Below are positions 1-64,000 of a stretch of DNA of 64,000 nucleotides, one piece after another. The DNA lies in assembly GCF_010747475.1 (NCBI RefSeq), contig NZ_VSLZ01000002.1, positions 1-64,000 on the forward strand, written 5' to 3'. The notes beneath the pieces are model-generated. The model worked only from the letters and a program-made list of their open reading frames with translations, was not told where the DNA came from and searched no databases. The position numbers and the translations under genes are program-made. The stretch comes from Halorussus sp. MSC15.2. GTDB taxonomy: Archaea; Halobacteriota; Halobacteria; Halobacteriales; Haladaptataceae. The first letter of the stretch is position 1, and every line of letters begins with the position of its first letter.

Positions 1-2118
1 CTCGGTAGTCGTCGTGGTCGTCGGAGTCTCGGTCGTCGTCGGTTGTTCAGTCGTCGTGGTAGTCGGCGTCGCAGTGGTCGTCCGGGTCGTCGTGGTGTCC
101 GGTTGCTCGGTCGTCGTGGTGGTCGTGTCGGCTTGGACTCCGGGCTGTTCGGTCGTGGTGGTGGTCGTCGGTTGCTCAGTGGTCGTCGTTGGTTGTTCGG
201 TGGTCGTGGTAGCGGTCGTTGTCGTCTCTGTGGTCGTCGTTGTCGTCTCGGGAACCGTCGTGACGACCGGAGTCGTGGTCGGGCCGGGCGCGGTCGTCGT
301 CTCCGTCGTCGTGGTCTCCGGTTCCGGAGCGGTCTCGACGACCTCCGCCGCCACCGCTGCGGCCGTCTCGCGGAGTTGCGCCGGGTCGGCCTCCGGTGAC
401 TCCGCGACGACCTGTGTCGCCTCCTCGGCACCCTCGGCCGCGGCCGTCACGATGAGTTGCGGGGCGGTCACGTCGGCTTCCACCGCGGCCGCGGCCGCGC
501 CGACCGCCGCGCCCTGCGCGACGGCGAGCGTCTGGGCCGGGTCGAGCGCCGCTATCTCGCCGAGTTGCTCGACGGTCCCGGCCGAGGCACCGTTCGCGGC
601 CGCCTGAATCTGGACCACGCTCGCGGTCTGACTCTGGGAGACGGCCCCCGTGGCCGCACCCTGCGCGGCGACCTGTATCTGGGTCACGTCCACCCGCTGG
701 CGCTGGCTGGCGACGACCGCACCGTCGGCCGCCCCCTGCGCGGCGGCCTGAATCTGGGTGACGCTGGCGTTCTGCGACTGGACGAGCGACCCGAACGCCG
801 CACCCCGACACGCGGCCTGCACTTGCTGGACGTTCACGCTCTGGACCTGCGTCACGCCGCCCTTGGCCGCGCCGAGCGCGGCGGCCTGCACCTGCCTGAC
901 CGAGACCGACTGGCGCTGGACGGTGGCCGCGAGCGACCCGGCGGCCGCGCCCTGCGCGGCGACCTGAATCTGGACGACGTTGACTATCTGGACCTGTATC
1001 ACGGTCACTTGGACCAGCGCGCCGCGGGCCGCGCCGAGCGCGGCGGCCTGCACCTGCTGGACGGACACCTGCTGAATCTGGGTGAGTATCGCGCCCTGCG
1101 CGGCACCCTCGGCCGCCAACTGAATCTGCTCGACCGTGACGCGCTGGGTCTGGCTGACCGCGCCGGTCGCCGCGCCCCTGCATCCGGCCTCGACCTTCTC
1201 GGCGGGCACTTCCTTCGGCTCTTTCACGCCGCCCTTGGCCGCGCCGAGCGCCGCGACCTGTATCTGTTTCACGTCCGCGCGCTGGACCTGCACCAGCGCC
1301 CCGGACGCGGAGCCTCGGGCGGCGGCTTGGAGTTGCGACACCTCGACGCGCTGGCGCTGGGCGAGCGACCCGTACGCCGCGCCCTGTGCGGCCTCCTGAA
1401 CTTTCCCGACCGCGTCCACGTCTCGGCGAACCGCCGAGCGCGAAGCGCCCTCGGCCGCCGCCTGCGAGGCGAACTGAATCTGGGAGACGCTGGCCTGCTG
1501 GCGCTGGGCCACCGCGCCGTGGGCCGCGCCGTAGGACGCGCCCTGAACCTGCGCGACGTTCGCCTCCTGCGTCTGTACCAGCGCACCGGCGGTGCCGCCC
1601 CGGACCGCGGCCCGGACGGGGGCGACGGTGGGGCCGCGCTCGGCCGCCTGCGACCGGAAGTGCAAGAGCGCACCGTGGGCAGCACCGCGCGCGGCGACCA
1701 GTAGTTGCGCGACGTTCACGTCGGACTTTCGCTGGGACGCCGCGACCGCCCCGCGAACCGCGGCCTGCCGACGCTCGGGCGTCACGGTCGCGCCCTGTAT
1801 CTCCGCGAGTTGCGCGCCCTGACGCGCCCCGAGCGCGGCCGCCTCCCGCGGCGTGAGGTTACCAACGTCCTGACGCGAGAGCGGACCCTCGGTCACGTCG
1901 AACTGGGGACGGTCTGTTACTGTCTGAGGGAGCGTCTGCGGTGCGTCGAGTGATTCCGACGCACGGGTCCGTGACGAATCTATCCGTGAGTCGTCGGTCG
2001 CCGCTTCGTCGCCTCGACGGTCGGCGTCGGCCGGGCCGCCCACGGCGGGCGGGGCGAACCCGGCGGCGAGCAGCGAGGCGACGACGAGCAGTACCGTGAA
2101 GCGTCGGAGCGATGGCAT
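1..2118 (-). CDS. Secreted Gln/Ala/Gly repeat protein with Thr-rich stalk (3' end outside window)
   Basis: The frame stays open from an ATG at 2118 to the left edge (706 codons), so the C-terminus is missing. It begins with a short basic, then hydrophobic segment (MPSLRRFTVLLVVASLLAAG) typical of a signal peptide. About residues 90-530 hold some 17 imperfect copies of a 23-25 residue unit of the form VxQIQxAAxGAAxGAVxQxQ. Each unit carries a GxxxG glycine-zipper spacing. After about residue 590 the protein becomes Thr-rich with repeated TTTTTEQP blocks, like the O-glycosylated stalks of haloarchaeal surface proteins. I do not recognise the repeat family. Export and surface location are inferred from the signal-like start and the stalk; a C-terminal anchor cannot be seen. 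Two Cys residues fall inside repeats. Confidence 0.8.
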   Translation of the reverse strand, partial: MPSLRRFTVLLVVASLLAAGFAPPAVGGPADADRRGDEAATDDSRIDSSRTRASESLDAPQTLPQTVTDRPQFDVTEGPLSRQDVGNLTPREAAALGARQGAQLAEIQGATVTPERRQAAVRGAVAASQRKSDVNVAQLLVAARGAAHGALLHFRSQAAERGPTVAPVRAAVRGGTAGALVQTQEANVAQVQGASYGAAHGAVAQRQQASVSQIQFASQAAAEGASRSAVRRDVDAVGKVQEAAQGAAYGSLAQRQRVEVSQLQAAARGSASGALVQVQRADVKQIQVAALGAAKGGVKEPKEVPAEKVEAGCRGAATGAVSQTQRVTVEQIQLAAEGAAQGAILTQIQQVSVQQVQAAALGAARGALVQVTVIQVQIVNVVQIQVAAQGAAAGSLAATVQRQSVSVRQVQAAALGAAKGGVTQVQSVNVQQVQAACRGAAFGSLVQSQNASVTQIQAAAQGAADGAVVASQRQRVDVTQIQVAAQGAATGAVSQSQTASVVQIQAAANGASAGTVEQLGEIAALDPAQTLAVAQGAAVGAAAAAVEADVTAPQLIVTAAAEGAEEATQVVAESPEADPAQLRETAAAVAAEVVETAPEPETTTTETTTAPGPTTTPVVTTVPETTTTTTETTTTATTTTEQPTTTTEQPTTTTTTEQPGVQADTTTTTTEQPDTTTTRTTTATPTTTTTEQPTTTETPTTTTTTE

Positions 2119-2294
2119 AGGCTGTCCACAGTCGGTCCGGATTTGAATCCCGGCAACGGTTACGCTCCGTTCGCACGCCCCGAGCGGCGGCAACGAGCCG
2201 TGTCCGGACGACAACGAGGAGTACCGACCAGTATCGGGCCGTTACCGCGTGCGAATCCGCAACCACAAAGGCGCGCGGGTTCGACCCTCCCGGC

Positions 2295-3314
2295 ATGGAG
2301 AATCGAACGCGCGTGTTCGCGGCCGTCGGGTTGACCGTCACGATGTTTCTCTTGGTCCAACTCGGCGCGCTAGTGCTGGTCGAGCCGTTCCAGCAGGCGG
2401 GGTATCAGCAGGTCGAGAACCCTTCTGACCCGACGAACAGTCTAGTCTACGTCGGGGCGGTGCTGGTCATGACCGGCATCATGCTCGCCATCATCAAACT
2501 CGACGTGCAGTGGTTGCTCCGCGGGGCGCTCATCTTCACGAGCGGTCTGCTCTCGTGGTACGTTTTCTCGGTCGTAATTCCGGGGTGGCTCGTCGTCTCG
2601 GTCGGGGGCGCGCCGGTCAACGTGGTCGCGCTGGCCGCCGCGGGCGCGGTCGCGCTGGCGCTGGCGGTCCATCCCGAGTGGTACGTCATCGACGCCGCGG
2701 GCGTCCTGATGGGGGCGGGCGCGGCCGGACTGTTCGGCATCAGTTTCGGCCTCCTCCCGGCCATCCTCCTGCTGACCGTGCTGGCGGTCTACGACGCCAT
2801 CAGCGTCTACGGCACCGAACACATGCTGACGCTGGCCTCGGGCGTGATGGACCTCAAGATACCGGTCATCCTCGTGATTCCGCTCTCGGCGTCCTACTCG
2901 TTCCTCGACGACGACGGCGGGGCCGAAGCGACGGAGACCGGGGGAGAGAGCGAAGCCAGCGCGGCCGACGGCGGGCGAACGGAGGAGGAGACTGCGGCCG
3001 AGGCCGAGCGCCCGGAGATGGACGAGCGCGACGTCTTCTTCATCGGACTCGGCGACGCCGTGATGCCCTCGGTGATGGTCGCAAGCGCGGCGTTCTTCGC
3101 CCCTCCGGAACCGCTGGTCTCGGGCATCGCGCTGAACCTGCCCGCGCTGACCTCGATGGTCGGTACGATTGCGGGTCTGCTGGTCCTCCTCTGGATGGTC
3201 CTGAAGGGGCGCGCGCACGCCGGGCTTCCCCTGCTGAACGGCGGCGCTATCGGCGGCTATCTGGTCGGCGCGCTGGCCAGCGGGATGACGCTGATGCAGG
3301 CCCTGGGTCTGTAG
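2295..3314 (+). CDS. Presenilin-family intramembrane aspartyl protease (PSH type)
   Basis: A 339-aa polytopic membrane protein with about nine hydrophobic segments. The two catalytic aspartate motifs of the presenilin/SPP family (A22) are present: YDAISVYG with Asp at about residue 167, and GLGDAVMPS with Asp at about residue 254. The third motif, normally PAL, reads GLPLLNGG at about residues 310-317, that is PLL. An acidic, Glu/Ala/Gly-rich cytoplasmic loop lies between the two catalytic helices (about residues 210-240), where archaeal PSH proteins also carry a variable loop. The family cleaves transmembrane helices of type II membrane proteins or signal peptide remnants; the substrate here is unknown. 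The gene is monocistronic, convergent with the small membrane protein at 3355-3630. Confidence 0.9.
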   Translation: MENRTRVFAAVGLTVTMFLLVQLGALVLVEPFQQAGYQQVENPSDPTNSLVYVGAVLVMTGIMLAIIKLDVQWLLRGALIFTSGLLSWYVFSVVIPGWLVVSVGGAPVNVVALAAAGAVALALAVHPEWYVIDAAGVLMGAGAAGLFGISFGLLPAILLLTVLAVYDAISVYGTEHMLTLASGVMDLKIPVILVIPLSASYSFLDDDGGAEATETGGESEASAADGGRTEEETAAEAERPEMDERDVFFIGLGDAVMPSVMVASAAFFAPPEPLVSGIALNLPALTSMVGTIAGLLVLLWMVLKGRAHAGLPLLNGGAIGGYLVGALASGMTLMQALGL

Positions 3315-3354
3315 ACCGGACTGCGCGTTTCGATGCAGTTCACTCTTTCTGACC

Positions 3355-3630
3355 TCAGAACCGCTCGCTCACCGGCGGAATCACGCCCAGTGTCACTGCG
3401 CCGAGGTAGAGGCCGAGGGCGGTGACGAGACCTCCGAACACCGTCACGGCCGGCCCTCCAGTCCGCGTCATCGTTCCGACGCCGGCCAAGACGATTACGA
3501 GCGCGACCCCGACCAGAAGCAGCGTTCCGAGTACGCCGAGGATGGCGTCTTCTACTGCCTTGCGAACGACTCCGTAGAGCGCTGCCTCGTCGAACTCGGC
3601 GGGCGTACTGTCGTCCGATGTCGAATCCAT
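3355..3630 (-). CDS. Small two-helix membrane protein, unknown function
   Basis: Ninety-one residues from the ATG at 3630 (MDSTSDDSTP). A longer frame reaches 3810, but the extra N-terminus is basic and unlike haloarchaeal proteins and would overlap the divergent promoter at 3784, so 3630 is preferred. An acidic N-terminal stretch and an amphipathic segment are followed by two hydrophobic helices (GVLGTLLLVGVALVIVLAG and a second around residues 62-82) and a short tail ending ERF. Nothing identifies a function. It is convergent with the presenilin-like gene. Confidence 0.65.
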   Translation of the reverse strand: MDSTSDDSTPAEFDEAALYGVVRKAVEDAILGVLGTLLLVGVALVIVLAGVGTMTRTGGPAVTVFGGLVTALGLYLGAVTLGVIPPVSERF

Positions 3631-3783
3631 ACGGCGGGTTCGAATCTCCGGGCCAGAAAAGATGTCGCTATCCGAAGGTGTCTGGCGGGCCTCGAAACCC
3701 TTGGTGCGGTATGCCATCACAACTGATTTGCGAGCCTCTCGCAGACTCGTATGCGAAACAACATACTCAAGAGTGAGTGAACA

Positions 3784-3792
3784 TTTTATATG
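3784..3792 (+). promoter_or_regulatory. TATA box for the 27-codon ORF at 3820
   Basis: TTTTATATG lies about 30 nt before the ATG at 3820, the spacing expected for a leaderless or near-leaderless haloarchaeal transcript. No other + strand gene is close enough to use it. Confidence 0.6.
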
Positions 3793-3819
3793 TGTATGCA
3801 GTGGCAGCACCCCCGAAAC

Positions 3820-3903
3820 ATGTCCGACGCAGAGCGCAAGAAGAACGAGACCAAGGCCGGAACCGATTCGTCGTTCATCGCGGCGATGATGCTGGCGGCC
3901 TGA
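3820..3903 (+). CDS. Putative 27-residue microprotein
   Basis: The ORF has ATG at 3820 and TGA at 3901. The peptide starts MSDAERKKNETKAGTD and ends in a short hydrophobic stretch FIAAMMLAA. Support comes from the well-placed TATA box about 30 nt upstream and from haloarchaeal-like codon choice; length alone gives no statistical support. It could instead be the 5' part of a non-coding transcript. Function unknown. Confidence 0.4.
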   Translation: MSDAERKKNETKAGTDSSFIAAMMLAA

Positions 3904-4007
3904 AGCAGTTGTCTCGCCCCCACGACTACCGGTTTCTTCGAATTACTTCCTAACTTCGCGGACGACGTACTGAGAGGTCCGCGGACGATTTTCCGTAGAA
4001 TTTTCGA

Positions 4008-5006
4008 CTACTTGCCGGTGAGCGCTTCGCTCGCGGGCGCGAACGAGATTTCGGACCCGAGACCCTCCGATTTCGCTCGCTCGTAGAGCATGTGGGCCGC
4101 GGCGACCGTCTCGATGCCCGTCCCACCGCTGTCGAAGACCGTAATTTCGTCGTCGGACTCTCGGCCCGGTGCGTTCCCGGCGACGATGTCGCCGAGTTCG
4201 GCGTGGACGTAGTCCTCCGAAATCGCGCCCTCGTCGAGCGCCGCGATGAACGACCCGGCGTCCTGCTGGACGCGTTCGCGGAGGTCCGGGACGTAGGTAG
4301 CGCGCTCGACGGTCGCCGTGTCGAGTTCGCGCTTGTTGGGGTGGTACTGGCCCATCGCGGTGACGTGCGTGCCGTCCGCGAGGAGGTCGCCGTCGAAGAC
4401 CGGTTCGCTCGCGGTCGTGGCCGTAATCACGATGTCGGCTTCCTCGACCGCGGCGGCGCTGGAAGCGACCGCGGCGACCGACGGGTCGAGGCGCTCGTTC
4501 ATCTCCCCGGCGAACGACTCGCGGGACTCCTTGGTCGGCGAGTAGACCCAGACGCTTTCGAGGTCGCGGACGGCCGTCACCGCTCGCAGTTGCCCACGGG
4601 CCTGCGAGCCAGCGCCGATGAGCGCGAGGGTCTCGGCGTCGTCCCGTGCCAAGACGTCGGTTCCGACCGCGCCCACCGCGCCCGTCTTGAACGGGTTCAT
4701 GCTCGCGCCGTCGAGCAGGGCGAGCGGTTCGCCCGACTCGGCGTCGAACAGCGGGGACATGAACCACGCGTCCTCCTCGCCGAACCCGGCGGCGTACATG
4801 TACCCGCCCATCGCACCGGTCTCGGGCAACACGGCCGAGTAGTCGGTGAGCATCCCCGGCGGGTCCTCGTTGGTGAGTTTCGCGCGGGGTCTGGCGGGCG
4901 CGCCCTCGCCGCGCTGTCGGTAGCCTTCGCGGACCGCCTCCACGTACTCGGCGGGCGAGGCCAGTCCGGAAACGTCGTCGCTCGTCAGAAACAGTGCGTC
5001 CGTCAT
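4008..5006 (-). CDS. Ornithine cyclodeaminase / mu-crystallin family protein
   Basis: The product is 332 aa from the ATG at 5006 (MTDALFLTSDDVSG). An upstream ATG at 5063 adds 19 residues unlike the family and is disfavoured. The protein matches the OCD/mu-crystallin family throughout: an N-terminal substrate domain with RPRAKLTNEDPPGML, a Lys-containing segment DGASMNPFKTGAVGAVGTD, and a Rossmann NAD(P)-binding motif GAGSQARGQ at about residues 131-139. Members act as ornithine cyclodeaminase, alanine dehydrogenase, or ketimine or pyrroline-2-carboxylate reductase. Sequence alone does not separate these, so the substrate is left open. It is a single gene with no amino-acid pathway neighbours. 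Confidence 0.85.
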   Translation of the reverse strand: MTDALFLTSDDVSGLASPAEYVEAVREGYRQRGEGAPARPRAKLTNEDPPGMLTDYSAVLPETGAMGGYMYAAGFGEEDAWFMSPLFDAESGEPLALLDGASMNPFKTGAVGAVGTDVLARDDAETLALIGAGSQARGQLRAVTAVRDLESVWVYSPTKESRESFAGEMNERLDPSVAAVASSAAAVEEADIVITATTASEPVFDGDLLADGTHVTAMGQYHPNKRELDTATVERATYVPDLRERVQQDAGSFIAALDEGAISEDYVHAELGDIVAGNAPGRESDDEITVFDSGGTGIETVAAAHMLYERAKSEGLGSEISFAPASEALTGK

Positions 5007-5245
5007 GGCCGGGATAACACAGTCCAGACTGAAAACGGTTGAGGTAGCCCTCGTACGTGCCATAAAATTCGAGGGACGATACCAAGAACCGCGCCGGACG
5101 TCTCGGTGACGAACGGCCGACCGCTACCGAACTGACGGCGCCGAATCGGTGTGTGACTCGACCGCTCGCCAGAAGCGTGCTACGGACGGAGAGTAACGCG
5201 GCCTCACGAAAAAAAGAGCGGGTGAACAACCCCAATCGGAGCGGT

Positions 5246-5479
5246 TCAGTCGGCCGGTTCGAAGGACGCCGAGGACGACGCGTCCACCGTCTCCGTCGGG
5301 GACTGGGTATCGTCGACGGGACTGTTGACGAAGAGCGCGTGTCCGATGAGCGCCACGGGAACGCTGGCAGCGAGCGGCACGGCGGCGGTTATCGAGACGC
5401 CGATGACGCTCAGCACACCGGTTACGCCGATTAACGAAAGCGGAATGAGTCCGAGGATGAGGTCGTAGTACCCAGTCAT
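5246..5479 (-). CDS. Small membrane protein, unknown function
   Basis: Seventy-seven residues: MTGYYDLILGLIPLSLIGVT followed by two closely packed hydrophobic helices, then a Ser/Thr/Asp-rich acidic tail of about 25 residues with no hydrophobic content. A TATA box 28 nt upstream of the ATG supports the start and indicates a leaderless message. Short two-helix proteins of this kind are common in haloarchaea and mostly uncharacterised. Confidence 0.75.
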   Translation of the reverse strand: MTGYYDLILGLIPLSLIGVTGVLSVIGVSITAAVPLAASVPVALIGHALFVNSPVDDTQSPTETVDASSSASFEPAD

Positions 5480-5505
5480 AATCTATTACAGAATATGCGG
5501 TATGG

Positions 5506-5515
5506 GTATATAATT
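5506..5515 (-). promoter_or_regulatory. TATA box for the 77-aa membrane protein
   Basis: On the minus strand this reads AATTATATAC, centred about 30 nt before the ATG at 5479, so transcription would start at or next to the start codon. Confidence 0.7.
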
Positions 5516-5965
5516 CTTTCCCGTAGTTGAGCGAAGCATTTCTTATAGGCGAATTCTATCTGACTCATGGGTTTCTCATAAGTTATGGATACGCTACGAG
5601 ACTGTTTCCGTGCGTAAAATGCCCGAGAGTAGCAGTACGGCAGTTCTCAGAGGACCACGAAAAATTTCTCTCAGTAATTCCATCGCGGCGAGGGACACGA
5701 CAGTGAGACTCCCAAATCGAACGGGGTTGCGAGGTACGGGTCAGTGAGTGACACCGAGAGGGTGATAGTTTCGAACGTCACCGACAGTTCGCAGTCAGAG
5801 CGGTCTCGACTCGGAATCCGAACCGAAATTCGAATCGCGCGGAACGCCTCGTCGGTCGCACTTCTCGAAGGCTGGGAAGAAACGGTAGCCGAGACGAGTT
5901 AGCCGGGCGAGTATCACGACGCCGTCGGCCGCTATCAGAGACTTCCTACTCGAACTACTCCACCG
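5516..5965. other. 450-bp intergenic stretch without a convincing gene
   Basis: The region is relatively AT-rich. A TATA-like TTTCTTATAG at about 5537 points to the right. The only ORF behind it (ATG 5619, 42 codons) has no codon bias or motif I can support. A small RNA or relic of a lost gene is possible. No tRNA, repeat or strong hairpin was seen. Confidence 0.4.
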
Positions 5966-7254
5966 CTACGCGGTCGGGTCACGGAGTAGCAACGCGGCGA
6001 GACCCGCCAGCACCGCGAGCGCGCCACCGAGTGCGAACGCCGTGGGCCAGTCGGTCCGGGTCACGAGCCATCCGGTCACGCCGCCGCCGAAGATGCCGCC
6101 CCACATCTTGCCGGAGTACAGCAGGGCGTAGTTGGCCGAGGAGTGGCGCTGGCCGTAGTAGTCGCCGACGACGCTCGGGAAGAGCGTGTACTGGGGACTC
6201 CAGAAGAACGTCGCGAGGACGACCGCGGCGAGGAACCCGAGCGCGGTGTTGGTCACGCCGAACCAGACCACCGCGAACAGGCCCAGTCCGCAGAGCGTGA
6301 ACGAAATCGCCATCGCGCGCTCGCGGTCCACCCTGTCGGAGAGGTCGCCGACGACGAGGCGGCCGACGCCGCCCGCGATGGGGAGGACCGTCGCCCCGGC
6401 AGTCGCGGTCAGGGCGTTCAGTCCCACGTTCTGGGCGAACGAGACCACCTTCGCGGTCAGCATCAGTCCCGCCCCGCTGACGAAGACGAACATGACGTAC
6501 ATCAGCCAGAACTGCCACGTCCGGAGCATCTCACGGGACGTGTACTGGCTCTCAGTGGCGCGAGTCGATTCCGAACCGGCCTCGGTCTCTCCGTCAGCGG
6601 CCTCGGACACGTCGTCGGTAGCGACGTCCCCGCCGACCCACCCCGTCGGCGGTCTCGGAGAACCAGCGCGCCGACGAGGATGCCGACGCCGATGAGGATA
6701 CCCATGTTCCGAAGCACGTCGGAGTAGCCCGTGACGGTCGCGTTCGCCCGGACGTAGGGGACGACGAGCGCGCTTCCACCGGCGAACGCCATCGTGCCGA
6801 GACCCGTGGTGAGACCCCGCCGGTCGGGGAACCACTTCAGGGCGGTGTTGACCGCGACGGTGTAGACGATGCCGACGCCGACCGCACCGACCGAGTAGAG
6901 GACGTAGAGGTGCCAGAGTTCGGTCGCGTAGGCCAGTCCGAGGTAGCCGCCGCCCGCCAGTACGCCCGCGAGAAGCGTCAGGCCGCGCGGTCCGTGACGG
7001 TCCCGGTACCACCCGACTGGGAACTGGGACCCGGCCTGAAAGATGACGAACAGGGTGAACACGAACCCGAGCGCGGTCGGGTCGAGTTCGAGCGACCGAG
7101 CGATTGGAGATTCGATGGACGACCAGACGTACTGGTACGGACTGATGAGTCCCATCATCACCGCGGCGGCCGCGACCTGCCACCACCGCGAGAACCCCAG
7201 CACGTCCCGCGCCCGAGCGGCGTAGTCAGTATCGGACTGCGACGACGCTGTCAT
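5966..7254 (-). CDS. OFA-type MFS transporter, interrupted by a -1 frameshift
   Basis: The gene runs from the ATG at 7254 (MTASSQSDTDYAARARDVLG) to the stop at 5966. The first frame covers six N-terminal helices with the MFS loop motif GWYRDRHGPRG. The second frame covers the C-terminal helices, including KVVSFAQNVG and GDLSDRVDRERA. The frames meet near 6651: the DNA reads through RDRRRGGW, whereas adding one C on the coding strand gives RDPPTGW, the PPxGW motif that follows helix 6 in oxalate/formate-antiporter (OFA) family transporters. Combined length (about 430 aa) is normal. The family exports or imports small carboxylates; the substrate is unknown. The shift is probably a sequencing indel (see findings), though a real pseudogene is not excluded. 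Confidence 0.8.
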
Positions 7255-7355
7255 TGGTTGGTGGTTACGGGCCGCTCCAATCAGCGTTGTGCTTTCGGCA
7301 GTCTCTCGTGGCAAGTTGGAGATGGGCTTCGCTGTCGGTCGGTGACGCCGGGCGC

Positions 7356-8012
7356 TCAGCGCCGCGAGAAGGGTCGCCAGTCGGTGTCCTCGCCGACGCC
7401 TCGTACTCGGAGTTCGGACTGACCGTCGTCGCCCTCCCGGACCTCTATCTGCCCGTCGAACAACTGCTTGAGGGTACTCGTCGTCTGCTGGTCGTGGGCC
7501 GTCGAGTCGATGACGAAGATGCCGAGCGCGTCGGCGCTCTGGACTCGGCCCGTGAAGACGTGGAGAAACCGGAACACGGTCTGGAGGTTCGAGTACATCA
7601 ACAGCATCGAGAGCGAGTGCAACAGGATGCGGTTTCGCTTGACGCCGCCGTCCTTGTAGAACGCCTGCAGGAACTCCGAGAGCTGAATCCCGATGCCCGT
7701 CATGTCTTTGGGCGAGGAGGCGTACGTGATTTCGTCGCTCGGGGAGGGACTCATCCCCTGTTGCTTGGAGACGCAGTCCACGATGCCCAACGGACCGGTC
7801 TCGTCGCGGCCGAGTAGCTCACGGAGGCTCTCGCGGACGTCCTCGCCGCCATCCTTCGTCGTGACGACGATAGAACCGTCCCCGTGACGGCTACCGTGCG
7901 CGAGAATCTCCAGAGCGAGAGTTCGTTTGCCCGTCATCGGTGGCCCGGTCACCAGGAGATTCGTCCCCGGTTCGACCTCGACCCCCGGACAGACCTCACC
8001 CAGTCCATACAT
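7356..8012 (-). CDS. RAD55/KaiC-like RecA-superfamily ATPase
   Basis: A 218-aa protein opening MYGLGEVCPGVEVEPGTNLL, with a Walker A motif GPPMTGKR at residues 23-30 and a RecA-type core (a Walker-B-like segment near ADALGIFVIDS). It resembles the single-domain RAD55/KaiC-type ATPases that are numerous in haloarchaea, often annotated as RecA-superfamily or HTR-like proteins and frequently linked to signal transduction rather than recombination. No second KaiC domain and no DNA-binding extension are present. The C-terminus is basic (WRPFSRR). It sits alone, downstream of and co-directional with the gene at 8160-9278. Confidence 0.75.
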   Translation of the reverse strand: MYGLGEVCPGVEVEPGTNLLVTGPPMTGKRTLALEILAHGSRHGDGSIVVTTKDGGEDVRESLRELLGRDETGPLGIVDCVSKQQGMSPSPSDEITYASSPKDMTGIGIQLSEFLQAFYKDGGVKRNRILLHSLSMLLMYSNLQTVFRFLHVFTGRVQSADALGIFVIDSTAHDQQTTSTLKQLFDGQIEVREGDDGQSELRVRGVGEDTDWRPFSRR

Positions 8013-8159
8013 GGCAATTTCTCTCGGTGAAGTTGCGACCGGAGCGGAGCCTCGGCCGTTCTCGGCCCCGGTGTCGTCTGGCAGTAAAATATCCTGTTCC
8101 GCTTATATTCTTTTTGATTACTATCGCGGCGTTGGCATACGCCCGTTCGATTTGGACCC

Positions 8160-9278
8160 TCACGCGCTCAGACCCTCGATTCTGTCGAGCGACTGCTGGC
8201 GGATGTACTCGATGGCGATGCGTGTCAGGTGGTCGTCTGCGGCGGCGCAGTCGTCGGCGCGGTCGAGGTACGCTTCGACGATACGTCTGATTCGCGCCAC
8301 CCCCGTCGCCCGATTCTCGGCGACGTTCAGTTCCGCGGTGACCGGCGTGAGCTGTGTCCCCCTGTCTTCGGGGTAGTCGTCGGTGTCGTCGAGTCCGATT
8401 TGTGCGCCGAGGACCATCAGCACGATGGCGCGCTTGAACCCCTCGCCCAACTCCACGCCGAGGTCGGCCTCGTACATGTTGAGCATGTCTTCGTAGAGGA
8501 CGCCGACGCGGGCGTACTGGGTCGCGAAGTAGGGGAGGTCGGTCGCCTCCTCGAAGAGGTCCGCGTCCTCGGCGTCGGCGAACTTGTACTCCTCGCGGAT
8601 GGCATCCACGACCGCCTCGCGCTCCTCGGACCCGGCCGCCGAGTCGTGGAATCGCTCGAGGAGTCGTCGGAACGCTTCGTCCTCGTCCTGATGCCGTTCC
8701 GAGAGTTCGACCGCGTGTTCGTAGGACGCTCGGACCGCGTCGGGAGTATCGTCGGCGTCGAACCACGCTTCGACGCCCTCCTGTAAGCTCTGCTGTGCGA
8801 GTTCGGCGACGCGCTCGCGCGGCCGGAGGTTCGTCTCGAAGTCCTCGTACTCGTCGTCGTTGATGGCGTCGCGCATGTCGCCGTCCAGCAGCGCCCGGAC
8901 GACGTTTCGAGTGGTCTCGCGGCCGCGGGCGACGAACTCGCGGTCCACGTCTCGACCGACGCGCACGAGGGGAACGTCTCCCGCCTCGACGTGGATGCGG
9001 CCGAGCGTCAACATCGCGGGTAGGACGAGGCGCGTGTCGTAGTCGAATCGGGCCTGCTCGTCGGCCGCCCCGGGTGCAGAGTCGAGTTCGCCCGCCTCGC
9101 GGGCGCGTTGGAGGTCGCGCTCGACGCTCAGGAACAGGCGTTCGGTCATGGACTCGATTTCGGACTCGACCTCGTTGCGGAGCAACACCATGGCGACCAC
9201 GCGCGGGTCGTAGGTCTCGGCGAGGTGAGTCGCCAGCGCTCTCGCCGCCGCCGGAATTCGTGACCGAACGCTACCCAT
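8160..9278 (-). CDS. Helical protein with prenyl-synthase-like Asp-rich motif, function unknown
   Basis: The product is 372 aa from the ATG at 9278 (MGSVRSRIPAAARAL). An ATG at 9389 would prepend a low-complexity basic stretch and cross the divergent promoter, so it is rejected. The protein is all-helical in character and acidic, with no signal peptide or membrane span. Near the C-terminus it has LGAQIGLDDTDDYPEDRG, which recalls the second aspartate-rich motif (FQxxDDxxD) of class I isoprenoid synthases. Another acidic pair, DDCAAADD, follows. The first Asp-rich motif expected of such enzymes is not evident, so this is a hint only. It is divergent from, and about 180 bp from, a GGGP-synthase-like gene, which makes a role in isoprenoid lipid metabolism worth testing. 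Confidence 0.6.
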   Translation of the reverse strand: MGSVRSRIPAAARALATHLAETYDPRVVAMVLLRNEVESEIESMTERLFLSVERDLQRAREAGELDSAPGAADEQARFDYDTRLVLPAMLTLGRIHVEAGDVPLVRVGRDVDREFVARGRETTRNVVRALLDGDMRDAINDDEYEDFETNLRPRERVAELAQQSLQEGVEAWFDADDTPDAVRASYEHAVELSERHQDEDEAFRRLLERFHDSAAGSEEREAVVDAIREEYKFADAEDADLFEEATDLPYFATQYARVGVLYEDMLNMYEADLGVELGEGFKRAIVLMVLGAQIGLDDTDDYPEDRGTQLTPVTAELNVAENRATGVARIRRIVEAYLDRADDCAAADDHLTRIAIEYIRQQSLDRIEGLSA

Positions 9279-9425
9279 ATGGTCGGAGAGTCGCCCGCCG
9301 CGGTATATCAGGGTTGTGGAACCGTCGCCGGGGAGTCTTTCCGCTTTCGGACGTTTCCGATTCTGGGAGCGGTTCCGGTGTCTGTTCATCTCCCGTGTCT
9401 GTCCGCCTCCGCGCGCGGAAACGAG

Positions 9426-9433
9426 TTATTTAT
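9426..9433 (+). promoter_or_regulatory. TATA box for the GGGP-synthase-like gene
   Basis: TTATTTAT lies about 28-35 nt before the ATG at 9461, consistent with a leaderless transcript and supporting that start over longer frames. Confidence 0.6.
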
Positions 9434-9460
9434 CTAGGTGACGCCGGGTTATGGGCCTGT

Positions 9461-10750
9461 ATGACGAGTTTCGACGGCGTCGCGCGCCGACTCGGTCGCG
9501 TCGGTCGCGGGGTTACGTTGGCCGCTCGAACCGTGGTACCCGTGGACACGAACCCGGTTCCGGCGGACTGGACACACGTCACCAAGGTAGACCCCGAGGA
9601 CGCCAAGAAAATCCCGCTGCTGTACCCCCTCTACCTGCGGCACACGAGCGCGGTGTCGGTCGGCGGGTCGGCCGACGTGACCGCACGCAACACCGAGGAG
9701 ACGTTCGCCCTCCTCGGTCCCGCTTCGGTACCGGTCTTCCACGAACCCAGCGGTCCGCGCCACGTCACGCTTCGGACCCGCGAGCAGGCCGACCTGCTCG
9801 CCATCCCCGAGGTGCTGAACGGCGACTCGGAGGCGCTCGTCGGGCAGTTGGGCGAGGCCACCGAGTACGTCCGCGAGGAGATGGTGCCCGACCTACTTGC
9901 CGACCGGACCCCGTGGCTCCCCGACTTCGCGGCCGACGCGCTCGCCGACTTCGCCACCTCGTGGCTGCTCGCCGACGCTATCTTCGAGGCCTACGTCATC
10001 CAGAACCCCGACAGCGCCGCGGCCCGCGAGGCCAACGTCACCGAGACCGACCTGCTCACGCCTCGCGAATCCAAACAGCGAGCCATGGCGGCCGAGCGCC
10101 ACCTCGAGAGCGAACTCGTCTACCTCGAATACTCGGGCACCTACGGCGGCGACGACGCCGCGGAGGCGTTGGCCACCATCTCCGAGGGGCTGACGTGGTC
10201 GCGACTCTGGTACGGCGGCGGAATCGACTCCCGCGAACGCGCCACCGCGATGCTCGACGCCGGCGCGGACGCCATCGTCGTCGGCGACGCCTTCCACCGC
10301 GTGGCCGACGAGGAGGCCGAACTCTGCGAGCGGGCGGCCGAGGAACTCGACCCGGCAACTCCTTCGTCTGCCGTCAGAGAGTGGGTCGACGAGAACCTCG
10401 CCGTCGCCGACTCTCACGCCGCGGCCTACCTCGCCACGATTCCGTCCGTCCCGCACCCCGAACGAGTGGCCGAGCGCTACTTGACCGCGACGGTCCGAAC
10501 GTGGCTCCGCCTGCGCGAACTGGTGGCAGACGGCGCTAGCGTCCGGGCGAGTTCCACGGAGCGGTCGGAGAACGGTCTGGACCTCGGGCGGACGCTCGGC
10601 GAGGACGCGAGCGACGAACTCGGGTCGGCCGACGCCGAACTGGTCCGACGCTGTCTGCTCGCACTCGTTGCCGACCGGAGCGACGCCGACGGTGTCTCGT
10701 CTCTCGACGTTCCGACCGACCACTTCGCACTCTCGCCGTCGTCGCTGTAG
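9461..10750 (+). CDS. Geranylgeranylglyceryl-phosphate-synthase-like (PcrB/GGGPS superfamily) protein with extra C-terminal domain
   Basis: The product is 429 aa from the ATG at 9461. The N-terminal 280 residues carry GGGPS/PcrB TIM-barrel signatures in order: HVTKVDPED (phosphate-binding strand 1), VGGSADVT, PVFHEPSGPRHVT, VYLEYSGTYGG and WYGGGIDSRERA followed by AGADAIVVGDAFH (standard phosphate-binding motif). Bona fide enzymes make the first ether bond of archaeal lipids from sn-glycerol-1-phosphate and GGPP. They are about 230-250 aa. This protein is longer, having an insertion of about 35 residues before the YLE strand and a helical C-terminal extension of about 150 residues. It may therefore be a paralogue with a different prenyl or phosphosugar substrate. 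The longer upstream frame overlaps the divergent gene and is rejected. Confidence 0.8.
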   Translation: MTSFDGVARRLGRVGRGVTLAARTVVPVDTNPVPADWTHVTKVDPEDAKKIPLLYPLYLRHTSAVSVGGSADVTARNTEETFALLGPASVPVFHEPSGPRHVTLRTREQADLLAIPEVLNGDSEALVGQLGEATEYVREEMVPDLLADRTPWLPDFAADALADFATSWLLADAIFEAYVIQNPDSAAAREANVTETDLLTPRESKQRAMAAERHLESELVYLEYSGTYGGDDAAEALATISEGLTWSRLWYGGGIDSRERATAMLDAGADAIVVGDAFHRVADEEAELCERAAEELDPATPSSAVREWVDENLAVADSHAAAYLATIPSVPHPERVAERYLTATVRTWLRLRELVADGASVRASSTERSENGLDLGRTLGEDASDELGSADAELVRRCLLALVADRSDADGVSSLDVPTDHFALSPSSL

Positions 10751-10887
10751 TGGGTAGACGCTCGTCGTTGCTCTGAACGACGATACAACGGCTTCTGCAG
10801 GGGTTTTACGACCCGTTTATCGGCGAACGAATGAAAAGCGTCTTAACTCAGTTTGTCAAAACGGATGTTCGTGGCGGTACACTACGC

Positions 10888-11061
10888 ATGAGTCTCGCCC
10901 GAAAACTCGCCCGTGTGGTCTGTGCTACCGACCCCGGTTCGGAGGAGACCTACGAGTGCAAGACCTGCGGTGCGACGTTCTCGCTCGACCGACAGACGTG
11001 CCCAGACTGCGGCGGTTGCACCATCGACCGCACCGACTGGGACGTCGTCGTCTCGGGATGA
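10888..11061 (+). CDS. Small zinc-ribbon protein
   Basis: Fifty-seven residues from the ATG at 10888 (MSLARKLARVV). An upstream in-frame ATG at 10831 gives an N-terminus unlike the family. Cys pairs at residues 24-27 (CKTC) and 38-41 (CPDC) form a classic treble-cysteine zinc ribbon in a 20-residue knuckle. Two more cysteines (12 and 44) flank it. Small ribbons of this type are widespread in haloarchaea and may act in nucleic-acid or protein binding. No partner is suggested by the neighbours. Confidence 0.75.
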   Translation: MSLARKLARVVCATDPGSEETYECKTCGATFSLDRQTCPDCGGCTIDRTDWDVVVSG

Positions 11062-11102
11062 GGGTTCGGTACGCCAGCACACGCCCGGTCGAAACCGCGG
11101 CG

Positions 11103-11110
11103 TTTAAAAT
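11103..11110 (+). promoter_or_regulatory. TATA box for tRNA-Arg
   Basis: TTTAAAAT lies 25-32 nt before the mature 5' end of the tRNA. Confidence 0.6.
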
Positions 11111-11134
11111 GGACCGGCCAGTAGGATAGGGTGC

Positions 11135-11209
11135 GGGCGCTTAGCTCAGTCTGGACAGAGTACTTGGCTTCGGACCAAGCTGTCGCGGGTTCAAATCCTG
11201 CAGCGCCCA
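11135..11209 (+). tRNA. tRNA-Arg, anticodon TCG
   Basis: A 75-nt cloverleaf: acceptor GGGCGCT pairs with AGCGCCC with discriminator A; D arm GCTCAGTCTGGACAGAGT; anticodon stem CTTGG/CCAAG around loop CTTCGGA (anticodon TCG, reading CGA); T arm GCGGGTTCAAATCCTGC. CCA is not encoded. A T-run follows directly. The low-GC restriction island begins about 120-440 bp downstream, and tRNA 3' ends are common integration sites, but I found no second copy of the tRNA 3' end near the far side of the island. Confidence 0.95.
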
Positions 11210-11325
11210 TTCGTTTTCCGAACGGTCTACGTTCGCGAGACGACGGTACATCGTTTTTAAATAAAACCGCCGTGCACACGTCTGATTCCGACCACAGTTC
11301 GGTATGCCCACGACGGAGTCATCAT

Positions 11326-11670
11326 CTACGCTTCGGTAGTGGCGCCGCCGCCGAGGAAGTTCAGTGCCGCGAGTTCGTCGCCCGCCTCTGTGAGGTGGTC
11401 GCACTCCCCCTCGGCCATGTGGCCATCTTCGACGAGAACCGTTCCTCGTTCGGAGAACCGATTCCTGTAATCTGTCGTGAGAACGAAGGCCGCGTGAAAC
11501 CGTGAACTGGTGGCCGTTTTCGAGTTCAATACGATACAGGTACCCTTCTCGAATCGGTTCGTCCGATGCGGGTATAGTGCCGAGACTGCACGTGGTTCGC
11601 TGAGGACGAAGGACTGATAACGTTGGTCTGGTTCCGTTCGAACAGCATGGGGATTCGCTTCATCGGTCAT
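11326..11670 (-). CDS. Hypothetical protein, possibly a winged-helix remnant
   Basis: A 114-residue frame with ATG at 11670, overlapping the first 24 nt of the methylase gene on the other strand. Most of the sequence is unremarkable. The C-terminal third (RFSERGTVLVEDGHMAEGECDHLTEAGDELAAL) resembles the wing and last helix of PhiH1-type winged-helix regulators, where a LTEAG-like segment is common. It may be the decayed end of such a regulator, or not expressed at all. It lies between the tRNA and the restriction operon. Confidence 0.35.
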   Translation of the reverse strand: MTDEANPHAVRTEPDQRYQSFVLSEPRAVSALYPHRTNRFEKGTCIVLNSKTATSSRFHAAFVLTTDYRNRFSERGTVLVEDGHMAEGECDHLTEAGDELAALNFLGGGATTEA

Positions 11671-12720
11671 AAGAAAAAACTCGTTTCTGATATCGTCTCT
11701 ATTATCGACTCTACTGTCGAGGACGGAACACAGGTTGGCGATTTTTTCACAGGAACCGGGAGTGTAGCTGCTTCACTCAAAAACGCCGGTTACTCGGTCG
11801 TAGCGAACGACCTCCTGACCCACTGCTGTATCTCTGCTCGCGCGCAACTTCGAAATCCTCCCCAACCGGAGTTCGAAATGCTCCTCGAGCAAGTCCCCGC
11901 AGTACAGGATGCAGGCAACCAGTTCATTCAACGGTCGGGTTACACACAGGTCTTGTCTTATCTGAATCAGCTAGATGGTGTAGAGGGTTTCATTTACTCG
12001 ACCTACTCACCGGGCGGTACGTCGAATCGAGAAGAGCCTCGCCAATATTTTACCGACGAGAACGCCAAAGCAATCGACGCGTGCCGCCAGAGAATTCACC
12101 GGTGGCACGACCAAAACTATCTATCCGACGATGAACACGCACTCCTACTATACGACCTCATTCGAGCCACGAACGAGGTTGCGAACACTGCGGGAACGTA
12201 CGGTGCTTATCTCAAATCTTGGTACGAACGGGCGAAGGAACCACTCGAACTCACTCCCGCCGAACTCCCGGAGGGTCCGTTAGAGCACGAGATTCAGCAA
12301 CGAGATGCGAACGAGTTAGCGAGAGAAACATCGTTATCAGCAGTGTATTTGGACCCGCCGTACACTAAGAGGCAGTACGCGTCTTACTATCATCTGCCAG
12401 AGACCATCGCCAAGAAGGAGAACCCATCTGTCTCTGGTAAAACTGGCCTACCAAACTGGGAGTCGAAGAGTTCCGATTATTGCCACAAGCGAAGGGCTTC
12501 GGGTCAGTTAGACGATTTGCTGTCCGCTTTGGATGCGGAGTACGTCTTTCTCAGCTACAGCGACGAAGGGCATATTACGCCAGACGAATTAAACGAGATT
12601 CTCTCGGAACACGGGGAGGTCGAACTACACACGTTCGACCACCGGAGGTACAAGAGCAATACCGAAGCAGATTCGGGCGACCTTACCGAGGCGCTCTACG
12701 TCGTCCAGTCGACTTCCTGA
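11647..12720 (+). CDS. DNA N6-adenine methyltransferase, Dam/D12 class
   Basis: The product is 357 aa from the ATG at 11647 (MGIRFIGHKKKLV), the usual short lead into a D12-class enzyme; the ATG at 11623 adds eight unlikely residues. The AdoMet-binding motif DFFTGTGS is at residues 32-39. The catalytic motif DPPYTKRQY lies at about residues 236-244, which marks N6-adenine specificity. The long segment between them is the expected target-recognition region. It is the first gene of a probable operon with the 193-aa protein, McrB and McrC. It most likely protects host DNA from the linked McrBC-type nuclease. The recognition sequence cannot be read from the protein. Confidence 0.85.
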   Translation: MGIRFIGHKKKLVSDIVSIIDSTVEDGTQVGDFFTGTGSVAASLKNAGYSVVANDLLTHCCISARAQLRNPPQPEFEMLLEQVPAVQDAGNQFIQRSGYTQVLSYLNQLDGVEGFIYSTYSPGGTSNREEPRQYFTDENAKAIDACRQRIHRWHDQNYLSDDEHALLLYDLIRATNEVANTAGTYGAYLKSWYERAKEPLELTPAELPEGPLEHEIQQRDANELARETSLSAVYLDPPYTKRQYASYYHLPETIAKKENPSVSGKTGLPNWESKSSDYCHKRRASGQLDDLLSALDAEYVFLSYSDEGHITPDELNEILSEHGEVELHTFDHRRYKSNTEADSGDLTEALYVVQSTS

Positions 12721-12765
12721 CCTCCTTGTCTTGGTATTATATGATAGTAGGCACTTCGAACCACC

Positions 12766-13347
12766 ATGGATACCCGTAACGTCGACCAAGTTCTCTGGAA
12801 ATATCTGACGATTACCGATTTCGGTGGGATGAACGGAATCTGGGAGGGCGATGACGGAGGCTCTGCGAAGCATATCCCGTTGTGGCCCTCCAAGCGGGAC
12901 GAAATCGCCGAATTCTTCGATGTCGCTCCGTTCCCACCGGAAGACCAGGACGTCGTTGACGAGCAAATCAATCTCGAACCGGTCGAGGGAGTTCCAGATT
13001 CCGAAGGGCCAATTAAAGTTTCCTGCAAACTCGACCGACGAGAAGGAGAGTGGCGGATAGCGAACCAGCACAACGACCGCTACGTACTTTGGACTCCGGA
13101 GCACGGGTTCCCGGCCAAGAACGAACTACCAGTTGAAGATGAGGACGATTACTACGATAGTAATCCACCGATTATCTACTTCGTGAAGGACGAGCAAGGA
13201 AACTTCCACGCACGGTCGGTAAACGACAGTTCGTACGAATCCCTCGAAGAGTACCCCGCGGAACTAGTACAATACTGGGAGAACGCAGGTAAGAGTAACA
13301 GCTTCGGAATCATCGATTTCCACGAGGACTCTGTCAAATCTCTCTAA
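12766..13347 (+). CDS. Unknown 193-aa protein of the McrBC operon
   Basis: An acidic soluble protein starting MDTRNVDQVLWKYLTITDFG, with no signal peptide, membrane span or recognisable catalytic motif. It begins 45 bp after the methylase and ends one base before the McrB start codon, so co-translation with McrB is likely. Aromatic-rich, strand-like segments (EWRIANQHNDRYVLWTPEHG, PPIIYFVKDEQGNFHARSV) suggest a mostly beta domain. Because the McrB that follows has no N-terminal DNA-recognition domain, I infer that this protein may supply target recognition in trans. That is a hypothesis from position and architecture; no family match is claimed. Confidence 0.75.
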   Translation: MDTRNVDQVLWKYLTITDFGGMNGIWEGDDGGSAKHIPLWPSKRDEIAEFFDVAPFPPEDQDVVDEQINLEPVEGVPDSEGPIKVSCKLDRREGEWRIANQHNDRYVLWTPEHGFPAKNELPVEDEDDYYDSNPPIIYFVKDEQGNFHARSVNDSSYESLEEYPAELVQYWENAGKSNSFGIIDFHEDSVKSL

Positions 13348-13348
13348 C

Positions 13349-14524
13349 ATGAGTCGGCCTTCTGTCACTACCCTCCGTGAGCGACTCGCTGCGAATCTAA
13401 ACGTACTACTGTATGGGCCACCGGGAACCGGTAAAACCGACTTGATGCTAGAGTTACAGCAACAGTTGGAGACCGAATCCGAAGCTGAGAGAGGTCCGAG
13501 CAGGGAATTTGATGCATCCTCAGTCGATAACCCCTTCGCCACGGGACCCCAAACCAACCGGGATAGGGATTTCCCCGGCGAGATTAGGACGGCGTGGTTG
13601 ACGTTCCACGAAAGTACAGGACACGAAGAGTTCGTCGTCGGCCTACGTCCGAAGCCCTCCGGGTCGGGGGTCGAATTACAACCTCGTGCCGGCACTCTGT
13701 TGTCATTAGCGGAGCATGCTCGTAATGGAAATACGAGCGTCCTCTTCATCGACGAGATTAACCGGGCGAACGTGTCCAAAGTATTCGGTCAATTTATCAC
13801 GCTCATGGAGCCTGATAAACGTCTGGACTCGGACGGCAACGCACAGCCGACTACAGTGGGGGTTACCTTTCAACAACTGAACGATGGGCAGGACATCGAG
13901 AACCCGCTGGGTGACGATTTCAGTATCGAATTCCCTTATCGACTCCCTCGGAATCTCTACGTTGTGGCTTCGATGAACTCCCTCGACCGCTCGACTGCGC
14001 CTCTAGACTCGGCTCTCGCGCGGAGATTTGACCAAATAAGTGTCTCACCGGATTACCAAGCACTGGCAGACTATCTGGGAATCGATAGTGACCCCGCAGA
14101 GATTAATCTCCCCGATGATGCAGAACGGGCTTCACCCGAAGAGATATCGATTGCGCTACTGTGGCGCATTAACCAGTTCCTTCGGAGTATCTACGGTGAC
14201 GACTTTCAGTTGGGTCCGGGATACGTTTGGTCAGTCGGTGAGACCGAAAGCGAGGAAGATGCTATCCACGCTCTCACCGAATCGTGGGATAGCCGCGTTC
14301 TTCCGAAGCTACGCGAGGTTTTCCGATCGAGAACCGACCAACTCGCTACCGTTCTGAAAGCCGGGGAGTCCCTAAACGGGGTCGAAAACCCCTACAAGCG
14401 TGACGAAATTCCTGCCGAATGGGGGAAAGTTGGAGCGGACGACCCACTTTCGTTACCGGAGTTACAGCAACAACCAGATGGGAACAAGCGAGCTATTCTT
14501 CACGGTCTAGCCGTCACTGAGTGA
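13349..14524 (+). CDS. mcrB: McrB-like AAA+ GTPase/ATPase of a restriction system
   Basis: A 391-aa protein that is almost only the AAA+ module. Walker A GPPGTGKT is at residues 23-30, Walker B VLFIDEIN at about 131-138, the McrB-family signature MNSLDRST at about 209-216 (McrB consensus MNTADRS), and an arginine-finger segment ALARRFDQI follows. Classical McrB carries an N-terminal modified-DNA-binding domain before the AAA+ core; here only about 20 residues precede Walker A. It overlaps the McrC gene by 4 nt (GTGA) and starts 1 bp after the unknown protein. It powers DNA translocation for the McrC nuclease. Confidence 0.9.
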   Translation: MSRPSVTTLRERLAANLNVLLYGPPGTGKTDLMLELQQQLETESEAERGPSREFDASSVDNPFATGPQTNRDRDFPGEIRTAWLTFHESTGHEEFVVGLRPKPSGSGVELQPRAGTLLSLAEHARNGNTSVLFIDEINRANVSKVFGQFITLMEPDKRLDSDGNAQPTTVGVTFQQLNDGQDIENPLGDDFSIEFPYRLPRNLYVVASMNSLDRSTAPLDSALARRFDQISVSPDYQALADYLGIDSDPAEINLPDDAERASPEEISIALLWRINQFLRSIYGDDFQLGPGYVWSVGETESEEDAIHALTESWDSRVLPKLREVFRSRTDQLATVLKAGESLNGVENPYKRDEIPAEWGKVGADDPLSLPELQQQPDGNKRAILHGLAVTE

Positions 14525-15804
14525 ATCTGAAGATGGTGCTCGTTCAGGAATACGGTGATTCCGTGCAAATCGAGGGCGACCCGGGCCGCCTCGTTCAGGC
14601 CTTCGACCACGCAGAGGAACACTGGTCGGCCCGACTCGGAACAGACGCTGTTTTCGATGTGTCTGCTACTGCTAAAGGGGTTGAAGTTAGACCCCTCGGT
14701 GTAACTGGTCAGGTCACGGTTGCGGGCGAGACTATCGAAATCGTCCCGAAATATCTGTTTCCAGAGGACATCGACGACTGGCACGGAAGTATTGCGGACA
14801 TACTCGCGTTCTCGCAAACAGAGAGTTTCGACTTAGTAAGTAGTGCATCAGGCGACCGAGACGTTTCTACGTTCGTCGATTTGCTTGCTGGTGCGTTTGC
14901 TGAGGAACTACGTGACAGCCTCCAGCATGGCCTTCCAACCGAGTACGTCCGGACCCGAGAAACTCGTGATACGGTCCGCGGACGACTGGTCACCGAAGAA
15001 CTGTATCCACAGGTTTTGAAGGACCCTACGAAGGTCGTCTGTGAGACGGACGAACTGTCCGTAGACACTGTGTTGGGACAGACACTCCGCTGGGCGGCTT
15101 ACGAATATGCGCACCTCACCACGGACCCAACTGTTCGCGGTGAACTGCTGGAATTAGAGACGCAGTTGTCAGAAGCCACACGAAGAACTCCCAGTTTAGC
15201 TGAATTAAATCGGTTATTCATCCCTCCCCAGTATCGGCGGTTTGAGCGAGCTGTCGAACTCGCCACTTGGCTTCGACGAAACGAGGGACCCACACTACGG
15301 GAGAGTGAACTCGAACTTCGGGGCGTTTTGATAAACACTCACGAGCTGTTCCAAGATTTCGTCGATGCCTGTCTGAGCTTTATAGCACACACCAGGTCGT
15401 GGGAGTTCGATTCGGAACCGTCGACTCATCTCGCTACGTCTCCTTCGAAACTAACCGCGTATCCGGACCACGTGATTCAGACGGCAGACGGTGGGATGGT
15501 CTTAGACTCGAAATACGTCGTCTCTGCGGACTGGTCGGACCCCGAATCTCGCGGGGAGGAGAGACCGAACCTGAACGAAGTGTACCAAGTCGTTGCGGCG
15601 GGACGCGCCATGGAAATCGAGGAAGTCGGCTTGGTGTATCCAGCTGTCGCAGGAGACTACGAAGGGCCATGGCAACTCGAAGGGTCGGGTCCCACCGTCA
15701 ATCTCCACCTGATAGAAATAGACCCCTCGAGATTCGAGTTCGAAAATATCGAAGCGTTCACCGACAGAACTCACTCGGCCTTGCAGGCGCTCATTCGAGG
15801 TTGA
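14521..15804 (+). CDS. mcrC: McrC-like restriction endonuclease subunit
   Basis: The product is 427 aa from the GTG at 14521, which overlaps the mcrB stop as GTGA; an ATG at 14533 is an alternative. The middle follows McrC family order: a beta-rich N-terminal domain with QVTVAGETIEIVPKYLF, a helical segment with TRETRDTVRGRL, and FIPPQYRRFERAVELATWL. The C-terminal PD-(D/E)xK nuclease core reads AYPDHVIQTADGGMVLDSKY at about residues 314-333, with the Asp...Asp-x-Lys pattern intact. It should form the nuclease that acts with the McrB ring. It ends 14 bp inside the convergent methylase gene. Confidence 0.9.
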   Translation: MNLKMVLVQEYGDSVQIEGDPGRLVQAFDHAEEHWSARLGTDAVFDVSATAKGVEVRPLGVTGQVTVAGETIEIVPKYLFPEDIDDWHGSIADILAFSQTESFDLVSSASGDRDVSTFVDLLAGAFAEELRDSLQHGLPTEYVRTRETRDTVRGRLVTEELYPQVLKDPTKVVCETDELSVDTVLGQTLRWAAYEYAHLTTDPTVRGELLELETQLSEATRRTPSLAELNRLFIPPQYRRFERAVELATWLRRNEGPTLRESELELRGVLINTHELFQDFVDACLSFIAHTRSWEFDSEPSTHLATSPSKLTAYPDHVIQTADGGMVLDSKYVVSADWSDPESRGEERPNLNEVYQVVAAGRAMEIEEVGLVYPAVAGDYEGPWQLEGSGPTVNLHLIEIDPSRFEFENIEAFTDRTHSALQALIRG

Positions 15805-18439
15805 GTTTCGCTTCGATATCTCTGAACGAAGAGAGGACTCGAGTTTTGTATTCGTAGTCCCCGTTCTCGTCTTCGTCTCGTCGACGAAGTGCACCGAAAC
15901 TGTCGACGACGTATTCGACCTCTTCTTCGGTTAAATCGTACAGATTGAAGAACAGGCCGTCCAGCTCAGCCCGAATCTGACGTCGTCGACTGGAATCCCA
16001 CTCGTATGGTTCGGACTGAAAACCCAGATTACTGCCCCACGCGTCTAAGTCCCGCGCAGTGTACGTCAACTCTGCAACGCGACTGCTTATCCAGTCCACG
16101 AGCGGTTCACCCTGAATTGTAGCGTCGTATCTCTCTGGAGGGAACACGGGAGTTTGTCGAACGATGTACCAGTTCAGGGTCACGTTCCCTATCTTTTGTC
16201 TGCACGCGAAATCGTACGCCATCGAGTTGAGATTTGCCAAGAGACAGGCGACGTAGCGGGGCGGTTCCGAGGTCAGAAGAAGGGGAAGCTTGTTCCCGAC
16301 GGCCGTTCTGGGCAGGACAGAGGCAATCATCGTCCGCGAATTAGTCGCACTGGTGATATCCTTGAAGCCGATAAACCAATCGTACTGATAGCCGTCCGGA
16401 ATCGCGGACTCGACCGTATCCTCGGGGAGGTAGTATCGGGCATTCACCGTGAAATCCGGGTCAGAGAGGCTATCTCTCTCCGTCGGTTCCTTCGTACCGG
16501 AGCGAAAGAGGTTACCGCTGGCGTCTTTCGCGTGTGAGGCGCGGTGGTTGTATTGATTTACCATCCGGCCTTCATATAGACGAAGGTACGCTTCATCGTC
16601 GAGTGTAATCTGGCCTTTCGAATCTCTCTGGCCCTCGGAGAGGTTCGTAATCGGCACAAATTTGTCGGAGTCCGTCGACATATCGAACATTCGCTCGTAA
16701 GAAACGTCCCACGGATTCACGTCCGCGTCAGTTCGGGATACTTCCGCATCACCGACGAGAATGGGCGCCTGCTGATGTTGCTTCTGGAGGATTTCGAGAG
16801 CGTTTTTCCCTCGGACGAGAGGTGCAGTCTTTGTTAGCGGGTTCAGTTCACCTATTTCGTCGGGGGACAGGCGAACGTGTTTAGCCGAATCGTCGATATC
16901 CGATGGCGTGTGAGCGAAGAACACGTAGTCCGCCGCTTCAGACTCGGGCCGATTTGTGAGCGTGAGCAGCGAGAATCGGGTTCTTCCGTCGACGTCGTCG
17001 AAGAGTTTCTCGCGGTTCTCGAAGTCGTAGAGTGAAACCAATTTACCTTCGGTGGTGAGGTGTTCGAAGAAGTCGCTCGTGTAGTAGTCCGTCGCGATAC
17101 CGGTGGGCACGATGAGCGAGCAATACCCATCGGGTGCAGCCAGTTGGAGAGAACGTTCCACGAACAAGCTGTAGAGGTTTAACATTCCGACATTAGTCCA
17201 CTGGTAGTCCGAGGAATTTCGAATCTCGTTCGCGTATGCCTTCGCCTGCTCGCGTGCCTGCTCCAAATCAGCCTGTATCTCCTCGTAATCGCCGTTCGAA
17301 ATTTTGGAACCTCGTGCCGCAGACGTTGCAATTTCGGCGAGTTGAGGCTGACGGGCGGCTAAGAACTCGCGGGTTTGAACCTTCACCCGCTCCCAAGGAG
17401 GGTTCGTGATGACGATGTCGAACCCGTCGGTTGCAGAAAAGACACTGTTGAACTCCTCGCCCCAGTTAATTTGCTGGAGTTCTTCGCGATAGGTAGTTCC
17501 TTCTTCACCACCCGCAACAACGTCGGAGAGGCGTTGTTGTCTAACAGGTCCGCGGAGAGAATCACCGACCACGAACCGGTCTGGATTGGGTCCGGGAGCA
17601 GTTAGGTCAAACTGTCCCTCGAACCAGAGAGCGGCTAAACAAGCCTCCGTAGAGAGACGATTAGCGTCGGCGCCGTAGAGGGATTCCTGTATAATCTCCT
17701 GTTTCGCGCGTTTGGTCGCCTTTCTACTCGGGTTGGAAGACCCTTCGATAGATTCTGCCACTGCTGGACTCAGCGTGTCTATGACGCCGAGTAGCATACT
17801 GCCAGTTCCGCAAGCCGGGTCCACGACACTGAGTGAGGAGAGGACGTCTCGAATCTTAGAGAAGTCCGTATTCTCGAAGGAGTTGCCTTCCCCGGGCCAG
17901 CAACCATAGCGTTCGCAGCGCTCGCGGAACTTCCGTTCTACCGCTTCCGTCGCGGCGCGCGTAGCCAACTCGACTGGTGTAAGATACGTTCCAGAGACGC
18001 GACGGTCGTCGTTGGCCGGTTCGTATCTCAGACTACCATCCGAATCTACTTGCGGTTGGTACTCCGTGAACGACTCGAGGGCATCACTAACTGCTTGGAA
18101 GACCACGCGATAGTCGTCCTGCCACGTACTGGAGTGAGCCGAAAGAATCTCAGCGACAGGCAGCGACTCTAAGTCGATAGCGTCGGTGTCGAAAAGCGGG
18201 AACAGAGCGTGCTGTGGATTTGAGGAGGCTTCTCGCCGAAGACTCTCCCACGCCTCTACTGGTTCGATATCGTTCTCTCTAGCGTACCCTGCGACGAGAA
18301 TCGATTGGAGAACGGCGCGTTTGCAATCGCGTTCAATCGCCTCGAAACTGTGTGTGGAACGGTCGACTTCGTCGATAGCCGTACGTACATATGTAGACAG
18401 AGCGTCGACGACAGGGGGAACAGTATTGTTTCCTACCAT
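15791..18439 (-). CDS. N6 DNA methyltransferase (Eco57I / type IIG-like), 882 aa
   Basis: The AdoMet motif VVDPACGTGSMLLG is at about residues 204-217 and the catalytic motif ITNPPWERV at about 343-351 (NPPW indicates adenine N6 methylation). These are preceded by YLTPVELATRA, typical of the N6_Mtase/Eco57I fold, and followed by a long target-recognition region rich in aromatic residues. The N-terminal 180 residues show no clear PD-(D/E)xK motif, so it may be methylase-only rather than a bifunctional IIG enzyme. It is shorter than PglX of BREX and lacks BREX neighbours. Being convergent with mcrC, it probably supplies the second-strand or second-site modification of this system. Confidence 0.85.
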   Translation of the reverse strand: MVGNNTVPPVVDALSTYVRTAIDEVDRSTHSFEAIERDCKRAVLQSILVAGYARENDIEPVEAWESLRREASSNPQHALFPLFDTDAIDLESLPVAEILSAHSSTWQDDYRVVFQAVSDALESFTEYQPQVDSDGSLRYEPANDDRRVSGTYLTPVELATRAATEAVERKFRERCERYGCWPGEGNSFENTDFSKIRDVLSSLSVVDPACGTGSMLLGVIDTLSPAVAESIEGSSNPSRKATKRAKQEIIQESLYGADANRLSTEACLAALWFEGQFDLTAPGPNPDRFVVGDSLRGPVRQQRLSDVVAGGEEGTTYREELQQINWGEEFNSVFSATDGFDIVITNPPWERVKVQTREFLAARQPQLAEIATSAARGSKISNGDYEEIQADLEQAREQAKAYANEIRNSSDYQWTNVGMLNLYSLFVERSLQLAAPDGYCSLIVPTGIATDYYTSDFFEHLTTEGKLVSLYDFENREKLFDDVDGRTRFSLLTLTNRPESEAADYVFFAHTPSDIDDSAKHVRLSPDEIGELNPLTKTAPLVRGKNALEILQKQHQQAPILVGDAEVSRTDADVNPWDVSYERMFDMSTDSDKFVPITNLSEGQRDSKGQITLDDEAYLRLYEGRMVNQYNHRASHAKDASGNLFRSGTKEPTERDSLSDPDFTVNARYYLPEDTVESAIPDGYQYDWFIGFKDITSATNSRTMIASVLPRTAVGNKLPLLLTSEPPRYVACLLANLNSMAYDFACRQKIGNVTLNWYIVRQTPVFPPERYDATIQGEPLVDWISSRVAELTYTARDLDAWGSNLGFQSEPYEWDSSRRRQIRAELDGLFFNLYDLTEEEVEYVVDSFGALRRRDEDENGDYEYKTRVLSSFRDIEAKLNLE

Positions 18440-19022
18440 GTTTCCTCAGACGAAGGGTTGTCTCTAACTGGGGCGATGTCTGGCTAAAAGGTATGGTTTC
18501 TACGACGCCGGTTCGCCGGCCTATCTTCATCCAGCGCTAAATCAAAAACCGTGTTCGTCAGAAGAGTTCGCTTGTCGGAATTACTCGTTGCACTCACAAC
18601 CCCGGATACAGGGTCCGAGATACCATAAGACGTCGGAACGAGTCGTTATCTCCACGACGCGACGACTGCGGGGACTGGCGAGTGTTCAATGTGGTCACCC
18701 TCCGACAGCATCGATGGGGAACTCGGACCTACTCCGAGCGTCCGTCTAGATGAATTCACGTGCCCATCTCGACTCGGTCACGGGAATCGGGTCGCGTAAG
18801 TAACCGTAGAATCCGAAGATGGTGACAACTATCCGCAAATAAAACGTGAGATGAGGGGTTTAGAAACCGACCCGGAGTCCCACGTGTCCAGTCGGAGAAC
18901 TCACGCTCTCGTCTCGGGGACGACCCCCAAACGGGCTTTATACCCGGTTGTTCGATGTGGACGCTCGTTCGTACGTGTGAACGACGCGAAACGACCACCG
19001 AGGCACCGACGCGGGGTCGCGC
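18440..19022. other. 580-bp gene-poor stretch at the far edge of the restriction island
   Basis: No ORF with haloarchaeal codon bias is present. A short hairpin CCGGTTCGCCGG lies near 18510, just upstream of the methylase start. I looked for a partial repeat of the tRNA-Arg 3' end (AATCCTGCAGCGCCCA) and found none. Confidence 0.5.
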
Positions 19023-19784
19023 TCACCCGCTCTCGTAGCCGCCGTCGACGACCAGACCGTGGCCGGTCACGTACGACGCGTGCTCGGAGAGGAGGAAGGC
19101 GACGCAGTCCGCGACTTCCTCGGGGTCGCCCAGTCGCTTGAGCGGGTACTGGTCGGCCATCTGCTCGCGCGCCCGGTCGGGATTCTCCCGGCCCTCGAAA
19201 TACGTGTCGGTCAGCGGCGTGTCGACGAAGCCCGGACACACCGCGTTCACCCGGACGCCGTGTGGCCCGGCCTCTTGTGCAGCAGCTCGCGAGAAGTTCA
19301 GTACGGCACCTTTCGTCAGCGAGTACACCGACTGGCCGGGGAGACCGAGTTTCCCCGCGATGGAGGACATGTTGACGACGGAGCCGTGTCCCTGTTCCTT
19401 CAGGAGCGGCAGGGCGGCGTGACAGCAGTTCCAGACGCCGTTGATGTTGACGTCCATCACGAAGTCGCGGACGCTCTCCTCGACATCCTCGATGGACTCG
19501 CCGGGGTGACCCACTCCCGCGTTGTTGAAGAGTCCGTCCAGACCGTACTCTTCGTGGGCGGCCTCGATTACACTCACTACCTGCTCGGGGTCGGTCACGT
19601 CGAGTTCGTGAGCCTCCGCCTCGCCTCCGTCTCCCCGGATGGTCTCGGCGACCTCTTCGGCACCGCCGGTGTTCACGTCGGTGACGAGCACCCTCGCGCC
19701 GTACTCGCCGCACCGTTTCGCCGTCGCCGCGCCGATTCCAGACGCTGCACCCGTAACGAGCACTGTCTTGCCATCTAGTCGCAT
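19023..19784 (-). CDS. Short-chain dehydrogenase/reductase
   Basis: A 253-aa classical SDR. The cofactor-binding TGAASGIG is at residues 11-18, followed by an Asp at the end of strand 2 (VTDVN) that favours NAD over NADP; NNAG is near residue 92; the catalytic Ser-Tyr-Lys triad appears as SSIAG and YSLTK near 156; the PG motif is in NAVCPGFVDTP. Full length with FabG-like organisation. The substrate is unknown; sugar alcohol, 3-oxoacyl or 3-hydroxyacyl compounds are all possible. It is co-directional with, but 140 bp from, the Lys/Glu-linker protein. Confidence 0.88.
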   Translation of the reverse strand: MRLDGKTVLVTGAASGIGAATAKRCGEYGARVLVTDVNTGGAEEVAETIRGDGGEAEAHELDVTDPEQVVSVIEAAHEEYGLDGLFNNAGVGHPGESIEDVEESVRDFVMDVNINGVWNCCHAALPLLKEQGHGSVVNMSSIAGKLGLPGQSVYSLTKGAVLNFSRAAAQEAGPHGVRVNAVCPGFVDTPLTDTYFEGRENPDRAREQMADQYPLKRLGDPEEVADCVAFLLSEHASYVTGHGLVVDGGYESG

Positions 19785-19924
19785 ACCTTACCTACGCACT
19801 CCTGTCGTATAACTTTACAACTCGTAGCGATGGTTCGATGGACCTTCGACGGGAGTACAGTACGACTGGTCGAGGACAGGGTGTGCGTCTTCGTCGGACA
19901 CCGACTCACTCGCTTACCGCCGCT

Positions 19925-20935
19925 CTACCCGTCCTCGGAACACGGTCCCCTCGAATCCCCGTGGTCGAGATGCTCTCGCAGCGCCGATTCGCTTCCCACG
20001 TGAATCGTGCGGGCGTTGTCTGGATTCCCCGGCGGTCTGTGACAGACCGTATACGACCCCTGCTCCTCCTCTTTCTTCCTTTCTTTCTCGCTCTGCTCCT
20101 CTTCTTTCCCTCCCTCGCTCTCCTTCCCTTCTTCCTTTTCCCCACCCTCGCTCTCGTTGCCACGCTTCTTCTCCTGCCCGCCTCCGCTCCGCTCGCAACT
20201 CCCTGTCGTGATTCGTATCGGTTCGCTCATGTCGAGCGAGACGCGGTCCGGGTCGTCCGGGAACCCCGAGAGGAACTGCCAGTCGGTGACCGTGCCATTG
20301 TAGTATTCGTCGTAGAGGGCGGCGTCCTCGTTGAAGGCCGGGTCGATGACTACCTCGAAGTCGTCGCCCAGTCCGCGGAACACGCCGCCGTCCGCGCCGC
20401 CGCCTCCCCACGTCCAATCGATGCGGTGGTCGGTTCCATCGACGTGCCACCTATCGTAGTTCTCCTGTTCCCCGCTGTTGGGGTCACGGTAGAGGTCGTC
20501 CTTGACGACCCAGTCACCGTCTTCTGGAAGTCCAGTGATTTCGAACGTCGCCGAACCCCTTCCCGAGTCTCCGGAGGACCCGTGGACGAAAACGAGACTC
20601 AGTCCTTTGGGACCCTGATAGAGGAAGACGATACTCGTCTGACGGCGCTGGAAGTCCAGCGTGCCCGCCGACGCGTACGGTGCAGTATCTCCGACGGACG
20701 CGCCGTTGGCGTCGCTGATGTACTCCTCCGGGAGTTGGTAATCGTAGAACGTCTTCACGGGCAACTGGCGGCGCATCGGTCGGACCGGGACGCACGTATC
20801 GCCCTGCACGAGGACGTATTGGGACTCCGTCCCGCGCGTCGCCACGGCCTCGGTTCCGAGTACTCCCGCGGCGAAACCGGTTCCGATGGTAGATAACAAG
20901 GTCCGCCGCGTCGGCGTCGATTTTCGCTTACCCAT
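19925..20935 (-). CDS. Tat-exported protein with Lys/Glu linker and C-terminal CHxPPGNP domain
   Basis: The product is 336 aa from the ATG at 20935 (MGKRKSTPTRRTLLSTIGTG); the upstream ATG at 20950 is possible. The RR-containing signal TRRTLLSTIGTGFAAGVLG looks like a Tat signal. A globular domain of about 200 residues follows, with one Cys pair. Then comes a very charged linker of about 55 residues made almost only of Glu, Lys, Gly and Ser. The last 35 residues start with YTVCHRPPGNPDNARTIHV and contain EHLDHGD and a final GPC. This small Cys/His module also occurs at the end of some bacterial secreted proteins, where its function is unknown. The protein is extracellular or surface-bound by inference. 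Confidence 0.7.
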   Translation of the reverse strand: MGKRKSTPTRRTLLSTIGTGFAAGVLGTEAVATRGTESQYVLVQGDTCVPVRPMRRQLPVKTFYDYQLPEEYISDANGASVGDTAPYASAGTLDFQRRQTSIVFLYQGPKGLSLVFVHGSSGDSGRGSATFEITGLPEDGDWVVKDDLYRDPNSGEQENYDRWHVDGTDHRIDWTWGGGGADGGVFRGLGDDFEVVIDPAFNEDAALYDEYYNGTVTDWQFLSGFPDDPDRVSLDMSEPIRITTGSCERSGGGQEKKRGNESEGGEKEEGKESEGGKEEEQSEKERKKEEEQGSYTVCHRPPGNPDNARTIHVGSESALREHLDHGDSRGPCSEDG

Positions 20936-21142
20936 ACCCGCCTGTAGCATCGGACAGGCTCCGCTTTGTTATCCGGTACTTACAGCCGGTTCGTTCCGTT
21001 TCGTTCCGTTCCGGGGAAAATAGAGTTGCAATGCGAACTGAGTCAGTAAACACGCGCTCCGTTTTACTCGTCGCCGCTCTAGTCCAGTCAGTGAGTGCGA
21101 GTCCCCATGAAGCGGTTAGTTCGGAGACCAGCGCTCGGTCGT

Positions 21143-21169
21143 CCGTGTGTCGGGAATACCGACACACGG
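21143..21169. terminator. Perfect 11-bp hairpin downstream of the ATP-grasp gene
   Basis: CCGTGTGTCGG and its exact reverse complement are separated by GAATA. It begins 24 nt beyond the stop codon of the minus-strand ATP-grasp gene (21193) and about 210 nt before the next gene in that direction. It is not followed by a clear T-run on the minus strand, so it may be a transcript-stabilising hairpin or a protein site rather than a terminator. Confidence 0.5.
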
Positions 21170-21192
21170 CAGGTCCGTGAGTTAAGCCCGTC

Positions 21193-22508
21193 CTACGTCT
21201 GCGGTCCGAGGTAGCCCCACGCGTGGAGACGGTCGCCCTCCCCGTCCGTCCACCGCTCTCCGATGTCGTCTCGGTAGTAGAGGTTCGGGATGACGATGTC
21301 GTCGATTCGCTCGTAGCATCGCTCACGGGCCTCCTGCATCGTCTCACCCTTCCCCGTCACGACGAGGGGCATCCCGTTGTCGCCCGCGACCCGCCACTGC
21401 CCCTCGACGTTCTTGGCGTCCTCGACGTGAATCCCCTCGCGGCTCTCGGTCTCGAAGACGACGGCGGCGTTGCGCGAACTCTCGTCGTAGGTCTCCTCGT
21501 CGTCGAACGGGAACGGCGGGAGCACGATTCGAACGCCTATCTGGTAGCCCGTGTGAACCTCCAGTTCCGGGTCGTTACCGTGTGCGAGGTCGTAGAAGAA
21601 CCGGCCGGTCGAGGACTCGAACGACTCCTCCTGCAGGGCGATGGTCGGGTAGCCGAACCGCGGGGTGAACTCCAGCGGATAGATGCCGGTCTCGTTGACG
21701 ATGCAGTTGATGTCGATGCTCCCGACGTACCCCTCCTCGGCGAGCCAGCCGTCCAGTTTGCCGAGCGTCTCCTCGAACAGTTCGTTGTGGCCTGCCCAGA
21801 ACATCGCCGTCCCCATCTCGCCGGTCGAGGGGCCGATGTTTCCGGGGAACAGCTTCTTGTGTTCGAAGTTGAAGTTCACCTCGTCGACGAACTGCTCGCC
21901 GTCGAAGAACCCGCAGACCGCGACCTCGACGCCGTCGACCTTCCGCTGGAGTTGGAACCCCTTCATGCGGTGGCCCCACGCCTTCTCGTAGGCTCTCAGC
22001 ACGTCGATTACGTCGCTGCCGTCGTCCTCGGTCCCGACGTAGAGGAGGCGCTTGACGTTCTGGACCTCACCGAGCGGTTTGATAACGTAGGCGGCGGGGT
22101 TCTGCTGGACGTACTCGATTCCCTCGCCGAAGTCGTGGAACACCTGATGCTCGATGGTGTTCACTCCGTGGTCCTCCAGCACGTCCATCGCGTATCCGCG
22201 GTCCTCTTCGAGGCGGTCCTGTTCGGCGTGCCGCCGACCACGGCCGTCCCCTGTTCGCGGAGTTCCTGAGCGAGTTTCCCGGTTCCGATATCGGAACCCA
22301 CCCAGATGTCGTCGAAGACGACGACGTCGGCCCACTCGACCTCCGACCGCCAGTCGTCGGTCTTCGGGACGAACCCGTCCCCGATTTCGCGGTCGCTCTC
22401 GGACTCGATGTAGTACTTGACGTCGTGACCTTCGCGGTGGACCTGCCACGCGAGGTCGGTAATCAGTGCGGCGTCGGCGGAGACGAAGAGGAAGCGCTTG
22501 GAGTTCAT
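21193..22508 (-). CDS. ATP-grasp (GARS-like) protein, interrupted by a -1 frameshift
   Basis: The gene runs from the ATG at 22508 (MNSKRFLFVSADAALITDLA) to the stop at 21193. The first 95 residues form a Rossmann-like pre-ATP-grasp domain ending VVGG. The other frame continues HAEQDRLEEDRGYAMDVLEDHGV, the usual entry to an ATP-grasp domain. Adding one base near 22230 joins the two. The rest has ATP-grasp features: AAYVIKPLG, GFFDGEQFVDEVNFNFEHKK, GSIDINCIVNETGIYPLEFTPRFGYP with the metal-binding Asp/Asn/Glu set. It resembles phosphoribosylamine-glycine ligase (PurD) in the grasp fold, but purine neighbours are absent, so it is better called a PurD-like ligase of unknown substrate. The combined length is about 438 aa. 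Confidence 0.75.
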
Positions 22509-22688
22509 CGGTCTACAGTACGTACGCGCAACCGCGCCACTTGAATTACCGTGTTGACGGGTTCACCGGGTCGGTGGTTCTCGGAAGCGACTTCGGCGGC
22601 GAGAGCGACGGAGTACGGGCCGACGAGACCGCTCGGGGCCATCACGCCTAACAGAATCAGGGCCGAGAAAACCTGTTGGGGGAAACGT

Positions 22689-22973
22689 ATGTCCGACGAA
22701 AGCCAGACCACGACAGACCACGACGAGATTCGGGAGTGGGTCGAAGAGCGCGACGGCCAACCGGCCTACGTGGAGGACACCGAGGACGGCGACAGCGGAC
22801 TGCTCCGAATCGACTTCCCGGACGAGGGGGACGACGACGAGAACCTCGACGACATCTCGTGGGACGAGTTCTTCGAGACGTTCGAGGAGAACGACCTCGC
22901 GTTCCTGTATCAGGACGAGACCGACGACGGCGAGACCAGTTACTTCAGCAAGTTCGTGAGTCGGGAGGACTGA
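22689..22973 (+). CDS. Small acidic haloarchaeal protein
   Basis: Ninety-four residues from the ATG at 22689 (MSDESQTTTDHDEIREWVEE). The longer frame from 22551 is unsupported. It is extremely acidic, with a conserved-looking core LRIDFPDEG and ISWDEFFETFEENDLAFLYQ. It is 6 bp upstream of the erythromycin-esterase family gene, so the two are probably co-transcribed. As I recall, similar short proteins are frequently mis-annotated in haloarchaea as glucan-branching proteins; I see no enzymatic motif. Function unknown. Confidence 0.75.
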   Translation: MSDESQTTTDHDEIREWVEERDGQPAYVEDTEDGDSGLLRIDFPDEGDDDENLDDISWDEFFETFEENDLAFLYQDETDDGETSYFSKFVSRED

Positions 22974-22979
22974 TAGAGC

Positions 22980-24332
22980 GTGGCCACGAGCGACAGAACG
23001 ACGGCCCGGACCGAAGGCGTCGAACGGGCCGCGAGCGCTATCGAGGAGCGGGCCGAACCGCTCGACGAAGAGGCGGTCTCGCGCCTCGCCGACGAAGTCG
23101 AGGACGCGGCGTTCGTCCTGCTGGGCGAGGCGAGTCACGGCACCTCCGAGTACTATCGGTGGCGGGCGCGTCTGACCGCGGAACTCGTCGAACGCGGCGA
23201 GGCGTCGTTCGTCGCCGTCGAGGGCGACTGGACAGACTGTTACGAGGTGAACCGGTACGTGCGCGGCGCGAAGCGCCGCGAAACGCGAGCGAGGAGCGAC
23301 GACTCGCGAACGGGCCAGCGCGACGCCTCGCGGGCGACCGACGTCCTCGCCGAGTTCGACCGTTGGCCGACGTGGATGTGGGCCAACTGGGAAGTCGCGG
23401 CGTTCGTGGACCGCCTCCGGGGGTACAACGAGGGGCGCTCGCACGACGAACAGGTCGGGTTCTACGGACTCGACGTGTACAGTCTGTTCGAGTCGATGGA
23501 GGCGGTCGTCGAGTTCCTCGAGGAGTACGACCCGGAGGCCGCCGAGCGGGCGCGAGACGCCTACAAGTGCTTCGAACCTTACGGGGAAGACGCCCGGGAG
23601 TACGGGCGCTCGACTCGCCTCGCGCCCGACGACTGCGAGGACGAGGTGGTCGAGATTCTGGCCGACCTCGCGAGCGACGGCAGCGAGTACGACGACACCG
23701 AGGCCCGGTTCAGCGCCGAACAGAACGCCCTCGTGGCGAAGAACGCCGAGGAGTACTACCGCTCGATGGTGAAGGGGAGCGCCGAGTCGTGGAACGTCCG
23801 GGACGACCACATGATGGCGACGCTTGACCGCCTCGCCGACCACCACGGCGGCACCGCAGTCGTCTGGGCGCACAACACCCACGTCGGCGACGCCCGCGCT
23901 ACGGACATGCGCGACCGCGGCAAACACAACCTCGGCCAACTCGCCCGGGAGAACCACCCGGGGGACTGCCATCTGGTCGGGTTCGGCACCCACCGCGGCG
24001 AGGTAATCGCGGGAGAGGCGTGGGACGCCGAGATGGAGGAGATGCGCGTCCCCCCGGCGAGGGAGGGGAGCGTCGGCGACGCCTTCCACCGGGCGACCGG
24101 CGACGACTGCCTGCTCGCGGACACCGACGCGCCCGCCCTCCGCGAGCGTCGGGGCCACCGCGCCATCGGCGTCGTCTACGACCCGCACCGCGAGGCGTAC
24201 AACTACGTGCCGACGAACCTCGCCGAGCGCTACGACTCGTTCGTCCACGTCGAGGACTCGACCGCGCTCCACCCGCTCGGCGTCGATGCCGACTCGACGC
24301 GACCGCCGGAGTCCTATCCGTGGGGCGTGTGA
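22980..24332 (+). CDS. Erythromycin-esterase family hydrolase
   Basis: The product is 450 aa from the GTG at 22980, six bases after the preceding stop. Family signatures present: VLLGEASHGTSEYYRWRARL near residues 42-61 (the GExxHG core with catalytic His), FVAVEGDWTDCYEVNRYV, a mid-region Tyr/Trp helix set, and ALVAKNAEEYYR and VVWAHNTHVGDA near 280-310. EreA/EreB enzymes open macrolide lactones, but most archaeal members are uncharacterised and their natural substrate is unknown. The charged insert after about residue 95 is haloarchaeal. It is likely in an operon with the small acidic protein. Confidence 0.85.
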   Translation: MATSDRTTARTEGVERAASAIEERAEPLDEEAVSRLADEVEDAAFVLLGEASHGTSEYYRWRARLTAELVERGEASFVAVEGDWTDCYEVNRYVRGAKRRETRARSDDSRTGQRDASRATDVLAEFDRWPTWMWANWEVAAFVDRLRGYNEGRSHDEQVGFYGLDVYSLFESMEAVVEFLEEYDPEAAERARDAYKCFEPYGEDAREYGRSTRLAPDDCEDEVVEILADLASDGSEYDDTEARFSAEQNALVAKNAEEYYRSMVKGSAESWNVRDDHMMATLDRLADHHGGTAVVWAHNTHVGDARATDMRDRGKHNLGQLARENHPGDCHLVGFGTHRGEVIAGEAWDAEMEEMRVPPAREGSVGDAFHRATGDDCLLADTDAPALRERRGHRAIGVVYDPHREAYNYVPTNLAERYDSFVHVEDSTALHPLGVDADSTRPPESYPWGV

Positions 24333-24371
24333 CCGGCCTCGAAAAACGAAATTCTGTCGTAAAATTACGGC

Positions 24372-24971
24372 TCAGACGCTCTGCCCGTCACGGACCCCTT
24401 CGACCTCGGCGACCGACATCGCGTAGTATCTGGCGTCGCCGGGCACGTCCACCTCCATCTCGACTCGCTCTTGGTCCCCCTCGGGGACGACGAACTCCGG
24501 CCCTCGGAGAGTCTCTATCTCGTCGCCGTCGTCGCCGTAGAAACTGACGAACGCGACCACCTCGGCGGGGTCGCCGGTGTTGGCCACGGTCGCGGCCATC
24601 GTCACCTGCCCGACCGGAAGTTCCTCGTGGGTGTCGTCGATGTCGTGCTGGCGGACGTCGGTCTCCACCACCGCGAGGTTCTCGTCGGTCTCCTCGACCG
24701 AGTCCCGGTAGATGTGGAGTCGGTTTCGAGCGGCCTGCAGTGCGCGGACGGCCTCGTCGTCGTCGCGCTGGTTCAGTCGCTCCTCGACCCGGAGCAGTTG
24801 GTTGTCCACCTCGTCTACGATGCCCTGCCGGTCGGCGACGTCCCGTTCTTCGAAGGCGTCGAGTCGGTCCAGCACCGTCTCTATCTCCTCGGCGACGGCG
24901 TCGTCCTCGCCGGTCGCCTCCAGCGCGCGGTACAGGTCGTCGCGGATGTCGAGAATTGCCGGTAGTGCCAC
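24372..24971 (-). CDS. Hypothetical acidic protein with coiled-coil-like N-terminus
   Basis: The product is 199 aa from a GTG at 24971 (read as MALPAILDIRDDLYRAL). The same frame extends upstream antisense to the GT2 gene and is not believed there. Residues 1-105 are highly charged and helical with heptad-like Leu spacing. Residues 115-199 look like a beta-sandwich (GQVTMAATVANTGDPAEVVA, PEGDQERVEMEVDVPGDARY) of the kind found in CARDB-like or extracellular domains, but there is no signal peptide. It is convergent with the esterase gene. Function unknown. Confidence 0.6.
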   Translation of the reverse strand: MALPAILDIRDDLYRALEATGEDDAVAEEIETVLDRLDAFEERDVADRQGIVDEVDNQLLRVEERLNQRDDDEAVRALQAARNRLHIYRDSVEETDENLAVVETDVRQHDIDDTHEELPVGQVTMAATVANTGDPAEVVAFVSFYGDDGDEIETLRGPEFVVPEGDQERVEMEVDVPGDARYYAMSVAEVEGVRDGQSV

Positions 24972-25079
24972 GGTCCCCACCTGTCGGCAACTACCGGATA
25001 CTGGGGGAAGTGTTCTCCGGCCGCGTGACTCGCCGTCAGGGGCACAACCGATTTCCCGGCCGTCGTCGTACCGCCGACG

Positions 25080-26015
25080 ATGTTCGTCAGCGTCGTCCTC
25101 CCGACGTATCACCGGGCGTCCGTCCTCGGGGACGCCGTGGAGAGCGTCCTCGGCCAGACCCACGACGACCTCGAACTCCTCGTCGTGGACGACGGCGACG
25201 ACGACGCCACGCCGGAACTCGTCTCGTCGTTCGACGACGACCGACTCCGGTACGTCCGCCGCGACGAGTCCGCCCGGCGCGACGACTCGGCGGGCGTCTC
25301 TTCGGCCAGAAACGAGGGCGTCCGCCGGACCGACGGCGACGTCGTCGCCTTCGTCGATTCCGACGACCGCTGGCACCCCGACAAACTCCGGCGACAGGTT
25401 CGCGCCCTCCGACAGGCGGGCGATGCGGACGACGGGCCGTCGAGCGACGAGTACGGCGTCGTCTACGCCCCCGTCACCAAGCGCGACGGCGAACCCCGGA
25501 CCCGCGAGTGCGCGTCGGGCGACGTGTTCGAGGCGGTTCGCACCATGTCGGTGCCGACATACACCTCGACGCTGCTGGTCCGCCGGGAGGCGTTCGAGCA
25601 GGTCGGCGGGTTCGACGAGCGACTGGGCTGTTTCGAGGACTGGGACCTCTGCCTGCGCCTCGCCCGGGACTGGCGGTTCGAGTGCGTGGACGCGCCGCTG
25701 GTGCTGAAAGGCACCGAGGCAGGGAACGTCTCGGCCGACCCCGACCGCCTCGCGCGGTCGGTCGAGCGACTCTTCGAGGTCCACGACCTGCCCGACGAGG
25801 CCCGCGCCCGACTCCTCGCGGACGCCGGGACGACCTACTGCGAGGCGGGCCGCCTCGCCGAGGGGCGGCCCTACCTCCGGCGCGCGCTCGGACTCGACTT
25901 CCGGCCGAACGCAGCGGCGGCGCTCGCGCTCTCGCTGTCGGCGTCGCCGCGGGCGTTCGACGCCGGGATGGGCGCGGTCTACGGCGTCGAGCAGTTGCTC
26001 GCCGGTCGGGGGTGA
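25080..26015 (+). CDS. Glycosyltransferase family 2
   Basis: A 311-aa GT-A fold enzyme. The nucleotide-sugar entry strand is SVVLPTYHRA at residues 4-13; VVDDGDDDAT follows; the metal-binding DxD appears as AFVDSDDRWHPDKL at about residues 95-108; the catalytic-base region is EDWDLCLRL. There is no membrane segment, so it is cytosolic or peripheral. The donor sugar cannot be deduced. It is the first gene of the glycan cluster that runs to 40826. Confidence 0.88.
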   Translation: MFVSVVLPTYHRASVLGDAVESVLGQTHDDLELLVVDDGDDDATPELVSSFDDDRLRYVRRDESARRDDSAGVSSARNEGVRRTDGDVVAFVDSDDRWHPDKLRRQVRALRQAGDADDGPSSDEYGVVYAPVTKRDGEPRTRECASGDVFEAVRTMSVPTYTSTLLVRREAFEQVGGFDERLGCFEDWDLCLRLARDWRFECVDAPLVLKGTEAGNVSADPDRLARSVERLFEVHDLPDEARARLLADAGTTYCEAGRLAEGRPYLRRALGLDFRPNAAAALALSLSASPRAFDAGMGAVYGVEQLLAGRG

Positions 26016-26067
26016 GAGAGGACGCTCGGAGACGACGTGACAATCGGTCCTCGGGGGCGACTCACGG

Positions 26068-26111
26068 CGTTCTCCGACACGGTCCACAGCGTTCTCCAGC
26101 ACGGCCCACAG
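26068..26111. repeat. Two tandem copies of a 22-bp sequence
   Basis: CGTTCTCCGACACGGTCCAC(AG) at 26068-26089 is followed directly by a second copy at 26090-26111; they match at 19 of 22 positions. A third partial copy (CGTTACGG) follows. The repeats sit 33 bp before the sulfatase-like gene, in its likely promoter region. Confidence 0.55.
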
Positions 26112-26143
26112 CGTTACGGCGGAAGCCGCCGTCCCACGAGTCC

Positions 26144-27687
26144 ATGGGGGAGCGGAAGCCGAACGTCCTACTGCTGGTTATCGACGCCTGTCGCTTCGAC
26201 TACCTCCGGGGACCGAAGGCCGAGACGCCGAATTGCGACGCGCTGGCCGACGAGGGAACCGACTTCCGGCGGGCGGTCAGCGCCGCGCCGTGGACCCTCC
26301 CGAGCGTGACGAGTCTGCTGACCGGGGAGTACCCGCACGAACACGGGGCCGACTCCCGCGGGTTCGAGATGGACCGGGGCCGGACCGTCACCGCCGACCT
26401 GCGGGAGGCGGGCTATCGGTGTCTCCACCTCTCGCCGAAGACGTGGATAGGCGACTGGCTCCCGCAGGGCCGGGGGTTCCACCGCGTCGCGGAGTTCACC
26501 GGACCGGACCACCGCCACTTCGACGGCGGCGCGGACGTTCGCCGCCTCTCGGCGGGCGTGGCCCGCGGTCCCGAGTGGTACGCGACCGTCGTCCGGCGCG
26601 CGCTCGAATCCGAGAACCCGGCGCTGAGTCTCGCCAACGCCGCGATGTACAAGTACCGCGAGGCGACCGAGGACGCGTGGCTCGACGACGTGCGGGCCAG
26701 CGAGCGCGCCGCGCGAACCGCCGACGAGTGGTTCGCCGAGTTCGCTAACGCCGAGGACCCGTTCTTCGCGTACGCCCACCTGATGGACCCGCACCTGCCG
26801 TTCTACGTGCCAGGGGAGTTCCGGTCTCCGGTCCGGCCGCCCGACTGCGCCACCTACGACGAGGAACTCGACTACCTCGACGACCTGATGGACGACCTCT
26901 GGGCGATTCGACTCGGCGAGCGCCGCCTCTCGGACGCCGAACTCGACTACCTCCGACGGCGGTACGCCGACGAGGTGACGTACGCCGACGCCGTCGTCGG
27001 CCGGATTCTCGACGGCCTCGACGAGCGCGGACTCGCCGACGACACGCTGGTCGTGCTGACTGCAGACCACGGCGAACACCTCGGCGAGGGCGACGACCGG
27101 ACTCTGCTCGACCACCAGACGTCGGTGGGGTTCCCGCTCCTGCGCGTTCCGCTTGTCGCGCGCTATCCCGGCGAGTTCGAGGGCGGCGAGCGTCGGGATA
27201 ACCTCGTCCAGACGACCGACGTCGCCGAGACGATTCGGGCGCTCGCGGGACTGGAACACGACCCTGCGCGCTCACTGCTGGCCGCGGACGTGGAGTTCGA
27301 TACCGGCGAGGGGCGCGGCGAACGCCGACCGGAGGCGGCGTCGCGGAGTACGCCGGGGTGGTCCGCTCGCATCCGCCCGACGAGGTGGCCGACGAGCGCC
27401 TCTTCCGGACCCGGCGGACCGCAATCGCCGACGAGTGGAAACTCGACTGGGTCGGCGGCGAGTTGTGCGCTCGCCGCGTCGATTGGGCCGCCAACGAGAC
27501 CGAGTCCGTCCCGCTCGACGCCGTCCCCGACGCCGTGCGGGAGCGACTGACCGAGGCGATTCCGTCTGGAAGCGACGGTGTCGGCGGGGGCGACCGGAGT
27601 GACCGAGGCGAGCGCGACCGGAACGAGACCGACCCCTCGGTCCCCGCCGACGTGGAAGCGAACCTCCGCGAACTCGGGTACCGCTGA
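26144..27687 (+). CDS. Sulfatase-like alkaline-phosphatase-superfamily hydrolase, interrupted by a -1 frameshift
   Basis: The gene runs from the ATG at 26144 (MGERKPNVLLLVIDACRFDY) to the TGA at 27685. The metal-site Asp is in LLVIDACRFD; the nucleophile region is SAAPWTLPSVTSLLTGEYPH; the second metal site is VLTADHGEHLGEG. The Cys of the formylglycine motif CxPxR is absent, and a Thr/Ser occupies the nucleophile position. It is therefore probably a phosphodiesterase or phosphoglycerol/phosphoethanolamine-type transferase rather than a true sulfatase. The frame changes between 27311 and 27335; one added base links the ATP-proximal core to the conserved-looking tail GVAEYAGVVRSHPPDEVADE ending ANLRELGYR. 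The stop overlaps the next start (TGATG). Confidence 0.8.
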
Positions 27688-28985
27688 TGCGCGTCGCCGT
27701 GCTCTCCGACGGCTATCCGCCGTGGGACCGCGGCGGCGCGCAGCGAATCGCGGCCCAACTCGCGGAGGGCTACGACGAACGCGGCCACGAAGTCGCGGTC
27801 GTCACCGCGGTCGAGAACCGTGCCGACGCCGGGCGGGCGACCACGAACGGAGTCGCGGTCCGCAAACTCTGGTCGCCGAAACCCCGGTCGGTCCTGCCGT
27901 ATCTCACCCTCCACAACCCCTTCGTCGTCCGGAGAATCGGACGAGTCCTCGACGCGTTCGACCCCGACGCGGTCCACGCGCACAACGTCCACTACCTCTC
28001 GAACGCGGGTCTCCGGGCGGCCGCCGAGCGCGCTCCCGTGGTCGAGACGTACCACGACGCCGGGACCGTCTCCTACGGCGAACTGACGGGCTATCTCGAC
28101 GACCCGCCTGCGGGCGACCGGCCGATTCCGGCCGAGGAGTACCGGGTCAGTCCGCGGCGGCAGTTCCGGCGCGAGGGGCTTCGGTACAACCCCGTCCGGA
28201 ATCCGGCGAACCGACGGACACGCCGCCGCCACGTCGAGTACGGCGTGGCGGTCAGCGACGCGCTCCGGACCGCGCTCCGGGCGAACGGCGTCCCCTGTCA
28301 CGAGACCATTCGGAACGGCGTGGACGCCGCGGCGGTCGCGGAGGCGGGCTACCCGGCGGCGTTTCGGGCCGACTACGGACTCGGCGACGCGCCGGTCGCG
28401 CTGTTCGGCGGTCGAACCGGCTACAACAAGGGCGGCGCGCACCTCGCGCGGGCGTTCGCCGAAGTCCTCGCGGACGTGCCCGACGCGCGACTCGTGGTGA
28501 CCGGCGACGACGAGTACGTCTCGCGGATGCGCGAGATTGCAGAGAGCGAGACGAAAGGAGCCCGGAATCGCATCGTGACGACGGGGTGGCTCGACCGAGA
28601 CGAACTCTGCGGGGCGCTCCGGGCCGCGACGGTAGTCGCCACGCCGTCGGTCCACCTCGACCCGTTCCCGACGCTGAATCTGGAGGCGTTCGCGGCCGGG
28701 ACCCCGGTCGTGACCTCGCGGTTCGGCGGCGCGGACGAACTCGTGGCCGACGGCGAGGACGGGTTCGTCGTGAACCCCTTCGAGGTGTCGGCGCTCGCGG
28801 ACGCCCTCCGGCGACTGCTCGCCGACCGGGAGACCGCGACTCGGTTCGGCCAGCGCGGTCGGCGGAAGGTGCGCCGGGAGTTCACGGTCGGGCGGCAGGT
28901 CGAGTCGTACCTCCGAGTCCTCCGGTCGGCGGCGGGTCGCGACGCGGACTCGGGGACCGAGACGACGGTGAGCGTCCGCGACTGA
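27687..28985 (+). CDS. Glycosyltransferase family 4 (GT-B fold)
   Basis: The product is 432 aa. N-terminal Rossmann motif VAVLSDGYPPWDRGGAQRIA with the glycine-rich acceptor loop; PDAVHAHNVHYLSNAG; C-terminal donor domain with GGRTGYNKGG, GWLDRDELCGALRAA and the EX7E-type motif around PTLNLEAFAAGTPVV. The start overlaps the stop of the sulfatase-like gene, showing translational coupling. An Arg/Tyr-rich insert after residue 140 is not typical and may bind the acceptor. Acceptor and sugar are unknown. Confidence 0.88.
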   Translation: MRVAVLSDGYPPWDRGGAQRIAAQLAEGYDERGHEVAVVTAVENRADAGRATTNGVAVRKLWSPKPRSVLPYLTLHNPFVVRRIGRVLDAFDPDAVHAHNVHYLSNAGLRAAAERAPVVETYHDAGTVSYGELTGYLDDPPAGDRPIPAEEYRVSPRRQFRREGLRYNPVRNPANRRTRRRHVEYGVAVSDALRTALRANGVPCHETIRNGVDAAAVAEAGYPAAFRADYGLGDAPVALFGGRTGYNKGGAHLARAFAEVLADVPDARLVVTGDDEYVSRMREIAESETKGARNRIVTTGWLDRDELCGALRAATVVATPSVHLDPFPTLNLEAFAAGTPVVTSRFGGADELVADGEDGFVVNPFEVSALADALRRLLADRETATRFGQRGRRKVRREFTVGRQVESYLRVLRSAAGRDADSGTETTVSVRD

Positions 28986-29155
28986 CCCGCCATCACACTC
29001 TTTCCGATTCGCCGGGTAATGACTCCGTTGTCGGGGGCGGGACGGTCCGCGAACACTCCGGTGCGGACGGTCTCAGGGGCGAGCGCGGACGGTCCGACCG
29101 GAGCGCGGCCGAAGGCGGACTGCGGAACGCGGCGGACTCCGAGGGAACCGGAACG

Positions 29156-30232
29156 ATGGGTCAGGGAACCGACGAACGTTCGGATGACCGCTCGACAGTG
29201 CGAGTGAGCGACGCGCTTCGCCACGAGAGCAGTTCCGGGTCGGTGTGGGAGTGGTTGCGGAGGTTCGAACTCTGGTTGTTCGTCGACGCCCACCGCTGGT
29301 CGATAATCGGACTGCTCACGGCGTCCGTGTTCTTCGCGGTCGTTCTCGGCGTGGTACTCGCCCCGCCGTCCGTGATGGAGTATCTCGTGAGAGGGACCGC
29401 GCTCGCCAAGGGGTACGTGGAGTTACAGACCATCGACGTGACCGTCATCACCATCGTCCTCTCCATCAACCAACTCGTCCTCTCGCCCGAACTCGGGACG
29501 GTGGGCGAACAGCAGTCGCGCCTCGACGAGGTGCTCGACAACCGGACGAACGCCGAGGAACTCGGCGACCGACCGACGACGCCGATGGCCCCCAACGAGT
29601 ACCTCCAGTTTCTGGTCGAGACCACGCGCGGACGCGTGGAGCGACTGCGCGAGACGGTCGCCGAGGGCGGCGACCGGACTCTCCGGCGCAACGTCGAAGC
29701 GTACGCCGACGACGTGGTCCGGGAGACCGACCGCGTCGCCGCGGCGCTCGACGACCGGCAGTTCGGGACCATCGAACTCATGGGTGCCGCGATGCACTTC
29801 ACCACCGCCGAGAAGATACACGCGGTACGGGACCTCCATGAGCGACACGCCGAATCGTTGTCCGACGAGGAGGCCGAGGCGTTCGACGACGTGCTGGACG
29901 CGCTCGAACTGTACACTGTCGCCCGGGAGTACTTCCGCGCGCTCTACGTCCGGTGGGAGTTCATCGACTTCAGTCGCGCGATTCTCTACCTCGGACTTCC
30001 GGCGGTCGTCGTCGCCCACGTCTCCATCGGGTTCATCGGCGCGCAGGCGTTCGCCGGGACGCTGTTCGGCCTCCCGACGTTGTTCCTGTACGAGGCCGCG
30101 GCGTTCACCGTCGCCATGGTTCCGGTCGTCGTCGTGATAAGCTACGCCGCCCGACTCAGCACGCTGGCGAAGGCCGGTATCTTCGTCAGCCCGTTCAGCC
30201 CGGAACGCGAGGGCGGTCACTGGGAGGAGTAG
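29156..30232 (+). CDS. Membrane protein with paired N- and C-terminal helices, unknown function
   Basis: The product is 358 aa from the ATG at 29156 (MGQGTDERSDDRSTVRVSDA). The long upstream frame overlaps the GT4 gene and is not used. Two transmembrane helices lie at about residues 45-68 and 88-106, then a charged helical region of about 140 residues, then two or three helices from about residue 275 (IDFSRAILYLGLPAVVVAHV). The same layout occurs in several uncharacterised haloarchaeal membrane proteins. Charge distribution suggests that the central region is cytoplasmic. No channel or enzyme motif was seen. It is co-directional with the glycan genes. Confidence 0.75.
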   Translation: MGQGTDERSDDRSTVRVSDALRHESSSGSVWEWLRRFELWLFVDAHRWSIIGLLTASVFFAVVLGVVLAPPSVMEYLVRGTALAKGYVELQTIDVTVITIVLSINQLVLSPELGTVGEQQSRLDEVLDNRTNAEELGDRPTTPMAPNEYLQFLVETTRGRVERLRETVAEGGDRTLRRNVEAYADDVVRETDRVAAALDDRQFGTIELMGAAMHFTTAEKIHAVRDLHERHAESLSDEEAEAFDDVLDALELYTVAREYFRALYVRWEFIDFSRAILYLGLPAVVVAHVSIGFIGAQAFAGTLFGLPTLFLYEAAAFTVAMVPVVVVISYAARLSTLAKAGIFVSPFSPEREGGHWEE

Positions 30233-30309
30233 CCCGCCACTCGGTGGGGGCGTCTACGAGGGACGAGAACAGCCACCGTACCGATACCACGGAATCCGTT
30301 ACCGCGACT

Positions 30310-31068
30310 ATGGTGTTCGCGTTCGACGCGCTGCTCGTCGCCCAGACGTCGGGGTCCGGGGGACTGTCGGGCGGATTGCTCTCCAATCCGTGGTTCTACG
30401 CCGCCTTCTCGGCGCTCGCGCTGATAGTCGGGTCGGCGGTCGGCGTCTGGGCCGACCCCGAGCGTCGGTGGCAGGCGATACTGCTCGCGGTCGGTGGCGG
30501 GTCGCTCATCATCTCGCTGGCCTTCGAGTTGTACGACCCGGCGGTCCGCAACATCGGCAAGTGGAGCGCGTCGCTGTTCTTCGTTTGCGGCGTCCTCGCG
30601 TTCGGGGGTCTCGACATCGCCATCGACCGCGTGGCCGACGAGGAATCTAAGGAGAACGGATGGGGACTGTGGGCCAGCGTGACGACCGACGGCATCCATG
30701 AGAACGCGGCGATGGGGTCGCTGCTCGTCGGTAACGTCCACGGGGCGCTGGCCTTCCTGTTCGCGCTGGTCGTGACCAACGGTTCGCAGTCGATGATGTC
30801 GGGGACCAACATGAAGCAGAACCACAGTCGCGTCGTGACCCTCGGCGCGTGGGTCGTGACCGGGTTCGTGGTCGGCGGGGCGGTGCTGCTGGGCTACTGG
30901 TTCATCCCGCCCCTGCCGAATTACTGGCTCGGTGCCGTGCGGGCGTTCGCCGCGGGAGCCATCCTCTCGTCGCTCGCCGGAGAAATCTACCCCGACGCCT
31001 ACGAGCAGGCCGGACCGTACGTCACGCTCGCCACGGCGGTCGGGTTCCTCGGCACCTTCCTCCTGTAG
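30310..31068 (+). CDS. ZIP-family-like membrane transporter
   Basis: The product is 252 aa from the ATG at 30310 (MVFAFDALLVAQTSGSGG), with about seven hydrophobic helices. The segment SVTTDGIHENAAMGSLLVG matches the helix-4 signature of GufA-type ZIP metal transporters (DGIPE...G), and AGAILSSLAGEIYPDAYEQ corresponds to helix 5 with its acidic metal ligands. The usual HE pair in helix 5 is replaced by EIYPDAYE, so transport of Zn or Fe is not assured. A second protein of this kind lies at 45088-45822. Confidence 0.7.
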   Translation: MVFAFDALLVAQTSGSGGLSGGLLSNPWFYAAFSALALIVGSAVGVWADPERRWQAILLAVGGGSLIISLAFELYDPAVRNIGKWSASLFFVCGVLAFGGLDIAIDRVADEESKENGWGLWASVTTDGIHENAAMGSLLVGNVHGALAFLFALVVTNGSQSMMSGTNMKQNHSRVVTLGAWVVTGFVVGGAVLLGYWFIPPLPNYWLGAVRAFAAGAILSSLAGEIYPDAYEQAGPYVTLATAVGFLGTFLL

Positions 31069-31205
31069 CCTCGTCGTCGTGTCATCGGTCCTACTACCCA
31101 ATTCAGTTCCGACAGGAGACGCGCCGACGCCCGACCGCTCGGCGGACGAGTCCCGCGAATCGGCCAGCGTGTTTATCGGGATTCGTGTCGTATCGATAGA
31201 ACGGA

Positions 31206-31212
31206 TTTATAA
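31206..31212 (+). promoter_or_regulatory. Probable TATA box for the inositol-phosphate synthase gene
   Basis: TTTATAA would start transcription near 31235, leaving a leader of about 110 nt before the GTG at 31348. That leader contains the short ORF at 31277-31351. Confidence 0.5.
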
Positions 31213-31276
31213 GATGGAGTCCGCCGACGGAGTAAAGGTCGCGGACGACGCCGCGAGGGAATCAAACGGGGGAACG

Positions 31277-31351
31277 ATGTACGGAAAAATCGCACTCGAC
31301 CGGGGGTACAGCGCGAACGACAGGCCGTCCGGAGGGGGTGGTTCGACGTGA
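31277..31351 (+). CDS. Possible 24-codon upstream ORF coupled to ino1
   Basis: MYGKIALDRGYSANDRPSGG... lies in the leader and ends with TGA overlapping the GTG start of the synthase (GTGA), the layout of translational coupling. A longer in-frame start at 31214 also exists but lies upstream of the predicted transcription start. Its coding status is unproven. Confidence 0.3.
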   Translation: MYGKIALDRGYSANDRPSGGGGST

Positions 31352-32664
31352 CCGACGTCGGCGTCTGGCTCGTCGGCGCACGCGGGAACATCGCCACCAC
31401 GGCGATGGTCGGGGCGCGCGCGGTGGCCCGGGACGAGACCGACGAAACGGGGCTCGTGACGGCACGAGAACCGTACGCCGACCTCGACCTCCCGGCCGTG
31501 GAGTCGTTCGACTTCGGCGGCCACGACGTTCGGGAGGGGAGCGTCCTCGGGTCGGCCCGGCGTCTCGCCGAGCGAAACGGGACGCCCGAGCAGTCGGTCG
31601 TGGACGCGGTGGCCGACGACCTCCGGGCGATAGACGACCGCGTCCGGCGCGGAACCGCGCTCAACTGCGGCGAGCGCATCGCCGACCTCGCCGACGTCGA
31701 ACCGCTGGAGACCGACCGGAGCGCGGCCGAGGTGGTCGAGCAGTTGCGCGAGGACCTCCGGACCTTCCGGCGCGAGCGCGGCCTCGACACCGTCGTGGTC
31801 GTCAACGTGGCCTCGACCGAACCGGAGGTGTCGAACCCCGAGCGATTCGACACCCGCGACGCCGTGGCGTCCGCGGTCGAGTCGGACGAGACCGACCTCC
31901 CGGCGAGTTCGCTCTACGCCTACGCAGCGTTCGCGGAGGGGTGTCCGTACGCCAACTTCACGCCGAGCGCGGGGGCCTCCTTGGCGGGCCTCCGCGAGAT
32001 GGCCCGCGAGGAGGGCGTCCCACACGCGGGCGACGACGGCAAGACCGGCGAGTCGCTGACGAAGGCGGCGCTCGCGCCGATGTTCGCGGGGCGCAACCTC
32101 CGGGTGATGTCGTGGGAGGGCCACAACATCCTCGGGAACACCGACGGCGCGGTGCTCGAAGACGAGCGCAACAAGGCCGGAAAGCTGGCGAGCAAGGGCG
32201 ACATCTTGGACGGCATCCTGCCCGACATCGGCCACAACCGGGTGCGAATCGACTACACGCCGTCGCTGGGCGACTGGAAGACCGCATGGGACTACATTCA
32301 CTTCGAGGGGTTCCTCGATACCGAGATGAAGATGCAGTTCACGTGGGAGGGGTCGGACTCGGCGCTGGCCGCGCCCCTCGTCCTCGACCTCGCGCGCCTG
32401 CTGACCTACGCCGACGAACGCGGCGAGGCGGGCGTCCAGCGCCACCTCGCGTCGTTCTTCAAGGCTCCGCTCGGCGTGGAGGAACACGACCTCTCCCGGC
32501 AGTTCGAGATGCTCGACGAGTACGTCCGGGAGTGTCTCGCCGACCGAGAGCGCGACGACGCCGAGACCGACCGGGGCAACGGCGCGACCGAGGACCGACG
32601 GGAGCGTGGCGACGCCGGCGACGGACCGGCCACCCCGGAAGCCACTCCCGAGACGACCGACTGA
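31348..32664 (+). CDS. Inositol-1-phosphate synthase family protein
   Basis: The product is 438 aa from the GTG at 31348. NAD-binding start VGVWLVGARGNIATTAMVGA; SLYAYAAFAEGCPYANFTPS; the catalytic core SWEGHNILGNTDGAVLEDERNKAGKLASKGD; and LGDWKTAWDYIHFEGFLDTE followed by the FTWEGSDSALAAPLVLDLAR segment of myo-inositol-1-phosphate synthases. It converts glucose-6-phosphate to L-myo-inositol-1-phosphate, the precursor of archaetidylinositol lipids and of inositol-containing glycans. The last 40 residues are a charged disordered tail. Its placement among glycosyltransferases suggests that it feeds a glycolipid or inositol-modified polymer. Confidence 0.85.
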   Translation: MTDVGVWLVGARGNIATTAMVGARAVARDETDETGLVTAREPYADLDLPAVESFDFGGHDVREGSVLGSARRLAERNGTPEQSVVDAVADDLRAIDDRVRRGTALNCGERIADLADVEPLETDRSAAEVVEQLREDLRTFRRERGLDTVVVVNVASTEPEVSNPERFDTRDAVASAVESDETDLPASSLYAYAAFAEGCPYANFTPSAGASLAGLREMAREEGVPHAGDDGKTGESLTKAALAPMFAGRNLRVMSWEGHNILGNTDGAVLEDERNKAGKLASKGDILDGILPDIGHNRVRIDYTPSLGDWKTAWDYIHFEGFLDTEMKMQFTWEGSDSALAAPLVLDLARLLTYADERGEAGVQRHLASFFKAPLGVEEHDLSRQFEMLDEYVRECLADRERDDAETDRGNGATEDRRERGDAGDGPATPEATPETTD

Positions 32665-32666
32665 CG

Positions 32667-33989
32667 ATGCGTGTCCTTCAGGTCGCCCACGCCCTGCCGC
32701 CCGCGACTTACGGCGGAACCGAACTCTACACCCGCGACCTCGCCGAGGCGCTCGCCGGGCGCGGTCACGAGGTGGCGGTCGCCGCACCGCGAGGCGCCGA
32801 CGAGTCGTCGGGGAGCGACCCGTGTTGGGAGTCCGACCGCGAGAGACCCGCCGTCGAGACGTTCGACCTCCCCGACCCCGGCGGGGAGACCGCGCCCGCG
32901 GTCGGCGAGCGACCGCTCGACGCGGTCGTGCGTCCCGCGGTGGACGACCGATTCCGGGACCTCCTCGCGGAGTGGGACCCGGACGTGGTCCACCTCCAGC
33001 ACGTCAAGCACCTCTCGGCGACCCTCCCGTCTCTCTGCGAGTCGCAGGGGGTCGCCAGCGTCGCCACCCTCCACGACTTCTGGACCATCTGTCACCGCGA
33101 ACAGCTCTACCGACCGGAGGAGCGACCGTGCTCCGGTCCCGCGTCGGTCGAGAAGTGCGCCGACTGCTACCGGCGGGCCGCGGTCGAGGACGGGCGCGCG
33201 ACCGACGGCGGGACCGCGGGACGCGCAAGCGACGACCGCGCAGTCGATGTGGTCGCGCGCCGGGACGAAGCGCTTCGGGAGGCTCTCTCGGCGACCAACC
33301 GACTCGTCGCGCCCTCGCGGTTCCTCCGCGACACGTTCGTCGCGTTCGGCGCGTCCGCGGAGCGCGTCGAGCAGTGCCGCAACGGGATTCGGGTCGAACG
33401 CTTCGAGGACACCGGCTTCGACCCCGATAGCCGACTCCGAATCGGGTACGCGGGTCGCGTCACCGAGCGAAAGGGCGTCCACCTGCTCGCGGCGGCCGCT
33501 GGCGAGGTCGAGGCGGCGGACCTCCACATCTTCGGTCGGTTCGACCCCGAGTCCGACGACTACCACGCTCGACTGGCGGCGACGGCCGACGAGGCGACGA
33601 CGTTCCACGGGTGGTACGCCGACCGGGCGACTCCCTACCGCGAGATGGACGTGCTAGTCCTCCCTTCGGTCTGGTACGAGAACAGCCCCCTCGTGATTCA
33701 GGAGGCGTTCGCTTCGGGCGTTCCGGTGGTGACCGCAGACGTGGGCGGGATGGCCGAACTGGTCCGGGACGGCGAGGACGGCCTGACGTTCCCGGTCGGC
33801 GACGCCGACGGACTCCGGGACGCGCTCTCGCGACTCGCCCGGAACGCGGACCTCGTGGCCGACCTGCGCGACGGCGTGACCGAACCGAAGCGCCTCCGCG
33901 ACCACGCCGCGGAAATCGCCGACCTGTACGCCGACTGCGTCGGCGCGAGTGAGGCGGGCGCGGGTGAGGGCGGCGAGGGGAGTCGATAG
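32667..33989 (+). CDS. Glycosyltransferase family 4
   Basis: The product is 440 aa from the ATG at 32667, two bases after the preceding stop. N-terminal motif VLQVAHALPPATYGGTELYT with the glycine-rich loop; VVHLQHVKHLSATLPSL; TLHDFWTICHREQLYRP, a sequence common in GT4 enzymes of polysaccharide clusters; a Cys-rich loop (CSGPASVEKCADCYRR) that could bind zinc; and a donor-site EX7E-type motif in SPLVIQEAFASGVPVV. It belongs to the same operon as ino1 and the following GT. Confidence 0.88.
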   Translation: MRVLQVAHALPPATYGGTELYTRDLAEALAGRGHEVAVAAPRGADESSGSDPCWESDRERPAVETFDLPDPGGETAPAVGERPLDAVVRPAVDDRFRDLLAEWDPDVVHLQHVKHLSATLPSLCESQGVASVATLHDFWTICHREQLYRPEERPCSGPASVEKCADCYRRAAVEDGRATDGGTAGRASDDRAVDVVARRDEALREALSATNRLVAPSRFLRDTFVAFGASAERVEQCRNGIRVERFEDTGFDPDSRLRIGYAGRVTERKGVHLLAAAAGEVEAADLHIFGRFDPESDDYHARLAATADEATTFHGWYADRATPYREMDVLVLPSVWYENSPLVIQEAFASGVPVVTADVGGMAELVRDGEDGLTFPVGDADGLRDALSRLARNADLVADLRDGVTEPKRLRDHAAEIADLYADCVGASEAGAGEGGEGSR

Positions 33990-33990
33990 C

Positions 33991-35226
33991 GTGGCCACCG
34001 TCCTCGTCCTCGCGCGTGAGACGCCCTCCCCCCCGAACGCGGGCGACCGGGTGGTCACTCACGGGTTCGTCCGCGGTCTGGCCGAACGCGGCCACGCGGT
34101 CCACGTCGTCGCCTACGGGGACGAGTCAGACCGCGAGCGCGCCGAATCGCTGGCGGACTTCGCGGCGTCGGTCCGACTCGTTCCGCGCGCCAAGAGCGAC
34201 CTGCCGCCGCGACTGCGAAAGCTCCGGAGCTACGCGACCGGCCGGTCGGACGTGATGGCGATGTTCGAGTCGCCGTCGCTGGTCGCGGCGACCCGGGACC
34301 GGATTCGGACCCTCGCGCCCGACGCCGTCCTCGCCCAGCACCCCTACATCGGACAGGCGTTCCGAGACTCGGGAGTCCGGCGCGCGGCGGACGAGGCGGA
34401 CGCGACGCTCGTGACGAACGCGCACGTCGTGGAGTTCGCGGTCCACCGCCGGTATCGCACTCTCGCCTCGGACCTCGAAACACGGGCCGAACTGGCGCTG
34501 GAAACCCCGCGACTCCGCCGGGAGGAACTCGCGGTCTACGAGGCCTCCGACCGCGTGCTGGTGCTGGGGTCGGAGGACCGCGCCGAACTCGTCGAGGCGG
34601 GCGTCTCGACGCCGATAGCGACCCAACACGTCGCGCTCGACCCCGCCGAGTACGAGGTCCGGGACCGGCGGGCGGCCCGCCGCGACTCGGACGCCACGGA
34701 CCTGCTGTTCTTCGGGTCGTACGGTTGGTTCCCGAACGAGGACGCGGTCACGACGTTCGCGGCGTCGGCGTGGCCCCGGATTCGGGCCGAGCGCCCCGAC
34801 GCCCGCTTCGTCGTCGCGGGCCGGGACGCGCCCGATTCGGTGCGGGAACTGGCCGCGCGACCCGGCGTCGAGTTCGCCGGCGAGATACCCGACCTCGGGC
34901 GGGCGGTCCGGGACGCCGCCGCGGTGGTCGCGCCGCTCCGAATCGGCGGGGGGACGCGGCTCAAAGTGCTGGAGTCGATGGCGTGGGGCGCGCCGGTCGT
35001 CGCGACCGCGGCGGGGTTCGAGGGCGTGGACGCCCGCCCCGGCGCGGAGGTCGCAGTGGCGGACGACTGGTCGGGGGTCGCCGCGAAGACGGTCGAACTG
35101 CTCGACTCGCCGGAGCGTCGGGCGCGCCTCGGCCGTAACGCCCGGCGTCGAATCGAGCAGGTGTACGCGCTGGATGAGGCCGCCGGGGAACTGGAGGCGA
35201 ACCTCGGACTGTCGAAGGGGAGGTGA
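33991..35226 (+). CDS. Glycosyltransferase family 1/4 (GT-B fold)
   Basis: The product is 411 aa from the GTG at 33991, one base after the preceding stop; the upstream ATG at 33949 would overlap and is rejected. ATVLVLARETPSPPNAGDRV starts the acceptor domain, and LVTNAHVVEFAVHRRYRTLA is in the middle. The donor domain has LLFFGSYGWFPNEDAV, then AAAVVAPLRIGGGTRLKVLE with MAWGAPVVATAAGFEG, the pattern of PEP-CTERM/exopolysaccharide-type glycosyltransferases. It is the third gene of a tight ino1-GT-GT run. Confidence 0.86.
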   Translation: MATVLVLARETPSPPNAGDRVVTHGFVRGLAERGHAVHVVAYGDESDRERAESLADFAASVRLVPRAKSDLPPRLRKLRSYATGRSDVMAMFESPSLVAATRDRIRTLAPDAVLAQHPYIGQAFRDSGVRRAADEADATLVTNAHVVEFAVHRRYRTLASDLETRAELALETPRLRREELAVYEASDRVLVLGSEDRAELVEAGVSTPIATQHVALDPAEYEVRDRRAARRDSDATDLLFFGSYGWFPNEDAVTTFAASAWPRIRAERPDARFVVAGRDAPDSVRELAARPGVEFAGEIPDLGRAVRDAAAVVAPLRIGGGTRLKVLESMAWGAPVVATAAGFEGVDARPGAEVAVADDWSGVAAKTVELLDSPERRARLGRNARRRIEQVYALDEAAGELEANLGLSKGR

Positions 35227-35251
35227 TTCGGTCTCGGGACCTCGTCCCGCG

Positions 35252-35548
35252 TCACCCGATTTCGTAGACGGCGACGCGCCCGTTGCTCTCGACGCTGACC
35301 TCGTAGTCGCGGACCGCGAACGTGACCGACCACCCTTCGTCGGACGAGGAGTGACGATACAGGGCGTCCAGCGCCTCCGGGTCGAGGTAGTCGTAGAGTT
35401 CGAAGTCGAGGTCGGTCGGTTCGACGCCTTCCGCACCGGCGAGCGCCGCGAAGACGGTTCGGCTCAGTGGTTCGGACGCGGCGGGCGGGTGGTGTCGTTC
35501 GGCGACGGGCATCGAGTCGGGTTCTCGTGGAGGTGTCGTGATTGCCAC
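35252..35548 (-). CDS. HalOD1-domain protein
   Basis: Up to 98 residues; the in-frame ATG at 35512 (MPVAERHHPP) gives 86 residues and is equally likely. The sequence LDFELYDYLDPEALDALYRH and the final strand VTFAVRDYEVSVESNGRVAV match the haloarchaeal output domain HalOD1, a small stand-alone domain often associated with bacterio-opsin activator or sensor-kinase pathways. It sits convergently at the end of the GT run and may regulate it, but nothing in the sequence proves this. Confidence 0.75.
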   Translation of the reverse strand: MAITTPPREPDSMPVAERHHPPAASEPLSRTVFAALAGAEGVEPTDLDFELYDYLDPEALDALYRHSSSDEGWSVTFAVRDYEVSVESNGRVAVYEIG

Positions 35549-35656
35549 GTCGGTAGAAGGGGCGATTCGGACAAAAAACCCTATCAGACGACCGTCAGAC
35601 GGACGTGAGACGGAGTTCTCAGAATTCGAAATCGGTCGATGACTCCCGTCGCGCGC

Positions 35657-36800
35657 TCAGTCGGTCGCCGTGTCCTCGCGCGCTCGCTCCGCTGCGGCGT
35701 CCTCGACCCCGGTCTCTGCGGGGTCCGCCCTCGCGTCCTCGCGTACCTGCTCCATCAGTTCGAGGACCCACCGACTGTGCGCCAGCGGGACCGGCGGTTG
35801 CTCGCCGCGTTCGAGGGCCTTCGCGGCCTCGTTGAACAGGTAGTAGTGGCCGTCCACGCTGTCCTCGCGGTGGTAGTCCAGCGTCTCCTCCGCGCGGTCG
35901 AGCCCGTACTCCCGGATGGTGTCGGCGACCCCGCGGACGACGCTCCGGCCCGTGGTCGCGCTCCGGCCGAGTTGCTCGCTCAGGAGGTGGAACGGTCCCT
36001 CGTCGGCGTCGTGGGCGTCGATGGTGTTGGTCGGGATGTCCACCGTCGCAGACCGCTCGGTTCCGAGGACGCGGAGTTCGTTGTTCGGCGCGGACCCGCC
36101 GACGAACGTGACCGAGCAGAGCGCGTCGTCGTCGGTGGTCCACTGGAGGGCGGTCCCGTCGTAGTCGAACCCGTCGTAGTCGCGGACGCGCGGGTCTGGA
36201 CGTCCACGCTCTCGGCGTCTCGGGGCACCCCGCCGAGCGCGAGCGTTAGATAGAGCGGGTGGGGCATCCCCTCCTCCACGTCGCCGCCGGGAAGGTCGTA
36301 GACCCACTCGCCACGGTAGGTGTCGTCCGGGCGGCCCTCCCCCGAGAAGGTGGCCTCGACGGCGCGAATCTCGCCGAACTCGCCCGCCGCGATGCGCCGC
36401 CGGAGGTCCCGGACCACGGGGTAGAACAGCCAGTTGTGGACGACCGAGACCGGGACCTCCCTCTCCGCAGCGAGGTCCCGCAGGTCGTCGAGTTCCTCGC
36501 GGGTGGTCGTCGCGGGTTTCTGGACCGTCACCGGAATCCCGCGCTCGACCGCCGCGCTGGCGAGGTCGAAGTGGCTCTGGACCGGCGTGGCGACGTGGAC
36601 CCAGTCGAGGGTCTCCGCCGCGAACATCGCCTCGGCGTCCGCGTAGGCCCGTCCGCCGTACTCGCCGACTGCTCCCGGACGGCCGACTCGTCGCGGTCGC
36701 AGACCGCCGCGAGTTCGGTCCGGGGGTTGCGACTCACCGCCGGGAGGTGGTTGTTCTGGGAGACGATGCCCGCGCCGACGATTCCGGTTCGCAAGGCCAT
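35657..36800 (-). CDS. Gfo/Idh/MocA-family oxidoreductase, interrupted by two -1 frameshifts
   Basis: The gene runs from the ATG at 36800 to the stop at 35657, in three frames. Frame 1 gives the Rossmann start RTGIVGAGIVSQNNHLPAVS and AAVCDRDE. After about 36668 frame 2 gives GEYGGRAYADAEAMFAAETL, then WVHVATPVQSHFDLASAA and VQKPATTTREELDDL (the EKP-type substrate motif as QKP). After about 36190 frame 3 gives the C-terminal beta domain (RVRDYDGFDYDGTALQWTTD to the end). Each junction is repaired by adding one base. Members oxidise, reduce or epimerise NDP-sugars or free sugars with NAD(P). In this cluster it probably modifies a sugar precursor. Confidence 0.75.
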
Positions 36801-36888
36801 GACCGACGGAGGAACGACGGAGACGAGGAAAGGGGTTGTGGCTCCGTCGGCTATCGCGGTCGAGGGGTCGGAGTCGCGCTGGCGGTAC

Positions 36889-38021
36889 TCACGCCAGCGC
36901 GTCGGCCACGACCGCCCGAATCTCGCGCTGGAACCGGTCGCGGCCGTACTCGCGCTCGATTTCGGCCGCGTCCCGCCGGAGGTCGTTCGCCGTATCGGGG
37001 TTCGACAGCACGCGGTCGATTCGCTCGACGGCCTCCGGAACCGTGTCGTAGGTCAGGCGGTCGCTCCCGACGATTTCGCGCTGGCCGCCGTTGTCCGGCA
37101 CGAAGGGGACGGTGCCGCCCGCGACGAGTTCGGCGACCGCCATCCCGAAGTGCTCGTGGCGCTTGCCGTGGAGTCCGTAGCGGTGCCGACAGACGATTTC
37201 GACCAGTTCCTCGCGGGAACACTCTCCCTCGACGCTGACGTAGTCGCGTTCGCTGGCGGCCCGTTTCACTTCGCGGGCGTACTCGTCGTCGTACCCCGGC
37301 CCGACGAGGTGGAGGTGGACGTCGTGACCGCGCTCCCTGACCCGGTCGATTATCTCGACGTTGTCGAGGACGTTCTTGTACCGGGCGAGGCGACCGATGG
37401 TCACGAACCCCGGTTCGCGCTCGCTCCACGGTCGGTCCCCGCGCTCGGCGAACCCGCGGGTGTCCACCGGCGGGTGGACCACCTCGGGCGCGCCCCGTAG
37501 GCGTCCTGCACCACGTCGGCCATCCACTCGGAGTTCGAGAGGATGGCGCTCGACCGGATTCGCTCGGGGTCGAACCCGCCGACGCGCCAACTGAATCGGT
37601 CGTAGGCGTGGTCGGCGAAGGCGTCCTCGCCGACGCGCTTGGAGACGACGAGTCGCGCGAACCGCGGCGTGTGGACGTACTGGACCAGCGGCTGCGCGAC
37701 GCTGAGTTCGTTGTCGGTCCCGACCGCGAGGTCGAACCGCTCGCGCTCGCGGGCGACGAACCGATTCAGGAGCGCGTTCCGGAGGTTGTACCGCGGATTG
37801 TCGAGCCAATCGAGGAACGCCTCGACGTACGCGGGCGTCCGGACTCGCACGTCCCGGACCTCGGTCTGAAAGTAGTCGTTCAGTTCCCGGAGGTCGGGGT
37901 CGGTCAGCGTGAGCAGGGTCAGGTCGTGGTCGTCCTGCAGGGCTTCGAGGACGTTCATGCAGACGCCTTCTCCGCCGCCCTTCGCCATCAGGTCCGTGTG
38001 CGCGACTGCTATCCGTGCCAT
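36889..38021 (-). CDS. Glycosyltransferase family 4, interrupted by a -1 frameshift
   Basis: The gene starts at the ATG at 38021 (MARIAVAHTDLMAKGGGEGV) and ends at 36889. The first frame runs to VVQDAYG and the second continues GAPEVVHPPVDTRGFAERGD. The coding strand has GGGG where five G would keep the frame (CCCC at 37493-37496 on +), so a homopolymer undercall is likely. The C-terminal donor domain is complete: GFVTIGRLARYKNVLDNVEI, HLVGPGYDDEYAREV, and EHFGMAVAELVAGGTVPFVP in place of the usual EX7E. It resembles ALG11-like and archaeal mannosyl-type GT4s, but the donor is uncertain. Confidence 0.8.
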
Positions 38022-38297
38022 AGTAGTATCGTCGTACCCGTTCGACGGCCTCCGTCTCGGAGCGATGCCACGGGACCCACGCCCCGGCGGAAAGTAAGCG
38101 TGTGGGCCGGTCGGTACGTTCGGTCCTCGGTCCGGCGCCAGCGGAGTCTAATCGAGGGACACGAATCGGTCTCAGAGCAGTAACGGACCGTGGCGGAACC
38201 GGAAATCAGGTTCGGAAAGCCCTCGCCCCTTTCGGTCCCGCCCCAAACTGGTCGGTCCGCCTCCGTGAGTCGCTGGCCTACCGGCTGTCCCCAGTCC

Positions 38298-39829
38298 TCA
38301 CCGATACCCCAAGTCGGCCAGTCGGCGCTCGACCGACCGGCTCGGGGAGGCGTCGCGCTCTCGGCGGGGAGCAGTCGAATCCTCGCCCGGGAACGCGGGC
38401 AGCGCGTCGCGGAGGTCCGACTCGACTCCGGCCGGGAGTTCGACCGACTCCTCGTCGGGCACCGAGAACCCCTCGGCGTAGTCGTCGCCCCGTGACGCGA
38501 CCAGTTTGTACCCTCGTGCGTAGGCGGCCTTCTTCTCGTAGCCGTACCGCGCGCTCTCGACCAGAACCGTCCGGTCCTCGGGGACGCCGTCCAGCAGGGA
38601 GACGCCGTCGGCCTCTACTCCCGCGTCGGGGTCGCGGTCGAGTCCCGCGGCGTCGGCCAGCGTCGGGGCCACATCCACCAGCGAAACCGGCGTTCGGTCT
38701 CGGTCGGAGCCGCCGGTCTGCGGACCCCCGCGGGAGGAGGAGCGCCCCGCGTCGAAGGCCTCGGACACGTCGAGACCGGAGACGAGGAGCGGGACTCGGG
38801 TCAGCACCTCGTAGGGCGCGCCGCCGTGGCCGACGCAGTAGGCCGGGCGCGAGTCCCCGAAGTGGCGGGCGGCGTGGTCGGCGCGCTCCCAGAACCCCTC
38901 GCCGTGGTCGCGACGACGATGAGCGCGACGTCGCCGGAGAGCAGGTCGGAGATACGGCGGTGGTAGGCCGCGAGGCGGTTGTTCACGTACTCGACAGCGG
39001 CGCGGTAGAGGCGGCGGCGGTGCTCGCGGTAGCGTTCCGCGGCGGGCGTGGTCTCGGTCACCGCCTCGTAGCGCCACTTGCGAATCCCCGGAATCGAGGC
39101 GTCCACGTCGTGGGCCCGCCAGTAGTCGGCGGGCGGGGCCACGGGTTCGTGGAGGTCCGCGAGGTGGAGATACGAAAGCGTCCGGCGGTCGCGCCGGGGT
39201 TCGAGCCACGAGCGGTGGTCGGACAGCACCCGGTCGGCCGAGGCGTCGGCGCGGAGTCGATGCGCGGCGAATCTGCCCGAGAGCGCGAGGAAGGGGACGA
39301 GCATGCCGAACCCGGCGTAGGTGTCGTACCCCGCTCCGGCGAACCGTCCGGCGACGCCCGTCTCGTCGCTGGTCGGCGGGAGACCGATGACGTCGGCGAC
39401 CGAATCCTCGAAGTCGTCGGTCTGCCGGATTGCACCGTGATTGTGGGGGTACTGCCCGGTCAGCAGGGACGTGACCGACGGGACGGTCCACGTCGCCGGG
39501 GCGATTGCGGTACCTCCGGCCAGCGAGTCGAGGAAGGGCGTCGGCGCGCCGAGCGAGTCCGACTCCGAATCGCCCGTCACCTCGGACCACGAGTCGTCCG
39601 CCGCCCCCGCAGGTGCTTTCTCCACCGCGTCGGCGCGGAGCGCGTCCACCACGACCACGACGACGTGGTCCGGGGCGTCGCCGGTCTGGCGCTCGGTCGG
39701 GAGCGACCGCGACCGGAACCGGCGGTCGGCGCGCCGTTCGCGGTATCGGTCGGCCAGTCGCGTGTCGGCGTCGAGGCCCGTCTCGGCGACGCTATCGAGG
39801 GCCGCGAGCGCGTCCGTTTGCCACGCCAT
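38298..39829 (-). CDS. Second sulfatase-like alkaline-phosphatase-superfamily enzyme, interrupted by a -1 frameshift
   Basis: The gene runs from the ATG at 39829 (MAWQTDALAALDSVAETG) to the stop at 38298. An N-terminal helical lead of about 60 residues precedes the metal-site strand DHVVVVVVDALRADAV. The nucleophile region TWTVPSVTSLLTGQYPHNHG again lacks the formylglycine Cys. The frame breaks at DVALIVVA; one added base near 38909 gives VVADHGEGFWERADHAARHF, restoring the DHGE metal motif. The end, RSVERRLADLGYR, matches the tail of the first enzyme (ANLRELGYR), showing that the two are paralogues. It probably adds or removes a phospho- or sulfo-group on the cluster's glycan. Confidence 0.8.
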
Positions 39830-39914
39830 GTCCCGAGGAGGGACGACGGAGACCGCCAAAGAACTGGTGGCACAGCGGTTTAGTCGCTCTCGGTCGAACG
39901 CACTCCGAGGAGCT

Positions 39915-40826
39915 ATGGAGGGGGAGACGGTCTCGGTCGTCGTCCCGACCTACTACCGCAACGACCGACTCCGGGCGGCGCTCGACAGCGTCGCCGACCA
40001 GACGTACCGCACGGTCGAGACCATCGTCGTGGACGGGTCCGGCGAGTCCCGCGCTCGCCCGGTGGTCGAGGCGTTCAACGCCGAGAACCCGGACTTCGAC
40101 TGCACCTACGTCGCGCAGGACCGCGACGAAGGCCCGCAGGCCGCAAGAAGTCTGGGCGCGGAGCGAGCGACCGGCGGGTACGTCCAGTTTCTGGACGACG
40201 ACGACCGCCTCCTGCCCGAGAAGTTCGAGGCGCAGGTGTCGCGACTCGACGCAGACGAGGACGTGGGCGTCGTTTACTGCGGACTCCGGGACGAGGAGTG
40301 GGGCGAGATTCGACCCGACGACCCGATTCGGGGCGACGCGCTCGAACGCGCGCTCCGAATCGACACCTTCCCGGCCATCCCCTCCACGATGCTCGTGGAC
40401 GCCGACGTGCTGGCGGGGATGCTCCCGCTGGGCAACCGCCACGGGGCGGACGACTCCGGGATGAAAATCGAACTCGCGCGCCGGACCGACTTCGACTACG
40501 TGGACCGCGTGCTGGTCGAACGCGGTAAACCCGAGAACCCGCTGTCGTCGTCGTGGGCGCACGTCGAAGGCCGGAAACGCCTCGTGGAGAAGTACGCCGA
40601 CCTCTACGACCGATTTCCGGCGGAGGTTCGCCGGACCGCGGTCCGCCAGACCTACTACCGGCAGGGCCGCAAGTATCTGGAGGAGAACTACTGGTCGCCC
40701 GCCGCCGTCGCTTCGCTCGCTCGCGCGGCCTACCACACGCCCGAGGACCGACCGGAGTACGTCGCGGACGCGCTCGCCTCGGTGTTCGGGAGACCCGGGG
40801 TTCGGATGGCCGACCGACTGAAATAG
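39915..40826 (+). CDS. Glycosyltransferase family 2
   Basis: The product is 303 aa from the ATG at 39915 (MEGETVSVVVPTYYRNDRLR). GT-A motifs: VVVPTYYRND, TIVVDGSGES, the metal-binding QFLDDDDRLLPEKFE at about residues 91-105, and acceptor-side IPSTMLVDADVLAGM. It is divergent from the second sulfatase-like gene, with 85 bp between. It is the last gene of the glycan cluster. Confidence 0.87.
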   Translation: MEGETVSVVVPTYYRNDRLRAALDSVADQTYRTVETIVVDGSGESRARPVVEAFNAENPDFDCTYVAQDRDEGPQAARSLGAERATGGYVQFLDDDDRLLPEKFEAQVSRLDADEDVGVVYCGLRDEEWGEIRPDDPIRGDALERALRIDTFPAIPSTMLVDADVLAGMLPLGNRHGADDSGMKIELARRTDFDYVDRVLVERGKPENPLSSSWAHVEGRKRLVEKYADLYDRFPAEVRRTAVRQTYYRQGRKYLEENYWSPAAVASLARAAYHTPEDRPEYVADALASVFGRPGVRMADRLK

Positions 40827-40879
40827 CGTCTCCGTGTGAGGAGGGTGTTCCGAGACGGGTTCGAGTATCGGCCCCGAGT

Positions 40880-43528
40880 CTACGTCGAGTCAGGCGACTC
40901 GACCGGCCGCTCGTCAGCGCCGTCGCCGACCTCGCCACCACTTCCTTCCCGGTCCGTCTCGCCGTCTTCGCCTGCGTCGCCGCTTCCGTCTTCGCCGCCG
41001 GTATCCCCTGCGCCGTCCTCTCCTGCGCCGCCGTCGTCCGCATCGCTGTCACCTGCGTGGTCGATTCCGTCGAGGACCGCGTCGGGGTCGTCGGGGTCCG
41101 CGGGAAGCGAAAGTCCCTCGCCGGACTCGCTCGGCAGGTCGGTCTCGTCGGCGAGCGACCGCTCGGCACTGGCGTCGGTCTCGAAGCGGTCGAGGGCCGC
41201 CGAGAGGCGTTCGGCCTGCGCGGTCAGGTCGTTGGCCGACCGCGAGACCGCAGTGAGCGCCGAGGTCTGCTCCTCGGCGGCCGCCGCGACGTTCGACGCC
41301 TCCTCGGTCGTCGCCTCGCTGATTCCGGCCACCTCGTCGAACATCGTGACCACTTCCTCGGTGGTGTCGGCCTGCTCCTCGGTCGCCTCGCTGATGCTCT
41401 GGATGCCGGTGTTAGTCTCTTGGGCGTAATCCGCAATCTCTTCGAGCGCCTCGACCGCGTGAGAAATCGAGTCGGTGTGTTCGGATATCTGGTCGCTCGC
41501 CGACTGGACCTCCTCGCCGGTGCGCTCGGTCTGGGTCTTGATTCGGTCGAGACGCTGTTCGATGTCCTCGGCCGCGATTTTGGCCTCCTCCGCGAGGTCC
41601 TTTATTTTGTTCGCCACCGCCGCGAACCCCTCGGGGTTACCCCCGCCGGTGCTGGACCGCGACACCTCGATGCTGGCGTTCAGCGCGAGCATGTTGGTCT
41701 GGGTGGCTATCTCGCGGATGAACTCGATGAGTTCGTCCACCTCCGTCACTTCGTCTTCGAGTCGCTCTATCTGGGCGACCGCCTCGTCTGACTCGGTCTC
41801 TATCCGGTCGAGACCCCGAATCGCGTCCCGCGCGGCCTCGCGGCCCTCGCGGCCGGTCTCGGCGGTCTCGGCCGCCAGTTCGGCGACCTGATTCGAGGAG
41901 GCGGCTATCTCCTCGGTCGTCGCGGACAGGCCGCTGAGTTCGTCCGCGACCGTCTGTAACTGCTCGTTCTGGCTGTCGGCGCCCGCCGAAATCTCCTGAA
42001 TCGAGTCGGTGACCTGCTCGCTCGCCGAGTACACCTCCTCGGAGGAGGCGGTCACGACCTCGCTGGCCGTGGCGACCTCGTCGGCGAACGCGTTGAGGTC
42101 GGCCATCGTCGCCTCGATGTCGCCCATCATCTCGTTGAACGCCTCGGCGATGGCGGTCATCGCCTCGTTGTCGCTCTCGGGGTCCAACCGCCGGGTGAGG
42201 TCGCCGTCGGCGCACTCCGCCATCACGCCGTGGTACTCGTCGGCCTTGCGTTCGAGGTGGCGGTTGAGTCGCTCGGTGGTCTCTATCTGGTCGCGCAACT
42301 CGTCGCGCATACTGGCGAACGCCGCGTAGAGTCGGCCGAACTCGTCCTCGCGGTGGGTTTCGAGGCTCACGTCGAGTTCGCCCTGCTCCATACGCTGACT
42401 CCGTTCGCGGAGGTCCGCGAGCGGTCGGACCGTCCGACGCCCGAGGACGAGACCGACGCCCAGCAGCGAGAGCAGACTCGCGCCGACGAGCAGTCCGATG
42501 TTCCGGCCGACCGCCGTACTCAGCGCGTACGCCTCCTGCTTGCGAATCACCGTCGCCGCGACCCAGTCGGTGCCCTCGATGGGCGAGTAGGCCAGCACGT
42601 AGTCGCCGCGCTCCCGCACCTCGACCGGCGAGGTCCCGGAGCCGTCGGTGGTCTCGACGGCGGCGGACCCGTCGCCGGTCGCGGACCCGTCACTGCTCGT
42701 TTCGGCGAGGTCGCCGGTCCCGGCCAGCACACCCGACGAGGAGATGTTGGTCGCACCGCTCTTCAGCACGGTCTCGCCGTCCGTGTCCACTATCCACGTC
42801 GTCTGGTTCGTCGCCGGTTGGTGAAGTTGGCGAACCCTGTCGTCGATGCCACCGGCCACGACCAGATACGTGCCGTCGGCACCGGCGACCGGACTGGCGA
42901 CCGCCATGAACTTGTGGTCGTCCGTGTACCACGGCGAATCCTCGTCGGTCCACGTCGTCGTCTTCGAGACGTAGGCGTGGGAGGTCCACACGTCGTCCCC
43001 GCTCTCGAACGACGACGCGACCGACGCGTTCGACCACGGCATCTCGACGCGGTCGAGCGACCAGCCTTCGACGTTCGGCTTCGTGCTGGCGGTGACGACG
43101 CCGCGCTCGGCGTCGACCAGATACATCGCCCGCACCCCGTTCGACGACCGATTCATGGCCGCCTCCAGTCGTTGCCGTTTCTCGGTCCGGTTGCCCGCCG
43201 CGAGCGACCGCTGGGCCGACAGCGTCCGGGTCTGCGTTCGGAGTCCCTCTATCCAGTCGCTCAGGGAGTCGGCCTGTAGCGTCACCGTGGACTCGACCTG
43301 CGCCGTCGCCTCGTCGCGAGCCATGTTCCTCGCGTCCACGTACGTCGTCGCGCCCGCCGCGCCGACGACGAGGATTATCAGCGTTATCGAGAGTGTGAAC
43401 TTGGCCGCGTAGCGCCGCCGGACCGCCGCCGGCGTCACCGCGGCGACGAACCGACTCCACAGCGAGCGACTCCCCGACTCCGGCGGCTCCTGACCGGATG
43501 TCGCTTCGCTGTTACGTTCATCGTTCAT
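40880..43528 (-). CDS. Halobacterial transducer (methyl-accepting chemotaxis protein)
   Basis: The product is 882 aa. Transmembrane helix 1 is at about residues 43-65 (FTLSITLIILVVGAAGATTY). An extracellular dCache-type sensor of about 270 residues follows, with YLVDAERGVVTAST and AVASPVAGADGTYLVVAGG. Helix 2 is at about residues 340-362, then a HAMP domain (RPLADLRERSQRMEQGELDV) and a second HAMP-like repeat. The MCP signalling domain from about residue 490 has the hairpin tip EIATQTNMLALNASIEVSRS (consensus EIADQTNLLALNAAIEAARA). A disordered acidic Gly/Asp tail of about 70 residues ends the protein. The sensor suggests a small-molecule ligand, identity unknown. No che genes are nearby. Confidence 0.92.
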   Translation of the reverse strand: MNDERNSEATSGQEPPESGSRSLWSRFVAAVTPAAVRRRYAAKFTLSITLIILVVGAAGATTYVDARNMARDEATAQVESTVTLQADSLSDWIEGLRTQTRTLSAQRSLAAGNRTEKRQRLEAAMNRSSNGVRAMYLVDAERGVVTASTKPNVEGWSLDRVEMPWSNASVASSFESGDDVWTSHAYVSKTTTWTDEDSPWYTDDHKFMAVASPVAGADGTYLVVAGGIDDRVRQLHQPATNQTTWIVDTDGETVLKSGATNISSSGVLAGTGDLAETSSDGSATGDGSAAVETTDGSGTSPVEVRERGDYVLAYSPIEGTDWVAATVIRKQEAYALSTAVGRNIGLLVGASLLSLLGVGLVLGRRTVRPLADLRERSQRMEQGELDVSLETHREDEFGRLYAAFASMRDELRDQIETTERLNRHLERKADEYHGVMAECADGDLTRRLDPESDNEAMTAIAEAFNEMMGDIEATMADLNAFADEVATASEVVTASSEEVYSASEQVTDSIQEISAGADSQNEQLQTVADELSGLSATTEEIAASSNQVAELAAETAETGREGREAARDAIRGLDRIETESDEAVAQIERLEDEVTEVDELIEFIREIATQTNMLALNASIEVSRSSTGGGNPEGFAAVANKIKDLAEEAKIAAEDIEQRLDRIKTQTERTGEEVQSASDQISEHTDSISHAVEALEEIADYAQETNTGIQSISEATEEQADTTEEVVTMFDEVAGISEATTEEASNVAAAAEEQTSALTAVSRSANDLTAQAERLSAALDRFETDASAERSLADETDLPSESGEGLSLPADPDDPDAVLDGIDHAGDSDADDGGAGEDGAGDTGGEDGSGDAGEDGETDREGSGGEVGDGADERPVESPDST

Positions 43529-43961
43529 GTATGTGTTCGTCTTTCCGATAGTCCCTGTATAAATCTAATTGCCGCTTAATTATCTAAAATTTCGAGAGAG
43601 TCGCCGACAGGTCGTCCGTCTATCCGTGTCTGATAGCGGTTTCCGTGTCTCCGGTCCGTGGTAGTTCCGTAGCGGTTCGTTCCCCACGCGGCGACGGACG
43701 GCTCTGTCACGGGGGTGTCAATCGCGGTTTCTCGCCGTTCTCCTGATAGTTCCTCGCCCGCGTCTTCGTTCGCGGTGGTAGCTGTCCTCCGAACCGAGTA
43801 CGCGGCCGACGCGAGTTCACCCCTCCGAACGCCGAACGACGTACCCCTCCGAACGCCGGCGTGCTTCCTCTACCAGACGACGGAGTACGCACCCATCCAA
43901 TGCCGGGGACCGGCTCGCCGGAACACGGTCTCTTTAGACGGTCGGCGTTCAACTCGGACGC
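43529..43961. other. 430-bp intergenic region
   Basis: The half next to the transducer is AT-rich and holds its promoter. The other half is GC-rich with a direct repeat of CCTCCGAACGCCG near 43825 and 43848. A reverse frame at 43707-43952 has no supporting features. No RNA gene was recognised. Confidence 0.4.
43557..43565 (-). promoter_or_regulatory. TATA box for the transducer gene
   Basis: On the minus strand this reads GATTTATAC, centred about 32 nt before the ATG at 43528. Confidence 0.65.
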
Positions 43962-52706: not shown

Positions 52707-53642
52707 TTACTTGTGGCGGTCGAGCAGGTCGTAGCTACGCTCCCACTCGTAGTCCTCGTCGAAGTACCGCTCGGCCAGCGGTTCCTCGGGCATGTCGCCC
52801 GTGGCCTGCTTCTCCTGCTGGTAAGAGGGCCGGTCCTCGTCGTGGTAGAACCGACCGGTCAGGACCTCGCCCTCGTAGAGCGCGTCCTCGGCCTTCTGCA
52901 TCATCTCCGAGGCCTCGCCGCGGTCGGTGATGTCGAAGTCGTAGTCGTCGCTGTCCTGCACGTCGATGTACGGGACGTACTGCTTGGCGTCCTTGTTCCA
53001 CGTCGGGCACTGCGTGAGGAAGTCCACGTGGGCGAACCCGTCGTGTTCCATCGCCTCCGTGAGAATCTCCTTGGCCTGATTCGGGTTGACCGCCGCGGTC
53101 CGGGCGACGTAGGACGCACCCGAGGTCAGCGCGAGCGACAGCGGTCGAATCGGCTGTTTGGCGCTGCCGTGAGGCTGGGTCTTCGACTTGTGACCCTTCG
53201 GACTGGTCGGGGAGGTCTGGCCCTTCGTCAGCCCGAAGATTTCGTTGTCGAAGACGATGTAGGTCATGTCGTGGTTCTCGCGGGCGGTGTGCATGAAGTG
53301 GTTCCCGCCGATGCCGTAGCCGTCACCGTCGCCACCTGCGGCGACGACTTCGAGGTCGGGGTTGGCCATCTTGGCCGCGCGAGCGACCGGCAGGGCGCGG
53401 CCGTGGATGGAGTGGAAGCCGTAGCTCCGGAAGTAGCTCGACAGCTTCCCCGAACAGCCGATGCCCGTCACGAGGAGCGTCTCCTCGGGGTTACGACCGA
53501 CTTCCGGCATGGCCTGTTTCAGCGCCTTCAGCACGCCGAAGTCGCCACAGCCCGGACACCACGTCGCCTGCGGTTCGATTTCCGGGGTGAACTCGTCTCG
53601 GTCTATCTCGCGGTCCTCGCCGATTGCGTTGAATACACTCAT
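52707..53642 (-). CDS. korB: 2-oxoacid:ferredoxin oxidoreductase, beta subunit
   Basis: The product is 311 aa. TPEIEPQATWCPGCGDFGVL with the iron-sulfur or TPP-site Cys pair; TGIGCSGKLSSYFRSYGFHS; ALPVARAAKMANPDLEVVAA; and the thiamine-diphosphate motif GGDGDGYGIGGNHFMHTARE at about residues 107-126. TSPTSPKGHKSKTQPHGSAK is typical of haloarchaeal KorB. With the alpha subunit 2 bp upstream it forms the ferredoxin-reducing enzyme that replaces NAD-dependent 2-oxoacid dehydrogenases, acting on 2-oxoglutarate or pyruvate. Which of the two is not certain, because haloarchaea have both PorAB and KorAB. Confidence 0.9.
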   Translation of the reverse strand: MSVFNAIGEDREIDRDEFTPEIEPQATWCPGCGDFGVLKALKQAMPEVGRNPEETLLVTGIGCSGKLSSYFRSYGFHSIHGRALPVARAAKMANPDLEVVAAGGDGDGYGIGGNHFMHTARENHDMTYIVFDNEIFGLTKGQTSPTSPKGHKSKTQPHGSAKQPIRPLSLALTSGASYVARTAAVNPNQAKEILTEAMEHDGFAHVDFLTQCPTWNKDAKQYVPYIDVQDSDDYDFDITDRGEASEMMQKAEDALYEGEVLTGRFYHDEDRPSYQQEKQATGDMPEEPLAERYFDEDYEWERSYDLLDRHK

Positions 53643-53644
53643 GG

Positions 53645-55543
53645 TTAATCACCCGTTGCGGATTCGATGCGAACGTTGTACTGGCTCAGGTCGGTCCCCT
53701 CGCCGATGCGGCTCTCGAAGCCGGAGACGACCTCTTCCGGTTCGAAGGGGTTGCCGTCGTACTTGAGCAGGCTGTACAGCTTCTCGCCGAACCGACCGAG
53801 TTGGCCCTGAATGTGTCGGCGGAACTGGGCCGTCGCGTTCATCTCGACGACCAGCGCCTCGTCCACGCTCTCGAGGAACTCGGTCACTTCGTCCTTGGCG
53901 AACGGCATGATGTCGCTGACGTTCATCGCCTTGACCGAGTGACCGGCCTCGTTCAGTCGGTCCACCGCCTCCTCGGCGACGCCCTTCGTGGAACCGAAGC
54001 TGAGGATACCGTAGTCGGCGTCCTCCGGACCGTAGACCGGTTGGTGGTCCGCGTTCTCCGCGAGTTCCTCGCGGATGGAGTCGAGCTTGGACATCCGTCG
54101 GTTCATCTGGAGGACGCGGTTGGTCGGGTCCTCGCTGATGTGGCCGACTTCGTTGTGTTCGTTACCCGAGGCGAGGTAGTTCCCGCCCTTCTGGCCGGGG
54201 AGCGAGCGCGGACTGACGCCGCCGCGCTCGCCGTCGTCGTCGTACATGTACCGCTTGAACCGACCGGCTTCCTGCACGGCCGCTTCGAGGTCTTCCTCGG
54301 TGACGACGCTGCCGATGTCGGGGTTCGGCTCTTCGTCGAAGACTCTCTCGGGGACGGTCTGGTGGCCGCCCGAGAGTTTCTGGTCGTAGAGGACGATAGC
54401 CGGAATCTGGTACTCGTAGGCGATTTCGAACGCCTTGCGGGTCTGTTCGTAACACTCGGCCGCGTCGCCGGGTGCGAACACGACGCGGTTGGAGTCGCCC
54501 TGACTCGTGTACAGGACGTGTTCGAGGTCGCCCTGTTCGGGCTTGGTCGGCATCCCGGTCGAACCGCCCGCGCGCATCGACTCCACGAGCACGATGGGCG
54601 TCTCGGTCATCTCCGCGAGACCGAGCGGTTCGGACATCAGCGCGAACCCGCCGCCCGACGACCCGGACATCGCCTTCACGCCGGAGTGGCTCGCACCGAT
54701 GGCCAGCGACGCCGCGGCGATTTCGTCCTCGACCTGCTCGGAGATACCGCCCATGTCCGGCAGGTGCTGGGTCATGATGGTGAACACGTCGGTCCACGGC
54801 GTCATGGGGTAACCCGAGATGAACCGACAGCCCTCGTCGAGGGCACCGTACGCGATACCGTGGGACCCCGAGACGAGGACCTGCTCCTCGTCCTGCGTCC
54901 CGGTCGGAGCGCGCAGGTCGTGGCTGTGGTCGTAGTCGTCCTGGACGGACTCGTAGGCCTCTTCGAGAATCTGGAGGTTCGCTTCGAGCACGTCGCCGCT
55001 CATCGCGTCCTCCATCAGGTCCTCGATGTACTGGAGGTCCATGTCGAGCAGCGCCGCGGTGGCACCGACGCCCGCGGTGTTACGCATGACCTCTCGACCG
55101 TGTTCCTTGGCGAGTCCTCGGAGGTCGAGGTCGTAGACGTGCCAGTCGTTCTCCTCGACGCGCTCGTCGAAGTTCTCGATTTCGTCGGTGTCGAGCAGGC
55201 CCGTGTCGTACACGATGATGCCGCCCTCGCGGAGTTCGTCGAGGTTCTCGCTCAGCGGCTTTATCTCCTCGTTGCCGTAGTAGGCCTCCTCCTGCGGGTT
55301 CCGGGCGAAACTGTCGCCCAGCGCGAGCAGGAAATTGTAGCCGTCTCCCCGCGACTTTACCTCCTCGTCGCTCGCCCGAATCTCTACGTACGTGTGGCCG
55401 CCGCGGATGCGCGACGGGTAGTGTCGGTGCGTGAAGACGTTCAGGCCCGAGCGCATCAGCGCTTTGGCGAAGTTCTGGCTCGTCGAGTCGATTCCGTCTC
55501 CGGAACCGCCCGCGATTCGCCAGATGAGTTCGTCGTTAGTCAT
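53645..55543 (-). CDS. korA: 2-oxoacid:ferredoxin oxidoreductase, alpha (gamma-alpha fused) subunit
   Basis: A 632-aa protein. The N-terminal 190 residues are the gamma domain (IWRIAGGSGDGIDSTSQNFA, HYPSRIRGGHTYVEI), fused to the alpha domain (GSHGIAYGALDEGCRFISGY with the YPMTPWTD motif, ISEQVEDEIAAASLAIGASH, TGMPTKPEQGDLEHVLYTSQ). The gamma-alpha fusion is the normal form in haloarchaea. Only 2 bp separate its stop from korB, so the pair is one transcript. It catalyses oxidative decarboxylation of 2-oxoacids with CoA and ferredoxin. A TATA-like GATTTATC on the minus strand lies about 40 nt before the ATG at 55543. Confidence 0.92.
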   Translation of the reverse strand: MTNDELIWRIAGGSGDGIDSTSQNFAKALMRSGLNVFTHRHYPSRIRGGHTYVEIRASDEEVKSRGDGYNFLLALGDSFARNPQEEAYYGNEEIKPLSENLDELREGGIIVYDTGLLDTDEIENFDERVEENDWHVYDLDLRGLAKEHGREVMRNTAGVGATAALLDMDLQYIEDLMEDAMSGDVLEANLQILEEAYESVQDDYDHSHDLRAPTGTQDEEQVLVSGSHGIAYGALDEGCRFISGYPMTPWTDVFTIMTQHLPDMGGISEQVEDEIAAASLAIGASHSGVKAMSGSSGGGFALMSEPLGLAEMTETPIVLVESMRAGGSTGMPTKPEQGDLEHVLYTSQGDSNRVVFAPGDAAECYEQTRKAFEIAYEYQIPAIVLYDQKLSGGHQTVPERVFDEEPNPDIGSVVTEEDLEAAVQEAGRFKRYMYDDDGERGGVSPRSLPGQKGGNYLASGNEHNEVGHISEDPTNRVLQMNRRMSKLDSIREELAENADHQPVYGPEDADYGILSFGSTKGVAEEAVDRLNEAGHSVKAMNVSDIMPFAKDEVTEFLESVDEALVVEMNATAQFRRHIQGQLGRFGEKLYSLLKYDGNPFEPEEVVSGFESRIGEGTDLSQYNVRIESATGD

Positions 55544-55749
55544 ATTGGTCTCTCACGGCCGTTAGGCCCAGTGATTGAAGATAAATCGGGGAATCAGTAA
55601 AGCCTTTGCTATAGATTAGCAAGGATTGTTCATGAGGGTTACCCAGTAATGTCTAGTTTACCACCGTTTTCGTCCGCGTGTGACCCTCTCGTCTCGTCCG
55701 TGTTTTCGAATACTCACCCCCATTAATTGGCAAATCTCCAAACACTTAG

Positions 55750-55757
55750 TTTATATG
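55750..55757 (+). promoter_or_regulatory. TATA box for the PKD-type surface protein
   Basis: TTTATATG lies 24-31 nt before the ATG at 55781, which supports that start over the in-frame ATG at 55727. Confidence 0.7.
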
Positions 55758-55780
55758 TAAAAGGGTGGCAAACAACCCGC

Positions 55781-58700
55781 ATGTCGAAGTGGATGCTGGT
55801 CGCCCTCGTCGTGCTACTCGTCGTGACGCCAGTCACTTCCGGAACACTCCGTCCAAAGGACAGTGCGTCTCCCAACGAAACTCCGCTCGCAGATGCTGGA
55901 CTCGACCAAGAGGTGAAGAAGGGTGCGACGGTGCTGTTCGACGGTACTGGCTCTCGTGATTCGGACGGACGAATTAAACGGTACAACTGGTCGATTCGGA
56001 CGCCGGGTAACGAGACACTTGGCCCCGACTGTCCGACCTGCGCTCGAACGCGGTTCACGCCGAACGAAATCGGTCGGTACCGCGTCACGCTCACGGTAAC
56101 CGACGATAGCGGTACCACGAGTTCTGATACGCTCTACGTCGATGTCGCGTCCGGTACAGGTCCGACAATCTCCCTCTCCGGGCCGGACCGCCCGGACGTT
56201 GGTTCTACGGTGAACTACACTGCGAACCTCGACTCGGGGGCCGCTTCGCTCGGGTACGTCGTCTGGACCGCCGATGGTATCGTGATTGCCAATCACACCC
56301 TCTCGGCGGACCAACAGTCTGACACGGCGAGCAAGCACTTCCCGACCGCGGGCGAACGCACGATTACGGCGACCGTCTACGACACCGATAATCGTTCGAG
56401 TACGGCGTCGATATCGGTCGATGTACGGACGGACCCCCCGGATGAATCGCCGGGAACGAACCCTTCCATCGCAAACCGGAGTTCACCGACGGTAACTGGC
56501 GATAAAATCGTCACGGGGGGAGAACCGCTCCGAGGTGAGTACTCTGTTCGCCTCGATGCGGCCACTGACTCAATCGATTCCATTCGGTGGCGAAACGCGG
56601 CCGGTCGCGTCGGAACTGGGCGGTCGATAACTCGAACGTGGGAACCCGGTGACCACGAACTGTACGCTGTCGTAACGTACACCGACGGGTCGGAGAGCGT
56701 CGCGACGTTCGCCGACGGAACGACCACGGTCGTAGCCGACCCCCGACCGAACGTCTCAGTCACGTCGCTCGACGGACACGGTTCCATCTCGGGCAGTGTA
56801 ACCGGTATCGACGAGTATCGAAATCTCGACGCACTCGCCGTCCAAATCGACGGGGAGACCGTCGCAACTGCGCGCCCGACCCGCCGTGGTCACCGCCGGT
56901 TCGATTTCGACCGTCGGCGACAGGTCCACTTCTCACACACTGACTTTACGCCCGGTGAACGTCACTCGGTGACGGTCGTCGCTACCGACGAGCGCGGACA
57001 GACGACACGCGTAAGTCGAGACCTCGTTCCCGTCAAGCAACCGGAAGTCGTCCGGTCCGAGTTCGTCAACGACCCCGTTGATTCGTACCACTCACGTATT
57101 GACCCGAAACGGTACGCAGCGCATCACGTGTTGGAGATTAATCTAAATGGTGTCGAACCTAGTAATCTGAGTATAAGTACCGACCACGAGGACGAGTTTA
57201 TAAAGGTTCTCGAAGATGGTGCGTATACGAGAGAAAGAGAGTACAGCAATGGGAATCTTCTCGTACATACGTACTGGGCCGGCGAGAAGCCTAAGGAATA
57301 CGACCTGAGTATTCATCTATCTGCACTTTCACCAAGTAAAGAAACGAATTGGTCAAGTAGATACTCCGATAGCTTCAAAGTCACACCTAGTAAACCCGAA
57401 CTGAGACTGAACATCGTCAACGATGGGACGAAGAAATACATCACTAGGGAACACGGTATCCTAGTCGATGCGACCCGGTCGTTCGACCCCGACGGGACGA
57501 ACCTCAAGTACATCTGGAAGTACGGCGCTGAACCGACGAAACCCGACAACACGACGGCCAAGTTCAGTGCTTACGAGCGAGCAGCGAGTATCGTCGAGGA
57601 CCAGTACGACCTCAGAACGAAGCGGAACTTCGACTTCCTGAACTACTTCGTACCCGATATATCGGAGAGTACCGCTCTCGGTGACGGGCCGCACTATCAG
57701 AACGAGACGGTACGCGTCCGAGTGCAGACGGAACCGTACCACTTCTCCAAACAGACGTACTACCGCGATTTCTCGCTGGGTATCTCCGTGTCGAATCCCG
57801 CTGCGAGCGTTGTCGAGTGGAAAACCGTCGAGGCATCGAATAGTCGCCATTCCGAACCGACTGAAGACGCGTATCGATACGTCGGAATCGTCGAGATTCC
57901 TGCCGAGATACTCTCGACCGCTTCTGGGAGACCGACAGTAACCATCTACAACGAGCAGAATACGAGAAAGAGAGTCCGTACGCAAATCCCCGAAATCGGT
58001 ATTCTGGTCGAAGACGAGCGGTACTGGTCCAACGTCTCCGTACGGAATCTCACGTACTTGGTGGAGAAGCATCGCGTGCGCGAAGTCAAGGTCAACGACG
58101 AGCAACGACGTGATGAACTCCTCGAAGATGGGTACCGCGTGCAGGAAGTGGATAACAATACGAAATACGTCCTCGAAGAGTGGACCAAGGTTCGAGACGC
58201 GAAGTACGAGAAAGTAACAAAGACGTTCTCGGACAGACGTCAGCGGAACATGTTCCTCTCGTCGTCACCATCTTGGTATCGTGACGGGACGGTCCGAAAG
58301 GAGGAGACGCGGACGAGGGAGTACTCCAAGTGGTTCGACTCTTCGACGACGCCGTCCCCAAGACGGTGGTTCGATTCGAGTTTAGAGAACGGCGAACGGA
58401 CTGGAGCGACGCGTCGGGTCCAAGTCGAATCCGCCGAGTACAGAACGTTACGCCAGTACCGATACGATTACGAAGTCCAACGGACGGGAACCAGAACGGA
58501 AACCCGCTGTAGCCTCCGATTTGGATGCCGTGATGTAACCGTGAGGTACACGTACACGGTCACGAAGTCATCGACGTACTGGGCTAGTTCTAGTTACGGT
58601 GCGGGTCACACCTTTACGGGCAAAACGAAGCGGCGGAAGGTCGAGGACGCAGTGTACGAAACACGGTTCGAGGTGCGGTATCAGACACAGTTTACCGAAC

Positions 58701-59134
58701 TGGTCACGTACTTCAACGTGGCGCGAGACGAACAAGTGCAACCGGCCCAGTACGAGTGGAAAGCGAAAGCATCGACGATGGACTACGTGGCCGCTCGGAA
58801 GCAAGCGAGAACCAGCGATAGTTGGCGAATCGCTACGGAGACCGTGAAGAGATGGACTCTCGTTCGTAACGAGAGTACGTCGTCCTTCTGGACCTCTGTC
58901 TACTCGAACGAGAGTGAAGTGGTGAAGACGAAGGCGGTAGTCGCCGGTGAGTTCTCGAAGCAGTACTACAACTCGAAGACGGGGGAAACAGTCGAAAAAA
59001 GCGGCTATCGTTCGGTGGAACTCGTATATCCGACAGCGTGGCGGAGTGAAGCCATAATAGAAAAACTAACTAAAGAACAAGAAACTAATGAGTGGTGTGA
59101 AATAAAGCCTGCTTGCTCAGAGCAGGGGAGCTAG
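55781..59134 (+). CDS. Large secreted PKD-type surface protein with duplicated C-terminal modules
   Basis: The product is 1117 aa from the ATG at 55781 (MSKWMLVALVVLLVVTPVTS, a clear signal peptide). A PKD domain follows: ADAGLDQEVKKGATVLFDGT with SRDSDGRIKRYNWSI and RYRVTLTVTDDSGTTSSDT. Two or three further Ig/PKD-like domains reach about residue 440, with another PKD-like stretch DATRSFDPDGTNLKYIWKYG near 565. Past residue 730 the protein changes to Tyr/Arg/Thr/Trp-rich segments containing two similar modules, TGATRRVQVESAEYRTLRQY and TGKTKRRKVEDAVYETRFEV, about 70 residues apart. No C-terminal membrane anchor is seen. The next gene, 8 bp away, does have one, so the two may form a surface complex. 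Lower GC than the flanks suggests transfer. Confidence 0.85.
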   Translation: MSKWMLVALVVLLVVTPVTSGTLRPKDSASPNETPLADAGLDQEVKKGATVLFDGTGSRDSDGRIKRYNWSIRTPGNETLGPDCPTCARTRFTPNEIGRYRVTLTVTDDSGTTSSDTLYVDVASGTGPTISLSGPDRPDVGSTVNYTANLDSGAASLGYVVWTADGIVIANHTLSADQQSDTASKHFPTAGERTITATVYDTDNRSSTASISVDVRTDPPDESPGTNPSIANRSSPTVTGDKIVTGGEPLRGEYSVRLDAATDSIDSIRWRNAAGRVGTGRSITRTWEPGDHELYAVVTYTDGSESVATFADGTTTVVADPRPNVSVTSLDGHGSISGSVTGIDEYRNLDALAVQIDGETVATARPTRRGHRRFDFDRRRQVHFSHTDFTPGERHSVTVVATDERGQTTRVSRDLVPVKQPEVVRSEFVNDPVDSYHSRIDPKRYAAHHVLEINLNGVEPSNLSISTDHEDEFIKVLEDGAYTREREYSNGNLLVHTYWAGEKPKEYDLSIHLSALSPSKETNWSSRYSDSFKVTPSKPELRLNIVNDGTKKYITREHGILVDATRSFDPDGTNLKYIWKYGAEPTKPDNTTAKFSAYERAASIVEDQYDLRTKRNFDFLNYFVPDISESTALGDGPHYQNETVRVRVQTEPYHFSKQTYYRDFSLGISVSNPAASVVEWKTVEASNSRHSEPTEDAYRYVGIVEIPAEILSTASGRPTVTIYNEQNTRKRVRTQIPEIGILVEDERYWSNVSVRNLTYLVEKHRVREVKVNDEQRRDELLEDGYRVQEVDNNTKYVLEEWTKVRDAKYEKVTKTFSDRRQRNMFLSSSPSWYRDGTVRKEETRTREYSKWFDSSTTPSPRRWFDSSLENGERTGATRRVQVESAEYRTLRQYRYDYEVQRTGTRTETRCSLRFGCRDVTVRYTYTVTKSSTYWASSSYGAGHTFTGKTKRRKVEDAVYETRFEVRYQTQFTELVTYFNVARDEQVQPAQYEWKAKASTMDYVAARKQARTSDSWRIATETVKRWTLVRNESTSSFWTSVYSNESEVVKTKAVVAGEFSKQYYNSKTGETVEKSGYRSVELVYPTAWRSEAIIEKLTKEQETNEWCEIKPACSEQGS

Positions 59135-59142
59135 CCACTGGC

Positions 59143-60075
59143 ATGAACTGGAAGACCTCGTACGTCGTCGCGTTGATGGTACTCGCTCTACTGACTTGCT
59201 TACAAGTCGGTGCAATCGACACTAGATACGCGAACAATGCCGAGACTCCGGCAGAAGTTTCGTCGTCTGGTGGCGTCGAATATCGCGTCTCACTCGATAC
59301 TAACGCCTCCACAGTGTTGGTCGAGTACGAGAATCCGTCTGACGATGAAATTGAACATGCAGGATATGTTGTAACAGTAGATAGACAGCAAGTATATGAG
59401 TCAGAATTCAACCTCTCGGAAGAGGAACACCGAACAAAGAGGATAAACATCACGTCTGGAATAAATGTTAATCAGGACGAACACACCGTCACGTTCTCGA
59501 CGTTCGGCGGACATGCGTATCTCAATTTCACCCGGAGTATCGACTCCGCCGACTCGGGTCAGATACCGACCCCGTACATCTCGGACGTGAACCTCACGAA
59601 GGGAACAGTCGATGGTGCGCCGTCAGCAGTCGCAAACGTGACCCTCGTGAATCCCTCGAAACAACTCTACGGGACCAAACTCATGGTCCACACCACCGGG
59701 ACCGACGGAAGTTACTATCCCGCGTCGGTCCGACCGGGTGACTCGCGGACCATCACGGTCGAACTCCTCGACAATCGCGGTGCGAAAATCGCGGGCGAGG
59801 CGCGCCTCTACACTGGCAACATGACGACGAGAGAGGGTGCTATCGACCAAGTCGAGTTCGCCGGGCAAACGAGAACGGAGACTCGCGTATGGAATAGTTC
59901 GTACGAGCCTGTCAAACCGACGTGGATGGACGACCACTACCAGTATCACAACGACAGTTACGCTCGAAGCCGCGCCGAGAAAATCAGCGGCGGTCACGAA
60001 GTGGCTGGCGTACCACTGGCGTATTTCGCTGTGGCGGTTTTCGTCGGGTTGGTAGTTCTCCGAAGACTCCGCTGA
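59143..60075 (+). CDS. Membrane-anchored extracellular partner protein
   Basis: The product is 310 aa from the ATG at 59143 (MNWKTSYVVALMVLALLTCL, signal peptide). The extracellular part is beta-rich with several N-glycosylation sequons (NAS, NLS, NIT, NFT, NLT, NVT, NMT). TVLVEYENPSDDEIEHAGYV and SAVANVTLVNPSKQLYGTKL look like Ig-fold (CARDB-like) strands. One C-terminal helix (VPLAYFAVAVFVGLVVLRRLR) with a basic end anchors it with the tail inside the cell. It is 8 bp downstream of the PKD-type gene and of similar composition, so the two form one operon. Function unknown; adhesion or cell-envelope assembly are possible roles. Confidence 0.8.
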   Translation: MNWKTSYVVALMVLALLTCLQVGAIDTRYANNAETPAEVSSSGGVEYRVSLDTNASTVLVEYENPSDDEIEHAGYVVTVDRQQVYESEFNLSEEEHRTKRINITSGINVNQDEHTVTFSTFGGHAYLNFTRSIDSADSGQIPTPYISDVNLTKGTVDGAPSAVANVTLVNPSKQLYGTKLMVHTTGTDGSYYPASVRPGDSRTITVELLDNRGAKIAGEARLYTGNMTTREGAIDQVEFAGQTRTETRVWNSSYEPVKPTWMDDHYQYHNDSYARSRAEKISGGHEVAGVPLAYFAVAVFVGLVVLRRLR

Positions 60076-60081
60076 AACGAC

Positions 60082-60294
60082 CTACGACTCCTTCGTGCGG
60101 ATAATCTCCCGCATGTTGACGTAGATGTCCCGCGGCGACGTTTCCTCGTCAGGGTCGTAGAGGTCACTCACGCGGTAGAGCATCGCGGCGACTAGCTTGC
60201 TCTCCGAACTCTCGCCGCGAATCTCCTCGCCGATTTCACGGAGCGTCTCTGCACGCTCTTCGTCCGGTCCGTAGGTGCCTTCGTCGTGCGACAT
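60082..60294 (-). CDS. Small conserved-looking hypothetical protein
   Basis: Seventy acidic residues, MSHDEGTYGPDEERAETLRE then LVAAMLYRVSDLYDPDEETS and VNMREIIRTKES. It begins three bases after the stop of the Mrp-like ATPase in the same direction, so it is co-transcribed and may act with it. No motif was recognised. Confidence 0.7.
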   Translation of the reverse strand: MSHDEGTYGPDEERAETLREIGEEIRGESSESKLVAAMLYRVSDLYDPDEETSPRDIYVNMREIIRTKES

Positions 60295-60297
60295 GGT

Positions 60298-61332
60298 TCA
60301 GCGTTGTTGGCGTCGCCTGATAACGCCGACGTTGTTGGCGACGTTCTCGGTCAGCACGCGGAAGGCGTCGCCGGTCTCGCTGTCCTCGTCCAACACGATG
60401 GGTTTGCCCTCGTCCCCGCCGGTCCGAACCGACGGGTCGATGGGGATGGACCCGAGGAACGGCATGTCGTTCTCCTCGGCGAACTTCGCACCGCCGCCCC
60501 GACCGAAGATGTCGTGTTCGGACCCGCAGTCGGGGCACCGGAACGTGGACATGTTCTCGGCGATGCCGAGGACGTTGGTGTCGTGCTTGCCGAACATCCG
60601 GAGACCTTTGCGAGCGTCGTCGATGGCGACTTCTTGAGGCGTCGTCACGATGACCGCGCCGGTGACCGGGACGCTCTGGAGGAGCGTGAGCTGGGCGTCG
60701 CCGGTCCCCGGCGGGAGGTCCACGACCATGTAGTCGAGGTGGCCCCACTCCACGTCCTCCCAGAGTTGGGTGAGGACCTTGTGGACCATCGGACCGCGCC
60801 AGATGACGGGGTCGTCCTCGCCGACGAGGAACGCCATGCTCATGAGTTTCACGCCGAACTGCTCGGGCGGAATCATGGTCTCGTCTTCGGTGGCCTTCGG
60901 TACCTCGTCGGCGTCCACCATCCGGGGGACGTTCGGGCCGTACACGTCGGCGTCGAACAGTCCGACGCGCGCGCCGAGTTGCGAGAGACCCGCCGCGATG
61001 TTGACCGCGACGGTCGATTTGCCGACGCCGCCTTTCCCGGAGGCGACCGCGATGATGTTCTTGACGTTCGGTAGAACCTGCTCATCCGCGGAGACGTCCT
61101 CGTCAACGCGGGCCGAGAGTTCGACCTCGACGCCGTGGTCCGAGAGGACTTCTCTGACGCGGTTGGCGATTTGGGTTTCGTTAGGCGAGTACGGTGCACC
61201 CAGCGCCAGCGATACAGTGACGGTGTCGTCGTCGACCGACACGTCGTTGACGAGACCCAGCGAGACGATGTCGTCCCGGAGGTCGGGGTCTTCGACCTCT
61301 CGCAGCAAGTCACGTACCTCTGATTCGTCCAT
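60298..61332 (-). CDS. Mrp/NBP35-family P-loop ATPase (iron-sulfur cluster carrier)
   Basis: The product is 344 aa. The N-terminal 80 residues are a MIP18/DUF59 domain (EVEDPDLRDDIVSLGLVNDV). The deviant Walker A GKGGVGKST is at about residues 98-106; GLFDADVYGPNVPRM is switch I; MVVDLPPGTGDAQLTLLQSV is switch II; and a CPDC pair in NMSTFRCPDCGSEHD binds the bridging Fe-S cluster. These proteins carry and hand over [4Fe-4S] clusters to apoenzymes. It is divergent from moaA, itself a two-cluster enzyme, so a supporting role is plausible. Confidence 0.92.
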   Translation of the reverse strand: MDESEVRDLLREVEDPDLRDDIVSLGLVNDVSVDDDTVTVSLALGAPYSPNETQIANRVREVLSDHGVEVELSARVDEDVSADEQVLPNVKNIIAVASGKGGVGKSTVAVNIAAGLSQLGARVGLFDADVYGPNVPRMVDADEVPKATEDETMIPPEQFGVKLMSMAFLVGEDDPVIWRGPMVHKVLTQLWEDVEWGHLDYMVVDLPPGTGDAQLTLLQSVPVTGAVIVTTPQEVAIDDARKGLRMFGKHDTNVLGIAENMSTFRCPDCGSEHDIFGRGGGAKFAEENDMPFLGSIPIDPSVRTGGDEGKPIVLDEDSETGDAFRVLTENVANNVGVIRRRQQR

Positions 61333-61437
61333 GCCGGGATATTTGGAGCGAGGAGTCGATAAGCCTTGTCAACTCTCGGGTTGGTTGCGGCGACCCGCGT
61401 AATCGAAATCGGTTACGTCAGTCCCGTTTTCGACAGC

Positions 61438-61447
61438 GATTTTAAGG
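61438..61447 (+). promoter_or_regulatory. TATA-like element for moaA
   Basis: GATTTTAAGG lies 27-36 nt before the ATG at 61474, consistent with a leaderless message. Confidence 0.55.
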
Positions 61448-61473
61448 ACTCTCACGCGAAACCTCCAAGAGTG

Positions 61474-62457
61474 ATGTTGGAGGACGATTTCGGGCGTGAG
61501 GTCTCGGGCGTTCGGGTCTCGCTCACCGACCGGTGTAACTTCGACTGCGTCTACTGCCACAACGAGGGATTAGGCGACACGCGCGGTCCGATGGACGCCC
61601 AAGACGACGAGATGACCGCCGACGAAGTCGTCCGATTCCTCGAGGTCGCCAGCGAGTTCGACGTGGGGAAGGTCAAGTTCACCGGCGGCGAACCGATGCT
61701 GCGGCAGGACCTCGAAGAGATTATCCGACGAACGCCCGACGAAATGGAGGTCTCGCTCACGACCAACGGGACGTTCCTCCCCGGTCGCGCGCCCGACCTC
61801 GTGGAGGCCGGGTTAGAACGTGTGAACGTCTCCCAGGACGCGCTCGACCCCGAGGCGTTCGCGGAGGTCACGCAGAGCGGAGCCTACGACAAGGTCATCG
61901 AAGGAGTCCACGCCGCGGTGGACGCCGGACTCGACCCGGTCAAACTGAACATGGTCGTGTTCGAGCACACGGCGGGCTACGTCGAAGAGATGGTCGAACA
62001 CGTCGCCGAGAACGACGGTCTCCAACTGCAACTCATCCAGTACATGCCGGAACTCACCGGGAAGCCCGAGTGGAACATCGACATCCAGCGTGTCCACGAC
62101 TGGCTCGGCGATATCGCCGACGAAGTGGAGACCCGCGAGATGCACAACCGCCGCCGGTACTGGGTGGGCGGAACCGCGTCCGACGGTGGCATGGTCGAAA
62201 TCGTAGACCCCGTCGAGAACCCGCAGTTCTGTGCGAACTGCCATCGGGTGCGCGTCACGCACGAAGGATATCTAAAAGGGTGTCTGAATCGCAACGACGA
62301 CCTCCGCTCGATGGGCGAGATGACCAAAGACGAGATACGGGACACGTTCCGCGAAACCGTGGCCAACCGCGTGCCGTACTACGGCGAGTACATGGTGCGG
62401 GGCGACGACGACGAGTGGGAAATCAACGACGAGTACGTCGGTAACGCCGAGGCTTGA
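61474..62457 (+). CDS. moaA: MoaA-like radical SAM protein (GTP 3',8-cyclase)
   Basis: The product is 327 aa from the ATG at 61474 (a GTG lies one codon before). The radical-SAM cysteines CNFDCVYC are at residues 21-28. [15 protein letters not shown] follows, and the second cluster is marked by [20 protein letters not shown] then GC, the MoaA-specific C-terminal Cys pattern. MoaA with MoaC turns GTP into cyclic pyranopterin phosphate in molybdenum-cofactor synthesis. The usual C-terminal Gly-Gly is absent, as it ends EYVGNAEA. Other moa genes are not in the window. Confidence 0.88.
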
Positions 62458-62552
62458 CCCTTCTCGCGTCCGGATTGTCCCTCTTGTAGAGGCCCCAACG
62501 TTACGACCGACCGGCCCGCACACTTAACCTCGGCTTTGGTGATATTCGAATT

Positions 62553-62861
62553 ATGAGCGAAACCGACCTCGTCACGCCGTTCGCCGAGGCCGAACAGAAC
62601 GACTACGTTCGCGTCACGCTCTCGGATGGGACTACCTTCGAGGGTCCCGCGAGTCCCATCGACTACGTGCCCGAGGAGTCGCTCAGGGTCGAAGTCCGAC
62701 CGGAGGGCGGCACGACCGAACGATACGAGATATCTGGCGAATACGACGACGACTGGAGCGAATTGACGGTTCGAGGCGTCTCGATGGAGGGCGAGGACTC
62801 CGAGTGGGAAGACCTCGGCGAGGTCGAATCGGTCGAGTTCGCTGACGAGAACGACAACTAA
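62553..62861 (+). CDS. Hypothetical acidic protein
   Basis: A 102-aa protein (MSETDLVTPFAEAEQNDYVR). Repeated short strands (VRVTLSDGTTFEGPAS, LRVEVRPEGG, SELTVRGVSM) suggest a small beta-barrel, perhaps SH3-like or Sm-like. A TATA-like ACTTAAC about 28 nt upstream supports the start. There are no catalytic motifs, and the neighbours do not point to a role. Confidence 0.7.
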   Translation: MSETDLVTPFAEAEQNDYVRVTLSDGTTFEGPASPIDYVPEESLRVEVRPEGGTTERYEISGEYDDDWSELTVRGVSMEGEDSEWEDLGEVESVEFADENDN

Positions 62862-62916
62862 AACTGCGACACGGCGGACGAGTGAGACGCCGACCCAGAG
62901 CAACCGCGTTTCGTTG

Positions 62917-62926
62917 TATTTATATA
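62917..62926 (+). promoter_or_regulatory. TATA box for the tRNA-Ser / rps13 transcript
   Basis: TATTTATATA would start transcription near 62950, giving a 5' leader of about 55 nt before the tRNA. No other good promoter lies between the tRNA and rps13 (18 nt), so both are probably made from it. Confidence 0.65.
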
Positions 62927-63006
62927 CCCGTCGCCGGTACGTTTACTCGCAAACCTGTAGGGGCGTCGGGTCCCGAGTCCGGAAGGGCGACAGTGAATGC
63001 AAGCGT

Positions 63007-63091
63007 GTCGAGGTAGCCTAGTCTGGCCCACGGCGCAGGGTTGCTAACTCTGTGGCGTCAAGCCTCGAGGGTTCAAATCCCTCCCTCGACG
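63007..63091 (+). tRNA. tRNA-Ser, anticodon GCT
   Basis: An 85-nt tRNA with acceptor GTCGAGG/CCTCGAC and discriminator G. Anticodon stem CAGGG/CTCTG surrounds TTGCTAA (anticodon GCT, reading AGC/AGT). The long variable arm and T arm GAGGGTTCAAATCCCTC are of serine type. CCA is not encoded. It is 18 bp upstream of rps13, an arrangement known from other haloarchaea. Confidence 0.95.
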
Positions 63092-63109
63092 CTTTCCAGA
63101 ATCCAAACT

Positions 63110-63631
63110 ATGAGCACGGAAGAACCACAGGAGGAAGACGAGGACCTCCAGTACTTCGTCCGCATCGGGCAAACGGACCTCGATGGGACGAAGTCGGTCG
63201 AACGGTCCCTGAGCGAACTGAACGGGATCGGTCGCCGAGCGGCGCGGATTATCGCCGACGAAACCGGCGTAGACCGCACGGCGACGTTCGGCCGTCTCGA
63301 CGACGACGTAATCGAACGCGTCGTCGAGGCCGTCGAGAACTTCGGCGACGAGGTCCCTGAATGGCTCGCGAACCACCGAAACGAGTACTTCTCCGGCGAG
63401 ACGACCCACCAGACGGGCAACGACCTGAACATGACCCGTCGGCAGGACATCAACCGGATGAAGATGATCGACTCGTACAAGGGCGTCCGCCACAAGCGCG
63501 GCCAGAAGGTCCGCGGTCAGCGGACCCGCTCGACGGGCCGTACCGAAGGCACCATCGGCGTCAACGTCGAGGAGATTAAAGAAGAGCAGGCGGCCGAAGA
63601 GGCCGCCGAAGAAGAGGGTGGTGAGGAATAA
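63110..63631 (+). CDS. rps13: 30S ribosomal protein S13 (uS13)
   Basis: The product is 173 aa from the ATG at 63110 (MSTEEPQEEDEDLQYFVRIG); frames starting earlier run through the tRNA. LQYFVRIGQTDLDGTKSVER, SELNGIGRRAARIIADETGV (the helix-two-turn-helix), RQDINRMKMIDSYKGVRHKR and GQKVRGQRTRSTGRTEGTIG are standard archaeal S13 segments. The acidic tail is haloarchaeal. It sits at the head of the 30S subunit. Its stop overlaps the rps4 start (TAATG). Confidence 0.97.
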   Translation: MSTEEPQEEDEDLQYFVRIGQTDLDGTKSVERSLSELNGIGRRAARIIADETGVDRTATFGRLDDDVIERVVEAVENFGDEVPEWLANHRNEYFSGETTHQTGNDLNMTRRQDINRMKMIDSYKGVRHKRGQKVRGQRTRSTGRTEGTIGVNVEEIKEEQAAEEAAEEEGGEE

Positions 63632-64000
63632 TGGCGCTCGGCGAGAACACCAAGTTCTACGAGACGCCCAACCATCCGTTCCAGGGCGAACGTATCTCCG
63701 AGGAGCGCAGCCTCGTGGACCGCTACGGCCTGCAGAACAAGCAGGAACTCTGGCGCGCCCAGAGCCAACTTCGCGGCTACCGCCGTGAAGCCCGGAACGT
63801 CCTCGCGCAGCAAGCGCAGGGTGAGGACGAGGTCACGGGTGGCGAGGAGTTCGTCGCCCACCTCCAGCGAATCGGCGTCCTCGACGACGGCGACGAACTG
63901 GACGACGTGCTGCTGCTCGACGTGACCGACGTGCTGGAGCGCCGTCTCCAGACCGTCGCCTACCGGAAGGGTCTGGGCAACACGCCGAATCAGGCGCGAC
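63631..64000 (+). CDS. rps4: 30S ribosomal protein S4 (uS4), 5' part; runs off the window
   Basis: The frame starts at the ATG at 63631 (MALGENTKFYETPNHPFQGE), overlapping the S13 stop by one base, and stays open to the window end (123 codons). LVDRYGLQNKQELWRAQSQL, RGYRREARNVLAQQ and VLERRLQTVAYRKGLGNTPN are S4 signatures, the last belonging to the RNA-binding S4 domain. In archaea this operon normally continues with S11 and RNA polymerase subunit D. Confidence 0.96.
   Translation, partial: MALGENTKFYETPNHPFQGERISEERSLVDRYGLQNKQELWRAQSQLRGYRREARNVLAQQAQGEDEVTGGEEFVAHLQRIGVLDDGDELDDVLLLDVTDVLERRLQTVAYRKGLGNTPNQAR

Follow-up and report, generated by a model that had tools for sequence, protein, structure and literature searches.

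A cassette of five genes from Halorussus sp. MSC15.2 very probably encodes a Type II-like restriction-modification (RM) system that works like LlaJI, LlaI and BsuMI, in which the methyltransferases (MTases) would protect a target site and the products of ORF2, mcrB and mcrC would cut DNA in which that site is unmodified. McrBC is the textbook modification-dependent nuclease. The first-pass annotation of this DNA had nevertheless suggested that McrBC here attacks unmodified DNA, and this is the best reading because linkage to the MTases is conserved, McrB is without a recognisable modification reader, and ORF2 is predicted to be B3-like. The further suggestion, that this would be a distinct arrangement, is only partly supported and is taken up with the known systems below.

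The cassette spans positions 11647–18439 of the 64,000 nucleotide stretch that was analysed (the window), and none of its five reading frames is interrupted. The first, on the forward strand, encodes a 357 aa D12-class N6-adenine DNA MTase of the FokI/LlaI-type D12 family (11647–12720; PF02086, E 1.4e-37; PADLOC MTase_II, E 3e-76) with the motifs DFFTGTG and DPPY. It is followed on the same strand by ORF2, for a predicted stand-alone B3-like DNA-recognition protein of 193 aa (12766–13347), by mcrB, for a McrB-like AAA+ NTPase of 391 aa (13349–14524; AAA_5, E 2.7e-15), and by mcrC, for a McrC-like PD-(D/E)xK nuclease of 427 aa (14521–15804; PF10117, E 1.1e-33), which overlaps mcrB by 4 bp. The fifth gene is convergent, on the reverse strand (15791–18439), and encodes an 882 aa Eco57I-type N6-adenine DNA MTase (PF07669, E 4.7e-19; PF02384, E 2.7e-5; TIGR02987 Alw26I-type, E 1.9e-22) with the motifs DPACGTG and NPPW; its 3' end overlaps that of mcrC by 14 bp (15791–15804). 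The coordinates and motifs confirm the McrBC island with two adenine-type methylases that had been described at the outset, including the D12 methylase, the convergent 882 aa N6 methylase and the 14 bp overlap. A Type IIG enzyme was considered for the 882 aa MTase and rejected, since the protein has no nuclease-domain match in Pfam.

In two other genomes of the genus (G374 and G706) the complete set lies at another site with order and orientation unchanged, and the five proteins are 79/62/73/71/67% identical to those of the window; the convergent overlap of mcrC with the N6 MTase gene is also found in G374, where it measures 47 bp. Since order and orientation are conserved in these congeners at a dN of 0.16–0.31 (dS is saturated), the five-gene set is not a chance grouping. 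A search of homologue neighbourhoods, which the first-pass annotation had proposed as a check, thus recovered the complete set in both congeners, and recovered it in exactly the order of the window (D12-ORF2-McrB-McrC-N6) in Massilia mucilaginosa. The lack of any conserved linkage between the methylases and McrBC, which would have counted against the original suggestion, is not what was found, as the linkage recurs in many other genomes. Cassettes of a D12 methylase, a second methylase, a protein of approximately 190 aa, McrB and McrC occur with tight gene spacing in several bacterial phyla, and plasmid searches with the window D12 alone and with McrB alone converged on the same records, all of them operons of the form D12-N6-190aa-McrB-McrC, from Citrobacter, Sphingobium and Pimelobacter. 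The window D12 is 34–41% identical to the D12 proteins of bacterial McrBC cassettes. McrBC was present at 65 of 80 loci in a D12-seeded scan, a proportion that is not an unbiased linkage rate because the scan was seeded with cassette D12s. At every one of these 65 McrBC loci there is a second MTase of adenine/amino type, although its family varies, and no C5 methylase was recognised as the second MTase among them.

McrB carries the motifs GPPGTGKT (Walker A) and VLFIDE (Walker B) and the NxxD signature MNSLDRS, and matches E. coli McrB (NCBIfam, E 1.9e-21) and the McrB structure 6hz4 (E 6e-21). McrC aligns with Thermococcus McrC (6ut5_G, E 6.5e-4), the PD...LDxKY residues included. The cassette thus shares with the Type IV McrBC systems of E. 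coli and Thermococcus an NxxD AAA+ motor and a McrC nuclease core. However, those systems are modification-dependent and have no MTase, and their McrB carries a fused DUF3578 or YTH reader, whereas searches of Pfam, PADLOC and NCBIfam found no DUF3578, EVE, YTH or other N-terminal recognition domain in the window McrB and no modified-base reader domain in any of the five proteins. Neither defining trait of Type IV, a modified-base reader and the absence of a cognate methyltransferase, is therefore seen in the cassette, and three traits of McrBC-like Type II RM systems are present (an NxxD McrB, a PD-(D/E)xK McrC and conserved linkage to an MTase pair). Membership of the CoCoNuT group was rejected, as McrB is a 391 aa protein with the NxxD signature rather than NxD with coiled coils.

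The genomic setting bears on a rival reading, in which a classical, modification-dependent Type IV McrBC and two methylases, solitary or unrelated to it, merely happen to share a defence island. The cassette has a GC content of 53–56%, compared with 62–73% across most of the window, and lies just downstream of a tRNA-Arg (tcg) gene (11135–11209, forward strand; ARAGORN) that is conserved in a near relative, G703. Blastn against G703 aligned 10082–11218 at 93% and 18994–20860 at 90% with no match between, delimiting a low-GC variable region from the tRNA gene to an SDR gene (11219–18993), and between these flanks G703, which lacks the D12 gene, has different genes; an attachment-site repeat was sought at the ends of this region and was not found. 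Such a site would suit a chance assembly, as would the finding that McrBCs without this cassette are common in halobacteria, with a McrC relative in 57 of 391 genomes. We nonetheless regard this explanation as very unlikely: the same gene set recurs across phyla with tight spacing, McrB has no DUF3578, EVE or YTH domain nor any other at its N-terminus, and a Type IV enzyme that recognised m6A would be at odds with the methylases encoded beside it.

The N6 MTase is only approximately 25% identical to its counterparts in bacterial cassettes and is closer to the MTases of DISARM-like systems (approximately 35% over its C-terminal two thirds), so that its cognate status rests mainly on the three congeneric genomes and Massilia. 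Its closest longer relatives are of approximately 1340 aa and are encoded beside SNF2 and DEAD/MZB (YprA-like) helicases, with McrBC at six of the loci, and a 2024 census likewise mentions McrBC alongside DISARM-like systems (PMC11090510). The cassette could accordingly be imagined as a cut-down DISARM-like or BREX-like system, in which McrBC plays an accessory part and the Eco57I-type methylase belongs to an exclusion system based on helicases. This is highly improbable, because no helicase (DrmA included), DrmB, DrmC, PglZ or BrxC is encoded by the cassette or by the neighbouring genes that were examined, the 882 aa protein is without most of the N-terminal part of the longer MTases, and D12 and ORF2 are absent from their loci. 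Membership of DISARM or BREX itself was likewise rejected.

ORF2 has no sequence match in Pfam, PADLOC, NCBIfam or PDB, but is homologous to the ORF2 of cassettes with an EcoRI-methylase-type second MTase (blastp E 2e-4 to 4e-7). Its AlphaFold model (pLDDT 84) gave B3 domains as all seven of its best PDB fold matches, the first being the B3 domain of the UbaLAI restriction endonuclease with DNA (E 6e-3, probability 0.99), a weak match with a TM score of about 0.4–0.5. On the basis of this model, we predict that ORF2 acts as a B3-like sequence reader in a protein of its own. Sequence homology between the archaeal ORF2 family and the bacterial 190 aa family is unsupported, because profile comparison gave a probability of only 3.7%; the two nevertheless have similar predicted topologies, and models of both hint at a B3-like fold. 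Small DNA-binding control proteins are common in RM systems, and the B3 fold is also found in plant transcription factors, so ORF2 might be a transcriptional controller of an RM system whose target is read by McrC or elsewhere. We consider this unlikely, given that ORF2 or an analogous protein of approximately 190 aa usually lies directly upstream of mcrB in the cassettes compared, and that the adjacent McrB is without exactly the domain that LlaJI has at its N-terminus.

On the best reading, the cassette would be a complete, mobile Type II-like RM unit built on the McrBC motor-nuclease. N6-methyladenine would be placed at a specific target in host DNA by the D12 and Eco57I-type methylases, most likely with one methylase for each strand of an asymmetric site. 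ORF2, as a detached B3-like domain, would recognise the unmodified site and pass the DNA on to the AAA+ ring of McrB, which, once activated by McrC, would translocate, probably driven by GTP as judged by homology, and the PD-(D/E)xK centre of McrC would cut the unmodified DNA. Incoming virus or plasmid DNA would be unprotected, and host DNA is proposed to escape cutting because both of its strands are methylated. An adenine-methylase-protected McrBC with a separate reader would mean that the same motor and nuclease can be paired with various readers and made to work by the reverse logic. With only five genes, the system should also allow recognition by ORF2, the McrB motor and the McrC nuclease to be studied separately. 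An archaeal example would also bear on transformation barriers in haloarchaea.

McrBC-like enzymes with linked MTases have precedents, and LlaI, BsuMI and LlaJI are reported to restrict unmethylated DNA. LlaJI of Lactococcus and Helicobacter is described as having a McrBC-like enzyme that cuts an unmodified asymmetric site, two MTases and a B3 recognition domain; it differs from the cassette in that this domain is fused to the McrB-like subunit and there is no ORF2. BsuMI of Bacillus subtilis is similar by description, with paired MTases and three restriction ORFs that include a 343 aa McrB-like protein. The MTases of LlaJI make 5-methylcytosine, and those of BsuMI are likewise of cytosine type. 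PcaI of Pectobacterium is a McrBC-like endonuclease with its own MTase and restricts unmethylated DNA in vivo, but the MTase is a single Dcm-like 5mC enzyme and the recognition domain is again fused to the McrB-like subunit. The supposition of the first-pass annotation that adenine methylation sets the cassette apart is not supported, since LlaI combines a McrBC-like enzyme with a FokI/D12-type methylase and dozens of bacterial cassettes have two adenine-type MTases. Already known, then, are LlaI and, from the 2024 census, an NxxD McrB branch with predicted DNA MTases in its neighbourhood (PMC11090510); the archaeal member, the predicted detached B3-like reader and the exchangeable second methylase are new. 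It is about as likely as not that these cassettes form a widespread and so far undescribed class of McrBC RM systems in bacteria and archaea, in which recognition would be outsourced to a detachable B3-like protein, the second adenine methylase freely swapped (Eco57I-type, EcoRI-type or N6_N4-type) and the motor-nuclease re-aimed at unmodified DNA.

LlaI, borne on the Lactococcus plasmid pTR2030, comprises M.LlaI and three restriction ORFs, and like the cassette has a McrB-like subunit without a recognition domain (337 aa) and a McrC-like nuclease. Its adenine methylase is homologous to the window D12 (30–35%), but is of FokI type where the cassette has a D12 and Eco57I-type pair; a FokI-type methylase contains two D12 domains within one protein. 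LlaI McrB is only approximately 27% identical to the window McrB over 130 aa, and no similarity was detectable between LlaI McrC or the small LlaI ORF and their window counterparts. In a quick tree, which should be used with caution, LlaI McrB, the only one of the LlaI/LlaJI/BsuMI group included, lies on a very long branch, and the window McrB clusters with those of MTase-associated cassettes and not with 53 other halobacterial McrBs.

The five genes of the cassette are all intact in the window. On the forward strand, a D12 methylase gene (11647-12720; PF02086, E 1.4e-37; DFFTGTG and DPPY motifs intact) is followed by ORF2 (12766-13347), mcrB (13349-14524; AAA_5, E 2.7e-15; GPPGTGKT, VLFIDE and MNSLDRS (NxxD) intact) and mcrC (14521-15804; PF10117 McrBC, E 1.1e-33; PD...DxK intact), the last two overlapping by 4 bp. 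An 882-aa Eco57I-type methylase (15791-18439; PF07669 Eco57I, E 4.7e-19; DPACGTG and NPPW intact) is encoded convergently on the reverse strand, and the coordinates bear out the 14-bp overlap with mcrC noted in the first-pass annotation. The McrB and McrC sequences match solved structures of McrB and of Thermococcus McrC. The cassette lies in a region of 53-56% GC, against 62-73% across most of the window, bordered by a tRNA-Arg gene (11135-11209) and an SDR oxidoreductase gene. Read by eye, a second low-GC stretch (55727-60075) encodes a predicted 1135-aa protein that resembles secreted or surface proteins and bears PKD-like repeats; it also encodes a 320-aa protein that has a membrane segment at its C-terminus.

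The 391-aa McrB has its Walker A motif almost at the N-terminal start, indicating that the recognition domain of other McrBs is absent. Domain and profile searches with the 193-aa ORF2 product gave no family match. Its structure model, built from 17 homologues (pLDDT 84), had B3 DNA-binding domains as all seven of its best PDB matches; B3 matches included the UbaLAI restriction enzyme B3-DNA structure (probability 0.99), ARF1 and LEC2. In LlaJI, an unmodified asymmetric site is read by a B3 domain that is fused to the McrB-like subunit, whereas the predicted B3-like protein of the cassette is separate. Given this parallel, the lack of a recognition domain in McrB and the B3 matches, the most economical reading is that ORF2 would be a detached B3 reader, with the UbaLAI E value of 6e-3 a lead rather than proof.

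McrC relatives are present in 57 of 391 genomes of the class, but besides the window's own the only close one (71%) is in a congener, G374; the others reach at most 34%, mostly 22-30% over partial lengths. G374 retains the five genes in the same order and orientation (79, 62, 73, 71 and 67% identity), and the same set is present in a third genome of the genus. Between the window and G374 dN is 0.16-0.31 with dS saturated for the five genes, which indicates purifying selection on all of them. The cassette occupies a different location in G374, and in a near relative, G703, the window's flanks (93% and 90% identical) surround other genes, showing that the cassette moves and that the region adjoining tRNA-Arg is variable. 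This region looks like a turnover site, and a search for a direct repeat flanking it found none. At the island site in G703 (L218:1350-4541) two genes (465 and 511 aa) replace the cassette.

A scan of one genome per species seeded with the D12 methylase gave 80 loci. McrBC was present at 65, a linkage rate biased by seeding with cassette genes, and a second methylase accompanied it at all 65. This enzyme was Eco57I-type at about 49 loci, EcoRI-type at 15 (the two scanned matched PF13651 at E about 1e-135) and N6_N4-type at one, in Pseudoalteromonas, where it is convergent like that of the window; no C5-methylase motif was seen in the second methylases of the 65 loci. Nine loci held tandem D12 (FokI-like) pairs without McrBC, and the last six lacking McrBC were explained by contig ends, decay or a fragment, apart from L181, for which no reason was evident. 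Massilia mucilaginosa has the window's exact order, D12-ORF2-McrB-McrC-N6, with all genes on one strand. EcoRI-type cassettes hold some of the McrBs (33-38%) and ORF2 proteins (22-25%, E down to 4e-7) that are nearest to the window's. In a quick McrB tree with long branches, the window pair joins the bacterial cassettes (support 85-90), apart from 53 halobacterial McrBs. Two Lachnospiraceae loci (L125:5072-11550 and L124) carry the cassette in the permuted order McrB-McrC-D12-N6; their McrB is longer, at 546 aa, and may have its reader domain fused to it.

As an unbiased check on the linkage, 72,556 plasmids were searched separately with the window D12 and McrB. The same records, from Citrobacter, Sphingobium and Pimelobacter, appeared near the top of both lists, each with an operon in the order D12, N-6 methylase (about 740 aa), a protein of about 190 aa, AAA ATPase and McrC; the S. 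baderi operon is broken up by IS elements. The model of the bacterial 190-aa protein has an element order similar to that of ORF2, with weaker B3 matches (TEM1, UbaLAI); this is a likeness of models, as a profile comparison of the two families did not establish sequence homology.

Two adenine-type methylases of different families beside McrBC would suit an asymmetric site, with one enzyme per strand; LlaJI likewise pairs two methylases with an asymmetric site, and the two D12 domains of the FokI and LlaI methylases are a further parallel. In this scheme ORF2 would bind unmodified sites, with McrB as the translocating motor and McrC as the nuclease that makes the cut; here we infer the m6A product, the site asymmetry, the nucleotide used and the cleavage. 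PcaI, which is McrBC-like and linked to a methylase, has been demonstrated experimentally to restrict unmethylated DNA (PMC8989522). An analysis from 2008 had already grouped LlaI, BsuMI and LlaJI in an McrBC subfamily termed 'type II R-like', whose members cut unmethylated DNA and have paired type IIS methylases alongside (PMC2614495). LlaI has a 337-aa McrB-like protein and three restriction ORFs in its cassette (PMC1459862). A plasmid copy among our loci, recognised as LlaI-like by its 337-aa AAA gene, its LlaJI-family nuclease and an abiA gene next to it, has D12 fragments that are 30-35% identical to the window D12. This gene content and D12 likeness make LlaI a bacterial precedent, from 1995, for adenine-protected McrBC restriction, contrary to the earlier view that such precedents make 5-methylcytosine. 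A 2024 census mentions McrB branches associated with DNA methylases and defers the details (PMC11090510). In the searchable literature, which leaves most subscription papers and REBASE outside, we found no description of this specific conserved cassette with its separate B3-like protein, of the exchangeable second methylase or of an archaeal member.

Other McrBC arrangements were also seen. Six halobacterial loci (L044-L049, in G137, G050, G108, G215, G266 and G167) combine McrC and an McrB of ~843-861 aa with an Eco57I/MmeI-type methylase of ~1340 aa and a helicase of SNF2 type (~950 aa), most with a long helicase too, and probably represent the 2024 census's DISARM-like branch of McrBC; the same SNF2-methylase-DEAD/MZB trio is present without McrBC in six other genomes. 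A halobacterial McrBC pair in G177 (L087:3027-9329), flanked by a 403-aa ORF with C5-methylase-like motifs and a divergent 396-aa ORF with DPPY, is possibly another methylase-protected system of a different lineage. On Deinococcus radiodurans pMP1 (L114:6786-17467), a DISARM-like helicase-methylase locus lies near McrB and McrC genes, its methylase gene broken and an IS630 element nearby.
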